Shown here piece after piece: positions 1 to 64,000 of a stretch of 64,000 nucleotides of DNA (the first letter of the stretch is position 1; every line of letters starts with the position of its first letter). The stretch comes from Betaproteobacteria bacterium. Lineage in GTDB: Bacteria > Pseudomonadota > Gammaproteobacteria > Burkholderiales > SG8-39. The notes under the pieces are model-generated. The model made no database searches. It was not told where the DNA came from and was given only the letters and a program-made list of their open reading frames with translations. Made by a program: the position numbers and the translations under genes. The stretch is taken from positions 87,336 to 151,335 of the forward strand of contig JACPYS010000008.1 of NCBI GenBank assembly GCA_016195915.1, in the 5' to 3' direction.

Positions 1-427
1 TGATGCCGATCTTCAGTTCCCCGGGCGTGATGACGCCGGGACAGTTCGGGCCAAGCAGCAGCGTCTTGCGTTCCTGCTTACGCATCCGGTCGCGTAGCTG
101 GACCATGTCGCGCACCGGAATGCCTTCGGTGATGCAGATCACGAGGTCGAGGTCCGCTTCGACGGCTTCCCAGATGGCCGATGCAGCGCCCGCGGGCGGA
201 ACGTAAACCACCGACACCATCGCGCCCGTGGTCTTCTTCGCCTCGGCGACGGAAGCGAAGATCGGGATGCCCTCGAAATTCTCTCCGGCTCTCTTCGGAT
301 TCACTCCGGCGACGTAGCAGGCGCGCCCGTTCGCGTACTCGCGGCTCTTCTGGGTATGGAACTGGCCGGTCTTCCCGGTGATTCCCTGGGTGATGACCCG
401 GGAGTTCCTGTTGATCAGGATGCTCAT
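1..427 (-). CDS. sucD: Succinyl-CoA (or malate-CoA) ligase alpha subunit, partial
   Basis: This is the N-terminal part (about 142 codons) of the ADP-forming acyl-CoA ligase alpha subunit, which binds CoA and carries the catalytic phosphohistidine; the window edge removes that His region. The ATG overlaps the sucC stop as ATGA, so the two are translationally coupled. Visible family features are the early QGITGKTG CoA-binding stretch, [24 protein letters not shown] and LLLGPNCPG. The FHTQ...YANGR wording resembles malate-CoA ligase MtkB as well as SucD, so substrate is not certain. With the beta subunit it would interconvert succinate and succinyl-CoA in the TCA cycle. Confidence 0.9.
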
Positions 428-1725
428 TTCTTCTTCCCTCTGCTCGGCGCCTTGCGCCTGGGCGAAACCTTGCGGGCGGCCGTGGTTCTCTTGGCCTTGA
501 CCTTGACCTTGGCTTTCGCTTTGACTTTGATCTTGGGTTTGGCCTTGGGCTTGGTCTTTGCCTTGCCCTTGAGCGCAGCCACCACCTTCTTCGCTGCATC
601 AGCCATGTTGTCGGCCGTGATGATCGGCATGCCGGATTCGGCGAGGATCTTCCTTCCCATATCCTCGTTGGTGCCTTTCATGCGCACGACCAGCGGTACC
701 GAGAGACGCACCTCGCGCGCCGCCGCAACCACGCCCGCGGCGATGGTGTCGCATTTCATGATGCCGCCGAAGATGTTGACCAGGATCGCCTTCACCTTGG
801 GATTGGAGAGCATGATCTTGAACGCGGCGGTGACCTTCTCGGCGCTCGCGCCGCCGCCCACGTCGAGAAAGTTCGCCGGTGCGCCGCCGAACAGCTTGAT
901 GGTGTCCATCGTCGCCATCGCCAGCCCCGCGCCGTTCACCATGCAGCCGATGCCGCCGTCGAGCGAAATGTAGGACAGATCGTGCTTCGAGGCCTCGATC
1001 TCGAGCGGGTCTTCCTCGTCCAGGTCGCGCATCGCCGATACTTCGGGGTGGCGAAACAGCGCGTTGTCGTCGAAATTGAGCTTCGCGTCGAGCGCGATCA
1101 CCCGGTCGTCGGCAGTGATGATGAGCGGATTGATCTCCGCAAGCGATGCGTCGCTTTCGTCGAAACACCGGTACAAGGCCTTGAGCAGATCGCGGGCCTG
1201 CGCCAGCGCCGGCGCGGGAACGCCGATCCTGACCGCGACTTCCTCGGCCTCGCGGTCGGTCAGCCCGGTGGCGGGATCGATGAACACCTTGTGGATCTTC
1301 TCGGGGGTCTTCGCCGCAACCTCCTCGATGTCCATGCCGCCCTCGCTGGAGGCCATCAGGCAGACGCGTTGTGTGCCGCGATCCACCACCATCCCGACGT
1401 AGAGTTCCTTCCTGATGTCGGCGCCCCCTTCGACCAGCAGGCGCCGTACTTTCTGGCCCTGCGGACCCGTCTGGTGCGTCACCAGCTGCATGCCGAGGAT
1501 CTGCCCGGCGCGCTCGCGCACCTCATCGAACGATTTCGCCACCTTGACGCCGCCGCCCTTGCCGCGGCCTCCGGCGTGGATCTGCGCTTTCACCATCCAC
1601 ACGCTGCCACCCAGCTTCTTTGCCGCCTCGAGCGCCTCGTCTGCGGAAAAACACGCAAAGCCTCGCGGCGTGGTCACGCCGAATTTGCGAAATAGCTCCT
1701 TGCCCTGGTATTCGTGGATCTTCAC
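424..1725 (-). CDS. sucC: Succinyl-CoA ligase beta subunit with lysine-rich C-terminal tail
   Basis: This is the ATP-grasp beta subunit of succinyl-CoA synthetase. I chose the GTG start reading [12 protein letters not shown] because this is the conserved SucC N-terminus and GGGAG lies just upstream; an upstream ATG would add 12 unconserved residues. The protein has 433 residues against about 390 in the family. The fold runs normally through [32 protein letters not shown] and [11 protein letters not shown] to about residue 383, and is followed by some 50 residues made almost only of Lys, Ala, Pro, Val and Arg. The tail stays in frame and ends directly at sucD. It looks like a histone-H1-like basic extension whose role is unknown. 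Confidence 0.93.
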
Positions 1726-1850
1726 GCGATCTCCCTTTTTTCTCCCTCCCGTCGCCCGCAAAGGCCCGGGTCACCGCGCGTGGCGGGTAAGCAGATCGGG
1801 GGGTATTGAAACGCCGCGAATGTTATCACGCTAGAATTTCGCCCTGCGCC

Positions 1851-3365
1851 ATGAGATACGTCCTCGCACTCGACCAGGGAACCACCAGCTCGCGCGCCAT
1901 CCTGTTCGACGAAAACGGCGCGCCGGTGGCCTCCGCGCAGCGCGAGTTCCGCCAGATCTATCCCCAGCCCGGGTGGGTCGAGCACGACCCGCGCGAGATC
2001 CTCGCCACGCAGTTCGCCTGCGCGCGCGAGGCTGTGTCGAAAGCGGGTGTCGATGCCAGGCAGATCGCCGCCGTGGGCATCACCAACCAGCGCGAAACCA
2101 CGGTGCTGTGGGACCGTCAGAGCGGCGAGCCGCTGGCCAATGCGATCGTCTGGCAGGACCGGCGTACCGCATTGAAATGCGCCGCGCTGCGGGCGTCGGG
2201 TGCGGAAGAACTGGTGCGGCGCAAGACCGGCCTGGTGCTCGATCCCTATTTCAGCGGCACCAAAATTGCCTGGCTGCTCGACGCGATTCCCGGCGCGCGC
2301 GCGCGCGCCGAGCGCGGCGAACTCGCCTTCGGCACCATCGACAGCTGGCTCGCGTGGCATCTGTCGCAGGCGCGCCTGCACGTGACCGACCCGACCAATG
2401 CCTCGCGCACGCTTCTGTACGACATCCACACCGGGGACTGGGACCCCGAATTGCTCCGACTGCTCGATGTGCCGCGCGCGCTCCTGCCCGATGTTCTCCC
2501 TTCGGCAAGCGTGTTCGGCATGGTTGCGCCGGATTTGCTGGGCGAACTGGTGCCCATCGCAGGCATCGCGGGCGATCAGCAGGCGGCGCTGTTCGGCCAG
2601 GGCTGCCACGCGCCGGGAATGGCGAAGAACACCTACGGCACCGGTTGCTTCCTGCTGCTCCATACCGGAGAAAAAGCGGTCGCTTCCTCGAACGGGCTGC
2701 TTACCACGGCAGCCGCGCAAATCGCGCCCCGCGGCGGGGTGCGGGTGGCACGCAAGGAATACGCGCTGGAGGGCAGCGTGTTCATCGGCGGCGCGGTGGT
2801 GCAATGGCTGCGCGACGAGATGAAGTTCTTCAGTTCTTCGGCGGAGATCGAGCAACTGGCAGCGAGCGTGCTCGACAATGGCGGCGTCTACCTCGTACCG
2901 GCGTTTACCGGTCTGGGTGCACCCCACTGGGACCCGCACGCGCGCGGCGCGATCGTCGGGCTGACGCGTGGATCGAGCCGCGCGCACATTGCCCGCGCCG
3001 CGCTGGAAGCGATCGCCTATCAGAGCGCGGACGTGCTCGACGCAATGCAGCGCGACGCAGCAGAGACGCTGAGCGAGTTGCGCGTCGACGGCGGTGCAGC
3101 CGCGAACGACCTGCTGATGCAGTTCCAGGCCGACATCCTCGGCGTGCCCGTGGTGCGCCCGAAGGTGCTCGAAACCACCGCGCTTGGAGCCGCCTACCTC
3201 GCGGGACTCGCCGTGGACCTGTGGAACTCGCGCGAGGACCTCGCCGCGCGCTGGCAGGCGGAACGGCGCTTCGAGCCGCGCATGGAACGCTACAAGGCGG
3301 AAGACCTGCTCGGGCACTGGCGCGAAGCAGTGGGGCGATCGAAGAACTGGACGCCCGGGAAATAG
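1851..3365 (+). CDS. glpK: Glycerol kinase
   Basis: This FGGY-family kinase phosphorylates glycerol to sn-glycerol-3-phosphate using ATP. It has 504 residues, almost the same as E. coli GlpK. The ATG was chosen because translation then opens with the canonical [15 protein letters not shown] phosphate-binding motif; an in-frame ATG 45 bases upstream adds only unconserved residues. Other family marks are [14 protein letters not shown], the [13 protein letters not shown] segment and the C-terminal [16 protein letters not shown] signature. It is divergent from sucC across about 125 bases and is followed after 20 bases by an MFS transporter. No glpF or glpD lies nearby. Confidence 0.95.
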
Positions 3366-3385
3366 GCACCGGGCAGACAAGCGTA

Positions 3386-4639
3386 GTGAAAAACCTGAGC
3401 AAGCGGATTTCCGATCCGATGCTGGCGGCGGTCTGCGCGCTCGGCATCGCGCAGATCACGGCCTGGGGAACGAGCTTCTACTGCCTGGGCGTCCTGGCTG
3501 CCCCGATCGCGGCGGATATGGGCTGGAGCCGCAGCCTGGTGTATTTCGGATTTACCGTCGCGGTGCTTGCGATGGGCATCGTTTCGGCCTGGGCCGGCCG
3601 CGCGATCGATCACTACGGCGCGCGCTCCGTGATGACGGTGGGAACGGTCCTCGTCTCGATCGGCCTGTTCGCGCTGTCGCACGTACGAAACGAGGCCGCC
3701 TACCTCGCGGTCTGGATGTTCCTCGGCCTCGGTATGCGACTGTGCCTCTACGATGCGGCGTTCGCCGCGCTGGTGCAGGTGGTGCCTGCGCGCGGCCGCC
3801 TTGCGATTTCCTACCTGACGCTGTTCGGTGCCTTCGCTTCGTCGATTTTCTGGACGATCGGCCACTACCTGAACGAGGCCGTCGGATGGCGCGAAACGCT
3901 GGTGCTGTTTTCCGCCATCAACCTCGCGGTCTGCCTGCCGCTCAACTGGTTCGGACTCGCGAGGCGCGAAATTGCGGGCGCGGATGCGGCCGCCGCAGCG
4001 ACGACGGTCGCGCAATCGAGCGACGGGCCGCCGCTCGAAGGGCGGATGCGCGCGGTGGCGATCGCGCTGTTCGCACTCATCATGTCGCTCAACAGCTTCG
4101 TATTCGGAGTGGTCGCAGTGCAACTCGTGCCGATGCTCGAAGCGGCGGGCCTGGCGAGCGCGGCGGCGGTGTTGGTCGCCTCGACCAAGGGCTTCGCGCA
4201 GTTCGGCGGCCGCGTCGTCGAAATCTTCTTCGGCAAGAACCTGCGCGCGATCACGGTTGCGCGCATTTCCATCGGCGCCCTGCCCGCCTCATTGGTCGTG
4301 CTGCTCCTCGCCGGCGGAAATTTCCACGCGATTCTTGCGTTCACGCTGCTGATGGGGGCGTCGCAGGGAGTCATCACGATCGTGCGCGGAGCGGTTCCGC
4401 TCGCCCTGTTCGGACGGACCGGATACGGCACCGTGCTCGGTCTGATCGCGACGCCGGTGCTCGTCGTCAACGCCGCCTCGCCAACGCTGTTTGCGCTCAT
4501 CGTCGAGCACTGGGGCTGGCAGGTAGCGGAAATCGTGCTGCTTGCCAGCGCGGCCTCCTCGTGGTTCGCGATGGAACTGATGTCGCGGTGGTACGAGCGC
4601 AACCGCTACGCCCGCGCGGCTGTCGCGCGCGCTCGATGA
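3386..4639 (+). CDS. MFS transporter
   Basis: This is a 417-residue major facilitator superfamily protein with about twelve hydrophobic segments in two halves separated by a polar alanine-rich linker near residues 195-215. It starts at a GTG 20 bases after the glpK stop; ATG 3420 is an alternative that would remove twelve polar residues. The N-terminal half has the loop 2-3 pattern GRAIDHYGARSVM typical of the family. Its substrate is not readable from sequence. Position suggests co-transcription with glpK and possibly uptake of a glycerol-related or monocarboxylate compound, which is inference only. Confidence 0.85.
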   Translation: MKNLSKRISDPMLAAVCALGIAQITAWGTSFYCLGVLAAPIAADMGWSRSLVYFGFTVAVLAMGIVSAWAGRAIDHYGARSVMTVGTVLVSIGLFALSHVRNEAAYLAVWMFLGLGMRLCLYDAAFAALVQVVPARGRLAISYLTLFGAFASSIFWTIGHYLNEAVGWRETLVLFSAINLAVCLPLNWFGLARREIAGADAAAAATTVAQSSDGPPLEGRMRAVAIALFALIMSLNSFVFGVVAVQLVPMLEAAGLASAAAVLVASTKGFAQFGGRVVEIFFGKNLRAITVARISIGALPASLVVLLLAGGNFHAILAFTLLMGASQGVITIVRGAVPLALFGRTGYGTVLGLIATPVLVVNAASPTLFALIVEHWGWQVAEIVLLASAASSWFAMELMSRWYERNRYARAAVARAR

Positions 4640-4721
4640 GAGATAGCCTGCCAGCGCGACGCCCACGCCGCATGCACCGTTGGGTTGGACATTCCGGCGA
4701 AGCAGCAGCAGCGCATGCATC

Positions 4722-4749
4722 TTGACAACTTGTCATGATATGCGAGAAT
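4722..4749 (+). promoter_or_regulatory. Promoter with palindromic operator for the phd-PIN pair
   Basis: A perfect TTGACA -35 box (4722-4727) is followed 16 bases later by GAGAAT (4744-4749), which is preceded by TGC as in an extended -10. The -35 lies inside the perfect palindrome TGACAA-C-TTGTCA (4723-4735). A palindrome over the -35 upstream of an antitoxin gene fits autorepression by the Phd-type protein. Confidence 0.5.
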
Positions 4750-4771
4750 CGACGCACTTGCGGAGATCACC

Positions 4772-5014
4772 GTGCGCAGTCTGACGATCGGCGAATTCAA
4801 GGCTCATTTTTCTGCTGTACTGACTGCCGTCCAGGCGGGCGAGTCCGTCATCGTCTGCTACGGACGCAACAAGCAGCGCGTGGCTGCGCTGGTCCCCTAT
4901 GCGCAGTTCGCATCGGGCAAGGGCAAGCGCCCCCTGGGTTTGCTCAAAGGCAAAGGCAGCTTTAGCCTGAACAAGGACTTTGCGCTGAGCGATGACGAGT
5001 TTCTCGCCGCGTGA
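4772..5014 (+). CDS. Phd/YefM-type antitoxin
   Basis: This is an 80-residue antitoxin. The N-terminal half has the Phd/YefM DNA-binding pattern (LTIGEFKAHFSAVLTAVQAGE, then V-x-V-CYGRNKQRVAALVP). The C-terminal half is short and basic, then acidic (ALSDDEFLAA), as expected for a toxin-wrapping tail. It starts with GTG behind GGAG (4762-4765). The stop overlaps the toxin's GTG (GTGA), giving the 1:1 coupling usual for these operons. It should neutralise the PIN toxin and repress its own promoter. Confidence 0.85.
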   Translation: MRSLTIGEFKAHFSAVLTAVQAGESVIVCYGRNKQRVAALVPYAQFASGKGKRPLGLLKGKGSFSLNKDFALSDDEFLAA

Positions 5015-5409
5015 GCTACCTGCTGGACACCCATGCCTTTCTGTGGGCGGTTTTTTCTCCCGACAAACTGAGTCGCCGAGCACGTGCCACCATTGCCGAC
5101 CCTTCAAACGCCGTGAATTTGTCGTCCATTACGCTGTGGGAAATTTCGCTGAAGTTTGCGCTCGGGAAACTGACGCTTAAGAACGCGACTCCCGAAGAGA
5201 TGGTCGCGGTCGCCCGGGAAATGGGGCTGGCGCTGATCGGCCTGTCGGCCGAGGAATCGGCGAGTTTCCATCAACTGCCTTCCGCGGCGCATCGCGATCC
5301 CTTCGACCGGATGCTCGCCTGGCAGGCTATTCAGCGGAAGCTGGTACTAGTGACCAAAGACGGCGCGTTGCCCGTGTATCAGGACGCCGGATTGAAGACG
5401 CTCTGGTAG
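5011..5409 (+). CDS. PIN-domain toxin (VapC-like ribonuclease)
   Basis: This is a 132-residue PIN endoribonuclease of the type that pairs with Phd antitoxins. The acidic site is complete: D in LLDTHAFLWA near residue 6, E in SSITLWEISLKFALGKL near residue 45, and the paired aspartates of HRDPFDRMLAWQA near residues 95-99. VTKDGAL gives the C-terminal strand and following acidic residue. The GTG start overlaps the antitoxin stop by four bases. Members of this family typically cleave tRNA or rRNA; the target here is unknown. Confidence 0.88.
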   Translation: MSYLLDTHAFLWAVFSPDKLSRRARATIADPSNAVNLSSITLWEISLKFALGKLTLKNATPEEMVAVAREMGLALIGLSAEESASFHQLPSAAHRDPFDRMLAWQAIQRKLVLVTKDGALPVYQDAGLKTLW

Positions 5410-5493
5410 ACGCAGATCTGGCCGTGGCAATCGTAGCGCCGGCGGAGGTCAACTCGCGCGGACGGCCGCCTCGTGCAATCATGGAAATTTTGC

Positions 5494-5512
5494 CAATACA
5501 GATGTATTGACA
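5494..5512 (+). promoter_or_regulatory. Inverted repeat overlapping a -35-like box
   Basis: The sequence CAATACA-GA-TGTATTG (5494-5509) is an inverted repeat with perfect 7-base arms. A TTGACA box (5507-5512) begins in its right arm and the next gene starts 30 bases later. The matching -10 is weak. The arrangement resembles the operator in front of the neighbouring phd-PIN pair and suggests autoregulation by the ribbon-helix-helix protein downstream. Confidence 0.4.
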
Positions 5513-5541
5513 ACCGTTCCGCGCCCGGCGATGCTTCTGCC

Positions 5542-6048
5542 ATGAAGGCCTCCGCCAGGACCGCGCAGTTGCAGATTCGCGTCACGCCCGCCGAAAAAGC
5601 GGCGCTGGCGCGCGCCGCGCGCCGCGCCGGCCTCGATATGTCCGCCTACGTGCTGGGAAAGGCGCTGCCAGATCAGGCAGCGCAATGGGATGCGCGCCTG
5701 AAGGAACTCGCGCGCCCCGGAGGCGGCCGGATTGCGCTCGCGGGGCTGAGCGCCTGGCTCGCCGAGCTGAGCGCAAGCGAGCTCGCGATCGCGGTCGCAA
5801 CCCCGCCGTCCCGGCTATCCGCGCGGCTATCCGACTTCCACGCGAACTATGTCGCCGCCATGGTCGAGCATCTGTGCGACGCGGCCGGCATTGAAGCGCC
5901 GCCCTGGACGCGCTACATCGCGCCCCTGGCGCATCCGGTATTCGGCAGCGAACTCGCCAGCCTGCGCCTGCACCTGCTTGCGCGCTCGCCGCCGCCGTTC
6001 AGGCGGCGCAACTTGTTTATCGACACCGCCGCAGGCGGCCAAGTCTGA
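5542..6048 (+). CDS. Ribbon-helix-helix-type protein, putative antitoxin of a DUF6036 pair
   Basis: This is a 168-residue protein. Its first 50 residues (QLQIRVTPAEKAALARAAR, then GLDMSAYVLGKAL) read as a ribbon-helix-helix domain of the DUF1778/MobC kind. The remainder is alpha-helical, rich in Ala, Leu and Arg, and not recognised. I chose the ATG beginning MKASART because it directly precedes the RHH strand; an upstream ATG would read through the inverted repeat. The stop is one base from the GTG of the nucleotidyltransferase-like gene. An antitoxin role is inferred from the domain and coupling. Confidence 0.7.
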   Translation: MKASARTAQLQIRVTPAEKAALARAARRAGLDMSAYVLGKALPDQAAQWDARLKELARPGGGRIALAGLSAWLAELSASELAIAVATPPSRLSARLSDFHANYVAAMVEHLCDAAGIEAPPWTRYIAPLAHPVFGSELASLRLHLLARSPPPFRRRNLFIDTAAGGQV

Positions 6049-6049
6049 C

Positions 6050-6595
6050 GTGTCCGCGCTTTCGGCGAAAGACATGCGCCGGCTGTTCGGGCTACTCAAC
6101 GAGGAACTCGCGGGCGCGCAAACGCAGGGCGAGCTGTATCTGGTCGGCGGGGCGGTGATGTGCCTCGCGTATGCGGCGCGGCCGTCTACCGAAGACGTGG
6201 ACGCATACTTCCGGCCGGCCCGTGAAGTGCGCGAGGCCGCGTTGCGGGTGTCGGCGCGCACTGGCATGCCGGCGGATTGGCTGAACGACGCGGTAAAGGG
6301 CTATCTGAGCGATCGCGGCGACTACCGGCCGTGGCTCGAGCTGCGCCATCTGCGGGTCATGGTCGCACAACCGGAATACCTGCTCGCAATGAAATGCCTC
6401 GCGTTCCGCATCGGTGCGGAATTCCACGATGAGGACGACATCCGCTACCTCATCCGCCACCTCGGGATCACCGGATTCGGCCGGGCAAAGGAAATCATCA
6501 CGCGCTACTACCCGCTCGAGCGCTTTCCGCAGAAAACACTTTATGCGCTCGGCGAGTTGCTGCCTGACCGCCCGAAGCGACGTTCACCCGGGTGA
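6050..6595 (+). CDS. DUF6036-type nucleotidyltransferase-like protein, putative toxin
   Basis: This 181-residue protein matches the minimal nucleotidyltransferase fold of the DUF6036/AbiEii-like group: LVGGAVMCLAYAARPSTEDVDAYF supplies the GG motif and the D-x-D metal ligands near residues 24-46. EYLLAMKCLAFRIG and the HDEDDIRYLIRHLGI stretch follow, as in this family. The GTG start, one base after the upstream stop, is preferred for coupling; ATG 6074 is an alternative. Paired with an RHH protein it probably forms a toxin-antitoxin-like module that transfers nucleotides to RNA or protein. That role is inference. Confidence 0.72.
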   Translation: MSALSAKDMRRLFGLLNEELAGAQTQGELYLVGGAVMCLAYAARPSTEDVDAYFRPAREVREAALRVSARTGMPADWLNDAVKGYLSDRGDYRPWLELRHLRVMVAQPEYLLAMKCLAFRIGAEFHDEDDIRYLIRHLGITGFGRAKEIITRYYPLERFPQKTLYALGELLPDRPKRRSPG

Positions 6596-6624
6596 AAGTG
6601 CACCGAGTCGTCGGGGAACGATTC

Positions 6625-7650
6625 TCACAGACCCAGCAGCCGCGCTGCGGTCCCGCCGCGGATCAGGTCACGCTCGGCCCCGGTAAGAGCGTCGAGGCGC
6701 GCCACGGTCGCGCACGGATCCGTGAGCCCCATGTCGAAGCAGTAGTCGGAGCCGAGCAGCACGCGATCGGCGCCGACCAGGCGAACGAGGTTCAGGTTGA
6801 TCCGGTCGTCATGCCCGATCGTGTCGTAGCTGAAGCGCCGCAGGTATTCGCTCGGCAGCCGCTTCATGTGTTTGAGTTCCGGGCGCACCCTGGTGCCGTG
6901 ATCGAGTCGTCCGATCAGGCCGGGAAATGTACCGCCCGCGTGCGGCAGATTCACCTCCAGCCGGGGAAACTCATCCATCACCCCGCCGAAGATGAGGTGC
7001 GCAGCCGCGACCCCGGTGTCGTAGGGATTGCCGAGAAGATTGCGCAGGTAGTAGCGCGTAGTGCGGTCGCGGCCGATCGTGTCGACCGGGTGCAGGAACA
7101 CCGGCCAGCCAAGCTCTTCGGCCTTGGCATAGACGTCCCAGAATTGCCGTTCGTCCAGGTCCGCGCCGTTGATGTTGGTTGCGATGTAGACCCCGCGCAT
7201 CCCGGGGAGCTTCGCGCAGCGCTCGAGTTCCGCGAGCGCGCGATCCGGCGCCTGCATCGGCAGCATGGCGAGGCCGACAAAACTTTGCGGGTGGCGCGCA
7301 TGCGCTGCGGCGGCCGCGTCGTTGTACGCTTGGGACAGCGCAAGTCCCAACCCCGGTGAGGCCCAGTAGACCATGGGCGTCGTAAGCGATAGTGCGTGAA
7401 CGTCAACGCCCTGCCGCCGCATGCCCGCGAGGCGAAGCTCGAGGTCGACAAACTCCTCGGTGAACGCATTGGTGATGCGCTCGGTGCGGATGGTGTAGCC
7501 CTTCGGCGTGCGCTCGAGACGCGCGCCTTCCTTCGGCCCGTCCTTCTCGAACAGACTGATCCATTGCGCGGGATACCAATGCGCGTGGATGTCTATTGCG
7601 CGAGTTGCCGCTCGCGTATCATTCCCGGGCAAACCGGAGGAGGTAGCCAT
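6625..7650 (-). CDS. ACMSD-like amidohydrolase family protein
   Basis: This 341-residue TIM-barrel protein is of the amidohydrolase-2 family, which includes aminocarboxymuconate-semialdehyde decarboxylase and related metal-dependent decarboxylases and hydrolases. Ligands are visible in order: H-x-H in AIDIHAHW, H in FLHPVDT, H in LPHAGG and D in LLGSDYCFD. It probably acts on a carboxylated ring-cleavage product in the cytoplasm. The ATG used here overlaps, on the opposite strand, the ATG of the divergent Bug receptor, leaving no room for a leader. A TTG near 7632 is a possible true start. It is related to the amidohydrolase at 60985. Confidence 0.85.
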   Translation of the reverse strand: MATSSGLPGNDTRAATRAIDIHAHWYPAQWISLFEKDGPKEGARLERTPKGYTIRTERITNAFTEEFVDLELRLAGMRRQGVDVHALSLTTPMVYWASPGLGLALSQAYNDAAAAAHARHPQSFVGLAMLPMQAPDRALAELERCAKLPGMRGVYIATNINGADLDERQFWDVYAKAEELGWPVFLHPVDTIGRDRTTRYYLRNLLGNPYDTGVAAAHLIFGGVMDEFPRLEVNLPHAGGTFPGLIGRLDHGTRVRPELKHMKRLPSEYLRRFSYDTIGHDDRINLNLVRLVGADRVLLGSDYCFDMGLTDPCATVARLDALTGAERDLIRGGTAARLLGL

Positions 7651-8629
7651 GAATTTTCGCCTTGTGGTGACTGCAGCCCTGTCAGCGGCAGCGAGTCTCG
7701 CCGCCGCGCAGTCCGTCGATCAGTACCCGAGCCGCCCGGTGAAGATTATCGTTCCCTACGCGCCGGGCGGTGCAACGGATATTATCGCGCGCATCACCAC
7801 CGCGCGGCTGAACGAATCGCTCGGACAGAGCTTCCTGGTCGAGAACCGCCCGGGCGCCTCGGGCAACATCGCGCTCGAGGCGGCGGCCAAGGCGGCTCCC
7901 GACGGCTACACGCTGTTCGTCGGCAACGTCTCCACGAATGCCATCAACGAAAGCACCTTCGCCCACGTGCTGCAAATCAAGCCCTCGCGCGATTTCGCGG
8001 GGGTCACGAAACTCGTGGAAATTCCGCACATCATCGCGGCGGGCGCGGGTTTTCCCGCCAACACGGTGGCCGAAGCGATCGCGCTGGCGAAGAAGGATCC
8101 CGGCAAGTTCAACTATGCCTCCGCCGGGCTCGGCAGCTACCCGCACCTCGACATGGTCCAATTCGCGAAGGTCGCCGGAATCGAGATCACGCACGTGCCC
8201 TACAAGGGAGGTGCCGGCCAGATGGTCCCATCGCTCATTTCCGGCGAAACCCAGCTTGCGTTCATCAATCTCTCCTCCACGCTGGAGCACATCCGCTCCG
8301 GGCGGATGAAGGCGCTCGCCACGGCCGCTGCCTCTCGCCTGCCGGAGCTGCCCGGTATCGCGACCATGGCGGAGCAGGGATTCCGCGGCGTCGGCACCAA
8401 TGCCTGGCAAGGCATGTTCGTGCCCGCAGCCACGCCCAGGCCGATCGTCGACAAACTGTATGCAGCGGTGGCGGCAGTGCTGTCGCGGCCGGAGATGAAG
8501 GAAAATCTCGCACGCCAGATGATGACGGTCGCGCTATCGGCTTCCCCCCGGGAGTTCACCGACCAGGTGCGCGAGGAAACCAGGAAATGGGGCGATCTCG
8601 TTCGTGACAACAAGATCAAGATCGATTGA
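7649..8629 (+). CDS. Bug/TctC tripartite tricarboxylate receptor
   Basis: This periplasmic binding protein of the Bug family (326 residues) captures carboxylated solutes. It starts at an ATG behind a strong GGAGGAGG (7636-7643), giving a clean signal peptide (FRLVVTAALSAAASLAAAQ). The mature N-terminus has the hallmark YPSRPVKIIVPYAPGGATD, followed by ENRPGASGNIA and the VPYKGGAG motif. No TctA or TctB membrane partner is in the window, as is common for the many orphan Bug genes of betaproteobacteria. The divergent ACMSD-like amidohydrolase suggests its ligand may be that enzyme's substrate. Confidence 0.9.
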   Translation: MNFRLVVTAALSAAASLAAAQSVDQYPSRPVKIIVPYAPGGATDIIARITTARLNESLGQSFLVENRPGASGNIALEAAAKAAPDGYTLFVGNVSTNAINESTFAHVLQIKPSRDFAGVTKLVEIPHIIAAGAGFPANTVAEAIALAKKDPGKFNYASAGLGSYPHLDMVQFAKVAGIEITHVPYKGGAGQMVPSLISGETQLAFINLSSTLEHIRSGRMKALATAAASRLPELPGIATMAEQGFRGVGTNAWQGMFVPAATPRPIVDKLYAAVAAVLSRPEMKENLARQMMTVALSASPREFTDQVREETRKWGDLVRDNKIKID

Positions 8630-8642
8630 CCCGGGAACCGCG

Positions 8643-9572
8643 GTGGCAAGGCCAAGAAATGAGACTGCCGCGACCAGGTTGCCGCGCGAACGTACGCCCT
8701 ATTCAGCGATCGTCGACCGCCCGCGGCTCAAGCTGCCCGGCCGCGCACGCGTCGTCGTCTGGACGATCGTCAATCTCGAGGTCTGGAACATCGCCCGCGC
8801 AATGGCCAGGCAAGTGCTGCCGGCCCCCACCGGCGCGGTGCTGCTGCCCGACGTGGCCAACTGGAGCTGGCACGAGTACGGCATGCGGGTCGGATTCTGG
8901 CGCTTCAAGGCGCTCTACGAGCGGCTCGGCATCCGGCCGACTGTCGCCATCAACGCCCGCGTCTGCGTCGACTATCCGCGCGTCGCGCGGGCCTGCCACG
9001 ACGCGGGCTGGGAATTCATGGGGCACAGCTACGAGCAGGGGCCGATCCACCTCGAAAAAGACCAACCCGGCATGATCGCGCGCTCGCTCGATACGATCCA
9101 AAAATTCACCGGCAAGCGCCCGATCGGCTGGCTCGGACCCGGGCTCACGCAGACGCTGGAGACGCCCGAACACCTTGCCGCCGCGGGGATCCGCTACATC
9201 GGTGACTGGGTATTCGATGACGAGCCCGCGCAGATCGAGACCGCCCGCGGCCAGCTGGTCACGCTGCCTTACTCGGTCGAAACGAACGACATCCCAATGA
9301 TGCTGGTGCAGCACCACGAGGCGGCGTATTGGACGCGCAAGTGCATCGACGCGTTCGAGCGCTACTACGCGGAAGGCGCTCGGCGCGCCAAGATCCTGGC
9401 CATTGCGATCCACCCTTACATCAGCGGACAGCCGTTCCGGATCAAGTATCTCGAGGAGATCTACGCCGCCATCAACCGCCGGCCCGGCGTGCTGCACTGG
9501 AACGGCGAGCAGATCCTGGAGTGGTATCTGAAGGCGAAAATCCGGGCGGGCGCACGGCGACCCCGCCGGTGA
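8643..9572 (+). CDS. Polysaccharide deacetylase (NodB-like) family protein
   Basis: This protein of about 309 residues has the layout of the PuuE/allantoinase-like branch of carbohydrate esterase family 4: LPDVANWSWHEYGMRVGFWR, then ERLGIRPTVAINARV, EFMGHSYEQGPIH and IGWLGPGLTQTLETPEHLA. The usual NodB motif 1 (T-F/L-D-D) is replaced by VVWTIVNLEVWN, so the two metal-binding aspartates are not obvious. The GTG at 8643 is chosen; an upstream GTG (8604) would overlap the Bug gene. It may hydrolyse a cyclic amide or imide taken up by the neighbouring Bug protein, which is inference. Confidence 0.75.
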   Translation: MARPRNETAATRLPRERTPYSAIVDRPRLKLPGRARVVVWTIVNLEVWNIARAMARQVLPAPTGAVLLPDVANWSWHEYGMRVGFWRFKALYERLGIRPTVAINARVCVDYPRVARACHDAGWEFMGHSYEQGPIHLEKDQPGMIARSLDTIQKFTGKRPIGWLGPGLTQTLETPEHLAAAGIRYIGDWVFDDEPAQIETARGQLVTLPYSVETNDIPMMLVQHHEAAYWTRKCIDAFERYYAEGARRAKILAIAIHPYISGQPFRIKYLEEIYAAINRRPGVLHWNGEQILEWYLKAKIRAGARRPRR

Positions 9573-9581
9573 CTACCAGCG

Positions 9582-10547
9582 TCACGGGTTGACTTTGATC
9601 CCGGCCTCCTTGATCAGTCGCTCGTAGCGCTCCATCTCGCTCTTGATGAAAGCGCCGAACTGCTCCGGTGAGCTGCTCACCGCCTCTACGCCGAGGTCGG
9701 CGAACTTGCTCTTGACAAACGGGTCCACCATCACCTTGACCATGTCGGCGTGAAACCTGTCGATGATCGCTTTCGGCGTGCCCGCGGGCATCAGCACCCC
9801 CCACCAGTTCACCGCCACCAGCCCCGGCACCTCGGAATCGCAGGTCGGCAGCTCCGCGAGCAGCGCGAACCTCTGCGCACCGGTCGCGCAAAGCGCGCGC
9901 AGCTTTCCCGCGCGAATGTGCTGCATCGCGGGCAGCGCGTCGGAGAAGATCAGCTGGATCTGCGCGCCGAGCAGGTCCTGCACCGCGAGGACCCCGCCCT
10001 TGTAGGGAATCTCCACCATGTTCACCTTGGTGAGGTTCTTGAGCAGTTCGGTGCTCAGGTGCGAGACGCTCCCGGGGCCGCTGGTGCCGTAAGAGAGCTT
10101 GCCGGGGTTCGCGCGGGCGTAGCGGAGCATCTCGCCCAGCGACTTGATCTGCCAGCTCGTGTTCACCACCAGCACGTTCGGCCCGGTCGAGATCAGCGAC
10201 ACCGGGATAAAATCCTTCTCGACGTTGTAGGTCACCTTCGAGAGCAGCGGGTTGACCGCAGCCGGGCCGATATTGCCGATGACGAACGTATAGCCATCGG
10301 GCGCCTGGCGTGCCGTGTACTCCATCCCGATCGAACCGGCCGCGCCAGGCTTGCTCTCCACGATCACCTGCTGGCCCCAGACCTCGCTGAGCTTCTGGCC
10401 GAAGACCCGCGCCATCAGGTCGGAACTCCCGCCGGGCGGGTAGGTCACGATCAGCCGGACCGGCTTCGACGGATAACTTTGTGCGCCGGCAGTTCCGCAA
10501 ATCCATCCTCCGAGCAGCCCGATTGCCAGGATAATCAGCTTGCGCAT
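9582..10547 (-). CDS. Bug/TctC tripartite tricarboxylate receptor
   Basis: This is a second Bug-family periplasmic receptor (321 residues). The ATG behind GGGAGG is used; it gives a signal peptide (RKLIILAIGLLGGWICGTAGA) ending just before SYPSKPVRLIVTYPPGGSSD. ESKPGAAGSIGMEY and IPYKGGVLAVQDL match the family's two ligand-contact loops. It converges with the deacetylase-like gene and diverges from the LVIVD-type gene. It is probably an orphan receptor; the ligand is unknown. Confidence 0.9.
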   Translation of the reverse strand: MRKLIILAIGLLGGWICGTAGAQSYPSKPVRLIVTYPPGGSSDLMARVFGQKLSEVWGQQVIVESKPGAAGSIGMEYTARQAPDGYTFVIGNIGPAAVNPLLSKVTYNVEKDFIPVSLISTGPNVLVVNTSWQIKSLGEMLRYARANPGKLSYGTSGPGSVSHLSTELLKNLTKVNMVEIPYKGGVLAVQDLLGAQIQLIFSDALPAMQHIRAGKLRALCATGAQRFALLAELPTCDSEVPGLVAVNWWGVLMPAGTPKAIIDRFHADMVKVMVDPFVKSKFADLGVEAVSSSPEQFGAFIKSEMERYERLIKEAGIKVNP

Positions 10548-10604
10548 GTCGCCTCCCAAGGGTTCTTCTTGCGGCAATTCTCACCGGAACATTAAGCTAG
10601 CGCA

Positions 10605-11855
10605 ATGACAGGCAAATTTCCAGGAACCGGTTTCCGCACCGACCAGGCGCTGTCGTTCAACATGCGCCTGCTCGCTCACCACGAACTGCAGGGCTACGGC
10701 GGCATCGGCGAGGGCATGGCGATGCAGCTCGCGCGGGACGGACGCCGCATCCTCTGGCTCGCACACGAGTCCGCGCCCAAGAATTTTACTGGTGTCGACG
10801 TCACCGACCCGCGCGCACCTCGCGTGGTGGCCCAGACCGAGCTGCCGCACGCGAAGATGCGCTCGAACTCGCTCGACGTGGTCGGCGACATCCTGGCCGT
10901 TGCCTATCAGACGAGTACGGTGGGCCTGACGCCCGCGGGCTTCGATCTGTTCGACGTGAGCGTTCCTGAAACCCCCCGGCGCATCTCGCACTTCGACGCC
11001 TCGGGTGCGCATTCGCGCGGCGTGCACCAGCTCTGGTTCGCAGACGGCGAATTCGTGCATATGTCGAGCGGCGTTGCGGATTTCCAGCCGCGGCACCCGG
11101 ACGACGATCAGTTCTACCGCATCGTGGACGTGCGCAATCCGTCCCAACCGGTCGAGGCCGGACGCTGGTGGCTACCCGGCACGCGCGAGGGCGACGCCGA
11201 ACCCGCGCCTGCGCGGCTCGATCCGCGCATCGCGACCGGATTTCGCGCGCACAACACCAATGTCTTTCCCGAGCGTCCGGACCGGGCGTACATCGGCTAC
11301 ATCGACGGCGGCGCGGTGATCCTCGACATCTCCGACAAGTCGCGCCCGCGCGTCGCCGGCCGGTGGAACCATTCGCCGCCGTTCAACGGCTTCACGCACA
11401 CAGTGCTGCCGCTGTTCGGCCGCAATCTGCTGGTGGTGAGCGACGAGTGCGTTCGCGACGGCGGCGAGGACTGGCCCAAGCTGGTGTGGATGGTCGATGC
11501 ACGCAATGACGGGAATCTGGTGCCGATCAGTACGTTTCCCGCGCCGCCGTACGATGCCTTCGCGCGCCGCGGCGGCCGATTCGGGGCGCACAATTTGCAC
11601 GAGAACCAGCCCGGGCCGGCATCGTTTCGCTCCGAGACGGTTCTGATCGGCACGTTCTTCAATGCGGGGGTGCGCGCCTACGACACAAGCAACCCGTACC
11701 AGCCGCAGGAGATCGCGTACTTCGTTCCCGCGGCGCCGAAGCTCTCGCAGGCCGGCGCGATCCAGTTGAACGACGTGTACGTCGACGAGCGGCGCATCGT
11801 GTACACCGTGGACCGCCACATTGGCGGCCTGTATATCCTCGAACTGACGTTCTGA
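10605..11855 (+). CDS. LVIVD-repeat-like beta-propeller protein
   Basis: This 416-residue protein has no signal peptide. It contains repeated blades of the pattern VDVTDPRAPRVVAQ, FDVSVPETPRRISHFD, IVDVRNPSQPVEAGRWW, ILDISDKSRPRVAGRWN and YDTSNPYQPQEIAYF, each a hydrophobic strand with D-V/I-S/T-D/N-P. This matches LVIVD-type propellers, whose biochemical roles are mostly undefined. Its stop overlaps the ATG of the CobW gene as TGATG, so the two are coupled. The His and Asp clusters (AHNTN, GFTHTVLPLF, HNLHENQPG) could bind metal. Confidence 0.75.
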   Translation: MTGKFPGTGFRTDQALSFNMRLLAHHELQGYGGIGEGMAMQLARDGRRILWLAHESAPKNFTGVDVTDPRAPRVVAQTELPHAKMRSNSLDVVGDILAVAYQTSTVGLTPAGFDLFDVSVPETPRRISHFDASGAHSRGVHQLWFADGEFVHMSSGVADFQPRHPDDDQFYRIVDVRNPSQPVEAGRWWLPGTREGDAEPAPARLDPRIATGFRAHNTNVFPERPDRAYIGYIDGGAVILDISDKSRPRVAGRWNHSPPFNGFTHTVLPLFGRNLLVVSDECVRDGGEDWPKLVWMVDARNDGNLVPISTFPAPPYDAFARRGGRFGAHNLHENQPGPASFRSETVLIGTFFNAGVRAYDTSNPYQPQEIAYFVPAAPKLSQAGAIQLNDVYVDERRIVYTVDRHIGGLYILELTF

Positions 11856-12931
11856 TGCCCGGCGCAGAGCGCGCCCCCCCATCACGCGATCCCGCATCGC
11901 GTGACCCCCTCGCGGGCCGCATCCCGATCATTCTGATCACCGGTTTCCTCGGCAGCGGCAAGACGACGCTGCTCGGCCGCCTGCTGCGCCATCCCGGCAT
12001 GGACCGCGCCGCGGTCATCATCAACGAGTTCGGTGACGCCGGGATCGACCATCAGCTGGTGGCCGCGTCTTCCGAGCAGATGACCCTGCTCGGCAACGGC
12101 TGCCTGTGCTGCACCGTGCGCACCGATCTGCAGGAGACGCTGCGCGAGCTGTTTATCAAGCGGCGCGCGGGCGAAGTCATCGATTTCGACCGAGTGTTCG
12201 TCGAGGCGAGCGGGCTTGCGGACCCCGTGCCGGTGCTGCATTCGTTCCAAAGCGACGGCCTGCTCGGCGCGCAGTTTCGGCTGGACGGGGTCGTCACCGT
12301 GGTCGACGCGGTGAACGCCATGGGCCAGCTCGATACCATGCCCGAAGCCGTCCGGCAGGTGGCGGTCGCCGATCGGCTCATCCTGAGCAAGACCGATATC
12401 GCCAGTGCGGCTGCCGTTGCGGAACTGGAGGAGAGGCTCAAGGCGCTGAACCCCTACGTCCCGATCGAGCGCGCAGCGCATGGCGAGATTGATCCCGCTA
12501 CGCTCGTCAACCTCGGCCCCGCAAGCGCGAGGGCGCTGCCGCAAGAACTCAACCGTTGGCTTGGCACGGGTAGCACCGAGGGGGAAGGCTACCTGGGCAA
12601 CCGCCGCGTGGGCGAGCACGACGCAGCGGTTCGAGCCTTCAGCCTGCGCTTCGAGTGCCCGTTCACCTGGGACACACTTGCCGCCGCATTGCAGACGCTG
12701 ACAGCGCTACGCGGGCCGGATCTGCTGCGCGTGAAAGGGATCGTGAATGTCGAAGGCGAGGCCGGTCCAGTGGTTCTTCAGGCGGCGCAGCACGTCATTC
12801 ACCCGCCCGTCACGCTGGAAGGCTGGCCCGATGCCGAGCGTAGTTCGCGCATCGTGTTTATCGTGCGCAATATCAAGCGGGATTCGGTCGAGGCGCTGTT
12901 CGCGGCTGTGGGGGCGCTGGCAAATTCCTGA
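11855..12931 (+). CDS. CobW/COG0523-family metallochaperone GTPase
   Basis: This 358-residue GTPase of the G3E family has Walker A GFLGSGKTT, the switch segment INEFGDAGID, the metal-binding C-x-C-C motif in GNGCLCCTVRTDL, the Walker B-like VFVEASGLADP, and LSKTD for guanine specificity. The C-terminal CobW_C domain ends with WPDAERSSRIVFIVRNI. It should insert or allocate a metal (Zn, Co or another) into a client enzyme. It is coupled by one base to the LVIVD-type gene, so that protein or a nearby metal-dependent hydrolase may be the client; this is inference. Confidence 0.88.
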   Translation: MPGAERAPPSRDPASRDPLAGRIPIILITGFLGSGKTTLLGRLLRHPGMDRAAVIINEFGDAGIDHQLVAASSEQMTLLGNGCLCCTVRTDLQETLRELFIKRRAGEVIDFDRVFVEASGLADPVPVLHSFQSDGLLGAQFRLDGVVTVVDAVNAMGQLDTMPEAVRQVAVADRLILSKTDIASAAAVAELEERLKALNPYVPIERAAHGEIDPATLVNLGPASARALPQELNRWLGTGSTEGEGYLGNRRVGEHDAAVRAFSLRFECPFTWDTLAAALQTLTALRGPDLLRVKGIVNVEGEAGPVVLQAAQHVIHPPVTLEGWPDAERSSRIVFIVRNIKRDSVEALFAAVGALANS

Positions 12932-12942
12932 GCGTTCCGGGT

Positions 12943-12968
12943 TAGAATATGACCATCGAGATGACCAT
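12943..12968 (+). promoter_or_regulatory. Probable promoter/operator of the second phd-PIN pair
   Basis: A TAGAAT -10-like box (12943-12948) is followed by two direct copies of ATGACCAT (12949-12956 and 12961-12968) just before the antitoxin GTG at 12981. No good -35 is visible. Direct repeats at this position could be antitoxin half-sites. Confidence 0.35.
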
Positions 12969-12980
12969 GAGTACGGTGTC

Positions 12981-13232
12981 GTGAGCGCCTACAGCATTGC
13001 CGAAGCGAAAGCCCACCTGAGCGCCCTGCTCGAGCAGGTCGCGCGCGGCGAGCAGGTCACGCTCACCAAACGCGGCAAGCCGGTGGCCCGCATCGTGCCT
13101 GCGGGGGATTTGAACCCCAAACCAAAGCTCGATCTTGCCGCCCTCAAGAAATTCCGCGCCAGCCTGCCTCGCTCCCGCCTCAGTTCCGCGGTCATGGTGC
13201 GCAAGATGCGCGATGAAGCGGACGGCTGGTGA
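12981..13232 (+). CDS. Phd/YefM-type antitoxin
   Basis: This 83-residue antitoxin has the classical Phd signature: YSIAEAKAHLSALLEQVARGEQVTLTKRGKPVARIVP forms the DNA-binding N-terminal domain, and KLDLAALKKFRASLP then MVRKMRDEADGW forms the toxin-binding tail. The GTG start was chosen because no ATG exists in frame before the conserved AYSIAEAK. The stop overlaps the PIN GTG (GTGA). It is a different lineage from the first pair at 4772, with only the Phd fold in common. Confidence 0.88.
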   Translation: MSAYSIAEAKAHLSALLEQVARGEQVTLTKRGKPVARIVPAGDLNPKPKLDLAALKKFRASLPRSRLSSAVMVRKMRDEADGW

Positions 13233-13657
13233 TCTACGCCGATACCAACATCCTTCTTTCCCTGTTTTGCCCGGACAGCCTGACGGCGGCAGCGGAGGCG
13301 TGGTATCAGGAAGTCGCCGACCCGGTCTGCATCAGTTCCTGGACCGTCATCGAGTATCGGGCCAATATGGGATTGCGGGTACGCAAAGGACTGATGCCGC
13401 GCGCCAAATCAGTGGCCGTGATGAAACAGCTGGACTCCGCTGCCACGAATAGTTTTCACAGGCTCGCGCCTTCGCCGGAACATTTCACCACCGCAGGGGG
13501 CTGGCTCGCGCGGCCGGAATGCGCGTTGCGCAGCAGCGATGCATTGCACCTTTCGATCGCCTTTGGTTGCGGGTGCAGGCAGTTCGTCACCTTCGACCAG
13601 CCCTTGGGCGCGGCAGCAAGAAAACTCGGATTGCCCGTGGAAGTGCTCAAGGCGTAG
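13229..13657 (+). CDS. PIN-domain toxin
   Basis: This is a 142-residue PIN nuclease. Acidic residues are D in IYADTNILLSLF, E in SSWTVIEYRANMG, the D of RSSDALHLSIAFG and D in VTFDQPLGAAA, giving a complete PIN quartet. This branch resembles VapC toxins with the S-D-A-L-H-L-A motif. The GTG start overlaps the antitoxin stop. It should act as an endoribonuclease inhibited by its partner. Confidence 0.86.
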   Translation: MIYADTNILLSLFCPDSLTAAAEAWYQEVADPVCISSWTVIEYRANMGLRVRKGLMPRAKSVAVMKQLDSAATNSFHRLAPSPEHFTTAGGWLARPECALRSSDALHLSIAFGCGCRQFVTFDQPLGAAARKLGLPVEVLKA

Positions 13658-13680
13658 CTCGCGGTCTGGCGCGACGCAGA

Positions 13681-13793
13681 GCGCGATTCCGCGCGCCGCC
13701 TCGCGCTGTCGCGGACATGTTCGTTTCGCTCTCGCAATTCCGGGGAGCCGTGAAGTTCACAGCTACTCCGGCTTGGGCTTTCTGGAACCGACC
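13681..13793 (+). pseudogene. Internally deleted remnant of the gene at 15359-16327
   Basis: Bases 13681-13740 match 15431-15490, with the first 21 bases identical and the rest mostly so. The next segment, 13744-13793, matches about 15995-16043. Translations agree: RARFRAPP-AVA-M-VSLSQ, then SREVHSY-GL-FLE-T. About 500 bases between the two blocks are missing. The remnant sits immediately upstream of the AbiE pair, and the full copy immediately downstream, so the two form imperfect direct repeats flanking abiEi-abiEii. Confidence 0.7.
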
Positions 13794-13814
13794 CGCTTAC
13801 ATTATTGCGCATAG

Positions 13815-13831
13815 ATTACGAAAAGCGTAAT
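13815..13831 (+). promoter_or_regulatory. Inverted repeat upstream of abiEi
   Basis: ATTACG-AAAAG-CGTAAT is a perfect 6-5-6 inverted repeat ending 12 bases before the abiEi ATG. A broader imperfect pair, GCTTACATTA and TAATGTGTAAGC, surrounds it. Known AbiEi antitoxins repress their operons by binding inverted repeats in the promoter, so this is a good operator candidate. Confidence 0.45.
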
Positions 13832-13843
13832 GTGTAAGCACAA

Positions 13844-14503
13844 ATGCAAACCGTTACCGAGAGAGTCTTCAAGCTCGCGCCGCCGGGCGGGTTGTTCGAT
13901 GAGACGGTCATTCACAACCTGTTCCCGGATAGCAGCGATGGCGCGCGGGCGCTGTTGGTGCATCGGGCTTGTCAGGAGGGCGAAATCCTGCGCCTGAAAC
14001 CCGGTCTATTCGTGCTCGGCCCACCCTATCGGAAATGCGAACCGCATCCGTTCGTGTTGGCCGCTGTGCTGCATGCCCCGTCCCATATCAGCCTGGAATC
14101 CGCCCTGGCCCATCACGGCCTGATCCCCGAGGCGGTCTACCAGGTGAGCAGCGTCACGCTCGGGCGCAGCCGGGAGTTCTCCACGCCGTTGGGGGTGTTC
14201 AGTTTCCGCCGCGTGACGGCGCGCGCGCCGCGCGCCGGGGTCGAGGCGGTGGCGGTGGCGCGTAACGCCTGGGCGTTCATCGCCTCGCCCCTGCGTGCCA
14301 TTGCCGATGCGGTCTACCTCAACAAGGAGATCACCTGGAACCGCAATGGCCTCGGCTACCTGACCGAGTCGCTGCGCATCGAGGAGGACGATCTGAGGTC
14401 GCTCCCCTTCGAAGCGCTGGATGAAATTCTGGACAGCCTCTGCAACCGGCGCGTGCAGGCTTACCTCGAAGGGTTGAAAGGAGCCGTCGGCCATGCTGAA
14501 TAG
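13844..14503 (+). CDS. abiEi: AbiEi-like antitoxin (type IV toxin-antitoxin)
   Basis: This 219-residue protein has the AbiEi architecture: an N-terminal winged helix-turn-helix (HNLFPDSSDGARALLVHRACQ, then GEILRLKPGLFVLG) and a C-terminal domain beginning HISLESALAHHGLIPEA with the strand VTLGRSREFSTPLGVFSFRR. In known systems AbiEi represses its operon and antagonises the AbiEii nucleotidyltransferase without direct binding. The gene overlaps abiEii by 11 bases. No clear ribosome site precedes the ATG, which may mean a short or leaderless mRNA. Confidence 0.8.
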   Translation: MQTVTERVFKLAPPGGLFDETVIHNLFPDSSDGARALLVHRACQEGEILRLKPGLFVLGPPYRKCEPHPFVLAAVLHAPSHISLESALAHHGLIPEAVYQVSSVTLGRSREFSTPLGVFSFRRVTARAPRAGVEAVAVARNAWAFIASPLRAIADAVYLNKEITWNRNGLGYLTESLRIEEDDLRSLPFEALDEILDSLCNRRVQAYLEGLKGAVGHAE

Positions 14504-15350
14504 GGTCTTGAGCGCGAAGATTCGCGACTATGCGCCGGCGAATCCGGTCGAGCAGGAGAACGTGTTGCAGGAACTCATGCAGCACTATGTGCTGTCCAGC
14601 CTCGCGCGCGCTGGCATGTTCGCGCAGGCCATGTTTCACGGCGGCACCTGCCTGCGCATCGTCTACGGCATGAACCGGTTTTCCGAGGGCCTGGATTTCC
14701 TGCTCAAGCGGCCTGATCCGGGCTTCCGCTGGCAGGGCTACCTGCAGTCCGTCCGCAAGGACTGTCTACAGGAAGGCATTGCGTTCGAAGTGCAGGACAA
14801 GGCCCAGGCCGGAACGCCCGTCCGGAAGGCCTTTCTAAAAACCGATTCCATCGGCAAGATCCTGACGCTGGACCTGCCCTTCGAGCGCTATCAACCACGC
14901 AAGATCCGCATCCAGCTCGAAATCGACACCAATCCGCCCGCGGGCTCGACCTTCACGACCAGCTACATCACCTTCCCCGTGACGGCGCCCGTGACGACGC
15001 AGTCCCCGGAATCGGGCTTTGCGCTGAAACTGCACGCGCTGCTCTGCCGTCCCTACGTCAAGGGACGTGATTGGTATGACTTCGTGTGGTACGTCGCGCG
15101 CAAGACCAGGCCCGATCTGAGCCTGCTGCGCCATGCCTTGCAACAGCAGGGGCCATGGGCTGGACGAAAGTTCGCCGTGACGCTGTCCTGGGTACAGGAG
15201 ACCATGGATGCGTCCATCCGACGCGTCAAATGGACGGTGGCTCGGGATGACGTTCAACGCTTCCTGCCATTGCGCGACCAGGAGGGTCTGCGCGCGTGGA
15301 GCGTGGATTTCTTCCTCAACCAGCTCGCGCGCATGGGCGAGTCAGAGTGA
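14493..15350 (+). CDS. abiEii: AbiEii/AbiGii-family nucleotidyltransferase toxin
   Basis: This 285-residue DNA-polymerase-beta-type nucleotidyltransferase is related to MenT/AbiEii toxins. Motif I is FHGGTCLRIVYG followed by RFSEGLDF; the canonical D-x-D (SEDLDF) reads G-x-D here, so only one of the two metal-binding aspartates is present at this spot. KLHALLCRPYVKGRDWYDFVWY gives the conserved lysine and the R-D-x-x-D-F/Y motif. The toxin would modify tRNA or another target to arrest growth during phage infection. Whether the D-to-G change abolishes activity cannot be decided from sequence. Confidence 0.82.
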   Translation: MLNRVLSAKIRDYAPANPVEQENVLQELMQHYVLSSLARAGMFAQAMFHGGTCLRIVYGMNRFSEGLDFLLKRPDPGFRWQGYLQSVRKDCLQEGIAFEVQDKAQAGTPVRKAFLKTDSIGKILTLDLPFERYQPRKIRIQLEIDTNPPAGSTFTTSYITFPVTAPVTTQSPESGFALKLHALLCRPYVKGRDWYDFVWYVARKTRPDLSLLRHALQQQGPWAGRKFAVTLSWVQETMDASIRRVKWTVARDDVQRFLPLRDQEGLRAWSVDFFLNQLARMGESE

Positions 15351-15358
15351 GTTCGTGA

Positions 15359-16327
15359 ATGACCAGGGAAAGCAACCGGGGGCGACGAGGACATGCGCAG
15401 GACATGAGCGCCGCGCAAACGATCCGGCGCGCGCGATTCCGCGCGCCGCCTGCGGCCGTCGCGCAGATGCTTGTTTCTCTCTCGCAATACCAGCCTGCCG
15501 CGGACTGGCCTCGTGACTGCCGGGCGTTGGCAGATCAAGTGGCGGACACGGAACCCTTCGCGATCATCCTGTTCACCGAACCGCTCGCACCCGAACACTG
15601 GCGGCGCCGCAGCCATACGCTCATGCGTCGCATCGAAACCGGCTCGGAACTCGACCAGACCGTCTGGCGGCACTTCGACGCCGAACTCAACACTCGCATG
15701 GCCGAGTGGCTGCGCGATCACCGCGACCCTGACGATGTGCATCTGCGTAGCCTCGTCAGGCAATACCATCCGAAAGCCAGAGCCATCCTGCGAGCCGAAT
15801 ACGAGGAGCGCTATCCCCGCGCGTGGAAGCGCCGGTGGGCGGAACGTACCTACCTGCGGCCCCGGTACAAGGTCGAATGCCGGCGCCGATACGATCTGCC
15901 TCCTCCGCTGGGGCTCTGGGGCACGGATGCGCCGCAGCAGTTCTACTTCATGCGCCGATCCGGGACCTACGCGCGGGGGTGCAGCACCAGCTCGGGAAGT
16001 CGTGAAGTCCACAGCTACTACGGCCTGGCCTTTCTGGAACTGACGCTCCGCGGGCTGTCCATCCCGTGCCACATCCTCGTCTACGACAAGCACAACCAGT
16101 TGTGCCTCGCGGACACCCTGCCGTCGTTCGCACTTCACGCCGGCGCGATGGGGTCCAACTGCGACGAGCCCCAGGGAACGGTGCGGACTCTGATGCAGAC
16201 GGCGCGCACTGTGCGTGTCATCGAAGCGGACGATGGGTGCGGGATTCGCGAAGTTCAGGTGATGGCGCCCCGGACCATTGGGATCAATGACCGCGACGAC
16301 AAACCGCGGATTATTCGTGCTTCGTAA
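15359..16327 (+). CDS. Uncharacterised protein next to AbiE
   Basis: I do not recognise this family. The ORF has 322 residues from ATG 15359, eight bases after the abiEii stop; ATG 15404 is an alternative giving 307 residues. It is Arg- and His-rich with no signal peptide or membrane segment. Notable stretches are the helical WRHFDAELNTRMAEWLRDH, the basic block EYEERYPRAWKRRWAER and HILVYDKHNQLCLAD. A shortened copy of its beginning and its later part lies at 13681-13793, upstream of abiEi. It may be a third member of the AbiE locus or an older resident gene duplicated when the module arrived. Confidence 0.6.
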   Translation: MTRESNRGRRGHAQDMSAAQTIRRARFRAPPAAVAQMLVSLSQYQPAADWPRDCRALADQVADTEPFAIILFTEPLAPEHWRRRSHTLMRRIETGSELDQTVWRHFDAELNTRMAEWLRDHRDPDDVHLRSLVRQYHPKARAILRAEYEERYPRAWKRRWAERTYLRPRYKVECRRRYDLPPPLGLWGTDAPQQFYFMRRSGTYARGCSTSSGSREVHSYYGLAFLELTLRGLSIPCHILVYDKHNQLCLADTLPSFALHAGAMGSNCDEPQGTVRTLMQTARTVRVIEADDGCGIREVQVMAPRTIGINDRDDKPRIIRAS

Positions 16328-16509
16328 TGCCCTGCTCTCGGGGCTGTGGGGCCGAAGCAATCAAGGCGAGCGCTCCGTCACGCCCGCCGCGCCGAACGAA
16401 CTACCCCGATGCGCTGAAGGGCGAAACAGGGAAAATTTCCTGCGAAGGGTCGCCGGGGAATCGCTTCCCGGCAACGTGTTGCCTGGAACCGTTCCTCAAA
16501 AGACTTGCC

Positions 16510-17217
16510 CTACCGCAAGCTGCTCGGCCTGATTTCCAGCCACTTTCGCCCCGGCGTACGCTCGACACGCACGAGATCCTGCGTCGGATTCATGCGATAG
16601 GTGAGAAAGCACAGGTCACGCACGCGCGAAAGGACACGGGCGGCAAAGAGGTCGGCGTTGGTTCCGCGGCAACGCGCGGAGCGAACCAGCAGGCCGTTCT
16701 GGTTCTGCTCCTTCAGGTAGCGTCCGAGTTGCTGCGTGTAGCGGTAATCGTGCCGGTCGAGCAGGCGCTTCTCACGACGCTCCTTGCCGCGCAAATCGAT
16801 CAGGATCGCGTCGCAGCGGACACGCAATATCCGTCGCTCGCCCACGATCTCGCGATCTTCCCGGGAAAAGCTGTCCGCGACGAACTCGTGCCAGTGATGG
16901 GCGGTTTCGTAGACCGTCGTCTCCAGTTCGAGCGAACCGTACCACACACCGTAAGCGAGGCCGTCGGAGAAGCGGGTGCCCTGGCCATTGAAATTCACAA
17001 ATGGGTAGTTGATGACCGCGCCGTAGTCGAACGGGCGCGTGATGAGCGGCGCGTCGCTCGGGACGCGCTCCGCCGACTCAGCTACCACAGCGACCGCCAG
17101 GTCCTCAGGGTCCTGCGACAGATCGTCGAACAGGTTCTGCGAATCGCGGATGCCCTTGATATTGCGCACCAGGTCGCCGTGAAAATCGACGACCTCCGCG
17201 AGCAGGTCCGCGTACAC
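16510..17217 (-). CDS. RES-domain toxin
   Basis: This 235-residue RES-family protein is the toxin of a RES-Xre module. Known RES toxins destroy NAD+ and are related to ADP-ribosyltransferases. The active-site pattern is visible in GTRFSDGLAYGVWYGSLELETTVYE, giving the conserved Arg, Tyr and Glu. The C-terminal half (LIDLRGKERREKRLLD, then QNGLLVRSARC) also follows the family. It begins at GTG 17217, six bases after the antitoxin stop, consistent with co-translation. Confidence 0.87.
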   Translation of the reverse strand: MYADLLAEVVDFHGDLVRNIKGIRDSQNLFDDLSQDPEDLAVAVVAESAERVPSDAPLITRPFDYGAVINYPFVNFNGQGTRFSDGLAYGVWYGSLELETTVYETAHHWHEFVADSFSREDREIVGERRILRVRCDAILIDLRGKERREKRLLDRHDYRYTQQLGRYLKEQNQNGLLVRSARCRGTNADLFAARVLSRVRDLCFLTYRMNPTQDLVRVERTPGRKWLEIRPSSLR

Positions 17218-17223
17218 GGTGCG

Positions 17224-17628
17224 CTAGCGGCGGCGCTCGAAGTCCAGAAAGCGCCGGACCGCCAGGATGCCTTCATACCCCTGCCGCAGCGTTTCCAGGG
17301 GTGTTCGGTCGCCAAACCTGCGGTTGGGCGTGCTCACCCATCGGTAGGCAAGGTCGCGGTCGTGCGGGAACAGGATGCGCAATGTCTTGTGTATTCCCAG
17401 CAAATGCCCCGCGCGCGCGAGCAGGTCGGTGCTGTCGGCCAGCGGATCGCCCTTGCGGTAACGGGCGACCGTTGCACGCGAATCGGGCGACAAGCCGAGC
17501 AGAGACGCCTGGTCGGGTGGCGAGATCTGCCAGTGATCGAACAGCCGCACCACCATCCTCGCAAGCCGCTTGCGGCTGTCCTGGCGGTGCAGGTCAATGT
17601 CGCGCACCGGGTCGAGGACGGAGCTCAT
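17224..17628 (-). CDS. Xre/MbcA/ParS-type antitoxin (DUF2384)
   Basis: This 134-residue antitoxin has an N-terminal Xre-like helix-turn-helix (RMVVRLFDHWQISPPDQASLLGL, then SRATVARYRKG) and a C-terminal DUF2384 domain (LLARAGHLLGIHKTLRILFP, then WVSTPNRRFGDRTPLETLRQG) that blocks the RES active site. It is the first gene of the operon; the ATG lies 25-46 bases from palindromic AT-rich sequence likely to be its operator. Confidence 0.88.
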   Translation of the reverse strand: MSSVLDPVRDIDLHRQDSRKRLARMVVRLFDHWQISPPDQASLLGLSPDSRATVARYRKGDPLADSTDLLARAGHLLGIHKTLRILFPHDRDLAYRWVSTPNRRFGDRTPLETLRQGYEGILAVRRFLDFERRR

Positions 17629-17652
17629 GGATTGGTTGCTCTGTCGTACATG

Positions 17653-17674
17653 ATACAGCTTATGTATTAAATAC
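17653..17674. promoter_or_regulatory. Palindromic promoter region of the RES-Xre operon
   Basis: This stretch upstream of the antitoxin is AT-rich in a GC-rich window. It holds ATACA-N5-TGTAT (17653-17667) overlapping GTATT-A-AATAC (17664-17674). Both are perfect inverted repeats. They lie where the promoter reading leftward should be, so they are probable antitoxin-complex operators. Confidence 0.45.
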
Positions 17675-17936
17675 TACCACCCGATCAACGGAAACTCAAA
17701 CGCCATGGCGGCGAAATCCGATCCCCCGGCTCCGGCGGCGATGCTCGGATACCAGCGCTAGATTCATCCCGGGCCGCTGCCCAATCCCACGAAGAAGGTG
17801 ACTGTGAGAAGGATGCGGTCTCGAAACTCGGTACGCCGCGCGATGGGTCGCGCCACGGATCTTCGATAAGCTTGCGTTTTCGACGCCGGGGACGCGCGGC
17901 AACCGCATTCCCAGAAGGTGACCGATCTCTCAGCTT

Positions 17937-18164
17937 TCAACCACGCGCATTTCCAAATGCTTGCCAAGGGCTTGCAGTGCTGCGGTGATGGATGCCGTGG
18001 CTGGGGGCCAGCTCGAAGCCAAGCCACCGAAGCTTGTTGGGGACGTCCGCCGCTTGAGCGCGGTTGGCGTCGCGGAAGTCTTCGGTCAACTCCTTCCAAG
18101 GACGCATGCGGAGGCACCGCGGAAGATCCTCGAGTCGCTGTACCGAAACGAACCGCCACCTCAC
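17937..18164 (-). pseudogene. Fragment resembling a RyR domain
   Basis: The frame contains RMRPWKELTEDFRDANRAQA followed by DVPNKLRWLGFELAP. This resembles the bacterial RyR domain core (PW-x-x-L-x-x-x-x-x-x-x-N-x-x-Q-A-D-x-x-x-x-K-L-x-x-x-G). The usual upstream and downstream halves are missing. What follows in this frame is unrelated, while another frame carries further helix-like sequence, suggesting a frameshift. I read it as a decayed gene fragment. The 17675-17936 stretch beside it shows nothing I recognise. Confidence 0.4.
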
Positions 18165-18333
18165 GCCAAGATGCGAACGTCCCCGGGAATAGTTGAGAAA
18201 CCCGCCGCGCGGAAATGCGCGTCGAAGGCGAAGGCGTGGTGAAACCGGTCCTGCCGCATCGGGGCGAAACTCGTCGCGTCCACGAAGCTGAAAGCGTGCT
18301 CGGAGAAAGCACAGTCCTCAAGGAAACTACCAA
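18161..18333 (-). pseudogene. C-terminal fragment of a PIN-domain toxin
   Basis: The reading frame ends with SFVDATSFAPMRQDRF, HHAFAFDAHFRAAGF and a short tail to a TGA. This is the C-terminal third of a VapC-type PIN domain, with the conserved D-A-T-S-F and F-D-x-H-F-x-x-A-G-F motifs. The N-terminal two thirds with the first aspartates are absent, and the upstream sequence in frame is unrelated. It is a truncated toxin remnant. Confidence 0.6.
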
Positions 18334-18375
18334 GGTCGCTTCCTAGACCGCCGGACGACACCCGGGCCGGTGCCG

Positions 18376-18640
18376 TATGACAAATCGGTCTTCCTGAACT
18401 GCCCGTTCGACAAGCAATACAAACCGCTTCCGGATGCGGTGCTGCGTCCAAGATTGCGGGTTCACCGCGCGCATTGCCTTACATGACATGGGGGGAACCG
18501 TGCGCGGCGCGTAGATTCTCGGCATGATTCGCGGGTCCCGCTACTCGATTCACGACTTGAGCAGGATCGTTGCTCCGCGGCTCAATATGGCCTTCGAATG
18601 CGGCATCTTTTGCGGCGCGCGGGATTGCGAAACCCGTGGC
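18376..18640 (+). pseudogene. Frameshifted, internally deleted remnant of a conserved cytosolic protein
   Basis: Pieces of one protein family appear in order but in different frames: DKSVFLNCPFDKQYKPL near 18378, then VQDCGFTARIALHDM near 18450, then SRYSIHDLSRI with LNMAFECGIFCGA near 18536-18620. Related intact proteins read V-F-I-N-C-P-F-D, D-C-G-F-x-x-R-x-A-L, Y-x-I-H-D-x-S-R, N-M-x-x-E-x-G-x-F-x-G-A. The helix between the second and third motifs is deleted, there is a frame change before DCGF, and a TAG follows. I know the motif order but not a named function. Confidence 0.55.
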
Positions 18641-18641
18641 G

Positions 18642-19994
18642 TCACTTCCGCAACCGCTGTTTGCCTGCCCCGGATGTCCTTGCGGCCCGTGCGCCGGCCG
18701 CGGCGTTGCGATCGCCCGCCCCGAGCAGATAGCGCCACGCTTCGATCACCTGAATACCGGAGGGCGCCTTGCGCGTGGGATGCGCGTGGGTCACCAGCAC
18801 CCGTGGCACGCGGGGATACCGGGCCGCGGCCCATTCCAGGGCACCGATTTCGCGTTCCCAGGTTTCGGCTCGCGCGAGCGACCAGCACACGTTGATGAGC
18901 TGCTCGGGGCGATCGCGATTCACCACCAGGTCGATTTCGCGCTCCCCGCCGACATAGGCGAGGTCCTCGCGCTCCCGGCGCCAGCGCAGGAATACGGCGG
19001 TCTCGAGTTTCTTCCCGACATCGACGCTGGGTTCGGCAACGAACGGATAGGCGAGCGACCAGTCGATCGTGTGCAGCTTCCTGGGATTGACGGCCTGCTT
19101 GCGCAGCGAACGCTCGGCGACCGGGACCGGAAATACCACGAACGATTCTTCGAGGAACCCGACATAGTGGTAGAGCGTGTCCTTGGCGAGCGCCAGTCCC
19201 TGCGAGCGAAAATCCTGGTAGAGCTTGTGAACGCTCAATAGGGAGGCCGGATTTCCCAGGCAATGCCGCAGCAGCAGCCGCAGCGCCTGGGGATTCGTCA
19301 CGCCATAGCGCTCGACCAGATCCTTGTAGAAGACGAGATCGACGTACTCCTTGCGGATGCGCGCTCGCAGCGGCTCCTCCGCAAGCACGATCTCGGGCAG
19401 GCCGCCGGTGCGCAGGTAATCCTCCAGCGCCGCCGCCATGCGGCTCTCCGACACGCGCGAATAGGGCTCGTGGCGCAGACCGCGAAACGCGAGAAATTCC
19501 GCGAACGACAGCGGAAACACCTCGAAGGAAACGCTGCGCCCGCGCAGACCGGTGGCGATTTCGCGCGCCAGCAGGTGCGACGAGGAGCCCGTGACGAACA
19601 GATGCACGTCCTCGGTATCGTGCAGCCGGCGGACGTACGCTTCCCAGGACGGCACGCCCTGCACTTCGTCGAAGAACAGGTATTTCTTGCGCCCCGCGAC
19701 CTCCGGATACAGCTCCTCGTGCGCCCGGAGGATCAGATCGAGTTCGCCCGGCCGGACCGGCAGCAGGCGGTCGTCCTCGAAGTTGAGGTACAGCATGCTG
19801 CGCGGGTCCGCGCCGCGCGCCTCGAGCCGGCGCATGGTGTCGTACAGGACATAGGTCTTGCCGCTGCGACGGATGCCGACCAGGGCCACCACCTTGCGCG
19901 AATCGAGCGGCAACCGGAGCGATCGCGGCACCGCCTGCGGCAGCGGCCGCTCGGAGAATTGCGTGAGGACGTACTTCAATGTTTCCTTATCCAT
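18642..19994 (-). CDS. AAA ATPase with DUF4143 (AAA_14 family)
   Basis: This 450-residue ATPase is of the archaeal-type ATP-binding group common in accessory regions. It has Walker A GIRRSGKT near residue 42, Walker B KKYLFFDEVQ, the sensor FVTGSSSHLLAREIATGLRG, and the C-terminal DUF4143 domain with YLRTGGLPE and the nuclease-like segment KLETAVFLRWRRER, then GGEREIDLVV. Start MDKETLKY was chosen since homologues begin there; a longer in-frame ORF reads into non-conserved sequence. The start codon lies in the loop of a 7-bp hairpin (19981-20002). Cellular role is unknown; the family is suspected of toxin-antitoxin or mobile-element functions. Confidence 0.85.
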   Translation of the reverse strand: MDKETLKYVLTQFSERPLPQAVPRSLRLPLDSRKVVALVGIRRSGKTYVLYDTMRRLEARGADPRSMLYLNFEDDRLLPVRPGELDLILRAHEELYPEVAGRKKYLFFDEVQGVPSWEAYVRRLHDTEDVHLFVTGSSSHLLAREIATGLRGRSVSFEVFPLSFAEFLAFRGLRHEPYSRVSESRMAAALEDYLRTGGLPEIVLAEEPLRARIRKEYVDLVFYKDLVERYGVTNPQALRLLLRHCLGNPASLLSVHKLYQDFRSQGLALAKDTLYHYVGFLEESFVVFPVPVAERSLRKQAVNPRKLHTIDWSLAYPFVAEPSVDVGKKLETAVFLRWRREREDLAYVGGEREIDLVVNRDRPEQLINVCWSLARAETWEREIGALEWAAARYPRVPRVLVTHAHPTRKAPSGIQVIEAWRYLLGAGDRNAAAGARAARTSGAGKQRLRK

Positions 19995-20002
19995 GAGGAA
20001 AC
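19981..20002 (-). promoter_or_regulatory. Hairpin enclosing the DUF4143 ATPase start codon
   Basis: GTTTCCT and AGGAAAC (19981-19987 and 19996-20002) form a perfect 7-bp stem with an 8-base loop holding the ATG. A TATAGT box reading leftward (about 20001-20006) lies so close that transcription would start at or near the ATG. This suggests a leaderless mRNA, or a palindromic operator sitting on the start codon. There is no Shine-Dalgarno sequence. Confidence 0.35.
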
Positions 20003-20093
20003 TATAGCGTATTTCATTCACTCGTGGAGAGGAAATAGAGCGTTCCATGGCGGGACCGGACGAGGAGGGCACCGTGCCGCTCCCGGGTCACGC

Positions 20094-20375
20094 TCAGCCG
20101 GGCTCGCTTCCCCGCGTTGCCCTTAAGTAGAGTCCCTTCTGCAGCCAGTCGTCTTTGCCCTCTTCGATCATCTGTACGAGCTCCAGGGCAAACAGGCCGG
20201 CGTCGTGGGCAAAGTCGAACACCTGGCCGATCGTGCGGATCGTTGCCGCTTCTTTGATGGCATCTTTGAAGAGCGTTTCCCAGAGGCCGCCGCCTGCGGA
20301 CGGGTCGAAGGGCAGCACGCTGGTACGCAGGAACTCGTCCTGCGACCACGGAAGTACGACATGGACAGTGCCCAT
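20094..20375 (-). CDS. Small hypothetical protein
   Basis: This 93-residue protein is not one I recognise. It has a coding-like composition and amphipathic helices (GGGLWETLFKDAIKEAATI, FDFAHDAGLFALELVQMIEEG), with no signal peptide. ATG 20375 is preferred over GTG 20384; neither has a ribosome site. The upstream 20376-20619 interval shows no convincing gene, so the protein may be the intact end of a larger decayed ORF. Confidence 0.45.
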   Translation of the reverse strand: MGTVHVVLPWSQDEFLRTSVLPFDPSAGGGLWETLFKDAIKEAATIRTIGQVFDFAHDAGLFALELVQMIEEGKDDWLQKGLYLRATRGSEPG

Positions 20376-20619
20376 TGAACACACAGAGCGAGAATACGTG
20401 GATGAACCCCTCCACCCTCCGCGTCACCGGCAACGTCGTAAGCGATCTGCGCTTCTGCGGCGGAGCGGTTCTGACCCGCGAACTGCTCGCCCCCGCTGCC
20501 GCGACCGCTGCCACGGCTGCGCAAAGGAAATGCCAGCGCGAAAGCAGGTGCGACGAAAAGTACGTGACGAATCGATATCCGCCTTTCCCCGGACACCGGC
20601 TCGTGCTAGGTTGAACTGC

Positions 20620-20995
20620 ATGAAGACAATTCCATCAGAACTCTTGGAGCAGGCGGTGGAACGGCTTAAAGCCGAATTCCAGCCTGAGCAGATTTTCCTG
20701 TTTGGCTCGCACGCCTGGGGCACGCCCCATGACGACAGCGACGTCGACCTGATGGTGATCGTGCGCGAAAGCGACGAGCGGGCGACCCTCGTTCACCTAT
20801 CGTGCGCTGCTCATAGCCGTGTTCGGGTTCCCGATACTGAGTTTGGGATGGACGTTGGATTTCTTCGAGCCGGTCGGCGTGCGCGTGGCGCTGTGGCTGC
20901 TCAGCGTGGTGTTCTATGCGCTTGCCACCACCGCGTTGAGGTGGATTCTCGAGTGGCTTGGCGGACGAGTGGGGAGACTTGGCGGGTTGCGTTAA
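20620..20995 (+). pseudogene. Truncated MNT nucleotidyltransferase joined to a membrane-protein fragment
   Basis: From ATG 20620 the frame opens as a minimal nucleotidyltransferase: EQIFLFGSHAWGTPHDDSDVD gives the G-S and D-x-D motifs, followed by LMVIVRESDERATL. Homology then stops abruptly near 20790. A different frame from 20792 to the TAA at 20995 encodes 67 residues with two hydrophobic segments (ALLIAVFGFPILSLGW and VALWLLSVVFYALATTAL) and a basic end. This reads as the tail of an unrelated membrane protein. The junction therefore looks like a recombination or deletion scar that left both genes broken. Confidence 0.55.
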
Positions 20996-21102
20996 TCGCT
21001 TTCGCCGAGATAACGGAAATCCCTCCCGCGGTCATCTCGATACCGTGGCGTCGAATTTCAGGCTAGACTGACCGGCATTCATTCGCCGATTTCTCCGCCG
21101 CC

Positions 21103-21663
21103 ATGGCGCTGTCATCTCCCAGGCCCGCCACTTACGAGGACCTCTTCGATCTGCCGGAAAATCTGGTGGGTGAAATCGTGAACGGCCGCCTTGTCACCCA
21201 CCCTCGTCCGGCGCCCAGGCATGCGCGAGCCTATTCCTCGCTTGGCTTCAAGCTGGGCGGGGCTTACGACGATGGCGTGGGCGGGCCTGGCGGCTGGTGG
21301 ATACTTGACGAACCCGAATTGCATCTGAACGCCGACATCCTGGTACCCGATCTCGCGGGTTGGCGCCGAGACAGAATGCCCAGGCTGCCCGACACGGCCT
21401 GGTTCGAACTTGCGCCGGACTGGGCGTGCGAAATCCTTTCCCCCTCTACCGCGCGCATCGATCGCGTCGAAAAGCTTCCCATATACGCCGCTCACGGCGT
21501 GCGGCATGCCTGGCTGGTTGATCCCGACGTGCGTACCCTGGAGGTGTTGGAGAACCGCGAAGGCAAGTGGCTGTTGCTGATGGCGCTGGAGGACGACGCC
21601 GGTGTGTGCCAGCCGCCGTTCGACGCCATCACCTTCAAGCTGGGCGGCCTCTGGGCGGATTAG
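21103..21663 (+). CDS. Uma2-family (DUF820) putative endonuclease
   Basis: This 186-residue protein has the Uma2/DUF820 PD-(D/E)xK-like fold: EIVNGRLVTHPRPAPRHARA with the family's early E and H, then ILVPDLAGWRRDRMP with the conserved P-D, WACEILSPSTARIDRVEKLPIYA with E-x-L-S-P-S and the Lys, and GVRHAWLVDPDVRTLEVLE. The family is abundant in accessory regions and presumed to be a nuclease, but its biological role is not established. It stands alone, followed by a PIN locus. Confidence 0.85.
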   Translation: MALSSPRPATYEDLFDLPENLVGEIVNGRLVTHPRPAPRHARAYSSLGFKLGGAYDDGVGGPGGWWILDEPELHLNADILVPDLAGWRRDRMPRLPDTAWFELAPDWACEILSPSTARIDRVEKLPIYAAHGVRHAWLVDPDVRTLEVLENREGKWLLLMALEDDAGVCQPPFDAITFKLGGLWAD

Positions 21664-21729
21664 CGGGCGGAGCAATTCAAACGTCAGTCCTGCGCCGCTC
21701 AAGCCCCGCATTGATTTTCTGTCCGTCCA

Positions 21730-21979
21730 TGCGGTTGCGGACCGGCACGAACGCTCCCGCATGCGCCTTTCGAGACCCCATCGGAGGCGCAGGCTCAACG
21801 CCGGACTGCAGGCGGGTCTGGGCGAGAAGCCGGTCCGGTCCCGCTCCACGCCGTTCGTCGTGCGGGCAAGCCCCATGGGACTGCGCGCCGGGTTCGACCC
21901 CGCCGGAGTCAACCAATTGGGCGACGATCTGGAGGCGGAAGACTTCCTGAAAAAGCCCCGCCGCACGAACAAGGCGTGA
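21730..21979 (+). pseudogene. VapB-type antitoxin with probable frameshift
   Basis: The C-terminal part is clear in the frame ending at 21979: RLNAGLQAGLGEK followed by RASPMGLRAGFDPAGVNQLG and LEAEDFLKK, which is the toxin-binding region of a VapB ribbon-helix-helix antitoxin. The expected N-terminal lead-in (F-R-D-x-I before N-A-G-L) is found in another frame as ACAFRDPI around 21770-21785, so one frameshift seems to separate the halves. An in-frame ATG at 21761 could still give a 72-residue product lacking the first strand. Its stop overlaps the toxin GTG. Confidence 0.5.
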
Positions 21980-22434
21980 TCGTTCCCGACGTCAACCTGT
22001 TGCTGTACGCGTACGATTCCGATTCACCTTTCCACGCCAGGGCTTCGGCGTGGTGGCGCAAGTGCCTGTCGGGGACCGAGCCGGTGGGATTGGCGCCTGT
22101 GGTGGCGTTCGGTTTCGCGCGCATCGCCACCCATTCCCGCGTATTCAGGAATCCGCTGACTCCGGCAGAAGTAGCCGGGCATATCCGTTCCTGGCTCGCG
22201 CAGTCCGTGGTGCAGATTCTGGAACCCCGCGGCGATCGCGTCGAGGCGGTGCTGAAGTTTCTGGAGGCGCTCGGCACGGCGGGGAACCTGGTGTCCGACG
22301 CGCAACTCGCGGCCCACACCGTCGAACACGGCGCCGTCCTGCACACGGCCGACGCGGATTTCCTCAGGTTCGCCGGCCTGCGGTGGTTCAATCCCTTGAC
22401 CGGCGCCCGCGGCGGACGAATGCCGAGAAGCTGA
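21976..22434 (+). CDS. PIN-domain toxin (VapC-like)
   Basis: This 152-residue PIN protein is of the VapC branch with the beginning VPDVNLLLYAYDSDSPFHARA. The acidic residues are D5, the E of LTPAEVAGH or nearby, D in NLVSDAQLAAHTVEHG, and D in LHTADADFLRF. A normal catalytic Glu in the central helix is not obvious: the segment GLAPVVAFGFARIATH has no acidic residue where family members often read S-W or E. GTG 21976 overlaps the stop of the damaged antitoxin. If the antitoxin is inactive the toxin must be silent or weak, and the odd centre fits that. Confidence 0.78.
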   Translation: MIVPDVNLLLYAYDSDSPFHARASAWWRKCLSGTEPVGLAPVVAFGFARIATHSRVFRNPLTPAEVAGHIRSWLAQSVVQILEPRGDRVEAVLKFLEALGTAGNLVSDAQLAAHTVEHGAVLHTADADFLRFAGLRWFNPLTGARGGRMPRS

Positions 22435-22582
22435 GGCTGCGTGCGGATCGCCGGTCTTGGCGAACATCTGGAACGAGACAGCGCAGTTCGCCTCGCAGCA
22501 TTTCGCGATCTCCTTGTTGGAGCCGGGTTCCTGCGCGCCGAAGTCGATCGACGGGACGCCGATCACGATATCATTCCGTCAA

Positions 22583-23899
22583 ATGCTGTTTGATCGTTAC
22601 GGTTTCGAGATTGGCACTTCGTCGGGCACGACGCGGGACGCCTACGTCGCCGGCTGCGACTGCGTGCTGTCGGCGAATGCAGGCGGCGACGTCCATCTGG
22701 CCGAGGCGCTGCAAGCCGATCCGGAATTCGCCCTCGGGCATGCCGCGCTTGCGCGTGCTTACTTCGTCGTAGCGAACGTCGTCGAGGCGAGGAAATCCGC
22801 GGCCCGCGCGCGCGAACTCGCCGAAAAGGCCACCCCGCGCGAGCGCAGCCACGTAAATGCGCTGTGCCTCGCGATCGAGGGAAAGCCGTTGGACGCGCTC
22901 GCCGCCACGCGCGAACACCTGCGCAAGTTCCCGCGCGACGCCATGGTCGCCGCGCCCGCGACCGGCGTGTTCGGCCTCATCGGGTTCAGCGGGCGGCAGG
23001 AGCGGGAACCGGAGCAGCTCGAGTTTCTCGACGCACTCGGGCCGCACCTCGGCGGAGACTGGTGGTTCGACTCCGTGCGCGCCTTCGCGCTGGAGGAGTG
23101 CGGGCGGCTCGGCGAAGCGCAGACGCTGATCGAGCGCAGCATGGCGGCGAACCCGCGCAATGCGCACGGCGCCCACATCAAGGCGCACGCGCTCTACGAA
23201 CTGGGTGAAGACGCGGCGGCGCTCTCGTACCTCGACGCGTGGATGCCCGATTACGCGCGCGAGGCGCTGCTGCACTGTCACCTTTCCTGGCACGTAGCCA
23301 TGTTCTCGCTTTCGCTGGGGCAGATGGAAAAGGCCTGGTGCGTCTACGAGCGGCAGGTGCATCCTGGGGGCACAACGGAATCGCCGATTGACGGCTCGTG
23401 GGGCCCGGCGATAAACGCCGTAACCGACGCCGCAGCCTTCCTGTGGCGCGCCGAACTCGCCGGACAACCGCGGCGCGCGGATCTCTGGTCGCAGGTGCGC
23501 GACTATGCGCAGGAATCGTTTCCGAAAACCGGCATCTCCTTCGTGGACGTGCATGCGGCAGTCGCGCTCGCGGCGAACGGCCGCGACGTTTCGGATCTGG
23601 TCGCGGAACTGCGCGAGCGAGAAGCGCGCGGCAAGCTGCCCGCAGGAAACGTCGTGTACCGGCTCGCCGAAGGCTTGCAAGCGTACGATCGCGGGGACTG
23701 GGCGGACGCCATCGGCATCCTCGAGACGGCGTTGCCCGAGACGGTGCGCATCGGCGGCAGCCGCGCGCAGCGCGACCTGGTCGAATACACGCTCCTTGCC
23801 GCGTACCTGAAGGACGGGCGCGCAGCGCACGCAAAGGCGCTGATTGCGCGGCGCGCCGACCGCAGGCCCTCGGTGCCAGTCGCCGGCTTCGTGAACTGA
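22583..23899 (+). CDS. TPR-repeat protein (TTC38-like)
   Basis: This 438-residue soluble helical-repeat protein resembles the TTC38 family: DRYGFEIGTSSGTTRDAYVAG, HLAEALQADPEFALGHAALAR, and the paired HVNALCLAIEGKPLDALAATREHL. Later helices (GGDWWFDSVRAFALEECGR, HCHLSWHVAMFSLSLG) are also typical. ATG 22583 was chosen because family members begin at this point. No catalytic motif is visible, so it is probably a scaffold. It lies upstream of a GST with 33 bases between. Confidence 0.8.
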   Translation: MLFDRYGFEIGTSSGTTRDAYVAGCDCVLSANAGGDVHLAEALQADPEFALGHAALARAYFVVANVVEARKSAARARELAEKATPRERSHVNALCLAIEGKPLDALAATREHLRKFPRDAMVAAPATGVFGLIGFSGRQEREPEQLEFLDALGPHLGGDWWFDSVRAFALEECGRLGEAQTLIERSMAANPRNAHGAHIKAHALYELGEDAAALSYLDAWMPDYAREALLHCHLSWHVAMFSLSLGQMEKAWCVYERQVHPGGTTESPIDGSWGPAINAVTDAAAFLWRAELAGQPRRADLWSQVRDYAQESFPKTGISFVDVHAAVALAANGRDVSDLVAELREREARGKLPAGNVVYRLAEGLQAYDRGDWADAIGILETALPETVRIGGSRAQRDLVEYTLLAAYLKDGRAAHAKALIARRADRRPSVPVAGFVN

Positions 23900-23932
23900 G
23901 ACAACGATAGACAACCGCAGCGCACCGCGAAG

Positions 23933-24715
23933 ATGAGCATGCTCGAACTTCTGCAGTTCCGTCACTCGCCGTATAACGAAAAGGTACGCTGGGCACTGGA
24001 CATCAAGCGTGTGCCGCACCGCAGGCGCAGTCTCCTTCCGGGCCCGCACATGGGGACTGTCAAGCGTCTGACAGGCCATACCATCACGCCGGTGCTGCTG
24101 CACGACGGCGGCGCGCTCGATGGGTCGGCGCGCATCATCGAGTGGCTCGATGCGCACCACGGCGCACCTGCTTTGCTGCCAGCCGATCCGGCGCAGTGCG
24201 AAGAGGCGCTGCGCATCCAGCGCTGGTTCGATGACGACCTCACGCCGCGCATCCGGCGTCCCGTCCTCGACGCACTGCTGCAGCAGCCCGGCTACTTCGC
24301 GCGCATTTTTGCCGATGGTGCGCCGGCGCTCAAGCGCATCGGCTATGCCTGCGTCGTGCCGCTGGCCGCGCCGCTGGTGCGCAGGGGCAACGGCATCACC
24401 GGCGCCGCGGCGATCGAGGACGGGCATCGCGCGGCCACCGAGGCGCTCGATTTCGTCGCTGCGCGCAGCGCCGCCACCGGCTACCTGTGCGGCAACGCGT
24501 TCAGCGTGGCGGACCTCACGGCCGCCTCGACGCTGGCGGTGCTGATCCGGCCCGTGGATTCACCGATGTCGTGCCCGCAGCCCGTGGCCCGTGGTTTTCG
24601 CGCGCTGATGGAGCGTTATGCCCGGCATCCCGGAGCGGCCTGGGTGCACGGCATCTATGCCCGGCATCGGGGCGCGCGCCGCGACTTCGATGGCCCGAGT
24701 GAAGGAGCGGCCTGA
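23933..24715 (+). CDS. Glutathione S-transferase family protein
   Basis: This 260-residue GST has a thioredoxin-like N-terminal domain (LLQFRHSPYNEKVRWALDIKRV, then TGHTITPVLLHDGGALDGSARIIEWLD with the cis-Pro and the D/E-S-A glutathione site). The C-terminal helical domain carries YLCGNAFSVADLTAASTLAVL. The residue usually acting as catalytic Ser or Cys falls at S-P-Y in HSPYNEKV. The substrate is unknown; conjugation or isomerisation of an electrophile is likely. The context gives no pathway. Confidence 0.87.
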   Translation: MSMLELLQFRHSPYNEKVRWALDIKRVPHRRRSLLPGPHMGTVKRLTGHTITPVLLHDGGALDGSARIIEWLDAHHGAPALLPADPAQCEEALRIQRWFDDDLTPRIRRPVLDALLQQPGYFARIFADGAPALKRIGYACVVPLAAPLVRRGNGITGAAAIEDGHRAATEALDFVAARSAATGYLCGNAFSVADLTAASTLAVLIRPVDSPMSCPQPVARGFRALMERYARHPGAAWVHGIYARHRGARRDFDGPSEGAA

Positions 24716-24777
24716 TGAGCGAATGGAACAAGGTACCGCCCCCACTCCGATTCTCGCGCGCCCGATAGAATGCATGA

Positions 24778-25446
24778 ATGAAACTCGCGTCAGTCAACGT
24801 GTCCCGCCCCACCGAGATTCGCGATGGAAAGGATCTCGTCCGGACAGCGATCTTCAAGCAGCCGGTGACGGGTCCGGTCGCGGTCGGAAAGTGCAACCTC
24901 GACGGAGACGGCCAGGCCGACCTCGAGAATCACGGCGGCGAGCACAAGGCGGTTTACGCCTATTCGTTCGACCATTATCCCTATTTCCGCGAGGCGCTCG
25001 GCCGCGGCGAAATGCCGTTCGGGCAGTTCGGCGAGAACCTCACCGTTGCCGGCCTCGACGAGGCGCGCTCGTACGTCGGCGACCACCTGAGGATCGGCAG
25101 CGCCGAGTTCGCCATCACGCAACCGCGCGTTCCGTGCTTCAAGCTCGGATTGCGCTTCGGCGATGCCAAGGTGCCGAGACTCTTCAGCCGGTCCCTGCGC
25201 ACCGGTTACTACCTCAAGGTCCTGCGCGAGGGCGTTCTTCAGGCTGGCGACGACGTAGAGGTAACTCAGCGCGGCCACGGCGAAGTGCGCATCGATCAGT
25301 TGTACGAAGCGCTGATCCGGCCGAAAGGCAAGGACGTCACGGCAGTCCTCGCCCGCGCGCTCGAGGTCGCAGAGCTATCGCCCGAGTGGCGCGTAGCGAT
25401 CCACGAGCGGCTCGGCAGCAGCAGGACAGCCGGGACACGTCCCTGA
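24778..25446 (+). CDS. MOSC-domain protein (YiiM-like)
   Basis: This 222-residue protein has a MOSC domain with a C-terminal helical 3-alpha segment, as in YiiM. Family marks are DLENHGGEHKAVYAYSFDHY, PFGQFGENLTVAGLDE, VGDHLRIGSAEFAITQPRVPC with the conserved cysteine (binds Mo cofactor sulfur in relatives), and LYEALIRPKG. YiiM-type enzymes reduce N-hydroxylated compounds. The ATG lies 62 bases after the GST stop. It could be linked to the molybdenum hydroxylase operon at 40.7 kb only in the general sense of Mo use. Confidence 0.88.
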   Translation: MKLASVNVSRPTEIRDGKDLVRTAIFKQPVTGPVAVGKCNLDGDGQADLENHGGEHKAVYAYSFDHYPYFREALGRGEMPFGQFGENLTVAGLDEARSYVGDHLRIGSAEFAITQPRVPCFKLGLRFGDAKVPRLFSRSLRTGYYLKVLREGVLQAGDDVEVTQRGHGEVRIDQLYEALIRPKGKDVTAVLARALEVAELSPEWRVAIHERLGSSRTAGTRP

Positions 25447-25479
25447 ACCGCCGCGCGCGGCAACCATGAAGGAGAAGCC

Positions 25480-25998
25480 ATGCCCCACCCCATCATCAAC
25501 ATCGCCGATGTCGAACTGCAGCCCCGCCCCGCCACTACCACTGTAAGAGGGCCTGCCACAGCGCGCTACGACGCGCGCATGGGACCCATCTCGCCGCGCA
25601 TCGGCGCGCAGAAGCTCGGCTACAACCTCACTGCGGTGGCGCCGGGCATGCGCGCGTTTCCGTTCCACAACCACCGCCTGAACGAGGAGATGTTCTTCGT
25701 CATCGAAGGCTCGGGCGAGGTGCGCATCGGCGAGAACAATCATCCGATACGCGCAGGCGACATCATTGCCTGCCCGCCGGGCGGCAAGGAGACGGCGCAT
25801 CAGATCGTGAACACCGGCGCGACCGAGCTCAGGTACCTCGCCGTCAGCACCATGCAGTACCCCGAAATGGCCGAGTATCCGGACAGCGGGAAATTCGGCG
25901 TGTTCACCGTGCTCGGCACCGGGCCGGACGGCCAGCCGCAGCGCTTTCGCTTCATCGGACGCGAAGACCAGGCGCTCGACTACTGGGACGGCGAGTGA
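25480..25998 (+). CDS. Cupin-domain protein
   Basis: This 172-residue single-domain cupin has motif 1 FPFHNHRLNEEMFFVIEGSGE with both His, the Glu, and a later Gly, and motif 2 HPIRAGDIIACPPGGKETAHQIVN with the third His. A metal centre is therefore intact. AAGGAG lies 5-10 bases before the ATG. Function is not readable; related proteins include sugar-nucleotide and small-acid enzymes. A strong hairpin terminator follows the stop. Confidence 0.87.
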   Translation: MPHPIINIADVELQPRPATTTVRGPATARYDARMGPISPRIGAQKLGYNLTAVAPGMRAFPFHNHRLNEEMFFVIEGSGEVRIGENNHPIRAGDIIACPPGGKETAHQIVNTGATELRYLAVSTMQYPEMAEYPDSGKFGVFTVLGTGPDGQPQRFRFIGREDQALDYWDGE

Positions 25999-26010
25999 GA
26001 GGGAGCACGA

Positions 26011-26039
26011 CCCCCGCCCGCGATTGCGCGCGGCGGGGG
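26011..26039. terminator. Bidirectional terminator hairpin between cupin and peroxiredoxin genes
   Basis: CCCCCGCC (26011-26018) pairs with GGCGGGGG (26032-26039), and the inner CGCG pairs with CGCG around ATTG with one bulged base. It lies between two convergent genes and can end both transcripts; no long T-run follows. Confidence 0.6.
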
Positions 26040-26044
26040 CGATG

Positions 26045-26614
26045 CTATTTCAGCTTTCCGAGGACCTCGAGAATCTCGTCATTGGGAACGACACCGCGCG
26101 GATCCGTGACTCTGGCGTAGCGAATGACGCCCTCTTTGTCGACCACGAACCACGAGCGTTTCGCGCGCAGATAGATGGCAATTCTTTTCACATCCTGTGC
26201 CATGGCGGGATCGTCATTGAGTACACCATAGGCGCGCGTCATGCCCCTGCCTATGTCGGTCAATAACGGGTACTTGAGACCAAGCTTCTCGCCCCAAGCC
26301 TGGTTGGCACCGTTGAAATCTACACTGATGCCCAGGACCTGGGCATTTGCCGCCTCGAACTTGGGAAGATCAAGTTGGAAGGCCAGCGCTTCCTGCGTTC
26401 ACGTATTGGTGAACGCGCCGATGTAAAAAAACAGCACCAGGTGCTGCCGTCCCGCAAAATCGGCGAGCTTGATTTCCTTGCCCGTGCTCGAGGCCAGCGC
26501 GAAATTCGGCGCCTTGTCCCCGACTTCCAGCGCGAGCGCCGCGCTGCCCGAGAGCAGAGCGGAACTCGCGAACGCGATGCCTGCCAGCCAATGCTTCCAT
26601 CGATGCGATGTCAT
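26045..26614 (-). CDS. Periplasmic peroxiredoxin with in-frame TGA at the catalytic position (putative selenoprotein)
   Basis: Read through one TGA, this is a 189-residue AhpC/TSA-family peroxiredoxin with a signal peptide (WLAGIAFASSALLSGSAALA) and GDKAPNFALASSTGKEI at the mature start. The TGA is codon 72, in LFFYIGAFTNT-[TGA]-TQEALAF, exactly where the T-x-x-C peroxidatic cysteine belongs. The frame stays open and homologous on both sides (LPKFEAANAQVLGISVDF, then YPLLTDIGRGMTRAYGV) to the stop at 26045. GGAGG precedes the ATG. The whole protein then contains no Cys at all, so it would be a 1-Sec peroxidase needing an outside reductant. A pseudogene caused by one stop mutation is the alternative. 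Confidence 0.85.
26377..26401 (-). promoter_or_regulatory. SECIS-like hairpin after the peroxiredoxin TGA
   Basis: In the mRNA sense, UGA (26401-26399) is followed five bases later by GGAAG, a 7-base loop CGCUGGC, and CUUCC. The 5-bp stem is perfect and the loop has G in its second position, as bacterial SECIS elements often do. Low information content makes the match suggestive only. Confidence 0.45.
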
Positions 26615-26655
26615 GCGATCCTCCTTTTCACAATGAACTGCTCGAATTGCCCACG

Positions 26656-26679
26656 AGGCATGAGCGTAGGCTCATGCCT
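26656..26679 (-). other. Intercistronic 10-bp hairpin between the two TGA-containing genes
   Basis: AGGCATGAGC (26656-26665) and GCTCATGCCT (26670-26679) form a perfect 10-bp stem with a 4-base loop. It lies in the 71-base gap between the thioredoxin-like and peroxiredoxin genes. No T-tract follows on either strand, so it may stabilise or partly attenuate the message. Confidence 0.6.
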
Positions 26680-26685
26680 GCCCTG

Positions 26686-27249
26686 CTACGGACTTGCTGC
26701 CAGCGCCTTGACGTAATTGCGAAACGCCGGACTCAAGAGGTCGATGGGCCCATACCCGCCAGCCACGACTGCTCCACTGCGATCGATCACGACGGTCCAC
26801 GGCACCACGCGCACGCCCAGCGCGCGCGCGACCTGCATGTCGGGATCGAGCGGCGCGGGCACCGTGTATTTGTGCTCGGCCATCAACGGGCGCACGGCCT
26901 GCGCGCCCTGCCCGTCGATCGAGATCGCGAGCACGGCAACACCGCCCTTGTGGTACTCCTCTCGTGCCCTCTGCACGGAGGGCATCTCGCCTACGCAGAT
27001 GCTTCACCAACTCGCCCAGAAGCGGGCCACCACGACCTTGCCGCGCAGTTCGTCCGCACGCAGATTTCCGCCGGCGGCAGTCTGCAGATTGAATGCCGGC
27101 GTTCGCGTCGCTGTGGCCGGCGCAGCAAGGCCGGCGGGCAGCGGAGGCAGACCGGCTGCGTTGGCCGCCGACATGCCCAGCGCCAGCAGGCCGGCAAGAA
27201 GCGTCCGCAGAGACTTCAACGCGCCTGCGCGGAATTGTTCTATCGACAT
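26686..27249 (-). CDS. Exported TlpA/thioredoxin-like protein with in-frame TGA at U-x-x-C (putative selenoprotein)
   Basis: Read through one TGA, this is a 187-residue TlpA-like thioredoxin fold protein with a signal peptide (LLAGLLALGMSAANA). TGA is codon 82 in ARFWASW-[TGA]-SICVGEMPSVQ: the usual W-C-x-x-C active site with the first Cys replaced and the second (residue 85) kept. The strand-loop VRVVPWTVVIDRSG carries the cis-Pro. C85 is the only cysteine. Start ATG follows a perfect GGAGG, while the second half has no good start of its own. It lies upstream of the peroxiredoxin in the same direction and probably reduces it in the periplasm. Confidence 0.85.
26982..27006 (-). promoter_or_regulatory. 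SECIS-like hairpin after the TlpA-like TGA
   Basis: In the mRNA sense, UGA (27006-27004) is followed after one base by GCAUCU, a bulged G, CG, the loop UAGG, CG and AGAUGC. The 6-bp lower stem is perfect and a single-base bulge sits below a short apical stem. This resembles the shape of bacterial SECIS elements, which have a bulge and a G-containing apical loop. Confidence 0.5.
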
Positions 27250-27304
27250 CGCAACCTCCTCCGGAAGCAGCCGTGACGGGAAACTCACCAGCGATTCTGT
27301 CAGC

Positions 27305-27409
27305 CTACCTGAAATCGCGCTGCAAAAACAGGATTCCGTGCCGGCACACGTCGCAGCAGATGCGCGCACAGGGTCTTTTGGCGCCGCCGCAGACGAGCTT
27401 GCCGTTCAT
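27305..27409 (-). CDS. Small cysteine-rich ORF coupled to livF
   Basis: A 34-codon ORF begins at ATG 27409, overlapping the livF stop as ATGA. The product is basic with five cysteines at positions 7, 14, 18, 19 and 22 (CARICCDVCRHG in the centre), which could bind a metal ion. It resembles no family I recall. The coupling to livF favours translation, but the ORF is short and could be chance. The thioredoxin-like gene begins 55 bases downstream. Confidence 0.4.
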   Translation of the reverse strand: MNGKLVCGGAKRPCARICCDVCRHGILFLQRDFR

Positions 27410-28116
27410 GCGCCGCCCAGGTAGGCCGCGACGACGCGCTCGTCTGCAATGAGTGCCCGTGCCGGGCCCTCCAGCACCATGCGGCCCTGGTCGAGTACAT
27501 AGGCGTGGTCCGCGTGCATGAGCGCGAGCCGCGCATTCTGCTCCACCAGCAGGACCGCAACGCCGCCGGCGCGAATGGCATCGATCTTCTCGAATACCCG
27601 CGCGACCATCTTCGGTGCGAGGCCGAGGGACGGTTCGTCGAGCAGCAGCAGCCGGGGCCGTGCCATCAGCGCGCGCGCGATGCACAGCATCTGCTGCTCG
27701 CCGCCCGAGAGCGATCCGGCGAGCTGCGTGCTGCGCTCGTCGAGGATCGGGAACATCGCCCGCAGCCTGTCGCGTTCCCTGCGGTACGCCGCCTGGTTCA
27801 TCCCGCGTGCGCCCGCACGCAGGTTCTCCTCGACGCTGAGGTCGGCGAAAAGCTGCCGCCCCTCCGGCGCCTGCGCGATGCCGCGGGCCACCACCTTGTG
27901 CGGCGGCAATCCGCCGATGCTCTCGCCGTCGAATGCAATGCGTCCCGCGGCGGGGCGATACAGCCCGGAGATCGTGCGCAGCAGCGTGGTCTTGCCGACG
28001 CCGTTGCGGCCGAGAATCGCGACCAGCCCGTTTGCGGGCACCGCGAGTGAAATCCCGGAGAGCACGTTTCGGTCGCCGAAGCGCAGGTCGAGGCTCTCGA
28101 CCGAGAGCAGGTTCAT
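27406..28116 (-). CDS. livF: Branched-chain amino acid-type ABC transporter ATPase LivF
   Basis: This 236-residue ATPase is the last liv gene of the leftward operon 1. Walker A is GRNGVGKTT, the signature is LSGGEQQMLCIARAL, and Walker B is LLLLDEPSLGLAPK. ATG 28116 overlaps the livG stop (ATGA) and has GGGGAC upstream. With LivG it powers import of a branched-chain amino acid or, commonly in this phylum, an aromatic or small organic acid. Confidence 0.93.
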   Translation of the reverse strand: MNLLSVESLDLRFGDRNVLSGISLAVPANGLVAILGRNGVGKTTLLRTISGLYRPAAGRIAFDGESIGGLPPHKVVARGIAQAPEGRQLFADLSVEENLRAGARGMNQAAYRRERDRLRAMFPILDERSTQLAGSLSGGEQQMLCIARALMARPRLLLLDEPSLGLAPKMVARVFEKIDAIRAGGVAVLLVEQNARLALMHADHAYVLDQGRMVLEGPARALIADERVVAAYLGGA

Positions 28117-28874
28117 GAATCGTCCCCGAGGTAGGCTGCCCGAACCGCCGCGTCGGCCCGCACCTGCGCGGGGGCGCCATCGGCGATCAGCCTTCCCGAA
28201 TCGAGCACGACAATGCGGTCGCACACCCGCATCACCATCGGCATGTCGTGCTCGACGAGCAGGATGGTGAGCCCCGCGTCGCGCAGGTCCCGCACCAGCA
28301 CGGCGAGGGCCTCGGTCTCGTTGCCGTTCAATCCTGCGGCCGGTTCATCGAGCAGCAGGAGCTTCGGTTCCAGCGCGAGGGCACGGGCGATCTCGAGGAG
28401 CTTCTTCTGCCCGTAGGACAGGTTCCCCGCAAGCGTGCCGGCGTGCGCGGCAAGCCCGAAGCGCTCGAGCGCGGTGCTCGTCGAGTCGGCGATGCGGCGG
28501 GTGCGCCCGCGCTCGAGGAACGGCAGCAGCGCGCCCGCGAAACTGACCCCGGCCCGGCCGATCGCGCCCACCGATACGTTGTCGTAGACCGTGATGTCCG
28601 GGAACACGCGCAGGTTCTGAAAAGTGCGGGCGATGCCTAGCGCGGCGACGCGCTCCGGCGCGAAGCCCGTGATGCGTGCGCCGTCAAAGCGCAGCTCGCC
28701 CAAGGTCGGCGCCAGCGTGCCAGCGATGCAGTTGAAGACGGTGGTCTTGCCGGCGCCGTTCGGCCCGATCAGCCCCACGAGCTCGCCGCGGTTCACGCCG
28801 AACGAGACCTCGTCCACTGCCCGCAGGCCATGGAAATGGCGCGACAGGCGATCGATTTCGAGCAGAGAGCTCAT
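28113..28874 (-). CDS. livG: ABC transporter ATPase LivG
   Basis: This 253-residue ATPase partner of LivF has Walker A GPNGAGKTTVFN, the LivG-type signature LSYGQKKLLEIARAL, Walker B LLLLDEPAAGLN and the H-loop LLVEHDMPMVM. The FQNLRVFPDITVYDNV segment is typical of the group. It is 15 bases from livM upstream and overlaps livF by four bases downstream. Confidence 0.93.
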   Translation of the reverse strand: MSSLLEIDRLSRHFHGLRAVDEVSFGVNRGELVGLIGPNGAGKTTVFNCIAGTLAPTLGELRFDGARITGFAPERVAALGIARTFQNLRVFPDITVYDNVSVGAIGRAGVSFAGALLPFLERGRTRRIADSTSTALERFGLAAHAGTLAGNLSYGQKKLLEIARALALEPKLLLLDEPAAGLNGNETEALAVLVRDLRDAGLTILLVEHDMPMVMRVCDRIVVLDSGRLIADGAPAQVRADAAVRAAYLGDDS

Positions 28875-28889
28875 TGCGTCAGCGATCCT

Positions 28890-29864
28890 TCATCGCTTCA
28901 GCCATCCTTCGCGGAACAGGTGCCGGCGCACGAAGGCGAGCGAGCTCACCTCGCTCCACAGCCCGCGCGGCAGGAACAGGATCGACAGGAACAGGATCAT
29001 GCCGAAGCCGAACGCGCGCAGGTTGCCGAGCGGGCGCAACAGCTCCGGCACCAGCACCACCACCAGCGCGCCGATGAACGCGCCGGGCAGGCTGCCCAGG
29101 CCGCCGACCACCACCGCAGTGAGGGTCAGGCCCGACTCGAGCAGCACGAAGTTGTCGGGGCTGAGGAAGTTGTTGGCGTGCGCGTAGAGCGCGCCGGCGA
29201 CGCTCATCAGCGAGGCGTGCACCGCGTAGGCCTGCAATTTCAGCGCGTGCGGCGAAAGGCCCATCGCACGGGCACAGTCCTCGTCCTCGCGCGCGGCGCG
29301 CATCGCATTGCCGTAATACGAATGCGTGAGCCGGTGCACGATCCAGACCCCGCCCAGCACGACCACCGCGATCACGTAATAATTGCCGGCCCATCCGTCG
29401 ATCGTGAACTCGCCGAGCTTGAACGCCGGGATGCCGCGATAGCCCATCGGGCCCCGCGTCAGGTCGACCCAGTTGAGCACTGTGGTGTGGAAGATCGTCG
29501 CCAGCCCCATCGTCGCGACGGCGAAGAAGATGCTCGCGAGGCGAACCAGCGGCCAGCCGATCAGGCCACCGAGCAGCGCGCCCGCCGCGGCGGCGGCGAG
29601 GATCTCCGTCGGCAGCGTGGTGCCGTAGTTCGTCGACAGGATCGCGGTCAGGTACGCGCCGAAGCCGTAGTACACGACGGTGTCCAGCGACAGCAGCCCG
29701 GCAGTGCCGATCAGGAGGTTCAACGCGGCGGCGAGGAGCGCGGTGATCAGCACCAGCTGCGCGAGCCTGGCGGCGTAGGCGCTGCCGAAGAGCCACAGCG
29801 CGGCGGGAACCACGACGAGGATCACGGCCGCGAGCAGCCAGCCGAGCGGGAGCGGGCGGTTCAT
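28890..29864 (-). CDS. livM: ABC transporter permease LivM
   Basis: This 324-residue permease has eight to nine hydrophobic segments. The ATG reading MNRPLPLGW was chosen because the longer ORF adds non-membrane, non-conserved residues and because this start overlaps the livH stop. The LivM-type motif GLLSLDTVVYYGFGAYLTA and the EAA-like DEDCARAMGL and GGLGSLPGAFIGA segments are present. Confidence 0.92.
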   Translation of the reverse strand: MNRPLPLGWLLAAVILVVVPAALWLFGSAYAARLAQLVLITALLAAALNLLIGTAGLLSLDTVVYYGFGAYLTAILSTNYGTTLPTEILAAAAAGALLGGLIGWPLVRLASIFFAVATMGLATIFHTTVLNWVDLTRGPMGYRGIPAFKLGEFTIDGWAGNYYVIAVVVLGGVWIVHRLTHSYYGNAMRAAREDEDCARAMGLSPHALKLQAYAVHASLMSVAGALYAHANNFLSPDNFVLLESGLTLTAVVVGGLGSLPGAFIGALVVVLVPELLRPLGNLRAFGFGMILFLSILFLPRGLWSEVSSLAFVRRHLFREGWLKR

Positions 29865-30769
29865 GCGCCGCGGCGGCGGAACAGCCCGCGCGGGAAGAAG
29901 ATCAACGTGAAGATCAGCAGCACGTAGGCCACCATCTCGGTCCAGGCGCTTGCAACCCACAGGCTCGCCGCGCCCTCCGCCACGCCGATCAGCACGCCGG
30001 CCACGACCGCGCCGGGAATGCTCGTCAATCCGCCGATCACCATCGCGACGAAGGCCTTCAGCACCACGGTCAGCCCCATCGAGGACTGAATCGACCCGTA
30101 GGCAAGCGACACCACCATTCCCGCGAGCGCGCCGAGGATCGAGCCGACGGCAAAGGTTGCGAGCACCACGCGGTTGATGTCGATCCCCGAGAACTGCGCG
30201 CCGACGAGGTTGCTCGACACAGCGCGGATCTCAAGCCCGACGCGCGTACGCAGCAGCAGCCACTGCAGCCCGACGAGCAGCACGAGCGACAAGCCCGCGA
30301 TGGCGAGCTCGCCTGCGGAGAGCATGACTCCGCCGAGGTTCACCGGCTGGTTCAGCATCTTGTCCTGCGGGATCGCAAGCCACTGCCCGTGCCAGACCTG
30401 GTCCATCGCTTCGCGGCCGACGATGCCGAGCGCGAGCGACGATAGCAGCGTCGCCTCGCGCACCGCGCGCGACTTGAGCGAAGCTTCGTCGGTGAAGCGC
30501 CGGAACGGGCGGAACGCTACACGCTCGATGCCCAGTCCCGCGGCCAGCCCGACGACGATCACCAGCGGCACGGCGGCGAGCGGCGGCGCCTTGAGCGTGG
30601 TGACGGCGACCAGCGTGGCGAAGGCGCCGAGCGTGTACACCTCGCCGTGCGCGAAATTGACCGCCGAGAGGACCCGGTAGATCAGGGTGAAACCGATTGC
30701 GACCAGCGCGTAGGTCAAGCCGACGCTCGCCCCGATCGCGAGCTGTCCGGCGACGAAGCTGTCGAACAT
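29861..30769 (-). CDS. livH: ABC transporter permease LivH
   Basis: This 302-residue inner-membrane permease has the LivH signature GLTYALVAIGFTLIYRVLSAVNFAHGE and later GSILGALAGMVVSLAYG and IGGLTSIPGAVVAGVLIG. It is coupled to livM by a four-base overlap, and follows the binding-protein gene by 33 bases. Confidence 0.93.
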   Translation of the reverse strand: MFDSFVAGQLAIGASVGLTYALVAIGFTLIYRVLSAVNFAHGEVYTLGAFATLVAVTTLKAPPLAAVPLVIVVGLAAGLGIERVAFRPFRRFTDEASLKSRAVREATLLSSLALGIVGREAMDQVWHGQWLAIPQDKMLNQPVNLGGVMLSAGELAIAGLSLVLLVGLQWLLLRTRVGLEIRAVSSNLVGAQFSGIDINRVVLATFAVGSILGALAGMVVSLAYGSIQSSMGLTVVLKAFVAMVIGGLTSIPGAVVAGVLIGVAEGAASLWVASAWTEMVAYVLLIFTLIFFPRGLFRRRGA

Positions 30770-30802
30770 GCCGCCGGCCGCCGCCGCTGCGTCAGCGGAG
30801 CG

Positions 30803-31906
30803 CTACTTTACGACGTTGAAACTGCCTTTCTCGATGAGCCCCGGGAAGAAGCGGAAGTTCCATTCGCGCGTGGCCGGGTCGTATTTCAGCGGGCCGGCGA
30901 TGGTGTCGAGGTCGCGCATTTTGTCCAGCCCCTCACGGATCGATTCACGGTTCACCTTGGGCATCTGCGTGGCGACCATGTCGAGCATCATCGTGAACGT
31001 GAGGTACGCGTTGGCGGCGAAAGGTTCGGGCGGGGCGCCGAACTGCTGCTCGTAGCGCTTGAAGAACTCGGCCATCTTCGGACCGGTCGACGGGTTGTAC
31101 ACGAGCAGCATGCGCACGCCCTCGGCCGCGTCGCCCGCGAGCTTGAGGAAGTCGCGCGAATCGAGCGCGGCGGCGCCGTAGATCGGGATCTTGATACCCA
31201 TCTGGCGCGCCTGCTTGGCAACCAGCGAGCCCTGCGGCGCGAACAGGCCCATGTAGATGGTGTCCGGGTTCTCGCGCATCGCCTTCTGCAGCGTGGCGCG
31301 GAAGTCCTGCGCGTCCGGGCGGATGAACTCCTCGAACACCACCGTGCCGCCTTTCGCCTCGTAGGCCTTGCGCGTGAGCGCGATGTTCGCCTTGCCATAG
31401 TCGTTCGGCAGGCCGATCATCGCCAGCCGCTTCACGCCGAGTTTCATGAGGTACTCGGCGTTCGCCGCGCCTTCCGCGGTCTGGATGATGCTCTGGCGAA
31501 ACACGTAGGGACCGAGCTTGGTCACGTCCGGGTGCGAGGAGATCGGCGTCATGTTGACGATCTTCGCGGTGTTGTAGATCGGCGCGGCGGCGAGCGTCAC
31601 CGTACTCGCCCAGCTTCCCAGCACCGCGAGCACGTCCTTGTCCTCGACGAACTTGCGCGCGATGTTGATGCCGTCGTCGGCGCGGTTCTGGTCGTCCTCG
31701 CACTGGATGACGACCTTCGCCCCCTTCAGCTTGCCCGTAGCCTCGAAATCCTTCAGCGCCATGTTGAACCCGTTCAGCATGCTCTTGCCGTACTGGGCCA
31801 CCGGGCCGGTGAGCGGGATGTAACAGCCGAACTTCAGCGTCTGCGCCTGCGCCTGCGCGGCGGCGGCGAAAAGGACGGCAGCGAGAACGGCGAGCGTCTT
31901 GAGCAT
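30803..31906 (-). CDS. Periplasmic substrate-binding protein of Liv operon 1
   Basis: This 367-residue Leu/Ile/Val-type binding protein has the signal peptide LKTLAVLAAVLFAAAAQAQA and then TLKFGCYIPLTGPVAQYGKSM. Other marks are VIQCEDDQNRADDGINIARKF, VLGSWASTVTLAAAPIYN and IGLPNDYGKANI. The ATG used gives the signal peptide; the longer ORF does not. It is the first gene of the leftward operon. Family members of this kind often bind aromatic acids rather than amino acids. Confidence 0.92.
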   Translation of the reverse strand: MLKTLAVLAAVLFAAAAQAQAQTLKFGCYIPLTGPVAQYGKSMLNGFNMALKDFEATGKLKGAKVVIQCEDDQNRADDGINIARKFVEDKDVLAVLGSWASTVTLAAAPIYNTAKIVNMTPISSHPDVTKLGPYVFRQSIIQTAEGAANAEYLMKLGVKRLAMIGLPNDYGKANIALTRKAYEAKGGTVVFEEFIRPDAQDFRATLQKAMRENPDTIYMGLFAPQGSLVAKQARQMGIKIPIYGAAALDSRDFLKLAGDAAEGVRMLLVYNPSTGPKMAEFFKRYEQQFGAPPEPFAANAYLTFTMMLDMVATQMPKVNRESIREGLDKMRDLDTIAGPLKYDPATREWNFRFFPGLIEKGSFNVVK

Positions 31907-32008
31907 GGAATCCTCCGGGAAGTCGAAAATGCTAGGCCGGCACCGGGTCAATGTCAAAATGACTTTCGACGGCGGTGACGCATTATGACCCAGTGATGCC
32001 CGGTTCCG

Positions 32009-32770
32009 TCACAGCCGCTGCCCGCCGCTCGTGTCGATGCGCTGCGCGGTGACCCAGCGCGCCGCATCGCTGGCAAGAAAGGCGATCACGTCGGCGATGT
32101 CCTGCGGCTGGCCGACGCGGCCCAGCGCGATCGTCATGGCGATGGTCTTCGACTGTTCAGGGTCCTTCGCGCCCGGGTGCATGTCCGTCGCCGTTGCGCC
32201 GGGCAGCACCGCGTTCACGGTAATGCCGCGCGGGCCGAGGTGCTGTGCCAGCAGCAGCGTGAGCGCTTCCAGCCCCGCCTTGAAAGGCGCATACGCCGCC
32301 ATCTCCGGAAACGCGGCACGCGTGCCCATCGAGGAAACGTTGACGATGCGGCCGCCGTCGCGCAGCCGCGCGCTCGCCAGCTTGATCAGGAAGAACGGTG
32401 AACGCAGGTCGACGTTCATCATGCGGTCGAAATCGTCCTCGGAAACGTCCTCGATGACCGCGCGCTTTCCCGTGCCCGCGTTGTTGACGAGGATGTCGAA
32501 GTTCGTTTCGCCGGTGCGCTTCGCGAGCTCCGCGTCGAGCGCCTCCATCAGCGTCCACGCGCCGCGCGGGTCTGCAAGATCGGCCTGCACCGCGAACGCG
32601 CTGCTGCCCGAGCGGCCGATCTCGGCTACCACCTCTTCGGCGCTGGCCTTCGAGTTGGCGTAGTGCACCGCGACCATCGCGCCCTGCGCCCCGAGGCGCA
32701 GGGCGGTGGCGCGCCCGATGCCGCGGCTCGCACCGGTGACGAGCGCGATTTTTCCGTCCAGTGGTCCCAT
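32009..32770 (-). CDS. SDR-family oxidoreductase
   Basis: This 253-residue short-chain dehydrogenase has the nucleotide motif TGASRGIG, NNAG near residue 98, the catalytic Ser in NVSSMG, and the Y-x-x-x-K in YAPFK. PGATATDMHPG follows the active site. GGAGAG lies ahead of the ATG. It is 14 bases from the MDR gene upstream and shares its direction with the acyl-CoA synthetase and thioesterase group, so a role in organic acid degradation is likely. The substrate is unknown. Confidence 0.9.
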   Translation of the reverse strand: MGPLDGKIALVTGASRGIGRATALRLGAQGAMVAVHYANSKASAEEVVAEIGRSGSSAFAVQADLADPRGAWTLMEALDAELAKRTGETNFDILVNNAGTGKRAVIEDVSEDDFDRMMNVDLRSPFFLIKLASARLRDGGRIVNVSSMGTRAAFPEMAAYAPFKAGLEALTLLLAQHLGPRGITVNAVLPGATATDMHPGAKDPEQSKTIAMTIALGRVGQPQDIADVIAFLASDAARWVTAQRIDTSGGQRL

Positions 32771-32784
32771 GCTTCTCTCCTCGA

Positions 32785-33792
32785 TCAGGGTGCGATGACG
32801 ACCTTGCCGAACACGCGCCGCTCGTCGAGCATGCGGAATGCTTCCCGCGCTTGCTCGAGCGGCAGGCGCTTGTCGAGCACGGGCTTGAGCTTGCCTTCCT
32901 TCACCAGCTCGAGCAGCGCCACCAGGTCCTCGCGCTGCCAGCCGTTCGAGCCGATGACGCTGATTTCGAACGTCCAGATAAAGCGCAGGTCCTCGTTCGG
33001 ATCGTAGCCGGCGGTTGCGCCGCAAGTGAGCACGCGGCCGCCGCGCCTGACGACGCGCAGCGACGGCACCCAGGTGTCGCCGCCCGTGAAATTCACGACG
33101 ACGTCCACACCGCCGCTCGGCCCGAAAAAACGCGGCTTGCCGTGGCGCGCCAGCGTCTCCTTCGCGAAGTCCTGCGTCTTGTAGTTGATGCCCTCGTCGG
33201 CGCCGAGTGCCTTCAGCTGCGCGAGCTTTTCGTCGCTGGAGGCAGCGGCGATCACGTGGGCGCCCGCCAGCTTGGCGAGCTGCACGCAGCAGGTGCCCAC
33301 GCCACCCGAGGCGCCGAGGATCAGCACCTTCTCGCCCGGCTGGATGTTTCCGCGCAGCACCATCATCCGGTAGGCGGTACCGTATGCGACGGGAAGCGCC
33401 GCGGCCTGCTCGCAGCTGACGCCATCGGGCAGCGGGATCAGCTGCGGCGCCATCACTTTCACGAACTCGGCAAGCCCGCCGTCGGTCATTTCGCCGAGCA
33501 GCTGCACCTTTACGCGGTCCACCGGATCGACCGCGACGCGCTCGCCCGCCTTCCAGCCAGCCACGCCGGGGCCGACCGAGGCGATATCGCCCGCGACGTC
33601 GATCCCCATGATGATCGGCATCGGCACCTTGATGCCGGGCATGCCGCGCAGCGTGAACAGGTCGTGGTAGTTGAGCGTACATGCGCGCACGCGCAGCACA
33701 ACCTCGCCGCTGCCGGCAACCGGGTCAGGCCAGTCGGGTTCGTAGGATATGTCGTCTATCGTGCCGTGCGCCCGGAGCACTTGCGCCTTCAT
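32785..33792 (-). CDS. Quinone oxidoreductase-like MDR family protein
   Basis: This 335-residue zinc-independent medium-chain reductase begins MKAQVLRAHG. It has LNYHDLFTLRGMPGIKVPMP and then GIDVAGDIASVGPGVAGWKAG, the NADPH-binding GASGGVGTCCVQLAK, and VVVNFTGGDTW. The catalytic zinc ligands of alcohol dehydrogenases are missing, fitting a quinone or enoyl reductase. It lies between the SDR and the acyl-CoA synthetase. Confidence 0.9.
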   Translation of the reverse strand: MKAQVLRAHGTIDDISYEPDWPDPVAGSGEVVLRVRACTLNYHDLFTLRGMPGIKVPMPIIMGIDVAGDIASVGPGVAGWKAGERVAVDPVDRVKVQLLGEMTDGGLAEFVKVMAPQLIPLPDGVSCEQAAALPVAYGTAYRMMVLRGNIQPGEKVLILGASGGVGTCCVQLAKLAGAHVIAAASSDEKLAQLKALGADEGINYKTQDFAKETLARHGKPRFFGPSGGVDVVVNFTGGDTWVPSLRVVRRGGRVLTCGATAGYDPNEDLRFIWTFEISVIGSNGWQREDLVALLELVKEGKLKPVLDKRLPLEQAREAFRMLDERRVFGKVVIAP

Positions 33793-33825
33793 CGTCGGGA
33801 TCTCCTGTCGATTCCGTGTCGTGAC

Positions 33826-35343
33826 CTATCGATGGAACAGGTCTTTGGCAATGGCAATCAGAGCTTTCGCGTCCACTTTGTTGGTTCCCGCGAGCGGAAG
33901 TTCGGTGACGAACTCGATGAAGCGCGGATGCCGGTATGCGGGCGCGCGTTCGAGCGTGTAGCGTTTCAGGTCGTCGACATTGCGCTCGGCCCCCGGACGC
34001 AACACGACGAAAGCCGCCGGTAGCTGACCCTTGATCCCGTCCGGCACCGGAACCACCGCAGCCTGCAGCACGGACGGATGTGTTTCAAGCAGGCGTTCGA
34101 CTTCCCCCGGGTAGATGTTTTCTCCGCCACAGATGAACATGTCGTCCGCGCGTCCGACAAAGAAATGGAACCCGTGTTCGTCGCGGCGCATGACATCCCC
34201 GGTGTCGTACCAACCATCGCGCAGGCGTGCCGCAGTGGCTTCGGGTCGATTCAGATAGCCGGGCATCAAGGCACGGCTTCGCGTCCAGAGCACGCCCTCG
34301 TCGGGGCCGGGTCCACCCACGAGCTTCAGTTCAGCCTCCGGCATCGGGTATCCGATCGACAACTTCGGGCGAGGGATGCCCTGCGGATGCGGGCCGAACG
34401 CGACCGGGCTCGACTCGGTCGTTCCCCAGCCGTTCATGATCCGGGCCTTCGGAAAGATTTCGGCGACCCGGTCGAACAGCGATTCGGTGGAGGGCGCCGA
34501 ACCGGTCGCAATGATCTCTACGCAAGTCAGGTCGAGGCGTTTCCAGGTATCGGTCTCCCTTGCGACCAGCGCCAGCATGGTCGGGACCGAGGTGATGACC
34601 TCGCATCGGTGGCGTGCGATCGCCTCGAGATAGTCCCTGGGTGTGAATCGGCACAGCAGCACCACCGTGCCGCCCGCCTTCGCCGTGAGGCAACTTTGCA
34701 GCAGGCCGTTCATGTGAAACAAAGGCGCCGCGATCAACGCGCGCTTGCCGCGCAGCGGCGGGCCCGAGGCGGCGAGAACGTCGGTGGCCCATACGTAGCC
34801 GCCATGGGTGAGCGGCACGCCCTTGGGCAGCCCGCTGGAGCCCGAGGTGTACAGGATCAGCGCGTGCTCGTGTTCCGACATCGGGACCGGCGAGAATCCG
34901 TCGATCGCAAGCGTCCGGTCGGCGGACAGATCATCCCAGGCCGCGTCGTCTTCGAGGCGGGTCGCGGGAAGGGTTCCCACGAGCGCCGCTCGTTCCGCGT
35001 CGACCAGTGCGTAACGGATCGAGGCGTCTTCGAAGAGCTGAGCGATGGTCTCGGCGGGCAGCTTGAAATTGATCGGCACCGCAACCAGCCCCGCGCGCAT
35101 GATCGCCATGAAGGCAATGAGGTAGCGGCTGCTGTTGGCGGCAACAATCGCCACGGCGTCGCCGCGGCGCAGGCCGCGCGCAAGCAGCGATGCGCCCACG
35201 CAGTCGGCGCGGCGGTGGAAGTCGGCGAACGTGGTCGTGGACTCGCCGCCGTCGGGCGCGATCTCGATGATCATCGGAACCTCGCCGGGCAGCGCGCGGT
35301 CGATCATCTCGCCGAGGTTATGCACGCGCTTCGCAGTACTCAT
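33826..35343 (-). CDS. Acyl-CoA synthetase (AMP-forming)
   Basis: This 505-residue ANL-superfamily ligase activates a carboxylic acid to its CoA thioester. Motif A3 is ILYTSGSSGLPKGVPLTHGG, A5 is NGWGTTESSP, A7 is DGWYDTGDVM, A8 is GRADDMFICGGENIYPGEVE, and the C-terminal lysine lies in GTNKVDAKAL. The start overlaps the thioesterase stop by four bases. Together with the thioesterase, SDR and MDR it forms a CoA-dependent catabolic unit; the acid substrate is unknown. Confidence 0.93.
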   Translation of the reverse strand: MSTAKRVHNLGEMIDRALPGEVPMIIEIAPDGGESTTTFADFHRRADCVGASLLARGLRRGDAVAIVAANSSRYLIAFMAIMRAGLVAVPINFKLPAETIAQLFEDASIRYALVDAERAALVGTLPATRLEDDAAWDDLSADRTLAIDGFSPVPMSEHEHALILYTSGSSGLPKGVPLTHGGYVWATDVLAASGPPLRGKRALIAAPLFHMNGLLQSCLTAKAGGTVVLLCRFTPRDYLEAIARHRCEVITSVPTMLALVARETDTWKRLDLTCVEIIATGSAPSTESLFDRVAEIFPKARIMNGWGTTESSPVAFGPHPQGIPRPKLSIGYPMPEAELKLVGGPGPDEGVLWTRSRALMPGYLNRPEATAARLRDGWYDTGDVMRRDEHGFHFFVGRADDMFICGGENIYPGEVERLLETHPSVLQAAVVPVPDGIKGQLPAAFVVLRPGAERNVDDLKRYTLERAPAYRHPRFIEFVTELPLAGTNKVDAKALIAIAKDLFHR

Positions 35344-35759
35344 CCCAGCCGCGCTCCGTAACAGCCGCGGCCGATGGCGCTCAGGCGACCCTGGTCGTCC
35401 GTGATATCGATATCGACCACGCCGACGGTCTTGCCCAGGCGTCGCACCACCGCACGAGCGTCGAGAAACTGCCCGACGCAGGGACGCAGGTAGTCGACGC
35501 GAAAGTTGATCGTCGGCACCCCGCCCCCGACGAGCACCGAAACCGCGAAATCCCCCACGGTATCGATGAATGCGGCCACCGGTCCGCCGTGGAACTGGCC
35601 CGTTCCCGCCCCGCGCTCGAACTCGGCGCGCATCGGCATGCGCATGCTGATCTCGCCGGTCTGCGCATCGACACCGACGACCTCGAGGTTCATGAAGCGG
35701 ATGAAGGGTGACGTGGCCAGCCATTGACTGACGACATCGGCGTTGATCGGTTGAGTCAT
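35340..35759 (-). CDS. PaaI-like hotdog thioesterase
   Basis: This 139-residue hotdog-fold protein has FHGGPVAAFIDTVGDFAVSVLVGGG, with the H-G-G and following Asp that make up the PaaI-type active site, and then TINFRVDYLRPCVG, a standard edge strand. It hydrolyses an acyl-CoA, perhaps as rescue for the ligase product. It is the first gene of the leftward group and faces a VOC gene across a 174-base promoter region. Confidence 0.88.
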   Translation of the reverse strand: MTQPINADVVSQWLATSPFIRFMNLEVVGVDAQTGEISMRMPMRAEFERGAGTGQFHGGPVAAFIDTVGDFAVSVLVGGGVPTINFRVDYLRPCVGQFLDARAVVRRLGKTVGVVDIDITDDQGRLSAIGRGCYGARLG

Positions 35760-35860
35760 GGTCGACCTCGAAGTCTTACGCAGCGGTTACGCGCGCGGCA
35801 TCGGGCGCAGCCCCGAACGGCGCACAGCGGACAATGGTAAAGCAGTCTCGAATCGACTTG

Positions 35861-35883
35861 TTGTACAAGGGAGTCTACCCTTG
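35861..35883. promoter_or_regulatory. Overlapping palindromes in the thioesterase/VOC divergent promoter
   Basis: TTGTACAA (35861-35868) is a perfect palindrome of the kind bound by GntR-family FCD regulators. It overlaps CAAGGG-AGTCTA-CCCTTG (35866-35883), a perfect 6-6-6 inverted repeat. No regulator gene is adjacent. The region is a good candidate for shared control of the two divergent operons. Confidence 0.35.
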
Positions 35884-35933
35884 CCATACGATGACCCGAA
35901 ATCTGCTCCCGCCCTGAAAGACTCGCGAGAATC

Positions 35934-36569
35934 ATGGCAATCGATCACCTCGTGCTTGCGGCCAGGGACCTCGATCGAACCGTGGCGTGGTTCGAATCGG
36001 CCACCGGTGTGCGCGCGACGCCGGGCGGCGCCCATCCCGGGCGCGGCACGCGCAATGCACTGGTCTCATGCGGGGAAAAGCTTTATTTGGAGCTGCTCGC
36101 AACGGACCCGGCTCAGCCTCTGGCAGGAACGTTCGGCGAAAACCTGCTGCGCTTCGAGTCGCCAGCGATGCACGCCTACATGCTTCGCTCGACGCGGCTC
36201 GAAGCGCTGCAGAGCATTTACCGGGAACACGGCGTGGACGCCCGGCTCTCGCAGGCCTCGCGATGCTTGCCCGACGGCCGCACGCTGAACTGGCGCCTTC
36301 TCATCCCCGAACCGCATGAATGGGGCGATTGCCTGCCCAAGTACATCGATTGGGGGAATACGCCCCACCCGTCGACAAGCGCGAAGTCCGGCTGCACGTT
36401 GAGCGCCTTCGAAGTCATCCACCCGCAGGCAGCGAAGATGGCGCGGTTGTGGCATGCCATCGGCTGCGAGATCGTCCTCGTCGAAGCGTCGCGGCCGGGG
36501 TTACGTGCTCAACTGCAAACACCGAACGGGCCGTTGACGCTGGAGTCGGGCGAGCGCGTCATCTGGTGA
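35934..36569 (+). CDS. VOC/glyoxalase-like domain protein
   Basis: This 211-residue protein has the glyoxalase-like (glyoxalase_3) layout: MAIDHLVLAARDLDRTVAWFESATGV, then YLELLATDP, and a second half with FEVIHPQAAKMARLWHAIGC. The early His and a Glu could bind a metal. The function is not readable, but such proteins are common as ring-cleavage or isomerase enzymes in catabolic groups. It converges on another VOC gene, four bases from its stop. Confidence 0.8.
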   Translation: MAIDHLVLAARDLDRTVAWFESATGVRATPGGAHPGRGTRNALVSCGEKLYLELLATDPAQPLAGTFGENLLRFESPAMHAYMLRSTRLEALQSIYREHGVDARLSQASRCLPDGRTLNWRLLIPEPHEWGDCLPKYIDWGNTPHPSTSAKSGCTLSAFEVIHPQAAKMARLWHAIGCEIVLVEASRPGLRAQLQTPNGPLTLESGERVIW

Positions 36570-36573
36570 CAGG

Positions 36574-37425
36574 TCACGCGTTCTGTCGAACGCGAAATTC
36601 GATAAATGCGCCGACACCTTCGAGGGGCGCGACGAGGAGCCTAGCCCCGTCGTCGCGAAACCTGACGCCGTTCGTCCGCAGCACACCCGCTGCGCTCGCC
36701 AGACTGGCTACGTCGAAACTCGCACCCATCGGCGCCGAAACCGCCGGAAGCGCTTGTAGATCCCAGTCACGACCCGCCAAGTGGCTGCGCTCGACAAACT
36801 CGATTCGCATCCGAGCGGTGTCGACGGCGAAACCGTCGTCCCGCCGAACGGGCTCCGCGCCGAACAGGACCGCGCAGCGTCTGGCCGCCATGGCCGCGTC
36901 ATCGGCCACGACATGGACCGCGGACAGGGATAGCGCAGTGTTCGGATGCCGGGCCAACGCGTCGATGAAGATGTACTCGGGATTGCGATGCTGACAGACC
37001 GACACATGAATCGGCGCGCTCGCCCCCTCATCCACATACACCACCTCGAAGGCGACCGTGACCGTAGAGCCATCCGGCAACGTCGCCGGGCGCGAGTGGG
37101 GAACCACATCCGAGGCAGGCACACCCGCCTCGCGCAGCTCCTGCAGCGCCATCGCCACGTTGTCGGTACGGGCCGACACGATGTGCAGCCCCTCGCGCTC
37201 GGCCACCTTCTTGCGCCAGGGCTCGTTAAACTTTGTCGGCTGAGTGAATCCGATGAACTCCACGTACGAGTCTTCAAGCACAAGCGTATGGTTGGCCGAG
37301 CCCATATTGGCCGAGTGAAACTGGCGCGGCGACGGCGTGAAACCGAGTCGTGCGAACTGCTTCAGCGACTGGTCCAGATCGCGGATCAACCACGCGACAT
37401 GATCGACGCCGAGAATATGCTTCAC
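36574..37425 (-). CDS. VOC-family protein
   Basis: This 283-residue protein consists of two VOC modules. It opens with ILGVDHVAWLIRDLDQSLKQFARLGF and contains NHTLVLEDSYVEFIGF and a second module starting at ALSLSAVHVVADDAAMAARRC. His9 and the Glu of YVEF are plausible metal ligands. It lies downstream of the TRAP operon genes in the same direction? No: it precedes dctM-like 37466 in coordinate but follows it in transcription, 40 bases after its stop. It could therefore act on the TRAP substrate. Confidence 0.8.
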   Translation of the reverse strand: MKHILGVDHVAWLIRDLDQSLKQFARLGFTPSPRQFHSANMGSANHTLVLEDSYVEFIGFTQPTKFNEPWRKKVAEREGLHIVSARTDNVAMALQELREAGVPASDVVPHSRPATLPDGSTVTVAFEVVYVDEGASAPIHVSVCQHRNPEYIFIDALARHPNTALSLSAVHVVADDAAMAARRCAVLFGAEPVRRDDGFAVDTARMRIEFVERSHLAGRDWDLQALPAVSAPMGASFDVASLASAAGVLRTNGVRFRDDGARLLVAPLEGVGAFIEFRVRQNA

Positions 37426-37465
37426 GTTTCACCTCCGGGATACGCCGCGGTATTCAGGTTTCCCG

Positions 37466-38809
37466 CTATCGGCCGAGATTGGGCAGCCAGGTCGCGAGCT
37501 GCGGATAGATCGCGATAGTGACGACGACGGTCATCAGGCAGATCCAATAGGGAACGGCCGCCCGGAAGATTTCGCCCACGCTGGCCTCCCGCGGAAGCAC
37601 CGCGCGCACCGTGAACACGAGAATTCCGAACGGCGGGGTCAGCAATCCCACCTCGATCGCCAAGATGCCGATAATGCCGAACGCAATCGGATCGAAGCCC
37701 AGCGCCATGGCGATCGGCGCGAATACCGGCACGGTGAGAAGAATGATCGATATGGAGTCGATCAGGCAGCCGAGCACGAACCAGACGCCGACCATGATGG
37801 CAAGAATTTCATACTGCCCGAGCCCGCTGGCGAGGAAGAACGCCTTCGCCGCTCCCGTAATGCCGGTCATCGACAGCGTGCGCGAGTACAGTTGCGCGGT
37901 AAACAGCAGCAACAGCAGCGGCGCCGAGGTACGGCCGACCGACAGCACCACCTCGAACATCTCCTTCGCGCGCAGACCTTTCGCGATCGCCAGGAGCAGA
38001 GCCAATGTTGCCCCCACACCTGCCCCCTCCGTGGGCGTGAACAGGCCGAACCAGATGCCGCCGAGGGTACCGAACACGAGCACCAGCACCGCCATCGTGC
38101 TCCAGAAGACCGCAGCCAGCGACCGCTCCTTCTCATCCGAGGACGCAGCGGCTTCGGCGCGCGCGCGTTTCGACGCTGCATCCTCGCCTACGGTTTGCGG
38201 CGAAGTGACGGCGACCCAGAAAATGTAGAGGCAGTAGAAGAACACCACGATGAAGCCCGGGATGATGCCGGCGATGAACAGCTTGCCGATCGCCTGCTCG
38301 GTCAGCACGCCCCACACGATCATCAGCACCGACGGCGGAATCAGCATTCCCAGACAGGCGCTCCCTGCGATGCAGCCCAGCGCGAACCGGCGGTCGTAGC
38401 CGTTTTTCTTCATCTCCGGATAGGCGATGCGCGAGAACGCAGCCGCCGCGGCAATCGAAACCCCGGTCACGAACGCGAACACGGCATTGGCGAGCACCGT
38501 GGCGATCGCGAGTCTTCCCGGAATCCGGCGCGTGAGACGGTTGACCAGCGCGTAGAGATCGCTTGCCGCGCCGCACTTGCCGAGAAAATCGCCCATCAAC
38601 ATAAACAGGGGGATCACCGCAAATACGTAGTCGCGCAACGCCTCGTAGGCGGTCCCGCCGATGAAGGTATAAACGGTGTGGAAGTCGCGCGTCATCAGGT
38701 AGATGCCGAGCACCGCCGTCATTCCCAGCGCGACCGCGACGTGCACGCCGAGGCACACCACGACGAGCAGCACGCCGACCAGGATCCACATGTCACTCAG
38801 GCTGGACAT
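37466..38809 (-). CDS. dctM: TRAP transporter large permease (DctM)
   Basis: This 447-residue DctM subunit has about twelve to thirteen hydrophobic segments. Typical stretches are DYVFAVIPLFMLMGDFLGKCG, GVSIAAAAAFSRIAYPEMKKNGY and LIPPSVLMIVWGVLTEQ. A polar insertion at about residues 205-225 (SKRARAEAAASSDEKE) is cytoplasmic. It is the third gene of a leftward dctP-dctQ-dctM operon driven by sodium-coupled import of a carboxylate. Confidence 0.93.
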   Translation of the reverse strand: MSSLSDMWILVGVLLVVVCLGVHVAVALGMTAVLGIYLMTRDFHTVYTFIGGTAYEALRDYVFAVIPLFMLMGDFLGKCGAASDLYALVNRLTRRIPGRLAIATVLANAVFAFVTGVSIAAAAAFSRIAYPEMKKNGYDRRFALGCIAGSACLGMLIPPSVLMIVWGVLTEQAIGKLFIAGIIPGFIVVFFYCLYIFWVAVTSPQTVGEDAASKRARAEAAASSDEKERSLAAVFWSTMAVLVLVFGTLGGIWFGLFTPTEGAGVGATLALLLAIAKGLRAKEMFEVVLSVGRTSAPLLLLLFTAQLYSRTLSMTGITGAAKAFFLASGLGQYEILAIMVGVWFVLGCLIDSISIILLTVPVFAPIAMALGFDPIAFGIIGILAIEVGLLTPPFGILVFTVRAVLPREASVGEIFRAAVPYWICLMTVVVTIAIYPQLATWLPNLGR

Positions 38810-38845
38810 CTCGACCTTGTTCGATCGGGCCGCGAGGCCGGGCGA

Positions 38846-39400
38846 TCAGACGCCGCCGTCACCGGAGTACTGCTGCGCCGGCCCGCGCCCCTGCATGCCG
38901 GCCCGGAAATTCCCGATCGCGAGGAGCAGGTACGACAACGCTGCGAGAAAAGTGCCGACGACGACAATGAACCGCGCGGGCCACGAGGGCACGCGCAATG
39001 CGCCTTCGCCTTCGAACTCGTTCGAACTCCAGGCGTGGATGGCCGGATCGATCGCGCCCCAGCACACCAGTCCGAAAAAGCCCAAGCCAAGCAGCGCGCC
39101 GACTGCCATGACATAGCTCTGGATGCGCGCCGGCATGCGCACCAGCACGAAGTCGACGTTGATCATCCCGCCGCTGCGGACGGCGTAGCCAGCCTGCAGG
39201 AAGCAGATCATCACGATCGAGATCGAAACCATCTCCGGGGTGCCTTTGAGCGGGCTGTTGAAGACGACCCGGCCGACCACGTCGGTGACGACGACGAATG
39301 AAAGCAGGAAACCCAGCACGGCTGCTATGACCAGCAGGCCCGTGGTGATCCAGTTGTTCAGGCGCGTGACCAGCAGCGGCGCGGTTGACCGCCAGCACAG
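38846..39400 (-). CDS. dctQ: TRAP transporter small permease (DctQ)
   Basis: This four-helix membrane protein connects the binding protein to DctM. Family marks are VVVTDVVGRVVFNSPLKGTPE and CFLQAGYAVRSGGMINVDFVL. Homology extends upstream of the first ordinary start (GTG 39322), through LNNWITTGLLVIAAVLGFLL. Between the dctP stop and 39322 there is no in-frame ATG, GTG or TTG, so the true start is probably the CTG near 39400, which has GGAGG 13 bases upstream. Alternatively there is a sequence error. The start coordinate is approximate. Confidence 0.78.
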   Translation of the reverse strand: MCWRSTAPLLVTRLNNWITTGLLVIAAVLGFLLSFVVVTDVVGRVVFNSPLKGTPEMVSISIVMICFLQAGYAVRSGGMINVDFVLVRMPARIQSYVMAVGALLGLGFFGLVCWGAIDPAIHAWSSNEFEGEGALRVPSWPARFIVVVGTFLAALSYLLLAIGNFRAGMQGRGPAQQYSGDGGV

Positions 39401-39419
39401 CGCCGTCCCGCCGCCTCCA

Positions 39420-40496
39420 CTACTTGATCACGTAGCGCACCGGCCACTTGTGGCCGAGCTTTTCGGCTTCCTCGAGCGTGAGCTTCAGCACCTGGCTTGC
39501 GGGCAGGCCCTGCTTGTCGAGTTCGTCGGCCTTCTGCTGCGGCCAGCCTTTCATGGCATTGGCCCAATCCTTGCGCGCGGCGTCGGTGATCTTTTTCACC
39601 GTCACGCCGTTCGCCCTCAGCTGTTCGAGTTGCTTGGGATAGGCTTCCTCATTCACCTTGCCGGTGAGGGTTTCGTACTCGCGCCCGACCTCGAGGACGA
39701 TGTCCTGCACCTCCTTCGGCAGCTTCGCGAAGCGCGCCTTGTTGATCGTGAGCGCATGCCAGGTAATCGCACCGAAGCCGGTTTCGGTATAGAACTTGCC
39801 GACGTCGTAGAGCTTGAACTGCACCCAGCCCGATGGGAACATGATCCAGCCGCTATAGACGCCGGTCTGCATCGAGGTATAGGCCTCCGGCAGCGACGAC
39901 TGTACCGGCACCGCACCGGCGTACTCGAGCCATTTGAGGTTCAGGCCCGCACCGGCGAGCTTCTTGCCCTTCAGGTCCGCAACTGAATTCCAGTCGAAGT
40001 TCGTGCCCAGGTTGTAGCCGTTGTCCGCAATCAGCCCGACCAGCCGCTGGTTGAATTTGTCCTCGAGCACCTTGGACATGTAGGGCACCTTGTCGAACAC
40101 GGCACGGACAATCTTGACGCTCATCACCGGGCTCATGGTGCCGAACGGCAGCATCACCTGGAACGCGTGCAACGGGAGGTTGGACGGTTCGAAGCCGAAG
40201 TTGTAACCGCCGAGGTCGACGATTCCCGATTGCACGCCTTCCAGCACATCCGCCACTTTCACGATCGAGCCGCCATAGGCTTCGATGAACTCCACCTTGT
40301 GCTTGGTGCGCGCGGCGACGCGCTTGCTGACCTCCGGCACAAAGTACGTGGACATCAGGTTGACGTAGGTCTGGACGACCGGATGGCCCGACGCGATGCG
40401 AAGCTTGATCTCCTCCGCGAGGACGGAACCCGACATGTACAGCATCGACAGCGAGGCGGCGAGTGCGACGGCCGATGCGGAAAATGCGCGCTTCAT
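39420..40496 (-). CDS. dctP: TRAP transporter substrate-binding protein (DctP)
   Basis: This 358-residue periplasmic receptor has a signal peptide (FSASAVALAASLSMLYMSGSVLA), then EIKLRIASGHPVVQTYVN. It includes NSVADLKGKKLAGAGLNLKW, with the family's ligand-contact segment, and ETGFGAITWHALTINKARFAKLP. GGGAGG stands five bases ahead of the ATG. It is the first gene of the operon; the 40497-40600 gap upstream should hold its promoter. Confidence 0.93.
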   Translation of the reverse strand: MKRAFSASAVALAASLSMLYMSGSVLAEEIKLRIASGHPVVQTYVNLMSTYFVPEVSKRVAARTKHKVEFIEAYGGSIVKVADVLEGVQSGIVDLGGYNFGFEPSNLPLHAFQVMLPFGTMSPVMSVKIVRAVFDKVPYMSKVLEDKFNQRLVGLIADNGYNLGTNFDWNSVADLKGKKLAGAGLNLKWLEYAGAVPVQSSLPEAYTSMQTGVYSGWIMFPSGWVQFKLYDVGKFYTETGFGAITWHALTINKARFAKLPKEVQDIVLEVGREYETLTGKVNEEAYPKQLEQLRANGVTVKKITDAARKDWANAMKGWPQQKADELDKQGLPASQVLKLTLEEAEKLGHKWPVRYVIK

Positions 40497-40602
40497 GTAG
40501 CCTCCCTTGATTTGGAATTGACTGGATCGTTGTTTCTTGTCATGTTCCGGCGGTTGGCCCGGCATGTCAACCTTCGTGCCGCTGCCACAAGGGATTGCAC
40601 AG

Positions 40603-40704
40603 ATGACCATCAAGACTCGCGCGCTGCAGTTTGCACGGGCCGGCGGACCGGAGGTGTTGCGCGCAGTCGACGTCGATCTCACCGGTTCGGGAGAACAAGC
40701 ATGA
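40603..40704 (+). pseudogene. N-terminal remnant of a quinone oxidoreductase gene, now a 33-codon leader ORF
   Basis: ATG 40603 opens a 33-codon frame reading TIKTRALQFARAGGPEVLRAV then DVDLTGSGEQA and TGA. This is the start of a zinc-independent quinone oxidoreductase (x-x-G-G-P-E-V-L-x-x-x-D-V-D). The homology stops after about 30 residues. The stop overlaps the ATG of the FAD-subunit gene as ATGA. It is a deletion remnant that may now act as a coupled leader. Confidence 0.6.
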
Positions 40705-41591
40705 AAGCGTTCGATCTGGTCATCGCCAAGGATGCCGCGCATGCCGTCACGCTGCTCGCCGAGCATGGCCCCTCGGCCAGAGTCCTCGCGGGCGGCACCG
40801 ATCTGCTGGTCGAGCTCAAGTCGGCATCCCGCGTGCCGCGGGTAGTGCTCGACATCTCCCGCGCGGCAGAGTTGAAGGGAATCGAACTCACGGACCAGGG
40901 CCTCAGGATCGGCGCTCTGGTAACACACACCGAGCTCATGCGTTTCCCGCTCATCCGTGATCTGTTCCCCGCGCTCGTGGATGCGGCGCACTCCATCGGC
41001 GCCGTGCAGACCCGGAATCTGGGCACGCTCGGCGGCAACCTGGTGACCTGCGTGCCGTCGATGGACAGCGGTCCCACGCTGGTCGCGCTGGACGCGCTGG
41101 TGACCATTACCGGACCGGGCGGCCGCCGTCAGCTCCCGCTCAGCGACTTTTTTGCAGGACCGCGCAAGTCCATGCTCGAGCCCGAAGACCTGCTGCTGGA
41201 CATCGTCATTCCCAAAGAAAACCTGGGCAAGCCCGCGGACTTTCAGAAATTCGGCTTGCGCAAAGGTCAGGCACTCGCCCTGGTCAACGCGGCAGCCAGC
41301 CTGTGGGTGGATTGGGAGCGCGATGTGTGCGTGGCGCCCCGCATCGCGCTCGGCGCGGTTGCGCCCACGGTGATCCGTGCGCGGGCCGCCGAGGCTTACC
41401 TCGAAGGCCGTGCGATTACGCCCGAAGCCCTTGCCGAAGCCGGACGCATCGCAGTAGCGGAAGCACGACCGATCAGCGATTTTCGTGCTTCGGCGGATTA
41501 CCGGCGCGACCTGATCGCCGTATTGACCCGGCGCGCACTGGCAAACGCCTACGCGCGCGCGACGGCGAAGCGAGACGGAGAAAAACAGTGA
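40701..41591 (+). CDS. Molybdenum hydroxylase FAD-binding (medium) subunit
   Basis: This 296-residue CO dehydrogenase/xanthine dehydrogenase-type flavoprotein passes electrons from the iron-sulfur subunit to its acceptor. The FAD motifs are present: VLAGGTDLLVELKSA (the A-G-G-T-D-L-L loop), IGAVQTRNLGTLGGNLVTCVPSMD (the T-x-G-G-N), and FGLRKGQALALVNAAASL. It overlaps the leader ORF by four bases upstream and the small subunit by four bases downstream. Confidence 0.92.
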   Translation: MKAFDLVIAKDAAHAVTLLAEHGPSARVLAGGTDLLVELKSASRVPRVVLDISRAAELKGIELTDQGLRIGALVTHTELMRFPLIRDLFPALVDAAHSIGAVQTRNLGTLGGNLVTCVPSMDSGPTLVALDALVTITGPGGRRQLPLSDFFAGPRKSMLEPEDLLLDIVIPKENLGKPADFQKFGLRKGQALALVNAAASLWVDWERDVCVAPRIALGAVAPTVIRARAAEAYLEGRAITPEALAEAGRIAVAEARPISDFRASADYRRDLIAVLTRRALANAYARATAKRDGEKQ

Positions 41592-42079
41592 CTGACGTGA
41601 CCGCGGTAACCATGAAACTCAATGGCGTGACGCGTACCGCGTCGGCCGTGCCCCCGGAAACAACCCTGCTTGCGCTACTGCGCAATCAATTCAACCTGAC
41701 CGGAGCGAAGCTCGGCTGCGACGTGGGCGATTGCGGCGCCTGCACGGTGATCGTGGATGGCAATGCAGTGAACGCGTGCCTGATGCTGGCGGCCCAGGCC
41801 GACGGCAGCGATGTACTGACCATCGAGGGGCTCGCGACGCTCGAGCGGCTGCACCCCTTGCAGAAGGCGTTCGAGGACAACGCCTCCCTGCAGTGCGGAT
41901 TCTGCGGACCGGGCGTGATCCTGTCCGCCAAAGCCCTGCTCGACGAGAATCCCGACCCGACGCAGCAGGAGATCCGCGATGCGCTCTCGGGCAACCTGTG
42001 CCGCTGCACCGGTTATACGAAGATGATCGAAGCCGTGCAGGTTGCCGCGCGCGCGCTGCGCGCGAAGCCGGACGCCTGA
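41588..42079 (+). CDS. Molybdenum hydroxylase [2Fe-2S] (small) subunit
   Basis: This 163-residue subunit carries two [2Fe-2S] clusters. The plant-type cluster is formed by LGCDVGDCGACTVIVDG with a fourth Cys in VNACLML, and the second by LQCGFCGPGVI and GNLCRCTGYTKMIEA. GTG 41588 overlaps the preceding stop (GTGA); ATG 41612 is a less likely start. Confidence 0.93.
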   Translation: MTDVTAVTMKLNGVTRTASAVPPETTLLALLRNQFNLTGAKLGCDVGDCGACTVIVDGNAVNACLMLAAQADGSDVLTIEGLATLERLHPLQKAFEDNASLQCGFCGPGVILSAKALLDENPDPTQQEIRDALSGNLCRCTGYTKMIEAVQVAARALRAKPDA

Positions 42080-42080
42080 C

Positions 42081-43232
42081 ATGCAGCAGCATTCACCGAT
42101 TCCCGAGACGATGAAGGCCTGGGTGCTCGCAAACCCGGGCGAACTGCGCCTCGTGGACAAGCCCGTTCCCCGTCCCGGCCCGGCCGAGGTATTGGTGCGC
42201 ATCGGCGCCACCGCCGTGTGCGGCACGGACCTGGAGGTCATCAGCCACGGCGAGCCGGCGCTGATTCAGGGCGGGCTGCCGTTCAACCGGAATTTCACGC
42301 CGGGCCACGAGTACATGGGAACGGTGGCCGGGCTCGGCCCGGGCGTGGACGAATTCGAACTCGGCGCGCGCATCGCGGTCGAGATCCACGCCGGCTGCGG
42401 ACGCTGCGAGCGTTGCCGCGAGGGGATGTACACCGCCTGCCTCAACTACGGCATGAACTACGGCGAGCACGACAAGGGGCATCGCGCCAACGGCTTTACG
42501 ACGGACGGCGGCTTCGCCGAGTACGCCGTGAATCACGTCAACACGCTCGTGCGCGTTCCCGCCGGCATGAGCGATGAAGAAGCCACCCTCATCGTCACCG
42601 CGGGCACCGCGTTGTACGGGATCGACGCACTCGGCGGATTGATCGCGGGCCAGTCGATCGTAGTCACCGGGCCGGGGCCGATCGGCTTGATGAGCGTAGG
42701 GGTCGCCAGGGCGCTCGGCGCGGATCCGGTCATACTCATCGGCACGCGGCAGGACCGCAGGCGGCTGGACATCGGCCGCCAGCTTGGCGCGAACGAGATT
42801 CTCACCGTGGGCGAGGAAGACGTGATCGCAGCAGTGCAGCGCATTACCGGCGGCAAGGGTGTGCACTACGTGCAGGAATGCTCGGGAGCACCCGGCGCGC
42901 TCGACGACGCGGCGCGCATGGTGAGCCGTGGCGGGCGTATTTGCCTCGCAGCTTTCCCGAAAGGACCGGTGCTGGTGGACGTTGCCCGGCTGGTGCGCAA
43001 CAACATCTACGTGTTCGGCATTCGCGGCGAAGGCAGGAGCGCAACCCGCCGCGCCGCCGCGCTGATGGCGCAAAAACGTTTTCCTGCGCATCTCGTCCAT
43101 ACCCACAGCTTCCCGTTGGAGCAGGTACCTGCGGCGATCCGGTATGCGGGCGAGCGCATCGAAGACGCGATCAAGATCGTGGTAAAGATGCAAGTCGAAA
43201 GGAACAAGCCATGCCAAGGAAGACCAAGCTAG
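42081..43232 (+). CDS. Zinc-dependent alcohol dehydrogenase family protein
   Basis: This 383-residue medium-chain dehydrogenase has catalytic zinc ligands in AVCGTDLEVI and FTPGHEYMG, and a complete structural zinc site in CGRCERCREGMYTAC. The NAD-binding loop is VVTGPGPIGLMSVGVARALGA. It starts one base after the iron-sulfur gene and overlaps the next gene by 22 bases, so it is embedded in the hydroxylase operon. It probably oxidises an alcohol derived from, or feeding into, the hydroxylase substrate. Confidence 0.92.
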   Translation: MQQHSPIPETMKAWVLANPGELRLVDKPVPRPGPAEVLVRIGATAVCGTDLEVISHGEPALIQGGLPFNRNFTPGHEYMGTVAGLGPGVDEFELGARIAVEIHAGCGRCERCREGMYTACLNYGMNYGEHDKGHRANGFTTDGGFAEYAVNHVNTLVRVPAGMSDEEATLIVTAGTALYGIDALGGLIAGQSIVVTGPGPIGLMSVGVARALGADPVILIGTRQDRRRLDIGRQLGANEILTVGEEDVIAAVQRITGGKGVHYVQECSGAPGALDDAARMVSRGGRICLAAFPKGPVLVDVARLVRNNIYVFGIRGEGRSATRRAAALMAQKRFPAHLVHTHSFPLEQVPAAIRYAGERIEDAIKIVVKMQVERNKPCQGRPS

Positions 43233-44611
43233 CGGACAAGATGCAGCGCACGCTGGGGCAGGCGCCGCGCAGCACTGGTGAACTCGCGCGCGTCCCCCCG
43301 GTGACGCTGCCGGTGGCGTATCCGATCGAGGCCCTGGTCCCGCAGGTCCGCCTTCAGACCCCCGCCGTCGGCCAGCGCGCGACGCGCCCCGACGGCCGTC
43401 TGCACGGCCTCGGCCAGACGCGCTACATCGACGACCTCGCGTTTCCCGGCATGCTGTACGCGAAGATCAAGCGCGCGGGCATCGCCGCGGCACGCATCCT
43501 CAGCATCGATACGAGCGAGGCCGATGCGATGCCGGGCGTGCTGGCCGTGCTGACGGGCCGCGAGATCCCGGTGAATTCCTTCGGTCCCTCGCTGCAGGAT
43601 CAGCCCGTGCTTGCCGACACGCAGGTGCGTCACGCGGGCGACGGCGTGGCGGCGGTGGCGGCACTCACCGAGCAGATTGCCGAGGCTGCCATCGAAAAGA
43701 TCAAGGTCGATTACGAACCCCTGCCGGCAGTCTTCGATCCGCTCGAAGCGCTGCGGGAGGACGCGCCGAAAGTGCACGCGCCGGCCGGCAATGTCTACGC
43801 GACCAAGGTCATCCGCAAGGGCGACGTCGACGCCGCCTTCGCGCGCGCGGATCACGTCTTCGAGGGACGATATGCGACCCAGATGGTCGAGCACGTTCCG
43901 CTGGAGCCCCACGCGGCGATCGCCATGTGGGATCCCAATGGCCGCGTGACCATCCACAGCACCCTCGGACGAATTACGCTCGGGCGCTCCGACGTTTCGC
44001 GCACCCTGAAGCTGCCGATGAACCGCGTGCGCATCGTCGCCACCATCGTAGGCGGAAATTTCGGCGGCAAGAACGAGATCACCCAGGAACCCGTGCTCGC
44101 GCTGCTATCGAAGAAGACCGGCCGGCCCGTCAAGGGTGTGTTTACGCGCGGCGAGGAGTTCACCTCCACCACCACACGTCACCCGTTCGTCATGGATTAC
44201 AAGACCGGCGTGACCAAAGACGGGCGCATCATTGCGCGCAAGGTGCGGCTGGTGCTCGACGGCGGCGCGTACTGCTCCTGGAGCGAAACCACGCTGGGCA
44301 AGGCGTGCATCCTGTCTGCGGGACCGTACCGCATCGATAACCTTCGCGTAGAGGCCTATGTGGTGTACACCAACAAGACGATGACCGGTGCGATGCGCGG
44401 GTTCGGCGCGCCGCAGGTGTGCTTCGCCTACGAATCGCAGATGGATGAAATCGCCGCGGCGCTCCACATGGATCCGCTCGAGATCCGGCTCCTCAACGCG
44501 TTCGAGGAGGGCGCGGCAAGCCCGACGGGCCAGGTGCTGCACAGCGTGGTGCTGAAAGCCTCGCTGCTCAAAGCGGCGGAGCGCTTCGGCTGGAAGGAGC
44601 CGCGCTCATGA
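43211..44611 (+). CDS. Molybdopterin-binding (large) subunit, N-terminal half
   Basis: This 466-residue protein covers the first half of a xanthine dehydrogenase/CoxL-type large subunit. It contains GLGQTRYIDDLAFPGMLYAKIKRA (start of Ald_Xan_dh_C), the substrate-channel segment EHVPLEPHAAIAMWD, GGNFGGKNE, and TGAMRGFGAPQVCFAYESQMDEIA, which carries the molybdopterin-binding Arg. It ends at WKEPRS and its stop overlaps the ATG of the second half by four bases. The full family is about 760 residues in one chain, so the enzyme here is split. Confidence 0.88.
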   Translation: MPRKTKLADKMQRTLGQAPRSTGELARVPPVTLPVAYPIEALVPQVRLQTPAVGQRATRPDGRLHGLGQTRYIDDLAFPGMLYAKIKRAGIAAARILSIDTSEADAMPGVLAVLTGREIPVNSFGPSLQDQPVLADTQVRHAGDGVAAVAALTEQIAEAAIEKIKVDYEPLPAVFDPLEALREDAPKVHAPAGNVYATKVIRKGDVDAAFARADHVFEGRYATQMVEHVPLEPHAAIAMWDPNGRVTIHSTLGRITLGRSDVSRTLKLPMNRVRIVATIVGGNFGGKNEITQEPVLALLSKKTGRPVKGVFTRGEEFTSTTTRHPFVMDYKTGVTKDGRIIARKVRLVLDGGAYCSWSETTLGKACILSAGPYRIDNLRVEAYVVYTNKTMTGAMRGFGAPQVCFAYESQMDEIAAALHMDPLEIRLLNAFEEGAASPTGQVLHSVVLKASLLKAAERFGWKEPRS

Positions 44612-45627
44612 AACGGCGCGGGCGCGGCATCGCCTGCATGTGGTATCCGATCGGTTTCACCGTTTCGGCCAATCCGAGTGCGGCGACCGTAAAGGTGAAC
44701 GAAGACGGGACTGCGACGCTGCTCACGGGCACGGTGGAAACCGGCCAGGGTTCGCTGACCGTGCTCGCCCAGATCGCCGCGGAGGAACTCGGCGTCGCGA
44801 CCGACGACGTGCACGTCGTTTCGGCGGACACCGACGGAACGCCGATGGACACCGGCGCGATCGCCAGCCGCACAACCTACGTCACTGGGAACGCGGTCCG
44901 GCTCGCGGCTGAAAAAGCCAAGCAAATTCTGTTCGAGACTGCCGCGCCGATGCTGGGCGTGAAGCCGGAGCAACTTGAGGCGCGCGACCGCAACATTCAG
45001 GTCAAGGGTTTTCCGCAGCGAAATGTGGCGATCAGCGTAGTCGCGCACCGCGCCCAGGTGGTGATGGGCCAGCCGCCCATCGGCAGCGCCTCGTGGAACC
45101 CGCCTACGCTGGCGATGGACCCCGAGACCGGGCAAGGCAAGCCGTTCAGCACCTACGTGTATGCGACCCAGATTGCCGAAGTCGACGTCGACGATGAAAC
45201 CGGCGAAGTGGAGGTGCTGCGCATCGTCGCCGCGCACGACTGCGGCACGGCCATCAACCCGATGCTGGTCGAAGGTCAGGTCGAAGGCGGCATATCGATG
45301 GGCATCGGTTTCGCGCTCCAGGAGCAGATCCTGTTCGACGACGCGGGCCGCCAGATCAACCCGAACCTGACCAACTACATCATGCCCACCACCCTCGACA
45401 TGCCGGAGATCAAGGTCGATATCGTCGACAGCTACGATCCGACGGGCCCGTTCGGCGCCAAGGGCGTGGGGGAGCCGACGTCAGTGCCGACGGCTGCGGC
45501 GATTCTGAATGCAATTCACGATGCGGTAGGGGTTCGCATCACCTCGCTGCCGGCAACGGCGGAGAAGGTTCTTGCCGCCATCAAGGCGAAACAGGCGCAG
45601 CAGACGAAGCGAATTGCGGCACGGTAG
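44608..45627 (+). CDS. Molybdopterin-binding (large) subunit, C-terminal half
   Basis: This 339-residue protein continues the large subunit: KRRGRGIACMWYPIGF is where one-chain homologues pass directly on. Then come TGTVETGQGSLTVLAQIAAEELG, DTDGTPMDTGAIASRTTYVTGNA and the C-terminal GPFGAKGVGEPTSVP with the catalytic Glu in G-V-G-E. The break falls in a linker between the two domains, and start and stop overlap as ATGA. It may be a natural split held together by subunit contacts, or a recent frameshift in a linker. Confidence 0.88.
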   Translation: MKRRGRGIACMWYPIGFTVSANPSAATVKVNEDGTATLLTGTVETGQGSLTVLAQIAAEELGVATDDVHVVSADTDGTPMDTGAIASRTTYVTGNAVRLAAEKAKQILFETAAPMLGVKPEQLEARDRNIQVKGFPQRNVAISVVAHRAQVVMGQPPIGSASWNPPTLAMDPETGQGKPFSTYVYATQIAEVDVDDETGEVEVLRIVAAHDCGTAINPMLVEGQVEGGISMGIGFALQEQILFDDAGRQINPNLTNYIMPTTLDMPEIKVDIVDSYDPTGPFGAKGVGEPTSVPTAAAILNAIHDAVGVRITSLPATAEKVLAAIKAKQAQQTKRIAAR

Positions 45628-45710
45628 TCCCGGTCACCGGAAGAGCGTGGGCGGCGCGATTTCGATTTTCAGGTGCAGCACCTTATCAAGCGCCTGACGG
45701 CGGAGGCAAT

Positions 45711-46418
45711 ATGAAAAATTTGACGACTGCGGTGATCGGCGCAATGACGATGCTTGCCCTGGGCGCGGCGGGGGAAGTGCGTGCCCAAGGCACCGGTAGC
45801 AGCGCGGTCTACCAGGTGACGTACGTCGAGGTGATGCCGGCAGCCAAAACCAGCGCCACGGCCCTGTTAAGACAACTCGGGAGCGCGAGCCGCGGGGCGG
45901 CAGGAAACCAGCGCTTCGAAATTCTCCAGCGGCGCGATCGGCCGAATCATTTTGCAATCATCGAGACGTGGCGTGACCAGGCAGCCGAGGATGCAAACCT
46001 GGCTGCCGGCCACATGAAGCAATTCCGTGAAAAGCTGCAGCCGATGTTGAGCAGTGCTTACGACGAACGGCCCCACACGGGACTGGCCGTCGGTCCGATT
46101 GACGCGGGCGGAGGTTCCAAGGGCGCGGCCGTCTACGCCGTGACCCACGTCGACATCATTCCGCCCAAGAAGGACGACGGCATCGCCGCGCTCCAGCAAC
46201 TGGCCGAGCCGAGCCGCAAGGACGCGGGCAATCTTCGCTACGAGGTCCTGCAACAGAACAGCCGGCCCAATCACTTCACCCTGGTCGAGATTTGGCGCGC
46301 TCAGAGCGCTGTCGAAAATCACGAAGTCTCGCCGCACACCAGAAAGTTCCGCGAGATGCTGCTTCCGATGAGCGGCAGCCTCTATGACCAGCGCCTCTAC
46401 AGGGCGTTGCAACCATGA
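45711..46418 (+). CDS. Exported tandem ABM-like domain protein
   Basis: This 235-residue protein has a signal peptide (AVIGAMTMLALGAAGEVRA) and two copies of an antibiotic-biosynthesis-monooxygenase-type ferredoxin fold. The copies align: VYQVTYVEVMPAAKTSATALL, NQRFEILQRRDRPNHFAIIETW and then VYAVTHVDIIPPKKDD, NLRYEVLQQNSRPNHFTLVEIW. Such folds usually form dimers, so this is a fused dimer in one chain. An exported form is uncommon. The stop overlaps the next ATG by four bases. Confidence 0.82.
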   Translation: MKNLTTAVIGAMTMLALGAAGEVRAQGTGSSAVYQVTYVEVMPAAKTSATALLRQLGSASRGAAGNQRFEILQRRDRPNHFAIIETWRDQAAEDANLAAGHMKQFREKLQPMLSSAYDERPHTGLAVGPIDAGGGSKGAAVYAVTHVDIIPPKKDDGIAALQQLAEPSRKDAGNLRYEVLQQNSRPNHFTLVEIWRAQSAVENHEVSPHTRKFREMLLPMSGSLYDQRLYRALQP

Positions 46419-47392
46419 CTGCGCGAAAATTCTTCGGCATGTTGGCGGCGCTCTTCAGCACAGCGCTTTGCAGCACCGCACTCGCGCAGGGCTACCCCGA
46501 GAAGCCCATCACCATCATCCTGCCGCTGCAGGCCGGCAGCGCGAGCGACGTGGCGGTGCGCATCGTGGCGGAACGCATGGCCCAGTCGATGAAGCAGGGA
46601 CTCCCCATCGAGAACGTCACGGGTGCGTCAGGCTTGATCGGCACCGAGCGGCTGGTCAAGGCGCGCGCCGATGGCTATACCCTCGCCGCGCTCAACAACA
46701 GCATCCTCACCATTCTGCCGAACATCCAGAAAGACAAGGTGAAGTTCGACCCGCACACCGACTTCATCCCGATCGGCGGGCTCGCGAATATCCCGACGCT
46801 GCTCGGGGTAAGCGGCGATTCTCCGATCAGGAGCGTGAAGGAGTTGATCGACCTCGCGCGCGCGAAGCCCGGTTCGCTCAACTATGCGAGCGGCGGCCCC
46901 GGCAGTCCGCAGCATCTGGCCACCGAGATGTTCATGGCGATGGCCGGAGTTCAGTTCGCGCATATTCCGTACAAGGGCGCGACGCAGGCTGCCGCGGGAC
47001 TCGCCGGCGGCCAGGTGCAGGTCATGTTCATCGCGCATTCGCTCGCCCTGCCCTTCCTCGGTTCGGGCAAGGTCCGCCCGATCGCGTTCGCGGGCGGAGA
47101 GCGCAGCGCTGCGTTCCCCAATCTGCCCACCGTAGCCGAGCTTGGCGTACCCGGTTACGACTACTCCTCGTGGATTGCGCTGTTCGCGCCCAAGGGCACG
47201 CCGGCCGATATCGTCACGAGACTGCGCCGCGAGGTCCAGGCAGCCACCGCCATCGCGGAAGTGCGCGAGCGCATGGCGAAGTCGGGCCTCGAACTCTGGG
47301 CCGTGACGGCCGAGCGCCTGCCGCAGGTGATCCGGGACGATTTTGCGCGTTGGGAGAAGGTGGTCAGGACTGCGAATATCAAGGCAGAGTAA
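46415..47392 (+). CDS. Bug/TctC tripartite tricarboxylate receptor
   Basis: This is the third Bug-family receptor of the window (325 residues). Signal peptide FFGMLAALFSTALCSTALA is followed by YPEKPITIILPLQAGSASD; VTGASGLIGTERLVKA and IPYKGATQAAAGLAGGQ match the two ligand-contact regions. It lies at the end of the molybdenum hydroxylase operon and overlaps the ABM-type gene by four bases, so it may take up the hydroxylase substrate. Confidence 0.9.
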   Translation: MTARKFFGMLAALFSTALCSTALAQGYPEKPITIILPLQAGSASDVAVRIVAERMAQSMKQGLPIENVTGASGLIGTERLVKARADGYTLAALNNSILTILPNIQKDKVKFDPHTDFIPIGGLANIPTLLGVSGDSPIRSVKELIDLARAKPGSLNYASGGPGSPQHLATEMFMAMAGVQFAHIPYKGATQAAAGLAGGQVQVMFIAHSLALPFLGSGKVRPIAFAGGERSAAFPNLPTVAELGVPGYDYSSWIALFAPKGTPADIVTRLRREVQAATAIAEVRERMAKSGLELWAVTAERLPQVIRDDFARWEKVVRTANIKAE

Positions 47393-47743
47393 AGCCGGAC
47401 CGGGCTGACAGATGTACGAAAAAGAATTCGTCGAACAAATAATAGAAGGCGATGCGCATTGGCTCGTCGTGGGTTTCGACACCACCTTGCCGCCAATCGC
47501 GACGGTACTGGTTCTTGGTGAGGTGAGATTCTCGGGAGCCGCGGATATCCAGACGAGCCTGGTCTACTTCCGTAAGGAAATGCATGCTGGGCCCCGGTGG
47601 AAAAACCTCGATTGTGAATTCTGCTCTTGTTTGAATCTGAGTAGCAACGGTGCGGCCGATAACGTACGCCATCATCCGCCCGCCGCACTTGCGACGGAAG
47701 GTCCGGTCTGATTTAATACCGCGTAATACCGGAGGGAAACGGC
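47393..47743. other. Gap with no convincing gene
   Basis: Between the Bug gene and the RHH antitoxin lie 351 bases. Two overlapping open frames of about 98 codons exist (47412-47711 on plus and 47379-47675 on minus). Neither matches a family I know and their composition does not favour one strand. The right end holds the antitoxin operator. Confidence 0.6.
47714..47731 (+). promoter_or_regulatory. Direct-repeat operator before the RHH/PIN pair
   Basis: TAATACCG occurs at 47714-47721 and again at 47724-47731, a period of exactly ten bases or about one helix turn. The second copy runs into the GGAGGG ribosome site of the antitoxin gene. Ribbon-helix-helix antitoxins typically bind such tandem half-sites. 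Confidence 0.45.
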
Positions 47744-48007
47744 ATGCTGACCAGCGTCAAACTGCCCGAAGAGTTACGGTTGGAACTCGAGACCGCCGCG
47801 AGGCGCCTTAGCCTTACCAAGAGCGCCTTCATCCGCCGCGCGCTGTCGGCGGAAATCGCACGCACCAGAGCCGAGCTTGGCCCAGCGCCGTACGAACTCG
47901 GAAAGGACCTGTTCGGCAAGGCGCGCAGCGGGCATCGGAACCTTTCGGCGACGCGCGCGCGCAAGCTGATCGCGAACGCTGCGCGTGCGGCGCGTTCTCA
48001 TCGATAG
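47744..48007 (+). CDS. Ribbon-helix-helix (CopG/VapB) antitoxin
   Basis: This 87-residue protein begins TSVKLPEELRLELETAARRLSLTKSAFIRRALSAEIA, a textbook RHH domain. The C-terminal half is basic and probably binds the toxin. GGAGGG precedes the ATG. The gene overlaps the PIN gene by 23 bases. Confidence 0.88.
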   Translation: MLTSVKLPEELRLELETAARRLSLTKSAFIRRALSAEIARTRAELGPAPYELGKDLFGKARSGHRNLSATRARKLIANAARAARSHR

Positions 48008-48416
48008 CGGCCCGCTGGCCGCGCTGTTCGACGCCGATGACCGCTGGCACGACCGGACCTTGTCCTTTGTGCATGCGTACCGCGGCGAGCTGCTTTGCTC
48101 GGCGGCGAACGTAACCGAGGCGGTGTGGATCGCTTCCAACGCGTCTCACGCTGTGGCGAAGAATCTTATCGCGTGGCTCGGTCGCGGCGCAGTCAGAATC
48201 TTCAACATTGAACAGGGCGACCTGGCGCGCATTGGGACGCTGTTCGTGAAGTATCGGGACCAGAATCCGGATTTTGCCGATCTGGCGCTGCTTGCGCTGG
48301 CCGAGCGGGAACAGGTCTACGAGGCGATAACGATAGACGAGCGCGATTTCGCTTTGTATCGGCTCCGAAACGGCCGCCGCGTTGTTAACCTCTTGACGCA
48401 AACGCAGCAGAGCTAG
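47985..48416 (+). CDS. PIN-domain toxin
   Basis: This 143-residue PIN nuclease opens with RRVLIDSGPLAALFDADDRWHDR. The acidic set is D7, E in SAANVTEAVWIAS, D in NPDFADLALLALAE and D in ITIDERDFALYR. It is of the branch with I-D-S/T-G-P-L. It starts from GTG 47985 inside the end of the antitoxin gene. The expected action is RNA cleavage. Confidence 0.88.
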   Translation: MRRVLIDSGPLAALFDADDRWHDRTLSFVHAYRGELLCSAANVTEAVWIASNASHAVAKNLIAWLGRGAVRIFNIEQGDLARIGTLFVKYRDQNPDFADLALLALAEREQVYEAITIDERDFALYRLRNGRRVVNLLTQTQQS

Positions 48417-48506
48417 GCGACTTTTGCGGAAGTCTCACCCCGGTACCCGAACCGGTATCCTGCGCAGAGAGCGGGGTGGAGACCGCCCTTTGTAGCCAGC
48501 CCCGGC

Positions 48507-49217
48507 TCAGCGCGCGTAGGTAATGGTCAAGTCACCCACGCCATCGACATGGCCCTCGAGCTTGTCGCCGGGATTGACCGGCCCCACGCCCGCGGGTGTG
48601 CCGGTGTAGATGAGGTCCCCGGGCTGCAGCGTGATCAGGCGGGACAGGTAGGCGATCTGCTCCTGCACGTTCCAGATCTGTTGCGACAGGTCGCCCTGCT
48701 GCTTCACCTGTCCGTTCACCTTGACCCAGATCGCGCCCTTCGCGGGATGACCGATCTCGGTAGCAGGCCTTAGCGCAGTGCACGGCGCCGATTCGTCGAA
48801 GCTCTTGCCCATCTCCCAGGGCCGGCCTGCCTTCTTCGCCGCGCCCTGCAGGTCGCGACGCGTCATGTCCAGCCCCACGCCGTAACCCCAGACGTGATCG
48901 AGTGATTTCTCCACCGCGATGTCCTTCCCGCCCTTGCCGATGGCGACCACGAGCTCGATCTCGTGGTGCACTTCCTTGGTAGCCACGGGAAAACCGATGG
49001 TGGAATTGTTCTGCACGATCGAGTTGGCCGGCTTCATGAAGAAGAACGGCGGCTCCCGGTTCGGATCGTGGCCCATCTCGCGCGCGTGGTCGGCGTAATT
49101 GCGCCCGACACAGTAGATCCGGCCGACGGGAAAGCGCAGCTCGCTTCCGGCGATGGGCAGCGACGGCAGGGGGCCGATGTCGATGACGTACTTTACGTTG
49201 CGGAGATCGTCTTTCAT
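48507..49217 (-). CDS. Fumarylacetoacetate hydrolase family protein (fumarylpyruvate hydrolase-like)
   Basis: This 236-residue FAH-fold hydrolase cleaves a C-C bond in a beta-dicarbonyl ring-cleavage product. Metal and catalytic marks are VGRNYADHAREMG, FFFMKPANSIVQN, HHEIELVVAIG (the E-x-E ligands), WGYGVGLDMTRRDLQ with its Asp, and IYTGTPAGVGPVNPGDKL. Start MKDDLRNVKYV follows GGAAAGG at a normal distance. Length and motifs match fumarylpyruvate hydrolase of the gentisate pathway, which fits the MaiA-like GST at 55656. Confidence 0.88.
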   Translation of the reverse strand: MKDDLRNVKYVIDIGPLPSLPIAGSELRFPVGRIYCVGRNYADHAREMGHDPNREPPFFFMKPANSIVQNNSTIGFPVATKEVHHEIELVVAIGKGGKDIAVEKSLDHVWGYGVGLDMTRRDLQGAAKKAGRPWEMGKSFDESAPCTALRPATEIGHPAKGAIWVKVNGQVKQQGDLSQQIWNVQEQIAYLSRLITLQPGDLIYTGTPAGVGPVNPGDKLEGHVDGVGDLTITYAR

Positions 49218-49297
49218 TTGCGTCCTTTCCGGGGAGGGTTTGAAGACCTGGGAATTTCGATTGAAGCGGCCGGTGGGCATTTTAAGGGATAGTTTGG

Positions 49298-49311
49298 TGA
49301 TCTAGATCAAG
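49298..49311. promoter_or_regulatory. FNR/Anr-type box between FAH and Liv operon 2
   Basis: GTGAT-CTAG-ATCAA matches the FNR-family consensus TTGAT-N4-ATCAA at nine of ten defined bases. It also contains the perfect 12-base palindrome TGATCTAGATCA (49299-49310). It sits in the 198-base divergent region, 81 bases from the FAH start and 105 from the binding-protein start. Oxygen-responsive control is a possibility. Confidence 0.4.
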
Positions 49312-49415
49312 ACATCGCGCGCGCGCAGCGGCAAATTGTTGACTCGATTCGAGGCGTAGTGCCACCATGGCCGGATTTCGGCCGTTTCGTCCCAGCCAAT
49401 CAGACGGAGACAAAC

Positions 49416-50660
49416 ATGAAGAGGCTTTGGGCTTTGAGTTCGATTTTCCTGTTCTGCAGTGTTCTTGTGCACGGCACGGCAATCGCCGCCGATCCGGCCA
49501 AGATAAAGATCGGCATCCTGCTCCCGCTCACGGGAACGTTTGCGGCAGTGGCTGAAACGCAGAGGGACGGTGCGCTGCTCGCGATCGACGTGGTCAACAA
49601 GCGCGGCGGGCTCAACATGCCCGGCGGGAAAGTCATGATGGAAGGCGTGGTCGCCGACGATGAAGCCAAGCAGGATGTGGGCGTGCGTCGCTTCCGTTAC
49701 ATGCAGACCGAAGGCGTGAAAGGGCTGGGTGGCCAGACCTGGGCCCCGCTCGCGTACGCGATCAATGCGATGGTCAGCAAGGAACCACTGCCCTACTTCC
49801 CGGTCTGCGTGATGGCCAAGGAGGCCTTCCAGAAAGGCAAGCTGGCAGATTCCACCTTTGCCACCGCGTACAGCCCGTGGACCGTGGGCTACATGGCGGG
49901 CCAGGCCGCCGTCAAGACGCTGGGCAAGAAACGCATCTTCTTCCTCGCGCGCGCCGACAGCTGGGGCTGGGACATGCGCGACGGCGCCACGGCCGCGGCC
50001 AAGGAAGGCGGCGCCGAGATCGTCGGCTACGACGAGGTTTCGCTGGGGACCAGTGACTACACCACGGTGCTGCAGAAGGTCCGCGCGGCCAGGCCCGATG
50101 TATTCATCGCCGCGCAGTTTGCCGCCGACGCGATTGCGCTGCTGAAGCAGGTCCAGCAGATGGGGCTCAACAAGGAAATGACGATCTTCAACGCCTTCAT
50201 CACCAACGTGGTCGCGAAGGGCCTCCCCGCCGAAGCGCTCGAGGGCGTCTACTCGATGCATTACTTTTACCACGACCTGAGCAGCTTCCCCGACAAGGAA
50301 GTGGCCAAGAGCGCCAAGGATTTCAGCGACCTGTACCGCAGCAAGTACAACCGGCCACCGGATGCCTATGCAGCCATCGCCTATATCGCCTACATGGAGA
50401 TGTTCAGGGGATTCGAGGCCGCCAAGTCCTTCGAGCCGAAAAAGGTGTCGGCGGCCCTGATGGCGAACAAGGGCCAGTTCAACACCGTCAAAGGCCCTGC
50501 CAGATGGCGCGAGGACCACTCGGCCGAATACAAGCACGCCGCGTTCCTGGTGAAGGGTAAGGGTGCCAAGGAGCAGAAGAACGAGTGGGACCTGTTTACG
50601 GTCATGGGTTCGGTTGGCGGCGAGGCTGTGCTGCCGACGCTCAAGTCGCTCGGTTATTGA
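49416..50660 (+). CDS. Periplasmic substrate-binding protein of Liv operon 2
   Basis: This 414-residue Liv-type receptor has a signal peptide (LWALSSIFLFCSVLVHGTAIA) and KIKIGILLPLTGTFAAVAETQR. Other marks are VVADDEAKQDVGVRRFRYM, GGQTWAPLAYAINAM and GWDMRDGATAAAKEGGAEIVG. The ATG used gives the signal peptide; a longer ORF does not. Its ligand is unknown, possibly an aromatic or ring-cleavage acid given the divergent FAH gene. Confidence 0.92.
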   Translation: MKRLWALSSIFLFCSVLVHGTAIAADPAKIKIGILLPLTGTFAAVAETQRDGALLAIDVVNKRGGLNMPGGKVMMEGVVADDEAKQDVGVRRFRYMQTEGVKGLGGQTWAPLAYAINAMVSKEPLPYFPVCVMAKEAFQKGKLADSTFATAYSPWTVGYMAGQAAVKTLGKKRIFFLARADSWGWDMRDGATAAAKEGGAEIVGYDEVSLGTSDYTTVLQKVRAARPDVFIAAQFAADAIALLKQVQQMGLNKEMTIFNAFITNVVAKGLPAEALEGVYSMHYFYHDLSSFPDKEVAKSAKDFSDLYRSKYNRPPDAYAAIAYIAYMEMFRGFEAAKSFEPKKVSAALMANKGQFNTVKGPARWREDHSAEYKHAAFLVKGKGAKEQKNEWDLFTVMGSVGGEAVLPTLKSLGY

Positions 50661-50732
50661 TTCCTTCCCCCCGCCCCGGCAGATTGTGCATTCCGTCCAT
50701 CGCCGGGGCGGAACGTCCGACAAGGACCGGCC

Positions 50733-51530
50733 GTGAGCACGGACCTGCGCACGGAAATCATCAAGGCCGAAGGCGTCACCAAGCGCTTCGGCGGGCTGGT
50801 CGCCGTCGACCGCGTGGACTATTCGCTGCGCGAATACGAAGTCGCCGGCATCATCGGCTCCAACGGCGCCGGGAAGACCACCTTCTTCAATCTGCTCACG
50901 GGATATTACGTTCCCGACGCCGGTAGCATCCTCTACAAGGGCAACGACGTCACGCGCATGACACCGCAGGAGCGGGTTGCCATCGGGATGATGCGCAGCT
51001 TTCAGCTCACCTCGACCTTCGACAACTTGAGCGTCGTAGACAATCTGGTACTCAGCTTTTTCCGTGCGCATAGAAGATCGACGCTGATGCACCTGGTATT
51101 CAACACCTGCAAGCGATTCCGGCAGGAAGAGAAGATCCTCACGATCCTGGAAACCTTCGATCTGCAGGACGTGCGCGACCGGGAGGTCAAGCACCTCAGC
51201 CTCGGCGAAAAGAGACGCCTGGAAATCGCGATGGCGGTACTGGCCGAGCCCGAGGTGCTGCTGCTGGACGAACCGCTTGCGGGCCTGGCGGAATCCGAGA
51301 TCAAGGGCATCCTTGACGTGCTGCGCAGACACGTCGGCAAGCAGAGCATCCTGATCGTCGAGCACAAGATTTCGCACGTGGAGGATTTTCTGCAGCGACT
51401 CACGGTGATGCACGAGGGCAGGATCATCGCCGACGGCGGGTACGAGGAAACCCTCCGGCATCCCGAGGTGCGCAGGAGCTACTGGCAGATCGACATCGAG
51501 GCGGAGGCAGGAGGGTCCGCCGGATCATGA
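50733..51530 (+). CDS. livG: ABC transporter ATPase LivG (operon 2)
   Basis: This 265-residue ATPase starts from GTG. Walker A is GSNGAGKTTFFN (an S replaces the usual P), signature LSLGEKRRLEIAMAV, Walker B LLLDEPLAGLAE, and H-loop LIVEHKISHVE. It overlaps livF by four bases. Confidence 0.92.
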   Translation: MSTDLRTEIIKAEGVTKRFGGLVAVDRVDYSLREYEVAGIIGSNGAGKTTFFNLLTGYYVPDAGSILYKGNDVTRMTPQERVAIGMMRSFQLTSTFDNLSVVDNLVLSFFRAHRRSTLMHLVFNTCKRFRQEEKILTILETFDLQDVRDREVKHLSLGEKRRLEIAMAVLAEPEVLLLDEPLAGLAESEIKGILDVLRRHVGKQSILIVEHKISHVEDFLQRLTVMHEGRIIADGGYEETLRHPEVRRSYWQIDIEAEAGGSAGS

Positions 51531-52219
51531 CGAGCGAAGAAATACTGACCGTCAAGGGGCTGACCGTCAGCTACGGCGAATCGAAGGTACTGTTCGACAT
51601 GGACCTGGGCGTAGGGCCGGGCCAGATCGTGGCCTGCGTGGGCCGCAACGGGGCCGGCAAGACCACGCTGCTCAAGAGCATCGCCGGATTTCTCAAGCCC
51701 CTGGCCGGGACCGTCACCTCCGGCCACGTCAGCCTGCTCGGGCACAAACCCTACGATATCGCCAGGATGGGGATCAAGTACGTTCCGCAGGACAAGAAAG
51801 TTTTTTCCGATCTGACCGTCGGGGAGAACCTGGAACTGGGCAGCTACGCCACGGGGGACTACAACTGGGACCGCATCACCGGCTATTTTCCGAAACTCAA
51901 AGCGCTCATGGACCGCAAGGCCGGCTACCTGAGCGGCGGCGAACGCCAGATGCTGATGATCGGCAGGGCCCTGCTCGGCAGCCCGAAGCTGCTGCTCATC
52001 GACGAGCCCACCGAAGGGCTGGCGCCAAGCATCGTCTCCCACCTGAAAAACGTATTCGCGGAATTGAGCAAGAGCGCAGCCCTGGTGATCGTGGAGCAGA
52101 ACCTGCCCCTGATCTGCGCGATCGCGGACAAGGTCTACGCGATCAAGGAGGGGCGGGTCGTGGCCGAACTGTCCGGCCGGGATTCGATCAGGGCGGATGT
52201 CTGTGAACGCTACCTCTAG
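51527..52219 (+). CDS. livF: ABC transporter ATPase LivF (operon 2)
   Basis: This 230-residue ATPase has Walker A GRNGAGKTTLLK, signature LSGGERQMLMIGRAL, Walker B LLLIDEPTEGLAPS and VIVEQNLPLIC. It begins at an ATG overlapping the livG stop. LivF precedes the permeases here, the reverse of operon 1 order. Confidence 0.92.
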   Translation: MTSEEILTVKGLTVSYGESKVLFDMDLGVGPGQIVACVGRNGAGKTTLLKSIAGFLKPLAGTVTSGHVSLLGHKPYDIARMGIKYVPQDKKVFSDLTVGENLELGSYATGDYNWDRITGYFPKLKALMDRKAGYLSGGERQMLMIGRALLGSPKLLLIDEPTEGLAPSIVSHLKNVFAELSKSAALVIVEQNLPLICAIADKVYAIKEGRVVAELSGRDSIRADVCERYL

Positions 52220-52237
52220 CGGTACAAGGGTGAAGGC

Positions 52238-53227
52238 ATGCTGAAAGCATTCCAGTGGTGGCGCGGCCTGCTGCTCGCGTTTTCACTGCTGGCGGTGTCG
52301 CGGGTCTTTCTGCCCCTGCCGTTCGTCATCGAGGTCGTCATCTTCTCGGTCTACACGATCGGGTGCAGCTTCCTGCTGGGGCGCGTGGGGTTCATCTCGT
52401 TCGGGCAGCCGGCCTACCTGGCGGTCGGCGCCTATGCAACGGCGTTCTATCTTTTCTACTTCGGCACCAACCCCTATGTCGGAATCCTGATGGGCGTGCT
52501 GGCGGGGGTTGCCGTGTCGTCGATCGTCGGTCCCCTGTTCGTGCGCTTGCGCAGCGACTACTTTGCGCTGGTGAATCTGGCGCTCGCGGTGATCGTGTTC
52601 TATCTCATGCAGAAGGTGCTGGCCGGCATCACCCACGGCGACAACGGCCTGTGGTTCCTGACCAACATAGCCTCCACACCGATGCTGGACCTGTCGCGGC
52701 CGAGCGATTTCTTCATCTTCTCGTTCCTGGTCGCGCTGGCCGTCTGGGCTTTCTACAAGTACCTCGACGACACGGTCTATGGCGCCTGCTGCCTGGCAAC
52801 CAAGATCAACGAAGACAAGCTCAAATTTCTGGGCTACAGCAATTACCGCGTGCGTCTGCTCGCTTTCATCATCGCGAACACGACGACCGCGCTGGCCGGT
52901 GCGATGTACGCGGTGTACCTGGGCTTCGTCAGTCCCGAAATGAGCAGCCCGTCGCGCGCGGCCGATCCGGTGATCGTCACGATCCTCGGCGGCGTGGGTA
53001 CGCTGTACGGCCCGATCGTCGGCGCGTTCGCCTACACCGGCATGAAAGACGTGATCAGCAAGTTCATCGGCAACTGGGAGCTGTTCATCGGGTTCCTGCT
53101 GGTATTTATCATGCTCGCGGGTGAAAAAGGCATCTGGGGCACGCTGCAGCCCTGGCTGGCCGCGCGGTTCGCGAGGAAGACAGCAGTCGCTGACGCATCG
53201 ACGGACGAAACGGAGACGCGCCGCTGA
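52238..53227 (+). CDS. livM: ABC transporter permease LivM (operon 2)
   Basis: This 329-residue permease has eight or more hydrophobic segments. Marks are GRVGFISFGQPAYLAVGAYATAF, NEDKLKFLGYSNYRVRLLAF as the ATPase-contact loop, and ILGGVGTLYGPIVGAFAYTG. A 30-residue charged tail follows the last helix. The stop overlaps the livH start (TGATG). Confidence 0.92.
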   Translation: MLKAFQWWRGLLLAFSLLAVSRVFLPLPFVIEVVIFSVYTIGCSFLLGRVGFISFGQPAYLAVGAYATAFYLFYFGTNPYVGILMGVLAGVAVSSIVGPLFVRLRSDYFALVNLALAVIVFYLMQKVLAGITHGDNGLWFLTNIASTPMLDLSRPSDFFIFSFLVALAVWAFYKYLDDTVYGACCLATKINEDKLKFLGYSNYRVRLLAFIIANTTTALAGAMYAVYLGFVSPEMSSPSRAADPVIVTILGGVGTLYGPIVGAFAYTGMKDVISKFIGNWELFIGFLLVFIMLAGEKGIWGTLQPWLAARFARKTAVADASTDETETRR

Positions 53228-54096
53228 TGGACGCCCAACTGCTGATTTCCGGCGTCATATTCGGCTTGAGCATCGGGAGCATCTTTTTCCTGATGGCGAT
53301 CGGCTTGTCGCTGTGCTTCGGACTGATGCGCATCATCAGCCTCGACCAGATGCTCTATTACTCGATCGGCGGGTACCTCACCTTCTCGCTCAGCCTCGCG
53401 ACCGGGAGCGTGTGGCTCGGCGTGCTGGGCGGGCTGGTCGTCTCCGGCATCAGCGCCTTCGCCGTGGAAAGGCTGGTCTTCCGGCGCATCTACGAACGCG
53501 AACTCACCTTCAGCATGATCACGTCCTTCGGCATATTGATCGGCGGGATCGGCATCATCAAGTTCTTCTGGGGAGTGGTTCCGCGTCCGGTGCCCGTGCC
53601 GATCCAGATACAGACCGGCATCTTCGGCACCGACGTCCCGGTCTACCGGCTGGTGGTTGTCGCCGTCGCGATTCTCGTTTATCTGGGGATCTGGCTCTTC
53701 CTGAACCGCACCATCACCGGCAAGGCGATCCGCGCGGGCATCGAGGACGTGGAGCACGTCGAAGGACTGGGCATCAACGTGTCGCGGCTGTTCACCATCA
53801 CCTTCATCATTGCCGGTTCGTTGTCCGGTCTGGCCGGCGGCCTGCATGCGCCGCTGATCATGGTGGATCCGACCATGGGGCTGGAAGTGCTGGCCTTCGT
53901 ATTCATGGTCGTCATCATCGGCGGCCTGGGGAGCATCAAGGGAACCCTGATATCGGCCCTGATCGTCGGCCAGGTGGTTTCGATCGGATCGCTCATCTAC
54001 GCGCCGCTCGCCCAGATGGCGCCGTTTGCGATCATGCTGCTGATCCTCCTGGTCAAGCCGACCGGGCTCTACGGCAGCGCGCTGCTGAAGAAATGA
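53227..54096 (+). CDS. livH: ABC transporter permease LivH (operon 2)
   Basis: This 289-residue permease has GLSIGSIFFLMAIGLSLCFGLMRIISLDQM in its first helices, and AGIEDVEHVEGLGINVSRLF and VIIGGLGSIKGTLISALIVG later. As the last gene of operon 2 it ends only 24 bases before palindromic operators of the next toxin-antitoxin-like pair. Confidence 0.92.
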   Translation: MDAQLLISGVIFGLSIGSIFFLMAIGLSLCFGLMRIISLDQMLYYSIGGYLTFSLSLATGSVWLGVLGGLVVSGISAFAVERLVFRRIYERELTFSMITSFGILIGGIGIIKFFWGVVPRPVPVPIQIQTGIFGTDVPVYRLVVVAVAILVYLGIWLFLNRTITGKAIRAGIEDVEHVEGLGINVSRLFTITFIIAGSLSGLAGGLHAPLIMVDPTMGLEVLAFVFMVVIIGGLGSIKGTLISALIVGQVVSIGSLIYAPLAQMAPFAIMLLILLVKPTGLYGSALLKK

Positions 54097-54119
54097 CTCG
54101 AACGGAAATTGGAAATTCG

Positions 54120-54158
54120 TACGCATAATGCGTATGCTTGTACGTTAAATGCGTACAA
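54120..54158 (+). promoter_or_regulatory. Double palindromic operator of the HTH-MNT/HEPN pair
   Basis: TACGCAT-A-ATGCGTA (54120-54134) is a perfect 15-base palindrome. Four bases later TTGTACG-N7-CGTACAA (54138-54158) is a perfect inverted repeat. They share the words GTAC and ATGCGTA. The second contains the ATG start at 54149, so a bound repressor would cover the start codon. The N-terminal HTH of the product is the obvious ligand. Confidence 0.6.
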
Positions 54159-54868
54159 AGGCTCATACGAGCGCAGGGTCCAATTCGCTGCCAGCCACGG
54201 CGTCGCTGGCATCCGCATTGTTTGGAAAATCGATGCGTGCGATTCTGGCCACGCTCTACGGCCGGCCGGACGAGGAATTTTATTTGCGCGAGCTCGCGCG
54301 CGTGGCCGCGACCGCGGCCAGCTCGCTGCAGCGCGATCTTGCGGCACTGGCCGGCGCCGGCATCGTTTTGCGCGCCCTGCGGGGGCACCAGGTCTATTTC
54401 CGCGCCAATCGCACCTGTCCGATATTCGATGAGCTGCGCGGGCTGGTGGTCAAGACATTCGGCGTCGCGGATGTATTGAAACAAGCACTGCAACCGTTTT
54501 TCGACCGTATCGATGCCGCATTTGTCTACGGATCCATGGCGCGCGGCGAGGAACGCTCCGCGAGCGACATCGACCTGTTCGTGGTAGGAGAGATTTCGTT
54601 CGGCGACGTGATCGAGGCGCTCGCGCCGGCGCAGCACAAGCTCGGGCGGGAAATCAACCCGACGGTGTTTTCGTCGGCGGAGTTTGCCGACAAGGTACAT
54701 GAAGAAAATCACTTCGTAACAACGGTGCTTGCCGAAAAACAACTGTTCGTGATTGGAGGTGCAGATGAGCTTGAAAGCGTGGCTCGCAAAAGGCGCACTG
54801 CAGGCGCACAAAGCGTCAGCAAAGGAAATCGCCGGCCTGCTCGCGCTGGCCGATCGAAATCTCGCTGA
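54149..54868 (+). CDS. HTH-MNT nucleotidyltransferase domain protein
   Basis: This 239-residue protein has an N-terminal winged helix (ILATLYGRPDEEFYLRELARVAA, then SSLQRDLAALAGAGIVLRALRG) and a minimal nucleotidyltransferase domain with YGSMARGEERSASDIDLFVVG, giving the GS and D-x-D motifs. Homologues show similarity from LASALFGKS on, so ATG 54149 is preferred over 54233. It overlaps the HEPN gene by 104 bases. In known MNT-HEPN pairs, the MNT protein inactivates the HEPN RNase by adding AMP; the HTH probably represses the operon. Confidence 0.83.
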   Translation: MRTKAHTSAGSNSLPATASLASALFGKSMRAILATLYGRPDEEFYLRELARVAATAASSLQRDLAALAGAGIVLRALRGHQVYFRANRTCPIFDELRGLVVKTFGVADVLKQALQPFFDRIDAAFVYGSMARGEERSASDIDLFVVGEISFGDVIEALAPAQHKLGREINPTVFSSAEFADKVHEENHFVTTVLAEKQLFVIGGADELESVARKRRTAGAQSVSKGNRRPARAGRSKSR

Positions 54869-55208
54869 CGCCGGCATTCGCGGACTGAGCGCGGAAGGAA
54901 AATTTCAATTCGCGTACAACGCGGCCCTTGCGACGGCAACCGCAGCGCTGCACGCCGCGGGGTATCGCACCAACTCCAATGTTCCCGGACACCATGCGGT
55001 TACGGTCAAGTCTCTGGAGCGCACCATTAAGATCGACGCGGCATTGGTGCGCAAGCTCGACGCCTATCGCCGCAAACGCAACCGGGTCTCGTACGACGCC
55101 CCGGCGGCTGTGTCGGCCAAGGAGGCTGCCGAGATGCTGGCGCTGGCAATTCAACTCAAGAGAGATGTCGAGGCGTGGATCCGCGCCAAGCATGCGGTGC
55201 TGACCTGA
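54765..55208 (+). CDS. HEPN-domain protein, putative RNase toxin
   Basis: This 147-residue all-helical protein has the HEPN layout. The catalytic R-x4-6-H motif reads YRRKRNRVSYD, with Tyr in place of His; this variant occurs in the group and its activity is uncertain. The upstream conserved segment FQFAYNAALATATAALHAAGY is also typical. GGAGGT stands six bases before the ATG and lies within the MNT coding region. The pairing with MNT marks a toxin-antitoxin module. Confidence 0.8.
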   Translation: MSLKAWLAKGALQAHKASAKEIAGLLALADRNLADAGIRGLSAEGKFQFAYNAALATATAALHAAGYRTNSNVPGHHAVTVKSLERTIKIDAALVRKLDAYRRKRNRVSYDAPAAVSAKEAAEMLALAIQLKRDVEAWIRAKHAVLT

Positions 55209-55225
55209 TCCGAGACTCGCACCCG

Positions 55226-55531
55226 TCAGCGCGGCGTGGCGTCGCCGCCTTCGACGATCACGTTCTCGACCACGCCACCGCCCGCGCGGCGAAACGCGGC
55301 AGCCTCCTGATATTCCCTCGATTCGAAGCAGGCCACCGCGCGTTCGAAACTCGCGAACTCGATCACCACGTGGCGCATGAACTTCTCCGGCCCCTCCATG
55401 ATGCGGAACCTGCCGCCGCGCGCGAGCACCTTGCCGCCGAACTTCGCGACGATGCCGGGCACCAGGTCGGTATATTTCTTGTACTGCTCCGGATGGTCGA
55501 TTCTCGAACGGGCGATCCAGTAGGCGGGCAT
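55226..55531 (-). CDS. DUF1330 family protein
   Basis: This 101-residue ferredoxin-like alpha/beta protein matches DUF1330: PAYWIARSRIDHPEQYKKYTDLV, then GGKVLARGGRFRIMEG, HVVIEFASFERAVACFES and EYQEAAAFRR. The function is unknown; members occur near catabolic genes. It is divergent from the MaiA-like gene. Confidence 0.88.
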   Translation of the reverse strand: MPAYWIARSRIDHPEQYKKYTDLVPGIVAKFGGKVLARGGRFRIMEGPEKFMRHVVIEFASFERAVACFESREYQEAAAFRRAGGGVVENVIVEGGDATPR

Positions 55532-55655
55532 GCAGAGGTCCTTTTATCTATTCATCCATCACAAGAGATGGGCAATCGGCTCGTGCGCTGGCATCAGTTT
55601 GACATGGCCCGCGCCGCAGGCGTCAAATGCACGCGCAACGCCAAGGAGGCATGCC

Positions 55656-56321
55656 ATGACAATGAAGCTCTATGGATTCTGGCGTTCGCTCGCCACTTAC
55701 CGCGTGCGCACGGCGCTGGCGCTGAAGGGCGTCGAAGCGGAGGAAATTTCCATCAACCTGCTCCAGGGCAAGCAGTTTGCCGACGCCTACAAAGCGGTCA
55801 ATCCCCAGAGCGTAGTCCCGGCGCTGGTGATCGACGAAGGGCCGCCGCTGTTTCAATCGATGGCCATCCTCGAGTACCTGGAAGAAACCTGCCCGGATCC
55901 CGCATTGCTGCCGAAAGATCCACGCGGACGTGCGCGCGTGCGTGGACTGGCGCAGATTGCCGTCGCCGACGGCCATCCGATCATCACGCCGAAAGTCCGC
56001 AACTATCTCGAGACCGAACTGCACGTCGACGAAGCGGCGCGCAACCGGTGGTGCGCGCACTGGATGCTCAAGGCGCTGGAAGGCATCGAGGGGCACCTGG
56101 CGAAGGAGCCCGAAACCGGCCGTTTCTGCCACGGTGATGCTCCCACCCTCGCCGACATCTGCCTCGCGTCGCAGGTGCTCGGAGCGAAGAACTACTTCAG
56201 CTGCGACACTTCGGGCGTGCCGACCGTGATGCGCATTTTCGGCGCCTGCATGGAAATCGACGCGTTCGACCACTCGCAGCCTCTGAAGCAACCCGACGCA
56301 CCCCGCAGTCCAGCGCATTGA
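55656..56321 (+). CDS. maiA: Maleylacetoacetate/maleylpyruvate isomerase-like GST
   Basis: This 221-residue zeta-class glutathione transferase has MKLYGFWRSLATYRVRTALALKG, where S-x-x-T-Y-R-V-R replaces the classical S-S-C-S-x-R-V-R, then NPQSVVPALVIDEGPPLFQSMAILEYLEE. The C-terminal part has HGDAPTLADICLASQVL. AAGGAGG stands before the ATG. The usual active-site S-S-C is changed to S-L-A, leaving one Ser, which may alter the reaction. With the FAH-like enzyme it would complete a gentisate-type branch. Confidence 0.85.
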   Translation: MTMKLYGFWRSLATYRVRTALALKGVEAEEISINLLQGKQFADAYKAVNPQSVVPALVIDEGPPLFQSMAILEYLEETCPDPALLPKDPRGRARVRGLAQIAVADGHPIITPKVRNYLETELHVDEAARNRWCAHWMLKALEGIEGHLAKEPETGRFCHGDAPTLADICLASQVLGAKNYFSCDTSGVPTVMRIFGACMEIDAFDHSQPLKQPDAPRSPAH

Positions 56322-56411
56322 CCTTGGGCCAGTTTGCAGGGATCGCGCCGTGGACAAAGCCCGGACCTAGGGCTATAACTGCCGCAAAATAATCAAACAG
56401 AGGAGAACAGC

Positions 56412-57662
56412 ATGGCAATCACAAGGAGAAAACTCATACAGGCGGCCGGCGCCGGAATCGGGGCATCGGCACTCGGCTTCCCCGCCATCCTGCGCGCGCA
56501 GGGCGATGCCATCCGGCTCGGCCTGTTGACGGTCAAGACCGGGCCGCTCGCCTCGGGCGGGCTGGACATGGAGCGCGCGCTGGTGATGTACCTGCGCGAG
56601 CGCGGCAACACGATTGCCGGGCGCAAGATCGAGTTGTTCGTTGCCGACACGGCGGGCGTGGCCGCGACGGCACGCACCAAGACGCAGGAACTGGTGGAGA
56701 AGAACCGCGTCCAAGCGCTGATCGGTCCGCTCGACGCGGGTTCCGCGCTCGCGATCGACGACTACATCCGCGCCCAGCAGATCCCGACCATGTCGGTCGC
56801 GGCCGCCGAGGACATGACCCAGAGAAAGCCCAATCCCTGGTTCGTGCGCGCGACCTCGACCTCGTCGCAATCCGCGCACGGGATGGCCGATTACTCCGCC
56901 AGGACGCTCAAGTACCAGCGCATGGCGGTGATCGCCGACGACATCCCCTACGGCCATGAGATGGTGGCGGGCTTCCAGCGGGTATTCGAAGAGGCGGGCG
57001 GCAAGATCGTGCAGAAGCTGTTTCCGCCGCTCACGGTGCCCGACTACGGAACCTACCTCGCGCAGATGAACCAGAAGATCGACGGCATCTTCCTCGGCTT
57101 CGCCGGTTCGAACGGGTTCCGCTGGCTGCGCCAGTTCAATGAATACGGCCTGAAGGGCAAGACCAATGTGGTCGGCGGCATGACCGCGCTCGACGAAGCC
57201 GTGTTGCGCAACATGGGCGACGAGGCGCTTGGGATCCTCACCGCCTGCTGGTACTCGGCCGAGATCGACAATCCGGTTAACCGCAAGTTCTCGCCCGCCT
57301 TCCGCGCCGAAGCGAAATACGATCCGGGCTTTTACGCCGCGGCGACCTACGTGAACGGTGCGGTGTTCCAGGCGGCGATGGAAGCGGTAAAGGGCAAGAT
57401 CGAGGACAAATCGGGATTCATGAATGCCTTGCGCGCGCTCAAGGTCGACACCTGCCGCGGCCCCGTCGCGTTCGACACCTACGGCAACGTGGTAGGCAAC
57501 GTCTACATCCGCAAGGTCGAGCGCAAGGAAGGCCGCCTGGTCAACTCGGTAATCCACACCTATCCGAACGTCAGCCAGTTCTGGACCTACAAGCCTGAGG
57601 AATTTCTCAAGAATCCGGTGTACTCGCGCGACTGGCCACCCGCGAAAAATCTCGAGTCCTGA
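56412..57662 (+). CDS. Periplasmic substrate-binding protein of Liv operon 3
   Basis: This 416-residue Liv-type receptor opens with a twin-arginine-like signal (ITRRKLIQAAGAGIGASALG), suggesting Tat export. The mature part has AIRLGLLTVKTGPLASGGLDME, VADTAGVAATARTKTQELVEKN and LIGPLDAGSALAIDDYI. A GAGGAG site stands before the ATG. The following permease and ATPase genes are collinear. Confidence 0.92.
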   Translation: MAITRRKLIQAAGAGIGASALGFPAILRAQGDAIRLGLLTVKTGPLASGGLDMERALVMYLRERGNTIAGRKIELFVADTAGVAATARTKTQELVEKNRVQALIGPLDAGSALAIDDYIRAQQIPTMSVAAAEDMTQRKPNPWFVRATSTSSQSAHGMADYSARTLKYQRMAVIADDIPYGHEMVAGFQRVFEEAGGKIVQKLFPPLTVPDYGTYLAQMNQKIDGIFLGFAGSNGFRWLRQFNEYGLKGKTNVVGGMTALDEAVLRNMGDEALGILTACWYSAEIDNPVNRKFSPAFRAEAKYDPGFYAAATYVNGAVFQAAMEAVKGKIEDKSGFMNALRALKVDTCRGPVAFDTYGNVVGNVYIRKVERKEGRLVNSVIHTYPNVSQFWTYKPEEFLKNPVYSRDWPPAKNLES

Positions 57663-57707
57663 CCGGTCCACCCCGGGGCCGGATGCGCATCCGGCCCCCT
57701 TCCGCCT

Positions 57708-58568
57708 ATGCAGTTCTGGATCATCCAGACGCTGAACAGCCTGGCCCTGGGCGGGCTGTTGTTTCTGCTGTCCGCCGGGTTTTCGCTGATCTTCGGATTG
57801 ATGCGTATTGCCAATCTCACGCACGGGGCATTGTTCATGCTCGGGGCGTACGTGGGCGTCACGATTCTCAGGGTGGTACCCGATCTGTGGCTCGCGGCGC
57901 TCCTTGGAGGACTCCTGGTTGCGGCCTTCGGCGGCCTGCTCGAGCGATTCATCCTGCGCGCGCTGGCCGGCAACGCGCTCGGCCAGGTGCTGGTCACGCT
58001 CGGCGTTGCATTCATCATCGCGGACTTCTGCCTCATCGTCTGGGGCGGCGATCCGATCCCGGTGCCGACGCCCGAATACCTGCGGCGACCGCTCATCGTC
58101 GCCGGCGTCGCCTTCCCGACCTATCGCCTGGTGGTGATCGGAATCGCCATCGTCACGGCGATCGTGCTTCACCTGCTCATGGAGCGCACCCGGCTCGGTG
58201 CGATGATCCGGGCGGGCGTGGACGATATGCAGATGGCGCGAGCGGTCGGGATCCCGGTGTCGCGGCTTTTCACCATCGTCTTCTGCCTCGGCTCGGCGCT
58301 TGCGGGCGCCGGCGGGATCATCGGCGGACCGATCCTGTCGGCCTACCCCGGGCTTGATTTCGAAATGCTGCCGCTCGCGCTGATCATCGTGATCCTCGGC
58401 GGGGTGGGGAGCCTGGTCGGCGCCTTCGTCGGCAGCTTCATCATCGGTTTCATCTACACCTTCGGCTCGGCGCTGCTGCCCGATCTTGCCTATGTCATCC
58501 TGTTCCTGCCGATGATCTTCGTGATTGCCTTCCGGCCGCGAGGCCTGTTTGGAAGATTGGGCACATGA
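57708..58568 (+). CDS. livH: ABC transporter permease LivH (operon 3)
   Basis: This 286-residue permease opens with LNSLALGGLLFLLSAGFSLIFGLMRIANLTHG and has AGVDDMQMARAVGIPVSRLF and ILGGVGSLVGAFVGSFIIG. It begins 45 bases after the receptor gene and overlaps livM by four bases. Confidence 0.92.
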   Translation: MQFWIIQTLNSLALGGLLFLLSAGFSLIFGLMRIANLTHGALFMLGAYVGVTILRVVPDLWLAALLGGLLVAAFGGLLERFILRALAGNALGQVLVTLGVAFIIADFCLIVWGGDPIPVPTPEYLRRPLIVAGVAFPTYRLVVIGIAIVTAIVLHLLMERTRLGAMIRAGVDDMQMARAVGIPVSRLFTIVFCLGSALAGAGGIIGGPILSAYPGLDFEMLPLALIIVILGGVGSLVGAFVGSFIIGFIYTFGSALLPDLAYVILFLPMIFVIAFRPRGLFGRLGT

Positions 58569-59512
58569 GGCCTGCGGCGTGGGGCGTCATCGCCACCGTA
58601 TTGGCCGGCATTCCGCTCATCGCCGGTGACTACTACGTCAACTTCACCAGCCAGATCTTCATCGCGGCGATTTTCGCCGCGAGCCTCAATCTGCTGGTGG
58701 GCTACGGCGGTCTGCCGTCGCTCGGCCATGCATCGTATCTCGGTGTGGCGGCTTATCTTTCGGCCTGGCTGTACCTCAAGCTGGGTCTCGCGCACTGGAT
58801 GACGGCGCCGATTGCCCTCGCGGCGACCACCTTGATGGCAGGTCTGTTCGGTCTGATCGCCTTGCGCGCGACCGGTCTGGGTTTCTTGATGCTCACGCTG
58901 GCGCTTTCACAGGTGCTTTGGGGTACTGCATACCGCTGGGTTTCGGTGACCGAAGGCGACAACGGACTCCGGGGAATGACGCGGCCGGCGCCCTTCGGCG
59001 TCAGCCTGGAAAATCCGGCGGCCTTCTATTATTTCGCTCTCGCGATCACGCTGCTCGCGCTTTGGCTCATGGCGAAGTTCGTAGGCTCTGCGTTCGGGGC
59101 GACGTTGCGCGGTACGCGCGACGAGGCGCGCCGCATGAGCGCGCTCGGCCACGACGTCTGGCTGGTCCGCTGGATCACGTTCGTCTACTCGGGCTTCTGG
59201 GGCGCGGTATCCGGCCTGTTGTTCGTCTACTACCACAAGTACATCCATCCGGCGTCGCTCTCGCTGACATCTTCGGCAGAGGCGCTGATCGGCGTGATCG
59301 CGGGCGGCTCGGGCACGCTCGCGGGTCCGCTGATCGGATCCGCCATCGTCATGATCCTCAAGAATTACGTTTCGTCCTATATCGAGCGCTGGAACATGCT
59401 GCTCGGCTTCGTTTTCATCGGCATCGTGATATTCATGCCCGATGGCCTGGTGCCCGGGATTCGCCGCTTTCGGACCCGCTGGTGGGCGCGCTGGAAGGCA
59501 AGGCGGTCATGA
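58565..59512 (+). CDS. livM: ABC transporter permease LivM (operon 3)
   Basis: This 315-residue permease has NLLVGYGGLPSLGHASYLGVAAYLS, TRDEARRMSALGHDVWLVRW as the ATPase-contact loop, and IAGGSGTLAGPLIGSAIVMIL. It overlaps neighbours on both sides by four bases. Confidence 0.92.
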   Translation: MRPAAWGVIATVLAGIPLIAGDYYVNFTSQIFIAAIFAASLNLLVGYGGLPSLGHASYLGVAAYLSAWLYLKLGLAHWMTAPIALAATTLMAGLFGLIALRATGLGFLMLTLALSQVLWGTAYRWVSVTEGDNGLRGMTRPAPFGVSLENPAAFYYFALAITLLALWLMAKFVGSAFGATLRGTRDEARRMSALGHDVWLVRWITFVYSGFWGAVSGLLFVYYHKYIHPASLSLTSSAEALIGVIAGGSGTLAGPLIGSAIVMILKNYVSSYIERWNMLLGFVFIGIVIFMPDGLVPGIRRFRTRWWARWKARRS

Positions 59513-60249
59513 CTGCCGCTCTGTCGATCACCGCCCTGAAGAAATCGTTTGGCGGCCTGCCGGCGGCGAACGACATCTCGCTCGAAGTCATGCCGGGAGA
59601 AAGGCGCCTGATCATCGGACCCAACGGCGCCGGAAAGACCACGCTGTTCAACCTGATCACGGGGGACCTCAGGGCCGACAGCGGCGAAATCCGTCTTTTC
59701 GGGGAGAACGTCTCCCGCTTTCAGTCCCACCGCCGCGCCCACTGCGGCCTGGCGCGAACCTACCAGATCATCACGCTGTTTCCCAGGGATTCGCTCGAGC
59801 ACAACATCGCTCTCTCGCTGCTCGGCCTGTCACCGATCCGCTGGAGCGCGTTCCGGCCGCTCGCGGCACATGCCCACCTGTACGAGGAGGCGCGCGGCGT
59901 GCTCAGACGCGTCGGCCTGGAGCAGCTCGCCGGCCGGTCCATCAGCGAAGTGTCGTACGGCGAAAAGCGTCGCGTCGAGATCGCCATGGCGCTCGCGCAG
60001 AAACCCAGGCTGCTGCTGCTCGACGAGCCGTTTGCCGGCCTGTCGCGCGAGGAAAGGCGTTACCTCACCGGATTGATCGCGGCGATTCCGCGCGAGACGA
60101 CCGTGATCATGATCGAGCACGACATGGACACGGCACTCGACCTGGCCGAGCGGATCACGGTGCTTCACTACGGGAGCGTGATCGTGGAAGGCACGCGCGC
60201 CGAGGTGGTCGCCGATCCGAAGACCCGCGAGGTGTATCTCGGTGACTGA
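59509..60249 (+). CDS. livG: ABC transporter ATPase LivG (operon 3)
   Basis: This 246-residue ATPase has Walker A GPNGAGKTTLFN, signature VSYGEKRRVEIAMAL, Walker B LLLLDEPFAGLS and IMIEHDMDTAL. It begins at the ATG overlapping livM and runs eight bases into livF. Confidence 0.92.
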   Translation: MTAALSITALKKSFGGLPAANDISLEVMPGERRLIIGPNGAGKTTLFNLITGDLRADSGEIRLFGENVSRFQSHRRAHCGLARTYQIITLFPRDSLEHNIALSLLGLSPIRWSAFRPLAAHAHLYEEARGVLRRVGLEQLAGRSISEVSYGEKRRVEIAMALAQKPRLLLLDEPFAGLSREERRYLTGLIAAIPRETTVIMIEHDMDTALDLAERITVLHYGSVIVEGTRAEVVADPKTREVYLGD

Positions 60250-60955
60250 AGCGCTCAGTCTCTCAGGGGTCAACGCGCTTTACGGCGACAGCCACGTCCT
60301 GCACGAGGTTTCGTTTTCTCTCTCGGCCGGACGGGTTCTCGCATTGCTGGGCCGCAACGGCGCCGGGAAGACCACTTGCATGAACGCTATCATCGGATTC
60401 CTTCCGCCGCGCGACGGCCGGATCAGCCTGTTCGGCGAGCCGATCGCGCGGCTCTCGCCCGAGGCGATCTCGCGCAGGGGTATCGGACTGGTGCCGCAGG
60501 GGCGCCGGATCTTTCCCACGCTGACGGTGCGCGAAAATCTGGTTGTCGCGCGGCAGTTGCGCCCGGGCACCGCCAGGCCTTGGACGCTCGAGCGCGTGTC
60601 CGAACTCTTTCCGCGGCTGCAGGAACGCCAGCAACAGCCGGCGGGCTCGCTCTCCGGCGGCGAGCAGCAGATGCTCGCGATCGGCCGGGCGCTGATGGGC
60701 AACCCGCGCGTGCTCCTGATGGACGAACCCTCCGAGGGGCTCGCGCCCCGGATCGTTGCCGAGGTCGGGCAGACGATCGCGCGTCTGAAAAAGGAAGGCC
60801 TGTCGATCGTGCTGGTGGAACAGAACATCAAGCTTGCATTCGGCCTCGCCGACGATGTGGTGATGTTGAACACGGGCCGCGTCGCGTTCTCGGGAGGCGT
60901 CGACGCGCTGCGCAACGACGAAGCGACGCTGACCCAGCACCTCGGCGTGTTCTAG
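60242..60955 (+). CDS. livF: ABC transporter ATPase LivF (operon 3)
   Basis: This 237-residue ATPase starts at a GTG inside livG. Walker A is GRNGAGKTTCMN, signature LSGGEQQMLAIGRAL, Walker B LLMDEPSEGLAPR and VLVEQNIKLAF. It is followed after 29 bases by an amidohydrolase in the same direction, suggesting a shared operon. Confidence 0.92.
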   Translation: MTEALSLSGVNALYGDSHVLHEVSFSLSAGRVLALLGRNGAGKTTCMNAIIGFLPPRDGRISLFGEPIARLSPEAISRRGIGLVPQGRRIFPTLTVRENLVVARQLRPGTARPWTLERVSELFPRLQERQQQPAGSLSGGEQQMLAIGRALMGNPRVLLMDEPSEGLAPRIVAEVGQTIARLKKEGLSIVLVEQNIKLAFGLADDVVMLNTGRVAFSGGVDALRNDEATLTQHLGVF

Positions 60956-60984
60956 ATTCTTCCACCCCAGAAAGGAATATCACG

Positions 60985-62133
60985 ATGATGTTTACCTGCA
61001 CTGCATCCGATTGCACCAATCCACGGCACGGCCGCCACCCGGCTCTCGCATCACGCAAGCGCGCTCCAACAGCCGCAAAGCCGCCACGCGCCGCGGCCTC
61101 GCCCAAGGTGGTGCGCGGCAAGAACGGACGCAGCCTGCGCGTCGATATCCATTGCCACTATCTCAACCCGGAGGTGCAGTTGAAAACCGCGCACCTGGAT
61201 CCGGCCCAGTACGACCCTTCGCGCGCGTATGCCAGCGCGCTCACGCGCGAAGTGAACGTCAGGCAGATGAAGGATCGCGGCCCGAAGCTCACGACGATCG
61301 AGGTACGGCTCAAGGACATGGACCGCATGGGCATCGACATCCAGGCGGTATCCCCGGCGCCTAACCAGTGCGCCTACTGGGCGGAGCCGGATTTTGGACT
61401 CGCGATTTCGCGCATGGTCAACGACCGTCTCGCGGAAATCGTCGCCACCTGGCCCGAGCGTTTCGTAGCGCTGGGGACCGTGCCACTACAAGACGCCGAG
61501 ATGGCGGTCGCCGAACTAGAGCGCTGCGTCAAAAAGCTCGGCCTGCGCGGCGTGGAGATCAATCCCAACGTCAACGGCATGGATCTCAGCGACCCGAGGC
61601 TGAAACTCGACAGGTTCTTCGCCAAAGTCCAGGAACTCGGCGTGGTGATCTTCATGCACCCGCTGGGATTCACGCAGGGCGAGCGGCTGATGGACCATTA
61701 CTTCAACAACGTGATCGGCAACCCGCTGGAGACGACAGTGGCCGTGAGCCACCTGATCTTCGACGGCGTCATGGAACGCCACCCGAAACTGAAGGTCGTG
61801 CTGCCGCACGCGGGGGGCTATCTTGCCCACTATTGGGCACGCATGGATCACGCGCACCGCGCGCGCCCCGATTGCCACACCGTCATCAAGAAGGCGCCGA
61901 CCAGTTACCTGCGGAGATTCTATTTCGACACCATCACCTTCGACCGCGACATGCTGCGCCACCTGATCGACAAGTGGGGCGAGGATCACGTGCTGCTCGG
62001 CACGGATTATCCCTACGACATGGGCGAAGAGGACCCGGTCGGTCTGATCGAGAGCGTGCCGCGCCTCGGGCGCGCGGAAAAGGATCGGATCATGGGGGGA
62101 AATGCGGCCCGGTTGCTGGGGATCAAGCGATGA
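60985..62133 (+). CDS. ACMSD-like amidohydrolase
   Basis: This 382-residue amidohydrolase-2 family protein has metal ligands in VDIHCHYLNP, IFMHPLGF, LPHAGG and LLGTDYPYDMG. It is a longer relative of the enzyme at 6625: both share NPNVNG- or NINGAD-type and FDGVM or FGGVM segments. The first 50 residues are basic and proline-rich with CTASDCTNPRHGRH, and lie outside the barrel. Collinear with Liv operon 3 and the next dehydrogenase, it probably processes the imported acid. Confidence 0.88.
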   Translation: MMFTCTASDCTNPRHGRHPALASRKRAPTAAKPPRAAASPKVVRGKNGRSLRVDIHCHYLNPEVQLKTAHLDPAQYDPSRAYASALTREVNVRQMKDRGPKLTTIEVRLKDMDRMGIDIQAVSPAPNQCAYWAEPDFGLAISRMVNDRLAEIVATWPERFVALGTVPLQDAEMAVAELERCVKKLGLRGVEINPNVNGMDLSDPRLKLDRFFAKVQELGVVIFMHPLGFTQGERLMDHYFNNVIGNPLETTVAVSHLIFDGVMERHPKLKVVLPHAGGYLAHYWARMDHAHRARPDCHTVIKKAPTSYLRRFYFDTITFDRDMLRHLIDKWGEDHVLLGTDYPYDMGEEDPVGLIESVPRLGRAEKDRIMGGNAARLLGIKR

Positions 62134-63071
62134 GCACGCCCCGACAGTCAGTGGGAGTGATCGGTCTGGGTATCATGGGTTCGGCGATGTCGGCCAACCT
62201 GGTCAAGGCGGGGTTTGCCGTCACGGGATATGACCCGGTTCCCGTATGTCGTTCGGCACTCTCCCGCGCCGGTGGGCGCGCCGTCCGAAGCACCGCGGTT
62301 GTGGCCAAACGAGCGGGGATCATCATCACTTCACTGCCCTCTTCCGAGGCCCTGGCCGATGCAAGCGCCGAACTCGCGCGGACCGGACGCAGGGGCCAGA
62401 TCGTCATCGAGGCGAGCACGCTGCCGATCGAGGTCAAGCAGGCGGCGCGAAAAGTTCTTGCCGCGCGAGGGATCACGCTGCTCGACTGTCCGTTGAGCGG
62501 AACCGGCGCACAGGCGCGCACCAGGGACCTCGTCGTCTACGCGAGCGGTGAAAGTGCCGCATACCGGAAATGCACCGCCGTGTTCGAAGGATTTGCGCGC
62601 GCCCACTTCCTGGTCGGCCCGTTCGGCGACGGCTCGAAGATGAAATTCGTCGCGAACCTCCTGGTTGCGATACACAACGTGGCTGCGGCCGAAGCAATCG
62701 TTCTCGGCATCAAGGCGGGCCTCGATCCCGCCAAGGTGCTGAAGATCGTCTCTAGCGGAGCGGGCACGTCGCGCATGCTCGAAGTGCGCGGACCGATGAT
62801 GGTGAAAGGCGACTACTCGGAGGCCACGATGAAGGTATCGGTGTGGCAAAAGGACATGAAGATCATCGCCGAATACGCGCGTTCGATCGATTGCCCCACG
62901 CCGCTGTTCCTCGCCAGCGCGCCGTTCTATACCGCCGCCATGGCGATGGGCCGGGGCCGCGAGGACACTGGCTCCGTGTGCGCGGTGCTGGAGGAGATGG
63001 CGGGAAGCAGGCGCAGCAGGAAGCGGAACCTAGGGTCAGGTCTTGCATCGACGCCCCGATTCAAGACCTGA
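62130..63071 (+). CDS. Beta-hydroxyacid dehydrogenase-like NAD(P)-dependent oxidoreductase
   Basis: This protein of 313 residues as read belongs to the 3-hydroxyisobutyrate dehydrogenase family. The nucleotide motif is VGVIGLGIMGSAMSANLVKAG, the substrate loop is LLDCPLSGTGAQARTRDL, and the catalytic lysine is in GSKMKFVANLLVAIHN. Its start overlaps the amidohydrolase stop (ATGA). The last 10-13 residues are encoded by an inserted REP-like palindrome that also supplies the TGA, so the original C-terminus has been changed. Confidence 0.88.
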   Translation: MSTPRQSVGVIGLGIMGSAMSANLVKAGFAVTGYDPVPVCRSALSRAGGRAVRSTAVVAKRAGIIITSLPSSEALADASAELARTGRRGQIVIEASTLPIEVKQAARKVLAARGITLLDCPLSGTGAQARTRDLVVYASGESAAYRKCTAVFEGFARAHFLVGPFGDGSKMKFVANLLVAIHNVAAAEAIVLGIKAGLDPAKVLKIVSSGAGTSRMLEVRGPMMVKGDYSEATMKVSVWQKDMKIIAEYARSIDCPTPLFLASAPFYTAAMAMGRGREDTGSVCAVLEEMAGSRRSRKRNLGSGLASTPRFKT

Positions 63072-63074
63072 CCC
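63033..63074. repeat. REP-like palindromic element
   Basis: GGGTCAGGTCTTG (63033-63045) and CAAGACCTGACCC (63062-63074) are perfect 13-base inverted arms. After one mismatch, ATCG and CGAT extend the stem around the loop ACGCCC. Sequences beginning GGGTCAGGTCTTG are known as repetitive palindromes in other proteobacteria, often linked to RAYT/Y1-type transposases. Only one copy is visible here. It overlaps the end of the dehydrogenase gene and can form a strong hairpin on either strand. Confidence 0.75.
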
Positions 63075-63178
63075 CATTCATCCATTCATTTCATCCCGTA
63101 CCGGCCACCGGTCAATGCGTTGGCTCATCCGGCGGCAATAAGAGCATGAGGGTTGCAGCCAGTCTCAATGAGCAAGCG

Positions 63179-63565
63179 TTACAGCACGCGCACCGTAGAG
63201 CCGTAGCGGGCCAGCTTTGCATCCGCGGTAAGCAGGATCAGCGGCTCGGTCATGGATTGCGCCACCAGCAGGCGGTCGAATGGATCCTTGTGGTCGTCAA
63301 ACGCCGGCAGCGTGGCCACTTGCAGCAGGTGATGGTTTTCGATCGGCAGCCACGAGAAACCGTCGGCGACGACTTGCGCACAGAATTTCGGGAAGTCGAT
63401 GCGCAACTTGCCGTTGGCTATTTTGATCGCCATCTCCCAATGCGTGGCGCGGCTTACCAGCGCGTCATCCTCGGTCTGCTCGATCAGCGCAATGGCCGCG
63501 CCGGGCAAGCGCGCAGGCTCGAACATCCAGCAGTAGACGATCCGGGTGTCGAGCAGCAGCCTCAT
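63179..63565 (-). CDS. PIN-domain toxin (VapC-like)
   Basis: This 128-residue PIN nuclease is of the Phd-linked branch. Its acidic residues are D6 in LLLDTRIVYCW, E in ATHWEMAIKIANGKL, the aspartates of DDHKDPFDRLLVAQS and D in LLTADAKLARYG. The usual His after the first D-T is Arg here. Its ATG overlaps the antitoxin stop by four bases. Confidence 0.87.
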   Translation of the reverse strand: MRLLLDTRIVYCWMFEPARLPGAAIALIEQTEDDALVSRATHWEMAIKIANGKLRIDFPKFCAQVVADGFSWLPIENHHLLQVATLPAFDDHKDPFDRLLVAQSMTEPLILLTADAKLARYGSTVRVL

Positions 63566-63842
63566 TTACCAGGGGCGGCGGCAGGCGTTTCATTCGCGGC
63601 AGGTGCTTCGCCGTCCTTGAGCGCGTCGAACAGATCGTCGACGGACGCATTGAAGTCTTCCGCCATCCATCCCTGTCCCTCCAGGCTTCCCGGCGGCGCG
63701 ATCTTGCGGCGCGGCGGCTTGTACGCGGTCAAGATTGCGATCGGCTCGCCTGCACGCGCGATGATCACCTCCTCCCCGCCCCCACAGACTCCAGCAGGCG
63801 CGACAGGTGGGTCTTGGCTTCGTGGATGTTGAACATCGCCAT
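63562..63842 (-). pseudogene. Phd/YefM antitoxin with one-base frameshift in a G-run
   Basis: ATG 63842 opens MFNIHEAKTHLSRLLESVGAG, a standard Phd N-terminus, then hits TGA. The correct continuation, EEVIIARAGEPIAILTAYKP and an acidic tail ending at 63562, is in the next frame. The shift falls in the run GTGGGGGCGGGGAGGAGG near 63775-63790; adding one G restores the protein. This may be a real mutation, a sequencing error in a homopolymer, or rarely a slippage site. Confidence 0.7.
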
Positions 63843-63855
63843 GGTGGTTATTCCA

Positions 63856-63865
63856 GTTAGCTAAC
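63856..63865 (-). promoter_or_regulatory. Palindrome upstream of the last phd gene
   Basis: GTTAGCTAAC is a perfect 10-base palindrome 14 bases upstream of the phd ATG, in the position expected for an antitoxin operator. No convincing -35 is seen. Confidence 0.35.
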
Positions 63866-64000
63866 CTGAGTTTTCACACGACCCAGAGGCGTTAACTCGC
63901 CTGGCCGTCGGCCATGGGGGGCGGCCGTCTTGCTTCGCGCGGCGACACTCGCGGTACTGAGGTTGCTGGCCAATCGTTCCCTGCTGGGCGTGTTAGCGCG
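63866..64000. other. End of window, nothing assigned
   Basis: These 135 bases show no recognisable gene start, RNA or repeat. Any gene here would be cut by the window edge. Confidence 0.6.

What the first reader, a model, noticed from the sequence alone, without database searches (positions are those of the whole stretch)
26045..27249. Tandem pair of putative periplasmic selenoproteins: U-x-x-C thioredoxin-like protein followed by T-x-x-U peroxiredoxin
Two neighbouring genes on the same strand are each interrupted by exactly one in-frame TGA, and in each the TGA replaces the redox-active Cys: codon 82 in FWASW-[TGA]-SIC and codon 72 in GAFTNT-[TGA]-TQE. Both frames stay homologous on both sides and both genes have GGAGG sites and signal peptides. 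Two independent stop mutations landing exactly on the catalytic Cys of adjacent redox genes is very unlikely. TGA is a normal stop elsewhere in the window (many ATGA overlaps), so the code is not reassigned. Individual Sec-containing peroxiredoxins and UxxC thioredoxins are known; I do not know of this exported two-gene operon as a described system.
Basis: partly seen in the sequence, partly recalled or inferred. Interest (0 to 1): 0.95.

Follow-up and report, generated by a model that had tools for sequence, protein, structure and literature searches.

The report
Exported selenoprotein peroxidase and reductase pair
Two neighbouring bacterial genes each carry a single in-frame UGA codon exactly where cysteine-using relatives have the catalytic cysteine, an arrangement found side by side in 46 related DNA records, and they are predicted to make a secreted pair of selenium enzymes in which one would destroy peroxides and the other would likely recharge it.

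Summary
They are very likely selenocysteine codons, not decay. 52 of 53 related loci keep the Prx TGA (the 53rd, 28% identical, has Cys); of the 48 with the upstream gene on the contig, 46 keep its TGA and two have Cys. Cys homologues exist for both proteins; dN/dS is low after each TGA. The Trx TGA is followed by a covarying SECIS-like hairpin; the Prx hairpin is weaker. selA, selB and selD are in the genome; selC is not in the assembly, but 36 of 38 other operon genomes tested have it, against 54 of 145 relatives without the operon. The mature Prx has Sec as its only redox residue in 52 of 53, so the adjacent U-x-x-C protein is its likely reductant. This conserved pair, and the replacement of the canonical PxxxTxxC proline by I/V/T, turned up in none of nine literature searches. 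Selenium incorporation, export and the relay are untested. New variant of a known kind.

The parts
26686..27249 (-). Trx-U gene: ResA/TlpA-like thiol oxidoreductase, 187 aa, U82-S-I-C85, signal-peptide-like N-terminus, TAG stop
   Evidence: translation; Pfam; fold ResA/TlpA; 45 relatives of at least 160 aa listed
27004..27006 (-). in-frame TGA, codon 82, at the first Cys of the CxxC motif
   Evidence: aligned with the first Cys of ResA; Cys in P0124, L115, L117
26965..26984 (-). SECIS-like hairpin of the Trx gene, 7 bp stem and CGTGCA loop, starting 19 bases after the TGA
   Evidence: 98.1% of 315 cells paired, 3 pairs with two-sided changes; three loop codons invariant; the window's own lowest-energy fold is a competing hairpin
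27255..27262 (-). GGAGGAGG ribosome-binding site of the Trx gene
   Evidence: sequence
26045..26614 (-). Prx-U gene: AhpC/TSA peroxiredoxin, 189 aa, T69-N-T-U72, no Cys, signal-peptide-like N-terminus, TAG stop
   Evidence: translation; Pfam; fold Bcp4/AhpE
26399..26401 (-). in-frame TGA, codon 72, at the peroxidatic Cys
   Evidence: alignments; Cys in P0014, P0015, P0019, P0033
26351..26384 (-). candidate SECIS hairpin of the Prx gene, starting 14 bases after the TGA
   Evidence: 90.0% of 528 cells paired, but not better than a slid control on all measures
26620..26624 (-). GGAGG ribosome-binding site of the Prx gene
   Evidence: sequence
26615..26685 (-). 71-base spacer between the two genes (11-84 bases in 46 relatives)
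   Evidence: sequence

Best explanation
Two adjacent genes each have one in-frame UGA exactly at the catalytic-cysteine codon, and they most likely encode an exported two-selenoprotein peroxidase system in which a peroxiredoxin with predicted selenocysteine as its only redox residue would be recharged by a U-x-x-C thioredoxin-like partner. Shown by sequence: the TGAs, their conservation, the Cys homologues, the operon-like spacing, the selection on both sides, the hairpin after the Trx TGA, and selA/selB/selD in the genome. Inferred: SelB with tRNA-Sec reads both UGAs, helped by a hairpin that starts 14-19 bases downstream. Inferred: both proteins are exported. Inferred chemistry: the Prx selenolate U72 attacks a hydroperoxide and becomes a selenenic acid. 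The mature Prx has no resolving Cys, so U82 of Trx-U attacks that selenium, and C85 then releases reduced Prx and leaves a selenenyl-sulfide on Trx-U. A membrane DsbD/CcdA-type reductase would re-reduce Trx-U; the genome has three DsbD_TM matches.
For: 52 of 53 genome-contig loci have TGA at Prx codon 72; 48 of these 52 have the Trx gene in the contig, 46 with U82/C85 and 2 with C82/C85. Three of these loci (L076, L078, L109) are the same as hits. Trx stop to Prx start is 11-84 bases in 46 of 46. Cys forms: Prx P0014, P0015, P0019, P0033; Trx P0124, L115, L117. Median dN/dS in the 42 codons before / all codons after the TGA: Prx 0.295/0.258, Trx 0.425/0.395. Terminal TGA stops in 10 of 53 Prx and 14 of 47 Trx. 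From U-42 to the end: one U and no C in 52 of 53 Prx; one U and one C in 46 of 47 Trx. Trx hairpin. selA 567, selB 399, selD 431 bits, all over the cut-offs. tRNA-Sec in 36 of 38 operon genomes tested against 57 of 149 own-and-relative genomes, 54 of 145 without the operon (Fisher 3e-11). The genome carries another TGA gene over the cut-off of a curated family named for its Sec motif, NF041054, 502 against 300 bits. Signal-like N-termini in 49 of 51 Prx and 44 of 46 Trx. Three DsbD_TM matches.
Against: selC is not in the assembly, and 2 of 38 operon genomes also lack a hit. The Prx hairpin does not beat all controls (slide +1 has the higher covariation score, 203 of 500 shuffles reach the number of two-sided pairs), and the window's own Trx segment prefers a competing fold. 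Signal peptides were judged by a simple rule, not a trained predictor. In L115 and L117 the partner is CxxC, so Sec in the Trx is not essential to the pairing. The pair is not the only shared feature of these loci: a TctC-family receptor gene lies within 500 bases in 33 of 53 sequences, though not in the window. There are no protein-level data; that Trx-U reduces Prx-U rests on adjacency and chemistry only.
Confidence: 0.78

Rival explanations
1. Both genes make exported selenoproteins, but they are not partners: Trx-U works like ResA/TlpA on cytochrome c or copper-centre maturation, and Prx-U is recharged by another thiol donor.
For: The best structure matches of Trx-U after 3kcm are TlpA and ResA; adjacency is not proof of a reaction; a TctC receptor gene is also often adjacent.
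Against: Prx follows Trx within 84 bases in 46 of 46, while other neighbours vary; the mature Prx has no resolving Cys in 52 of 53. Other neighbouring gene clusters were not identified by family, apart from TctC, so a cytochrome link is not excluded.
Confidence: 0.18
2. The genes are decayed: nonsense mutations in two dead redox genes.
For: selC is not in the assembly.
Against: The same TGA in 52 of 53 scanned Prx loci and 46 of 48 adjacent Trx genes, with Cys and never TAA or TAG in the rest; low dN/dS after the TGA.
Confidence: 0.01
3. TGA is read as another amino acid, for example tryptophan as in a code-4 organism, as several database entries show it.
For: 30 of the 120 listed database Prx homologues (of 535 found) have W at this position.
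Against: P0032 and P0035 are identical to L112 and L111 except for W where the DNA has TGA, so at least these are code-4 readings of the same DNA; TGA ends 10 of 53 and 14 of 47 of these very genes; other homologues have Cys; selA/selB/selD are present.
Confidence: 0.02
4. Both are selenoproteins and partners, but stay in the cytoplasm, with the N-terminal hydrophobic stretch uncleaved or an anchor.
For: No trained signal-peptide predictor was available; the Trx model has one long N-terminal helix, residues 4-33.
Against: Basic start, hydrophobic core and small-x-small site in 49 of 51 Prx and 44 of 46 Trx; ResA and TlpA relatives are extracytoplasmic (recalled).
Confidence: 0.05

Closest known systems
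Sec peroxiredoxin, T-x-x-U (Eubacterium acidaminophilum protein, title seen; NCBIfam PrxU NF040737, link between the two recalled)
   Same: AhpC/TSA family, Sec at the peroxidatic position, T-x-x-U
   Different: 46 bits against a cut-off of 270 for NF040737; signal-like N-terminus; motif proline replaced; paired with a gene for a U-x-x-C reductase
ResA-like WAxxUGC_long protein (NF041054) and Prx-like UxxC thiol:disulfide oxidoreductases (PMC13188914 table, passages)
   Same: Trx fold with Sec at the first active-site position
   Different: 71.8 bits against a cut-off of 300 for NF041054; UxxC rather than UGC; short, next to a Sec peroxiredoxin gene
Prx/SelW-like and Prx-like/AhpD-like selenoprotein gene pairs in ocean metagenomes (PMC2398784 passages; PMC13188914 section 9)
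   Same: two neighbouring selenoprotein genes, one a Prx or Prx-like
   Different: partner is SelW-like or AhpD-like there (one Prx/Prx-like 2 read as well); here a ResA/TlpA-like U-x-x-C protein, mostly in Betaproteobacteria
Sec-Grx for reduction of Sec-MsrA, 'Tandem use of selenocysteine' (seen only as a reference title in PMC13188914; content recalled)
   Same: one selenoprotein recharges another
   Different: different enzymes; not an exported two-gene unit as far as I recall
AhpE, 1-Cys peroxiredoxin of Mycobacterium tuberculosis
   Same: fold (TM 0.76 by query, rank 2); single redox residue recharged from outside (recalled)
   Different: Cys not Sec; 30% identity

Membership tests
Bacterial selenoprotein gene | in-frame TGA at a position where homologues have Cys | tested here: met
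   Prx: P0014, P0015, P0019, P0033; Trx: P0124, L115, L117
Bacterial selenoprotein gene | conserved reading frame after the TGA | tested here: met
   median dN/dS 0.258 (Prx) and 0.395 (Trx) after the TGA
Bacterial selenoprotein gene | SECIS hairpin shortly after the TGA, Trx gene | tested here: met
   98.1% paired, two-sided changes in 3 pairs, all slid controls lower; three loop codons invariant; but the window's own fold prefers a competing hairpin
Bacterial selenoprotein gene | SECIS hairpin shortly after the TGA, Prx gene | tested here: inconclusive
   90.0% paired; slide +1 gives a higher covariation score
Bacterial selenoprotein gene | selA, selB, selD in the same genome | tested here: met
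   all over the curated cut-offs
Bacterial selenoprotein gene | tRNA-Sec (selC) in the same genome | tested here: inconclusive
   not in this assembly; in 36 of 38 other operon genomes tested
Bacterial selenoprotein gene | selenium in the protein | not testable with these tools
   needs 75Se or mass spectrometry
AhpC/TSA family (Pfam PF00578) | score over the gathering cut-off | tested here: met
   113.7 against 26 bits; fold Bcp4/AhpE
Peroxiredoxin active-site signature P-x-x-x-T-x-x-C (recalled) | Thr at -3 of the peroxidatic residue | tested here: met
   T at -3 in 53 of 53
Peroxiredoxin active-site signature P-x-x-x-T-x-x-C (recalled) | Pro at -7 | tested here: not met
   I 45, V 6, T 2 of 53 (scan biased, see Tried and rejected); P in 4 of 4 solved relatives shown and in 4 of 4 Cys orthologues
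NCBIfam PrxU (NF040737) | score over the curated cut-off | tested here: not met
   46.2 against 270
NCBIfam ResA (NF002854) and WAxxUGC_long (NF041054) | score over the curated cut-off | tested here: not met
   76.9 against 170 and 71.8 against 300
ResA/TlpA fold group | structural match and active-site position | tested here: met
   U82 aligned with the first Cys of ResA CxxC
Known selenoprotein operons (grdAB, prdBC, frh-hdr, Prx/SelW, Prx-like/AhpD-like, SAO, Tso) | same partner genes | tested here: not met
   the list in PMC13188914 section 9 has no Prx plus ResA/TlpA-like pair

The most novel reading that the evidence does not exclude
A selenium-only periplasmic peroxidase circuit: a 1-Sec peroxiredoxin whose active site has been rebuilt around selenium, shown by loss of the canonical motif proline in all 53 Sec sequences examined while the Cys forms of the same family keep it, hard-wired to a Sec reductase so that electrons pass selenium to selenium. 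It spread as one two-gene unit through Betaproteobacteria and into Entotheonella and Tectomicrobia, with half-way forms (Sec peroxidase, Cys reductase) in Rokubacteria and a deltaproteobacterial lineage.
Probability: 0.35. Interest if true: 0.8.

Novelty: new variant of a known kind. Interest (0 to 1): 0.67.

Why it matters
It would put selenium chemistry in both halves of an extracytoplasmic antioxidant pair, in bacteria (by record title mostly uncultured Betaproteobacteria) for whose class a 2006 survey gave formate dehydrogenase as the only selenoprotein (PMC1794560, passages). Gene callers hide it: 85 of the 120 listed database Prx homologues (of 535 found) are fragments of at most 118 aa, nearly all beginning just after the TGA, and 30 carry W there. 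The family gives a natural series for a long-standing question, what Sec buys over Cys: Sec/Sec operons, Sec-Prx with Cys-Trx (L115, L117), and Cys forms that keep the motif proline. That makes the question testable with natural variants rather than mutants.

Tried and rejected
Pseudogene and TGA=Trp readings were rejected. tRNA-Sec in the own genome: RF01852 gave tRNA-Ser as best hit (46.7 bits, under the cut-off; 150 of 1065 candidates scored), the anticodon/T-arm pattern gave 0, a relative's selC as DNA gave only a 28-base match inside a tRNA-Ser gene, and ARAGORN and Rfam on about 111 kb around sel genes and other loci gave none except a degenerate tRNA-like element. Neighbours: my first clustering was muddied by overlapping frames of the pair; a second one on the flanks only showed that a TctC-family receptor gene is common there: hits in 40 of 53 sequences, within 500 bases of the pair in 33, of which 10 upstream on the same strand, 21 downstream on the other strand and 2 downstream on the same strand; 13 of 53, the window among them, have none in the flank held. 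The family is large in Betaproteobacteria (recalled) and I did not measure its background density. Other clusters were not identified by family. Weak Prx hits in relatives (G001, G022, G042, G135, 39-43% identity) were not counted as orthologues. L118 (Cys, 28% identity) was left out of all counts of the 52; the sets of 53 Prx and 47 Trx are the window plus loci that have the TGA. Bias to note: the two DNA patterns favour close relatives, one asks for I or T where canonical peroxiredoxins have P, and the Cys forms found match neither, so the 52 loci are not an unbiased sample of Sec against Cys or of the proline; the word-based search shows the same split (30 W forms with I/L/V/F, 4 Cys forms with P), but W was shown to be TGA in only two cases. 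The fifth C row (P0030) looks like a chimera and was not used. One search uses stricter filters, and the Fisher test ignores relatedness. One search was given 38 of the 52 loci; three more carriers (G094, G134, G143) have tRNA-Sec. No tree was built, so spread by transfer is untested.

Full report
What is there. On the minus strand of the window a 187-codon gene (26686-27249) and a 189-codon gene (26045-26614) follow each other with 71 bases between them. Each has exactly one in-frame TGA and ends with TAG. The first is a ResA/TlpA-like thioredoxin-fold protein, FWASW-U-S-I-C; the second an AhpC/TSA peroxiredoxin, GAF-T-N-T-U. In the alignments to solved structures the two TGAs fall on the first Cys of the ResA CxxC and on the peroxidatic position (one of the four Prx structures shown has Ser there).

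Not decay. A search of the own genome and 148 relatives gave three orthologues besides the window's own gene, 63-68% identical, from other genera, each with one TGA; two keep the upstream gene with its own TGA, and in the third the Prx lies at the contig start. A scan of genome contigs (one genome for each of 84,980 species, two peptide patterns) gave 53 loci. 52 have TGA at codon 72 and one, 28% identical, has Cys. Of the 52, 48 have the Trx gene on the contig: 46 with U82 and C85, two with C82 and C85 (L115, L117); in the other four the contig ends first. No second in-frame TGA was seen in these alignments. Three loci repeat hits, and L070 and L071 come from one genome. The gap from Trx stop to Prx start is 11-84 bases in 46 of 46. 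Median pairwise dN/dS is 0.295 in the 42 codons before and 0.258 after the Prx TGA (1184 and 1273 usable of 1378 pairs) and 0.425 and 0.395 for Trx (964 and 1022 usable of 1081). TGA is also the real terminator of 10 of 53 Prx and 14 of 47 Trx genes, so the codon is not reassigned.

Cys homologues. Database proteins P0014, P0015, P0019 and P0033 have Cys at the Prx position (59-62% identity), and P0124 has C-S-I-C at the Trx position (55%). Of the 120 listed Prx hits (of 535), 85 are fragments of at most 118 aa, nearly all of which start just after the TGA, 30 have W there and 5 have C (one C row, P0030, looks chimeric). Two of the W proteins equal L112 and L111 in every other residue, so W there is a code-4 reading of TGA. 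For Trx, 14 of the 15 best of 29 hits are fragments that begin after the TGA.

Decoding. The genome has selA, selB and selD over the curated cut-offs. selC was not found by covariance model, pattern or a relative's sequence. In five relatives selC lies 0.06-3.4 kb downstream of selB; here selB ends 1.7 kb from the end of contig C2, and selA is on another contig, so a gap is the likely reason but not proven. The same-genus genome G001, which has no orthologue of the pair, has selC. Of 38 operon genomes tested (38 of the 52 loci were given) 36 have tRNA-Sec; among 149 own-and-relative genomes 57 have it, 54 of 145 leaving out this genome and the three other carriers (Fisher 3e-11, relatedness ignored, filters stricter). 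The genome has two more TGA-interrupted redox genes on contig C1, one of them 502 bits against a cut-off of 300 for the family NF041054, WAxxUGC_long.

Hairpins. After the Trx TGA a 7-pair stem with loop CGTGCA starts 19 bases downstream. In 45 distinct sequences 98.1% of 315 cells pair and three pairs change on both sides; none of 500 shuffles reaches the covariation score (7 reach the number of pair types), and every slid control is lower on all measures. Read from the alignment, in L106 one pair changes from C-G to U-A through two amino-acid changes, and the common C-G to U-A change at columns 27/38 costs an Arg to Lys change; protein selection does not explain that. Three codons over the loop are invariant, TCC 46 of 46, GTG 47 of 47, CAG 47 of 47; the top codon has a mean share of 0.857 over the six conserved columns there against 0.635 over 21 elsewhere (p 0.01). 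The Prx hairpin is paired in 90.0% of 528 cells, but the slide +1 control has a higher covariation score, and codon conservation there is not clearly raised (p 0.06). The window's own Trx segment also folds into a competing hairpin.

How it likely works. From U-42 to the end, 52 of 53 Prx have Sec and no Cys, and 46 of 47 Trx have one Sec and one Cys. A 1-Sec peroxiredoxin needs an outside reductant; the constant neighbour with U-x-x-C is the best candidate. Both proteins have a basic start, hydrophobic core and small-x-small site in 49 of 51 and 44 of 46, so export is likely, and three DsbD_TM matches offer a source of electrons. These steps are inference.

Surroundings. One other gene family recurs: a TctC receptor (PF03401, 221.8 bits) lies within 500 bases of the pair in 33 of 53 sequences, in three different arrangements, most often downstream on the other strand; 13 of 53, among them the window, have none in the flank held. 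It is therefore not part of the transcription unit as a rule. Whether the closeness exceeds the background of this large family was not measured.

An unexpected detail. Canonical peroxiredoxins have P-x-x-x-T-x-x-C (recalled; P in 4 of 4 solved relatives shown). In all 53 Sec sequences that Pro is I (45), V (6) or T (2), while the four Cys orthologues have P. One scan pattern favours I/T there, so the sample is biased, but the database search shows the same split. Other Sec Prx types keep the Pro: the C1 gene of this genome and two relatives' genes (L040, L043). So Sec alone does not force the loss.

Against the literature. Sec T-x-x-U peroxiredoxins and U-x-x-C Trx-like selenoproteins are known families, and neighbouring selenoprotein genes are known: grdA-grdB, prdB-prdC, frh-hdr, Prx with SelW-like, Prx-like with AhpD-like, SAO, Tso (PMC13188914, section 9 read whole, other passages; PMC2398784, passages). 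PMC1794560 (passages) gives fdhA as the only selenoprotein of the Sec-decoding Betaproteobacteria then known. PMC9312934 and PMC1088965 were seen as passages. Nine searches listed no paper on this pair; other papers were seen as listings only, and most subscription journals are not in the library. The two window proteins do not reach the cut-off of any NCBIfam family listed for them.

Verdict. A real, conserved, very probably functional two-selenoprotein operon: a new variant of a known kind. The Sec assignment is close to certain; the relay and its place in the periplasm are likely but untested.

Noticed in passing
L029:8236-8700 (+), genome contig C1:38236-38700: A second peroxiredoxin with an in-frame TGA at AYPLAFTGG-U, without a signal-like start by eye; it keeps the motif proline. 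73 bits against a cut-off of 270 for NF040737.
   Followed up: partly
L029:10645-11739 (-), genome contig C1:40645-41739: A TGA-containing WAxxUGC_long gene, 502 bits against a cut-off of 300 for NF041054, 2 kb from the Prx above.
   Followed up: partly
L030:3616-4536 (-), genome contig C2; also L058, L059, L060, L061: A thioredoxin-reductase-like gene abuts selB here (260.5 bits against a cut-off of 343.45 for TIGR01292); similar frames lie between selB and selC in L058, L059 and L060 (by eye), and one next to selC in L061 (245.4 bits): possibly a reductase linked to Sec metabolism.
   Followed up: partly
flanks of the pair in L066-L114 and L116: A TctC-family receptor gene within 500 bases of the pair in 33 of 53 sequences, in varied orientation, absent near the window's pair. 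Background density not measured.
   Followed up: partly
L029:9646-9717 (-): A degenerate tRNA-like element, anticodon GTC by eye, 32.4 bits (cut-off 29), not called by ARAGORN, between the two C1 TGA genes.
   Followed up: partly
database proteins P0004-P0039 and P0070: Thirty Prx entries carry W at the Sec position, apparently from code-4 gene calling of short contigs (shown for two); a source of false code-4 assignments.
   Followed up: partly
L068, L069, L080, L088, L102-L104, L110, L113: Record titles name Chitinophaga pinensis (L068) or Bordetella parapertussis (the others) for MAG contigs that carry this operon; the names look wrong, but taxonomy was not checked.
   Followed up: no
L115 and L117: Operons with Sec-Prx but Cys-Trx (CxxC), in records titled Deltaproteobacteria and Rokuibacteriota: natural half-way forms.
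   Followed up: partly
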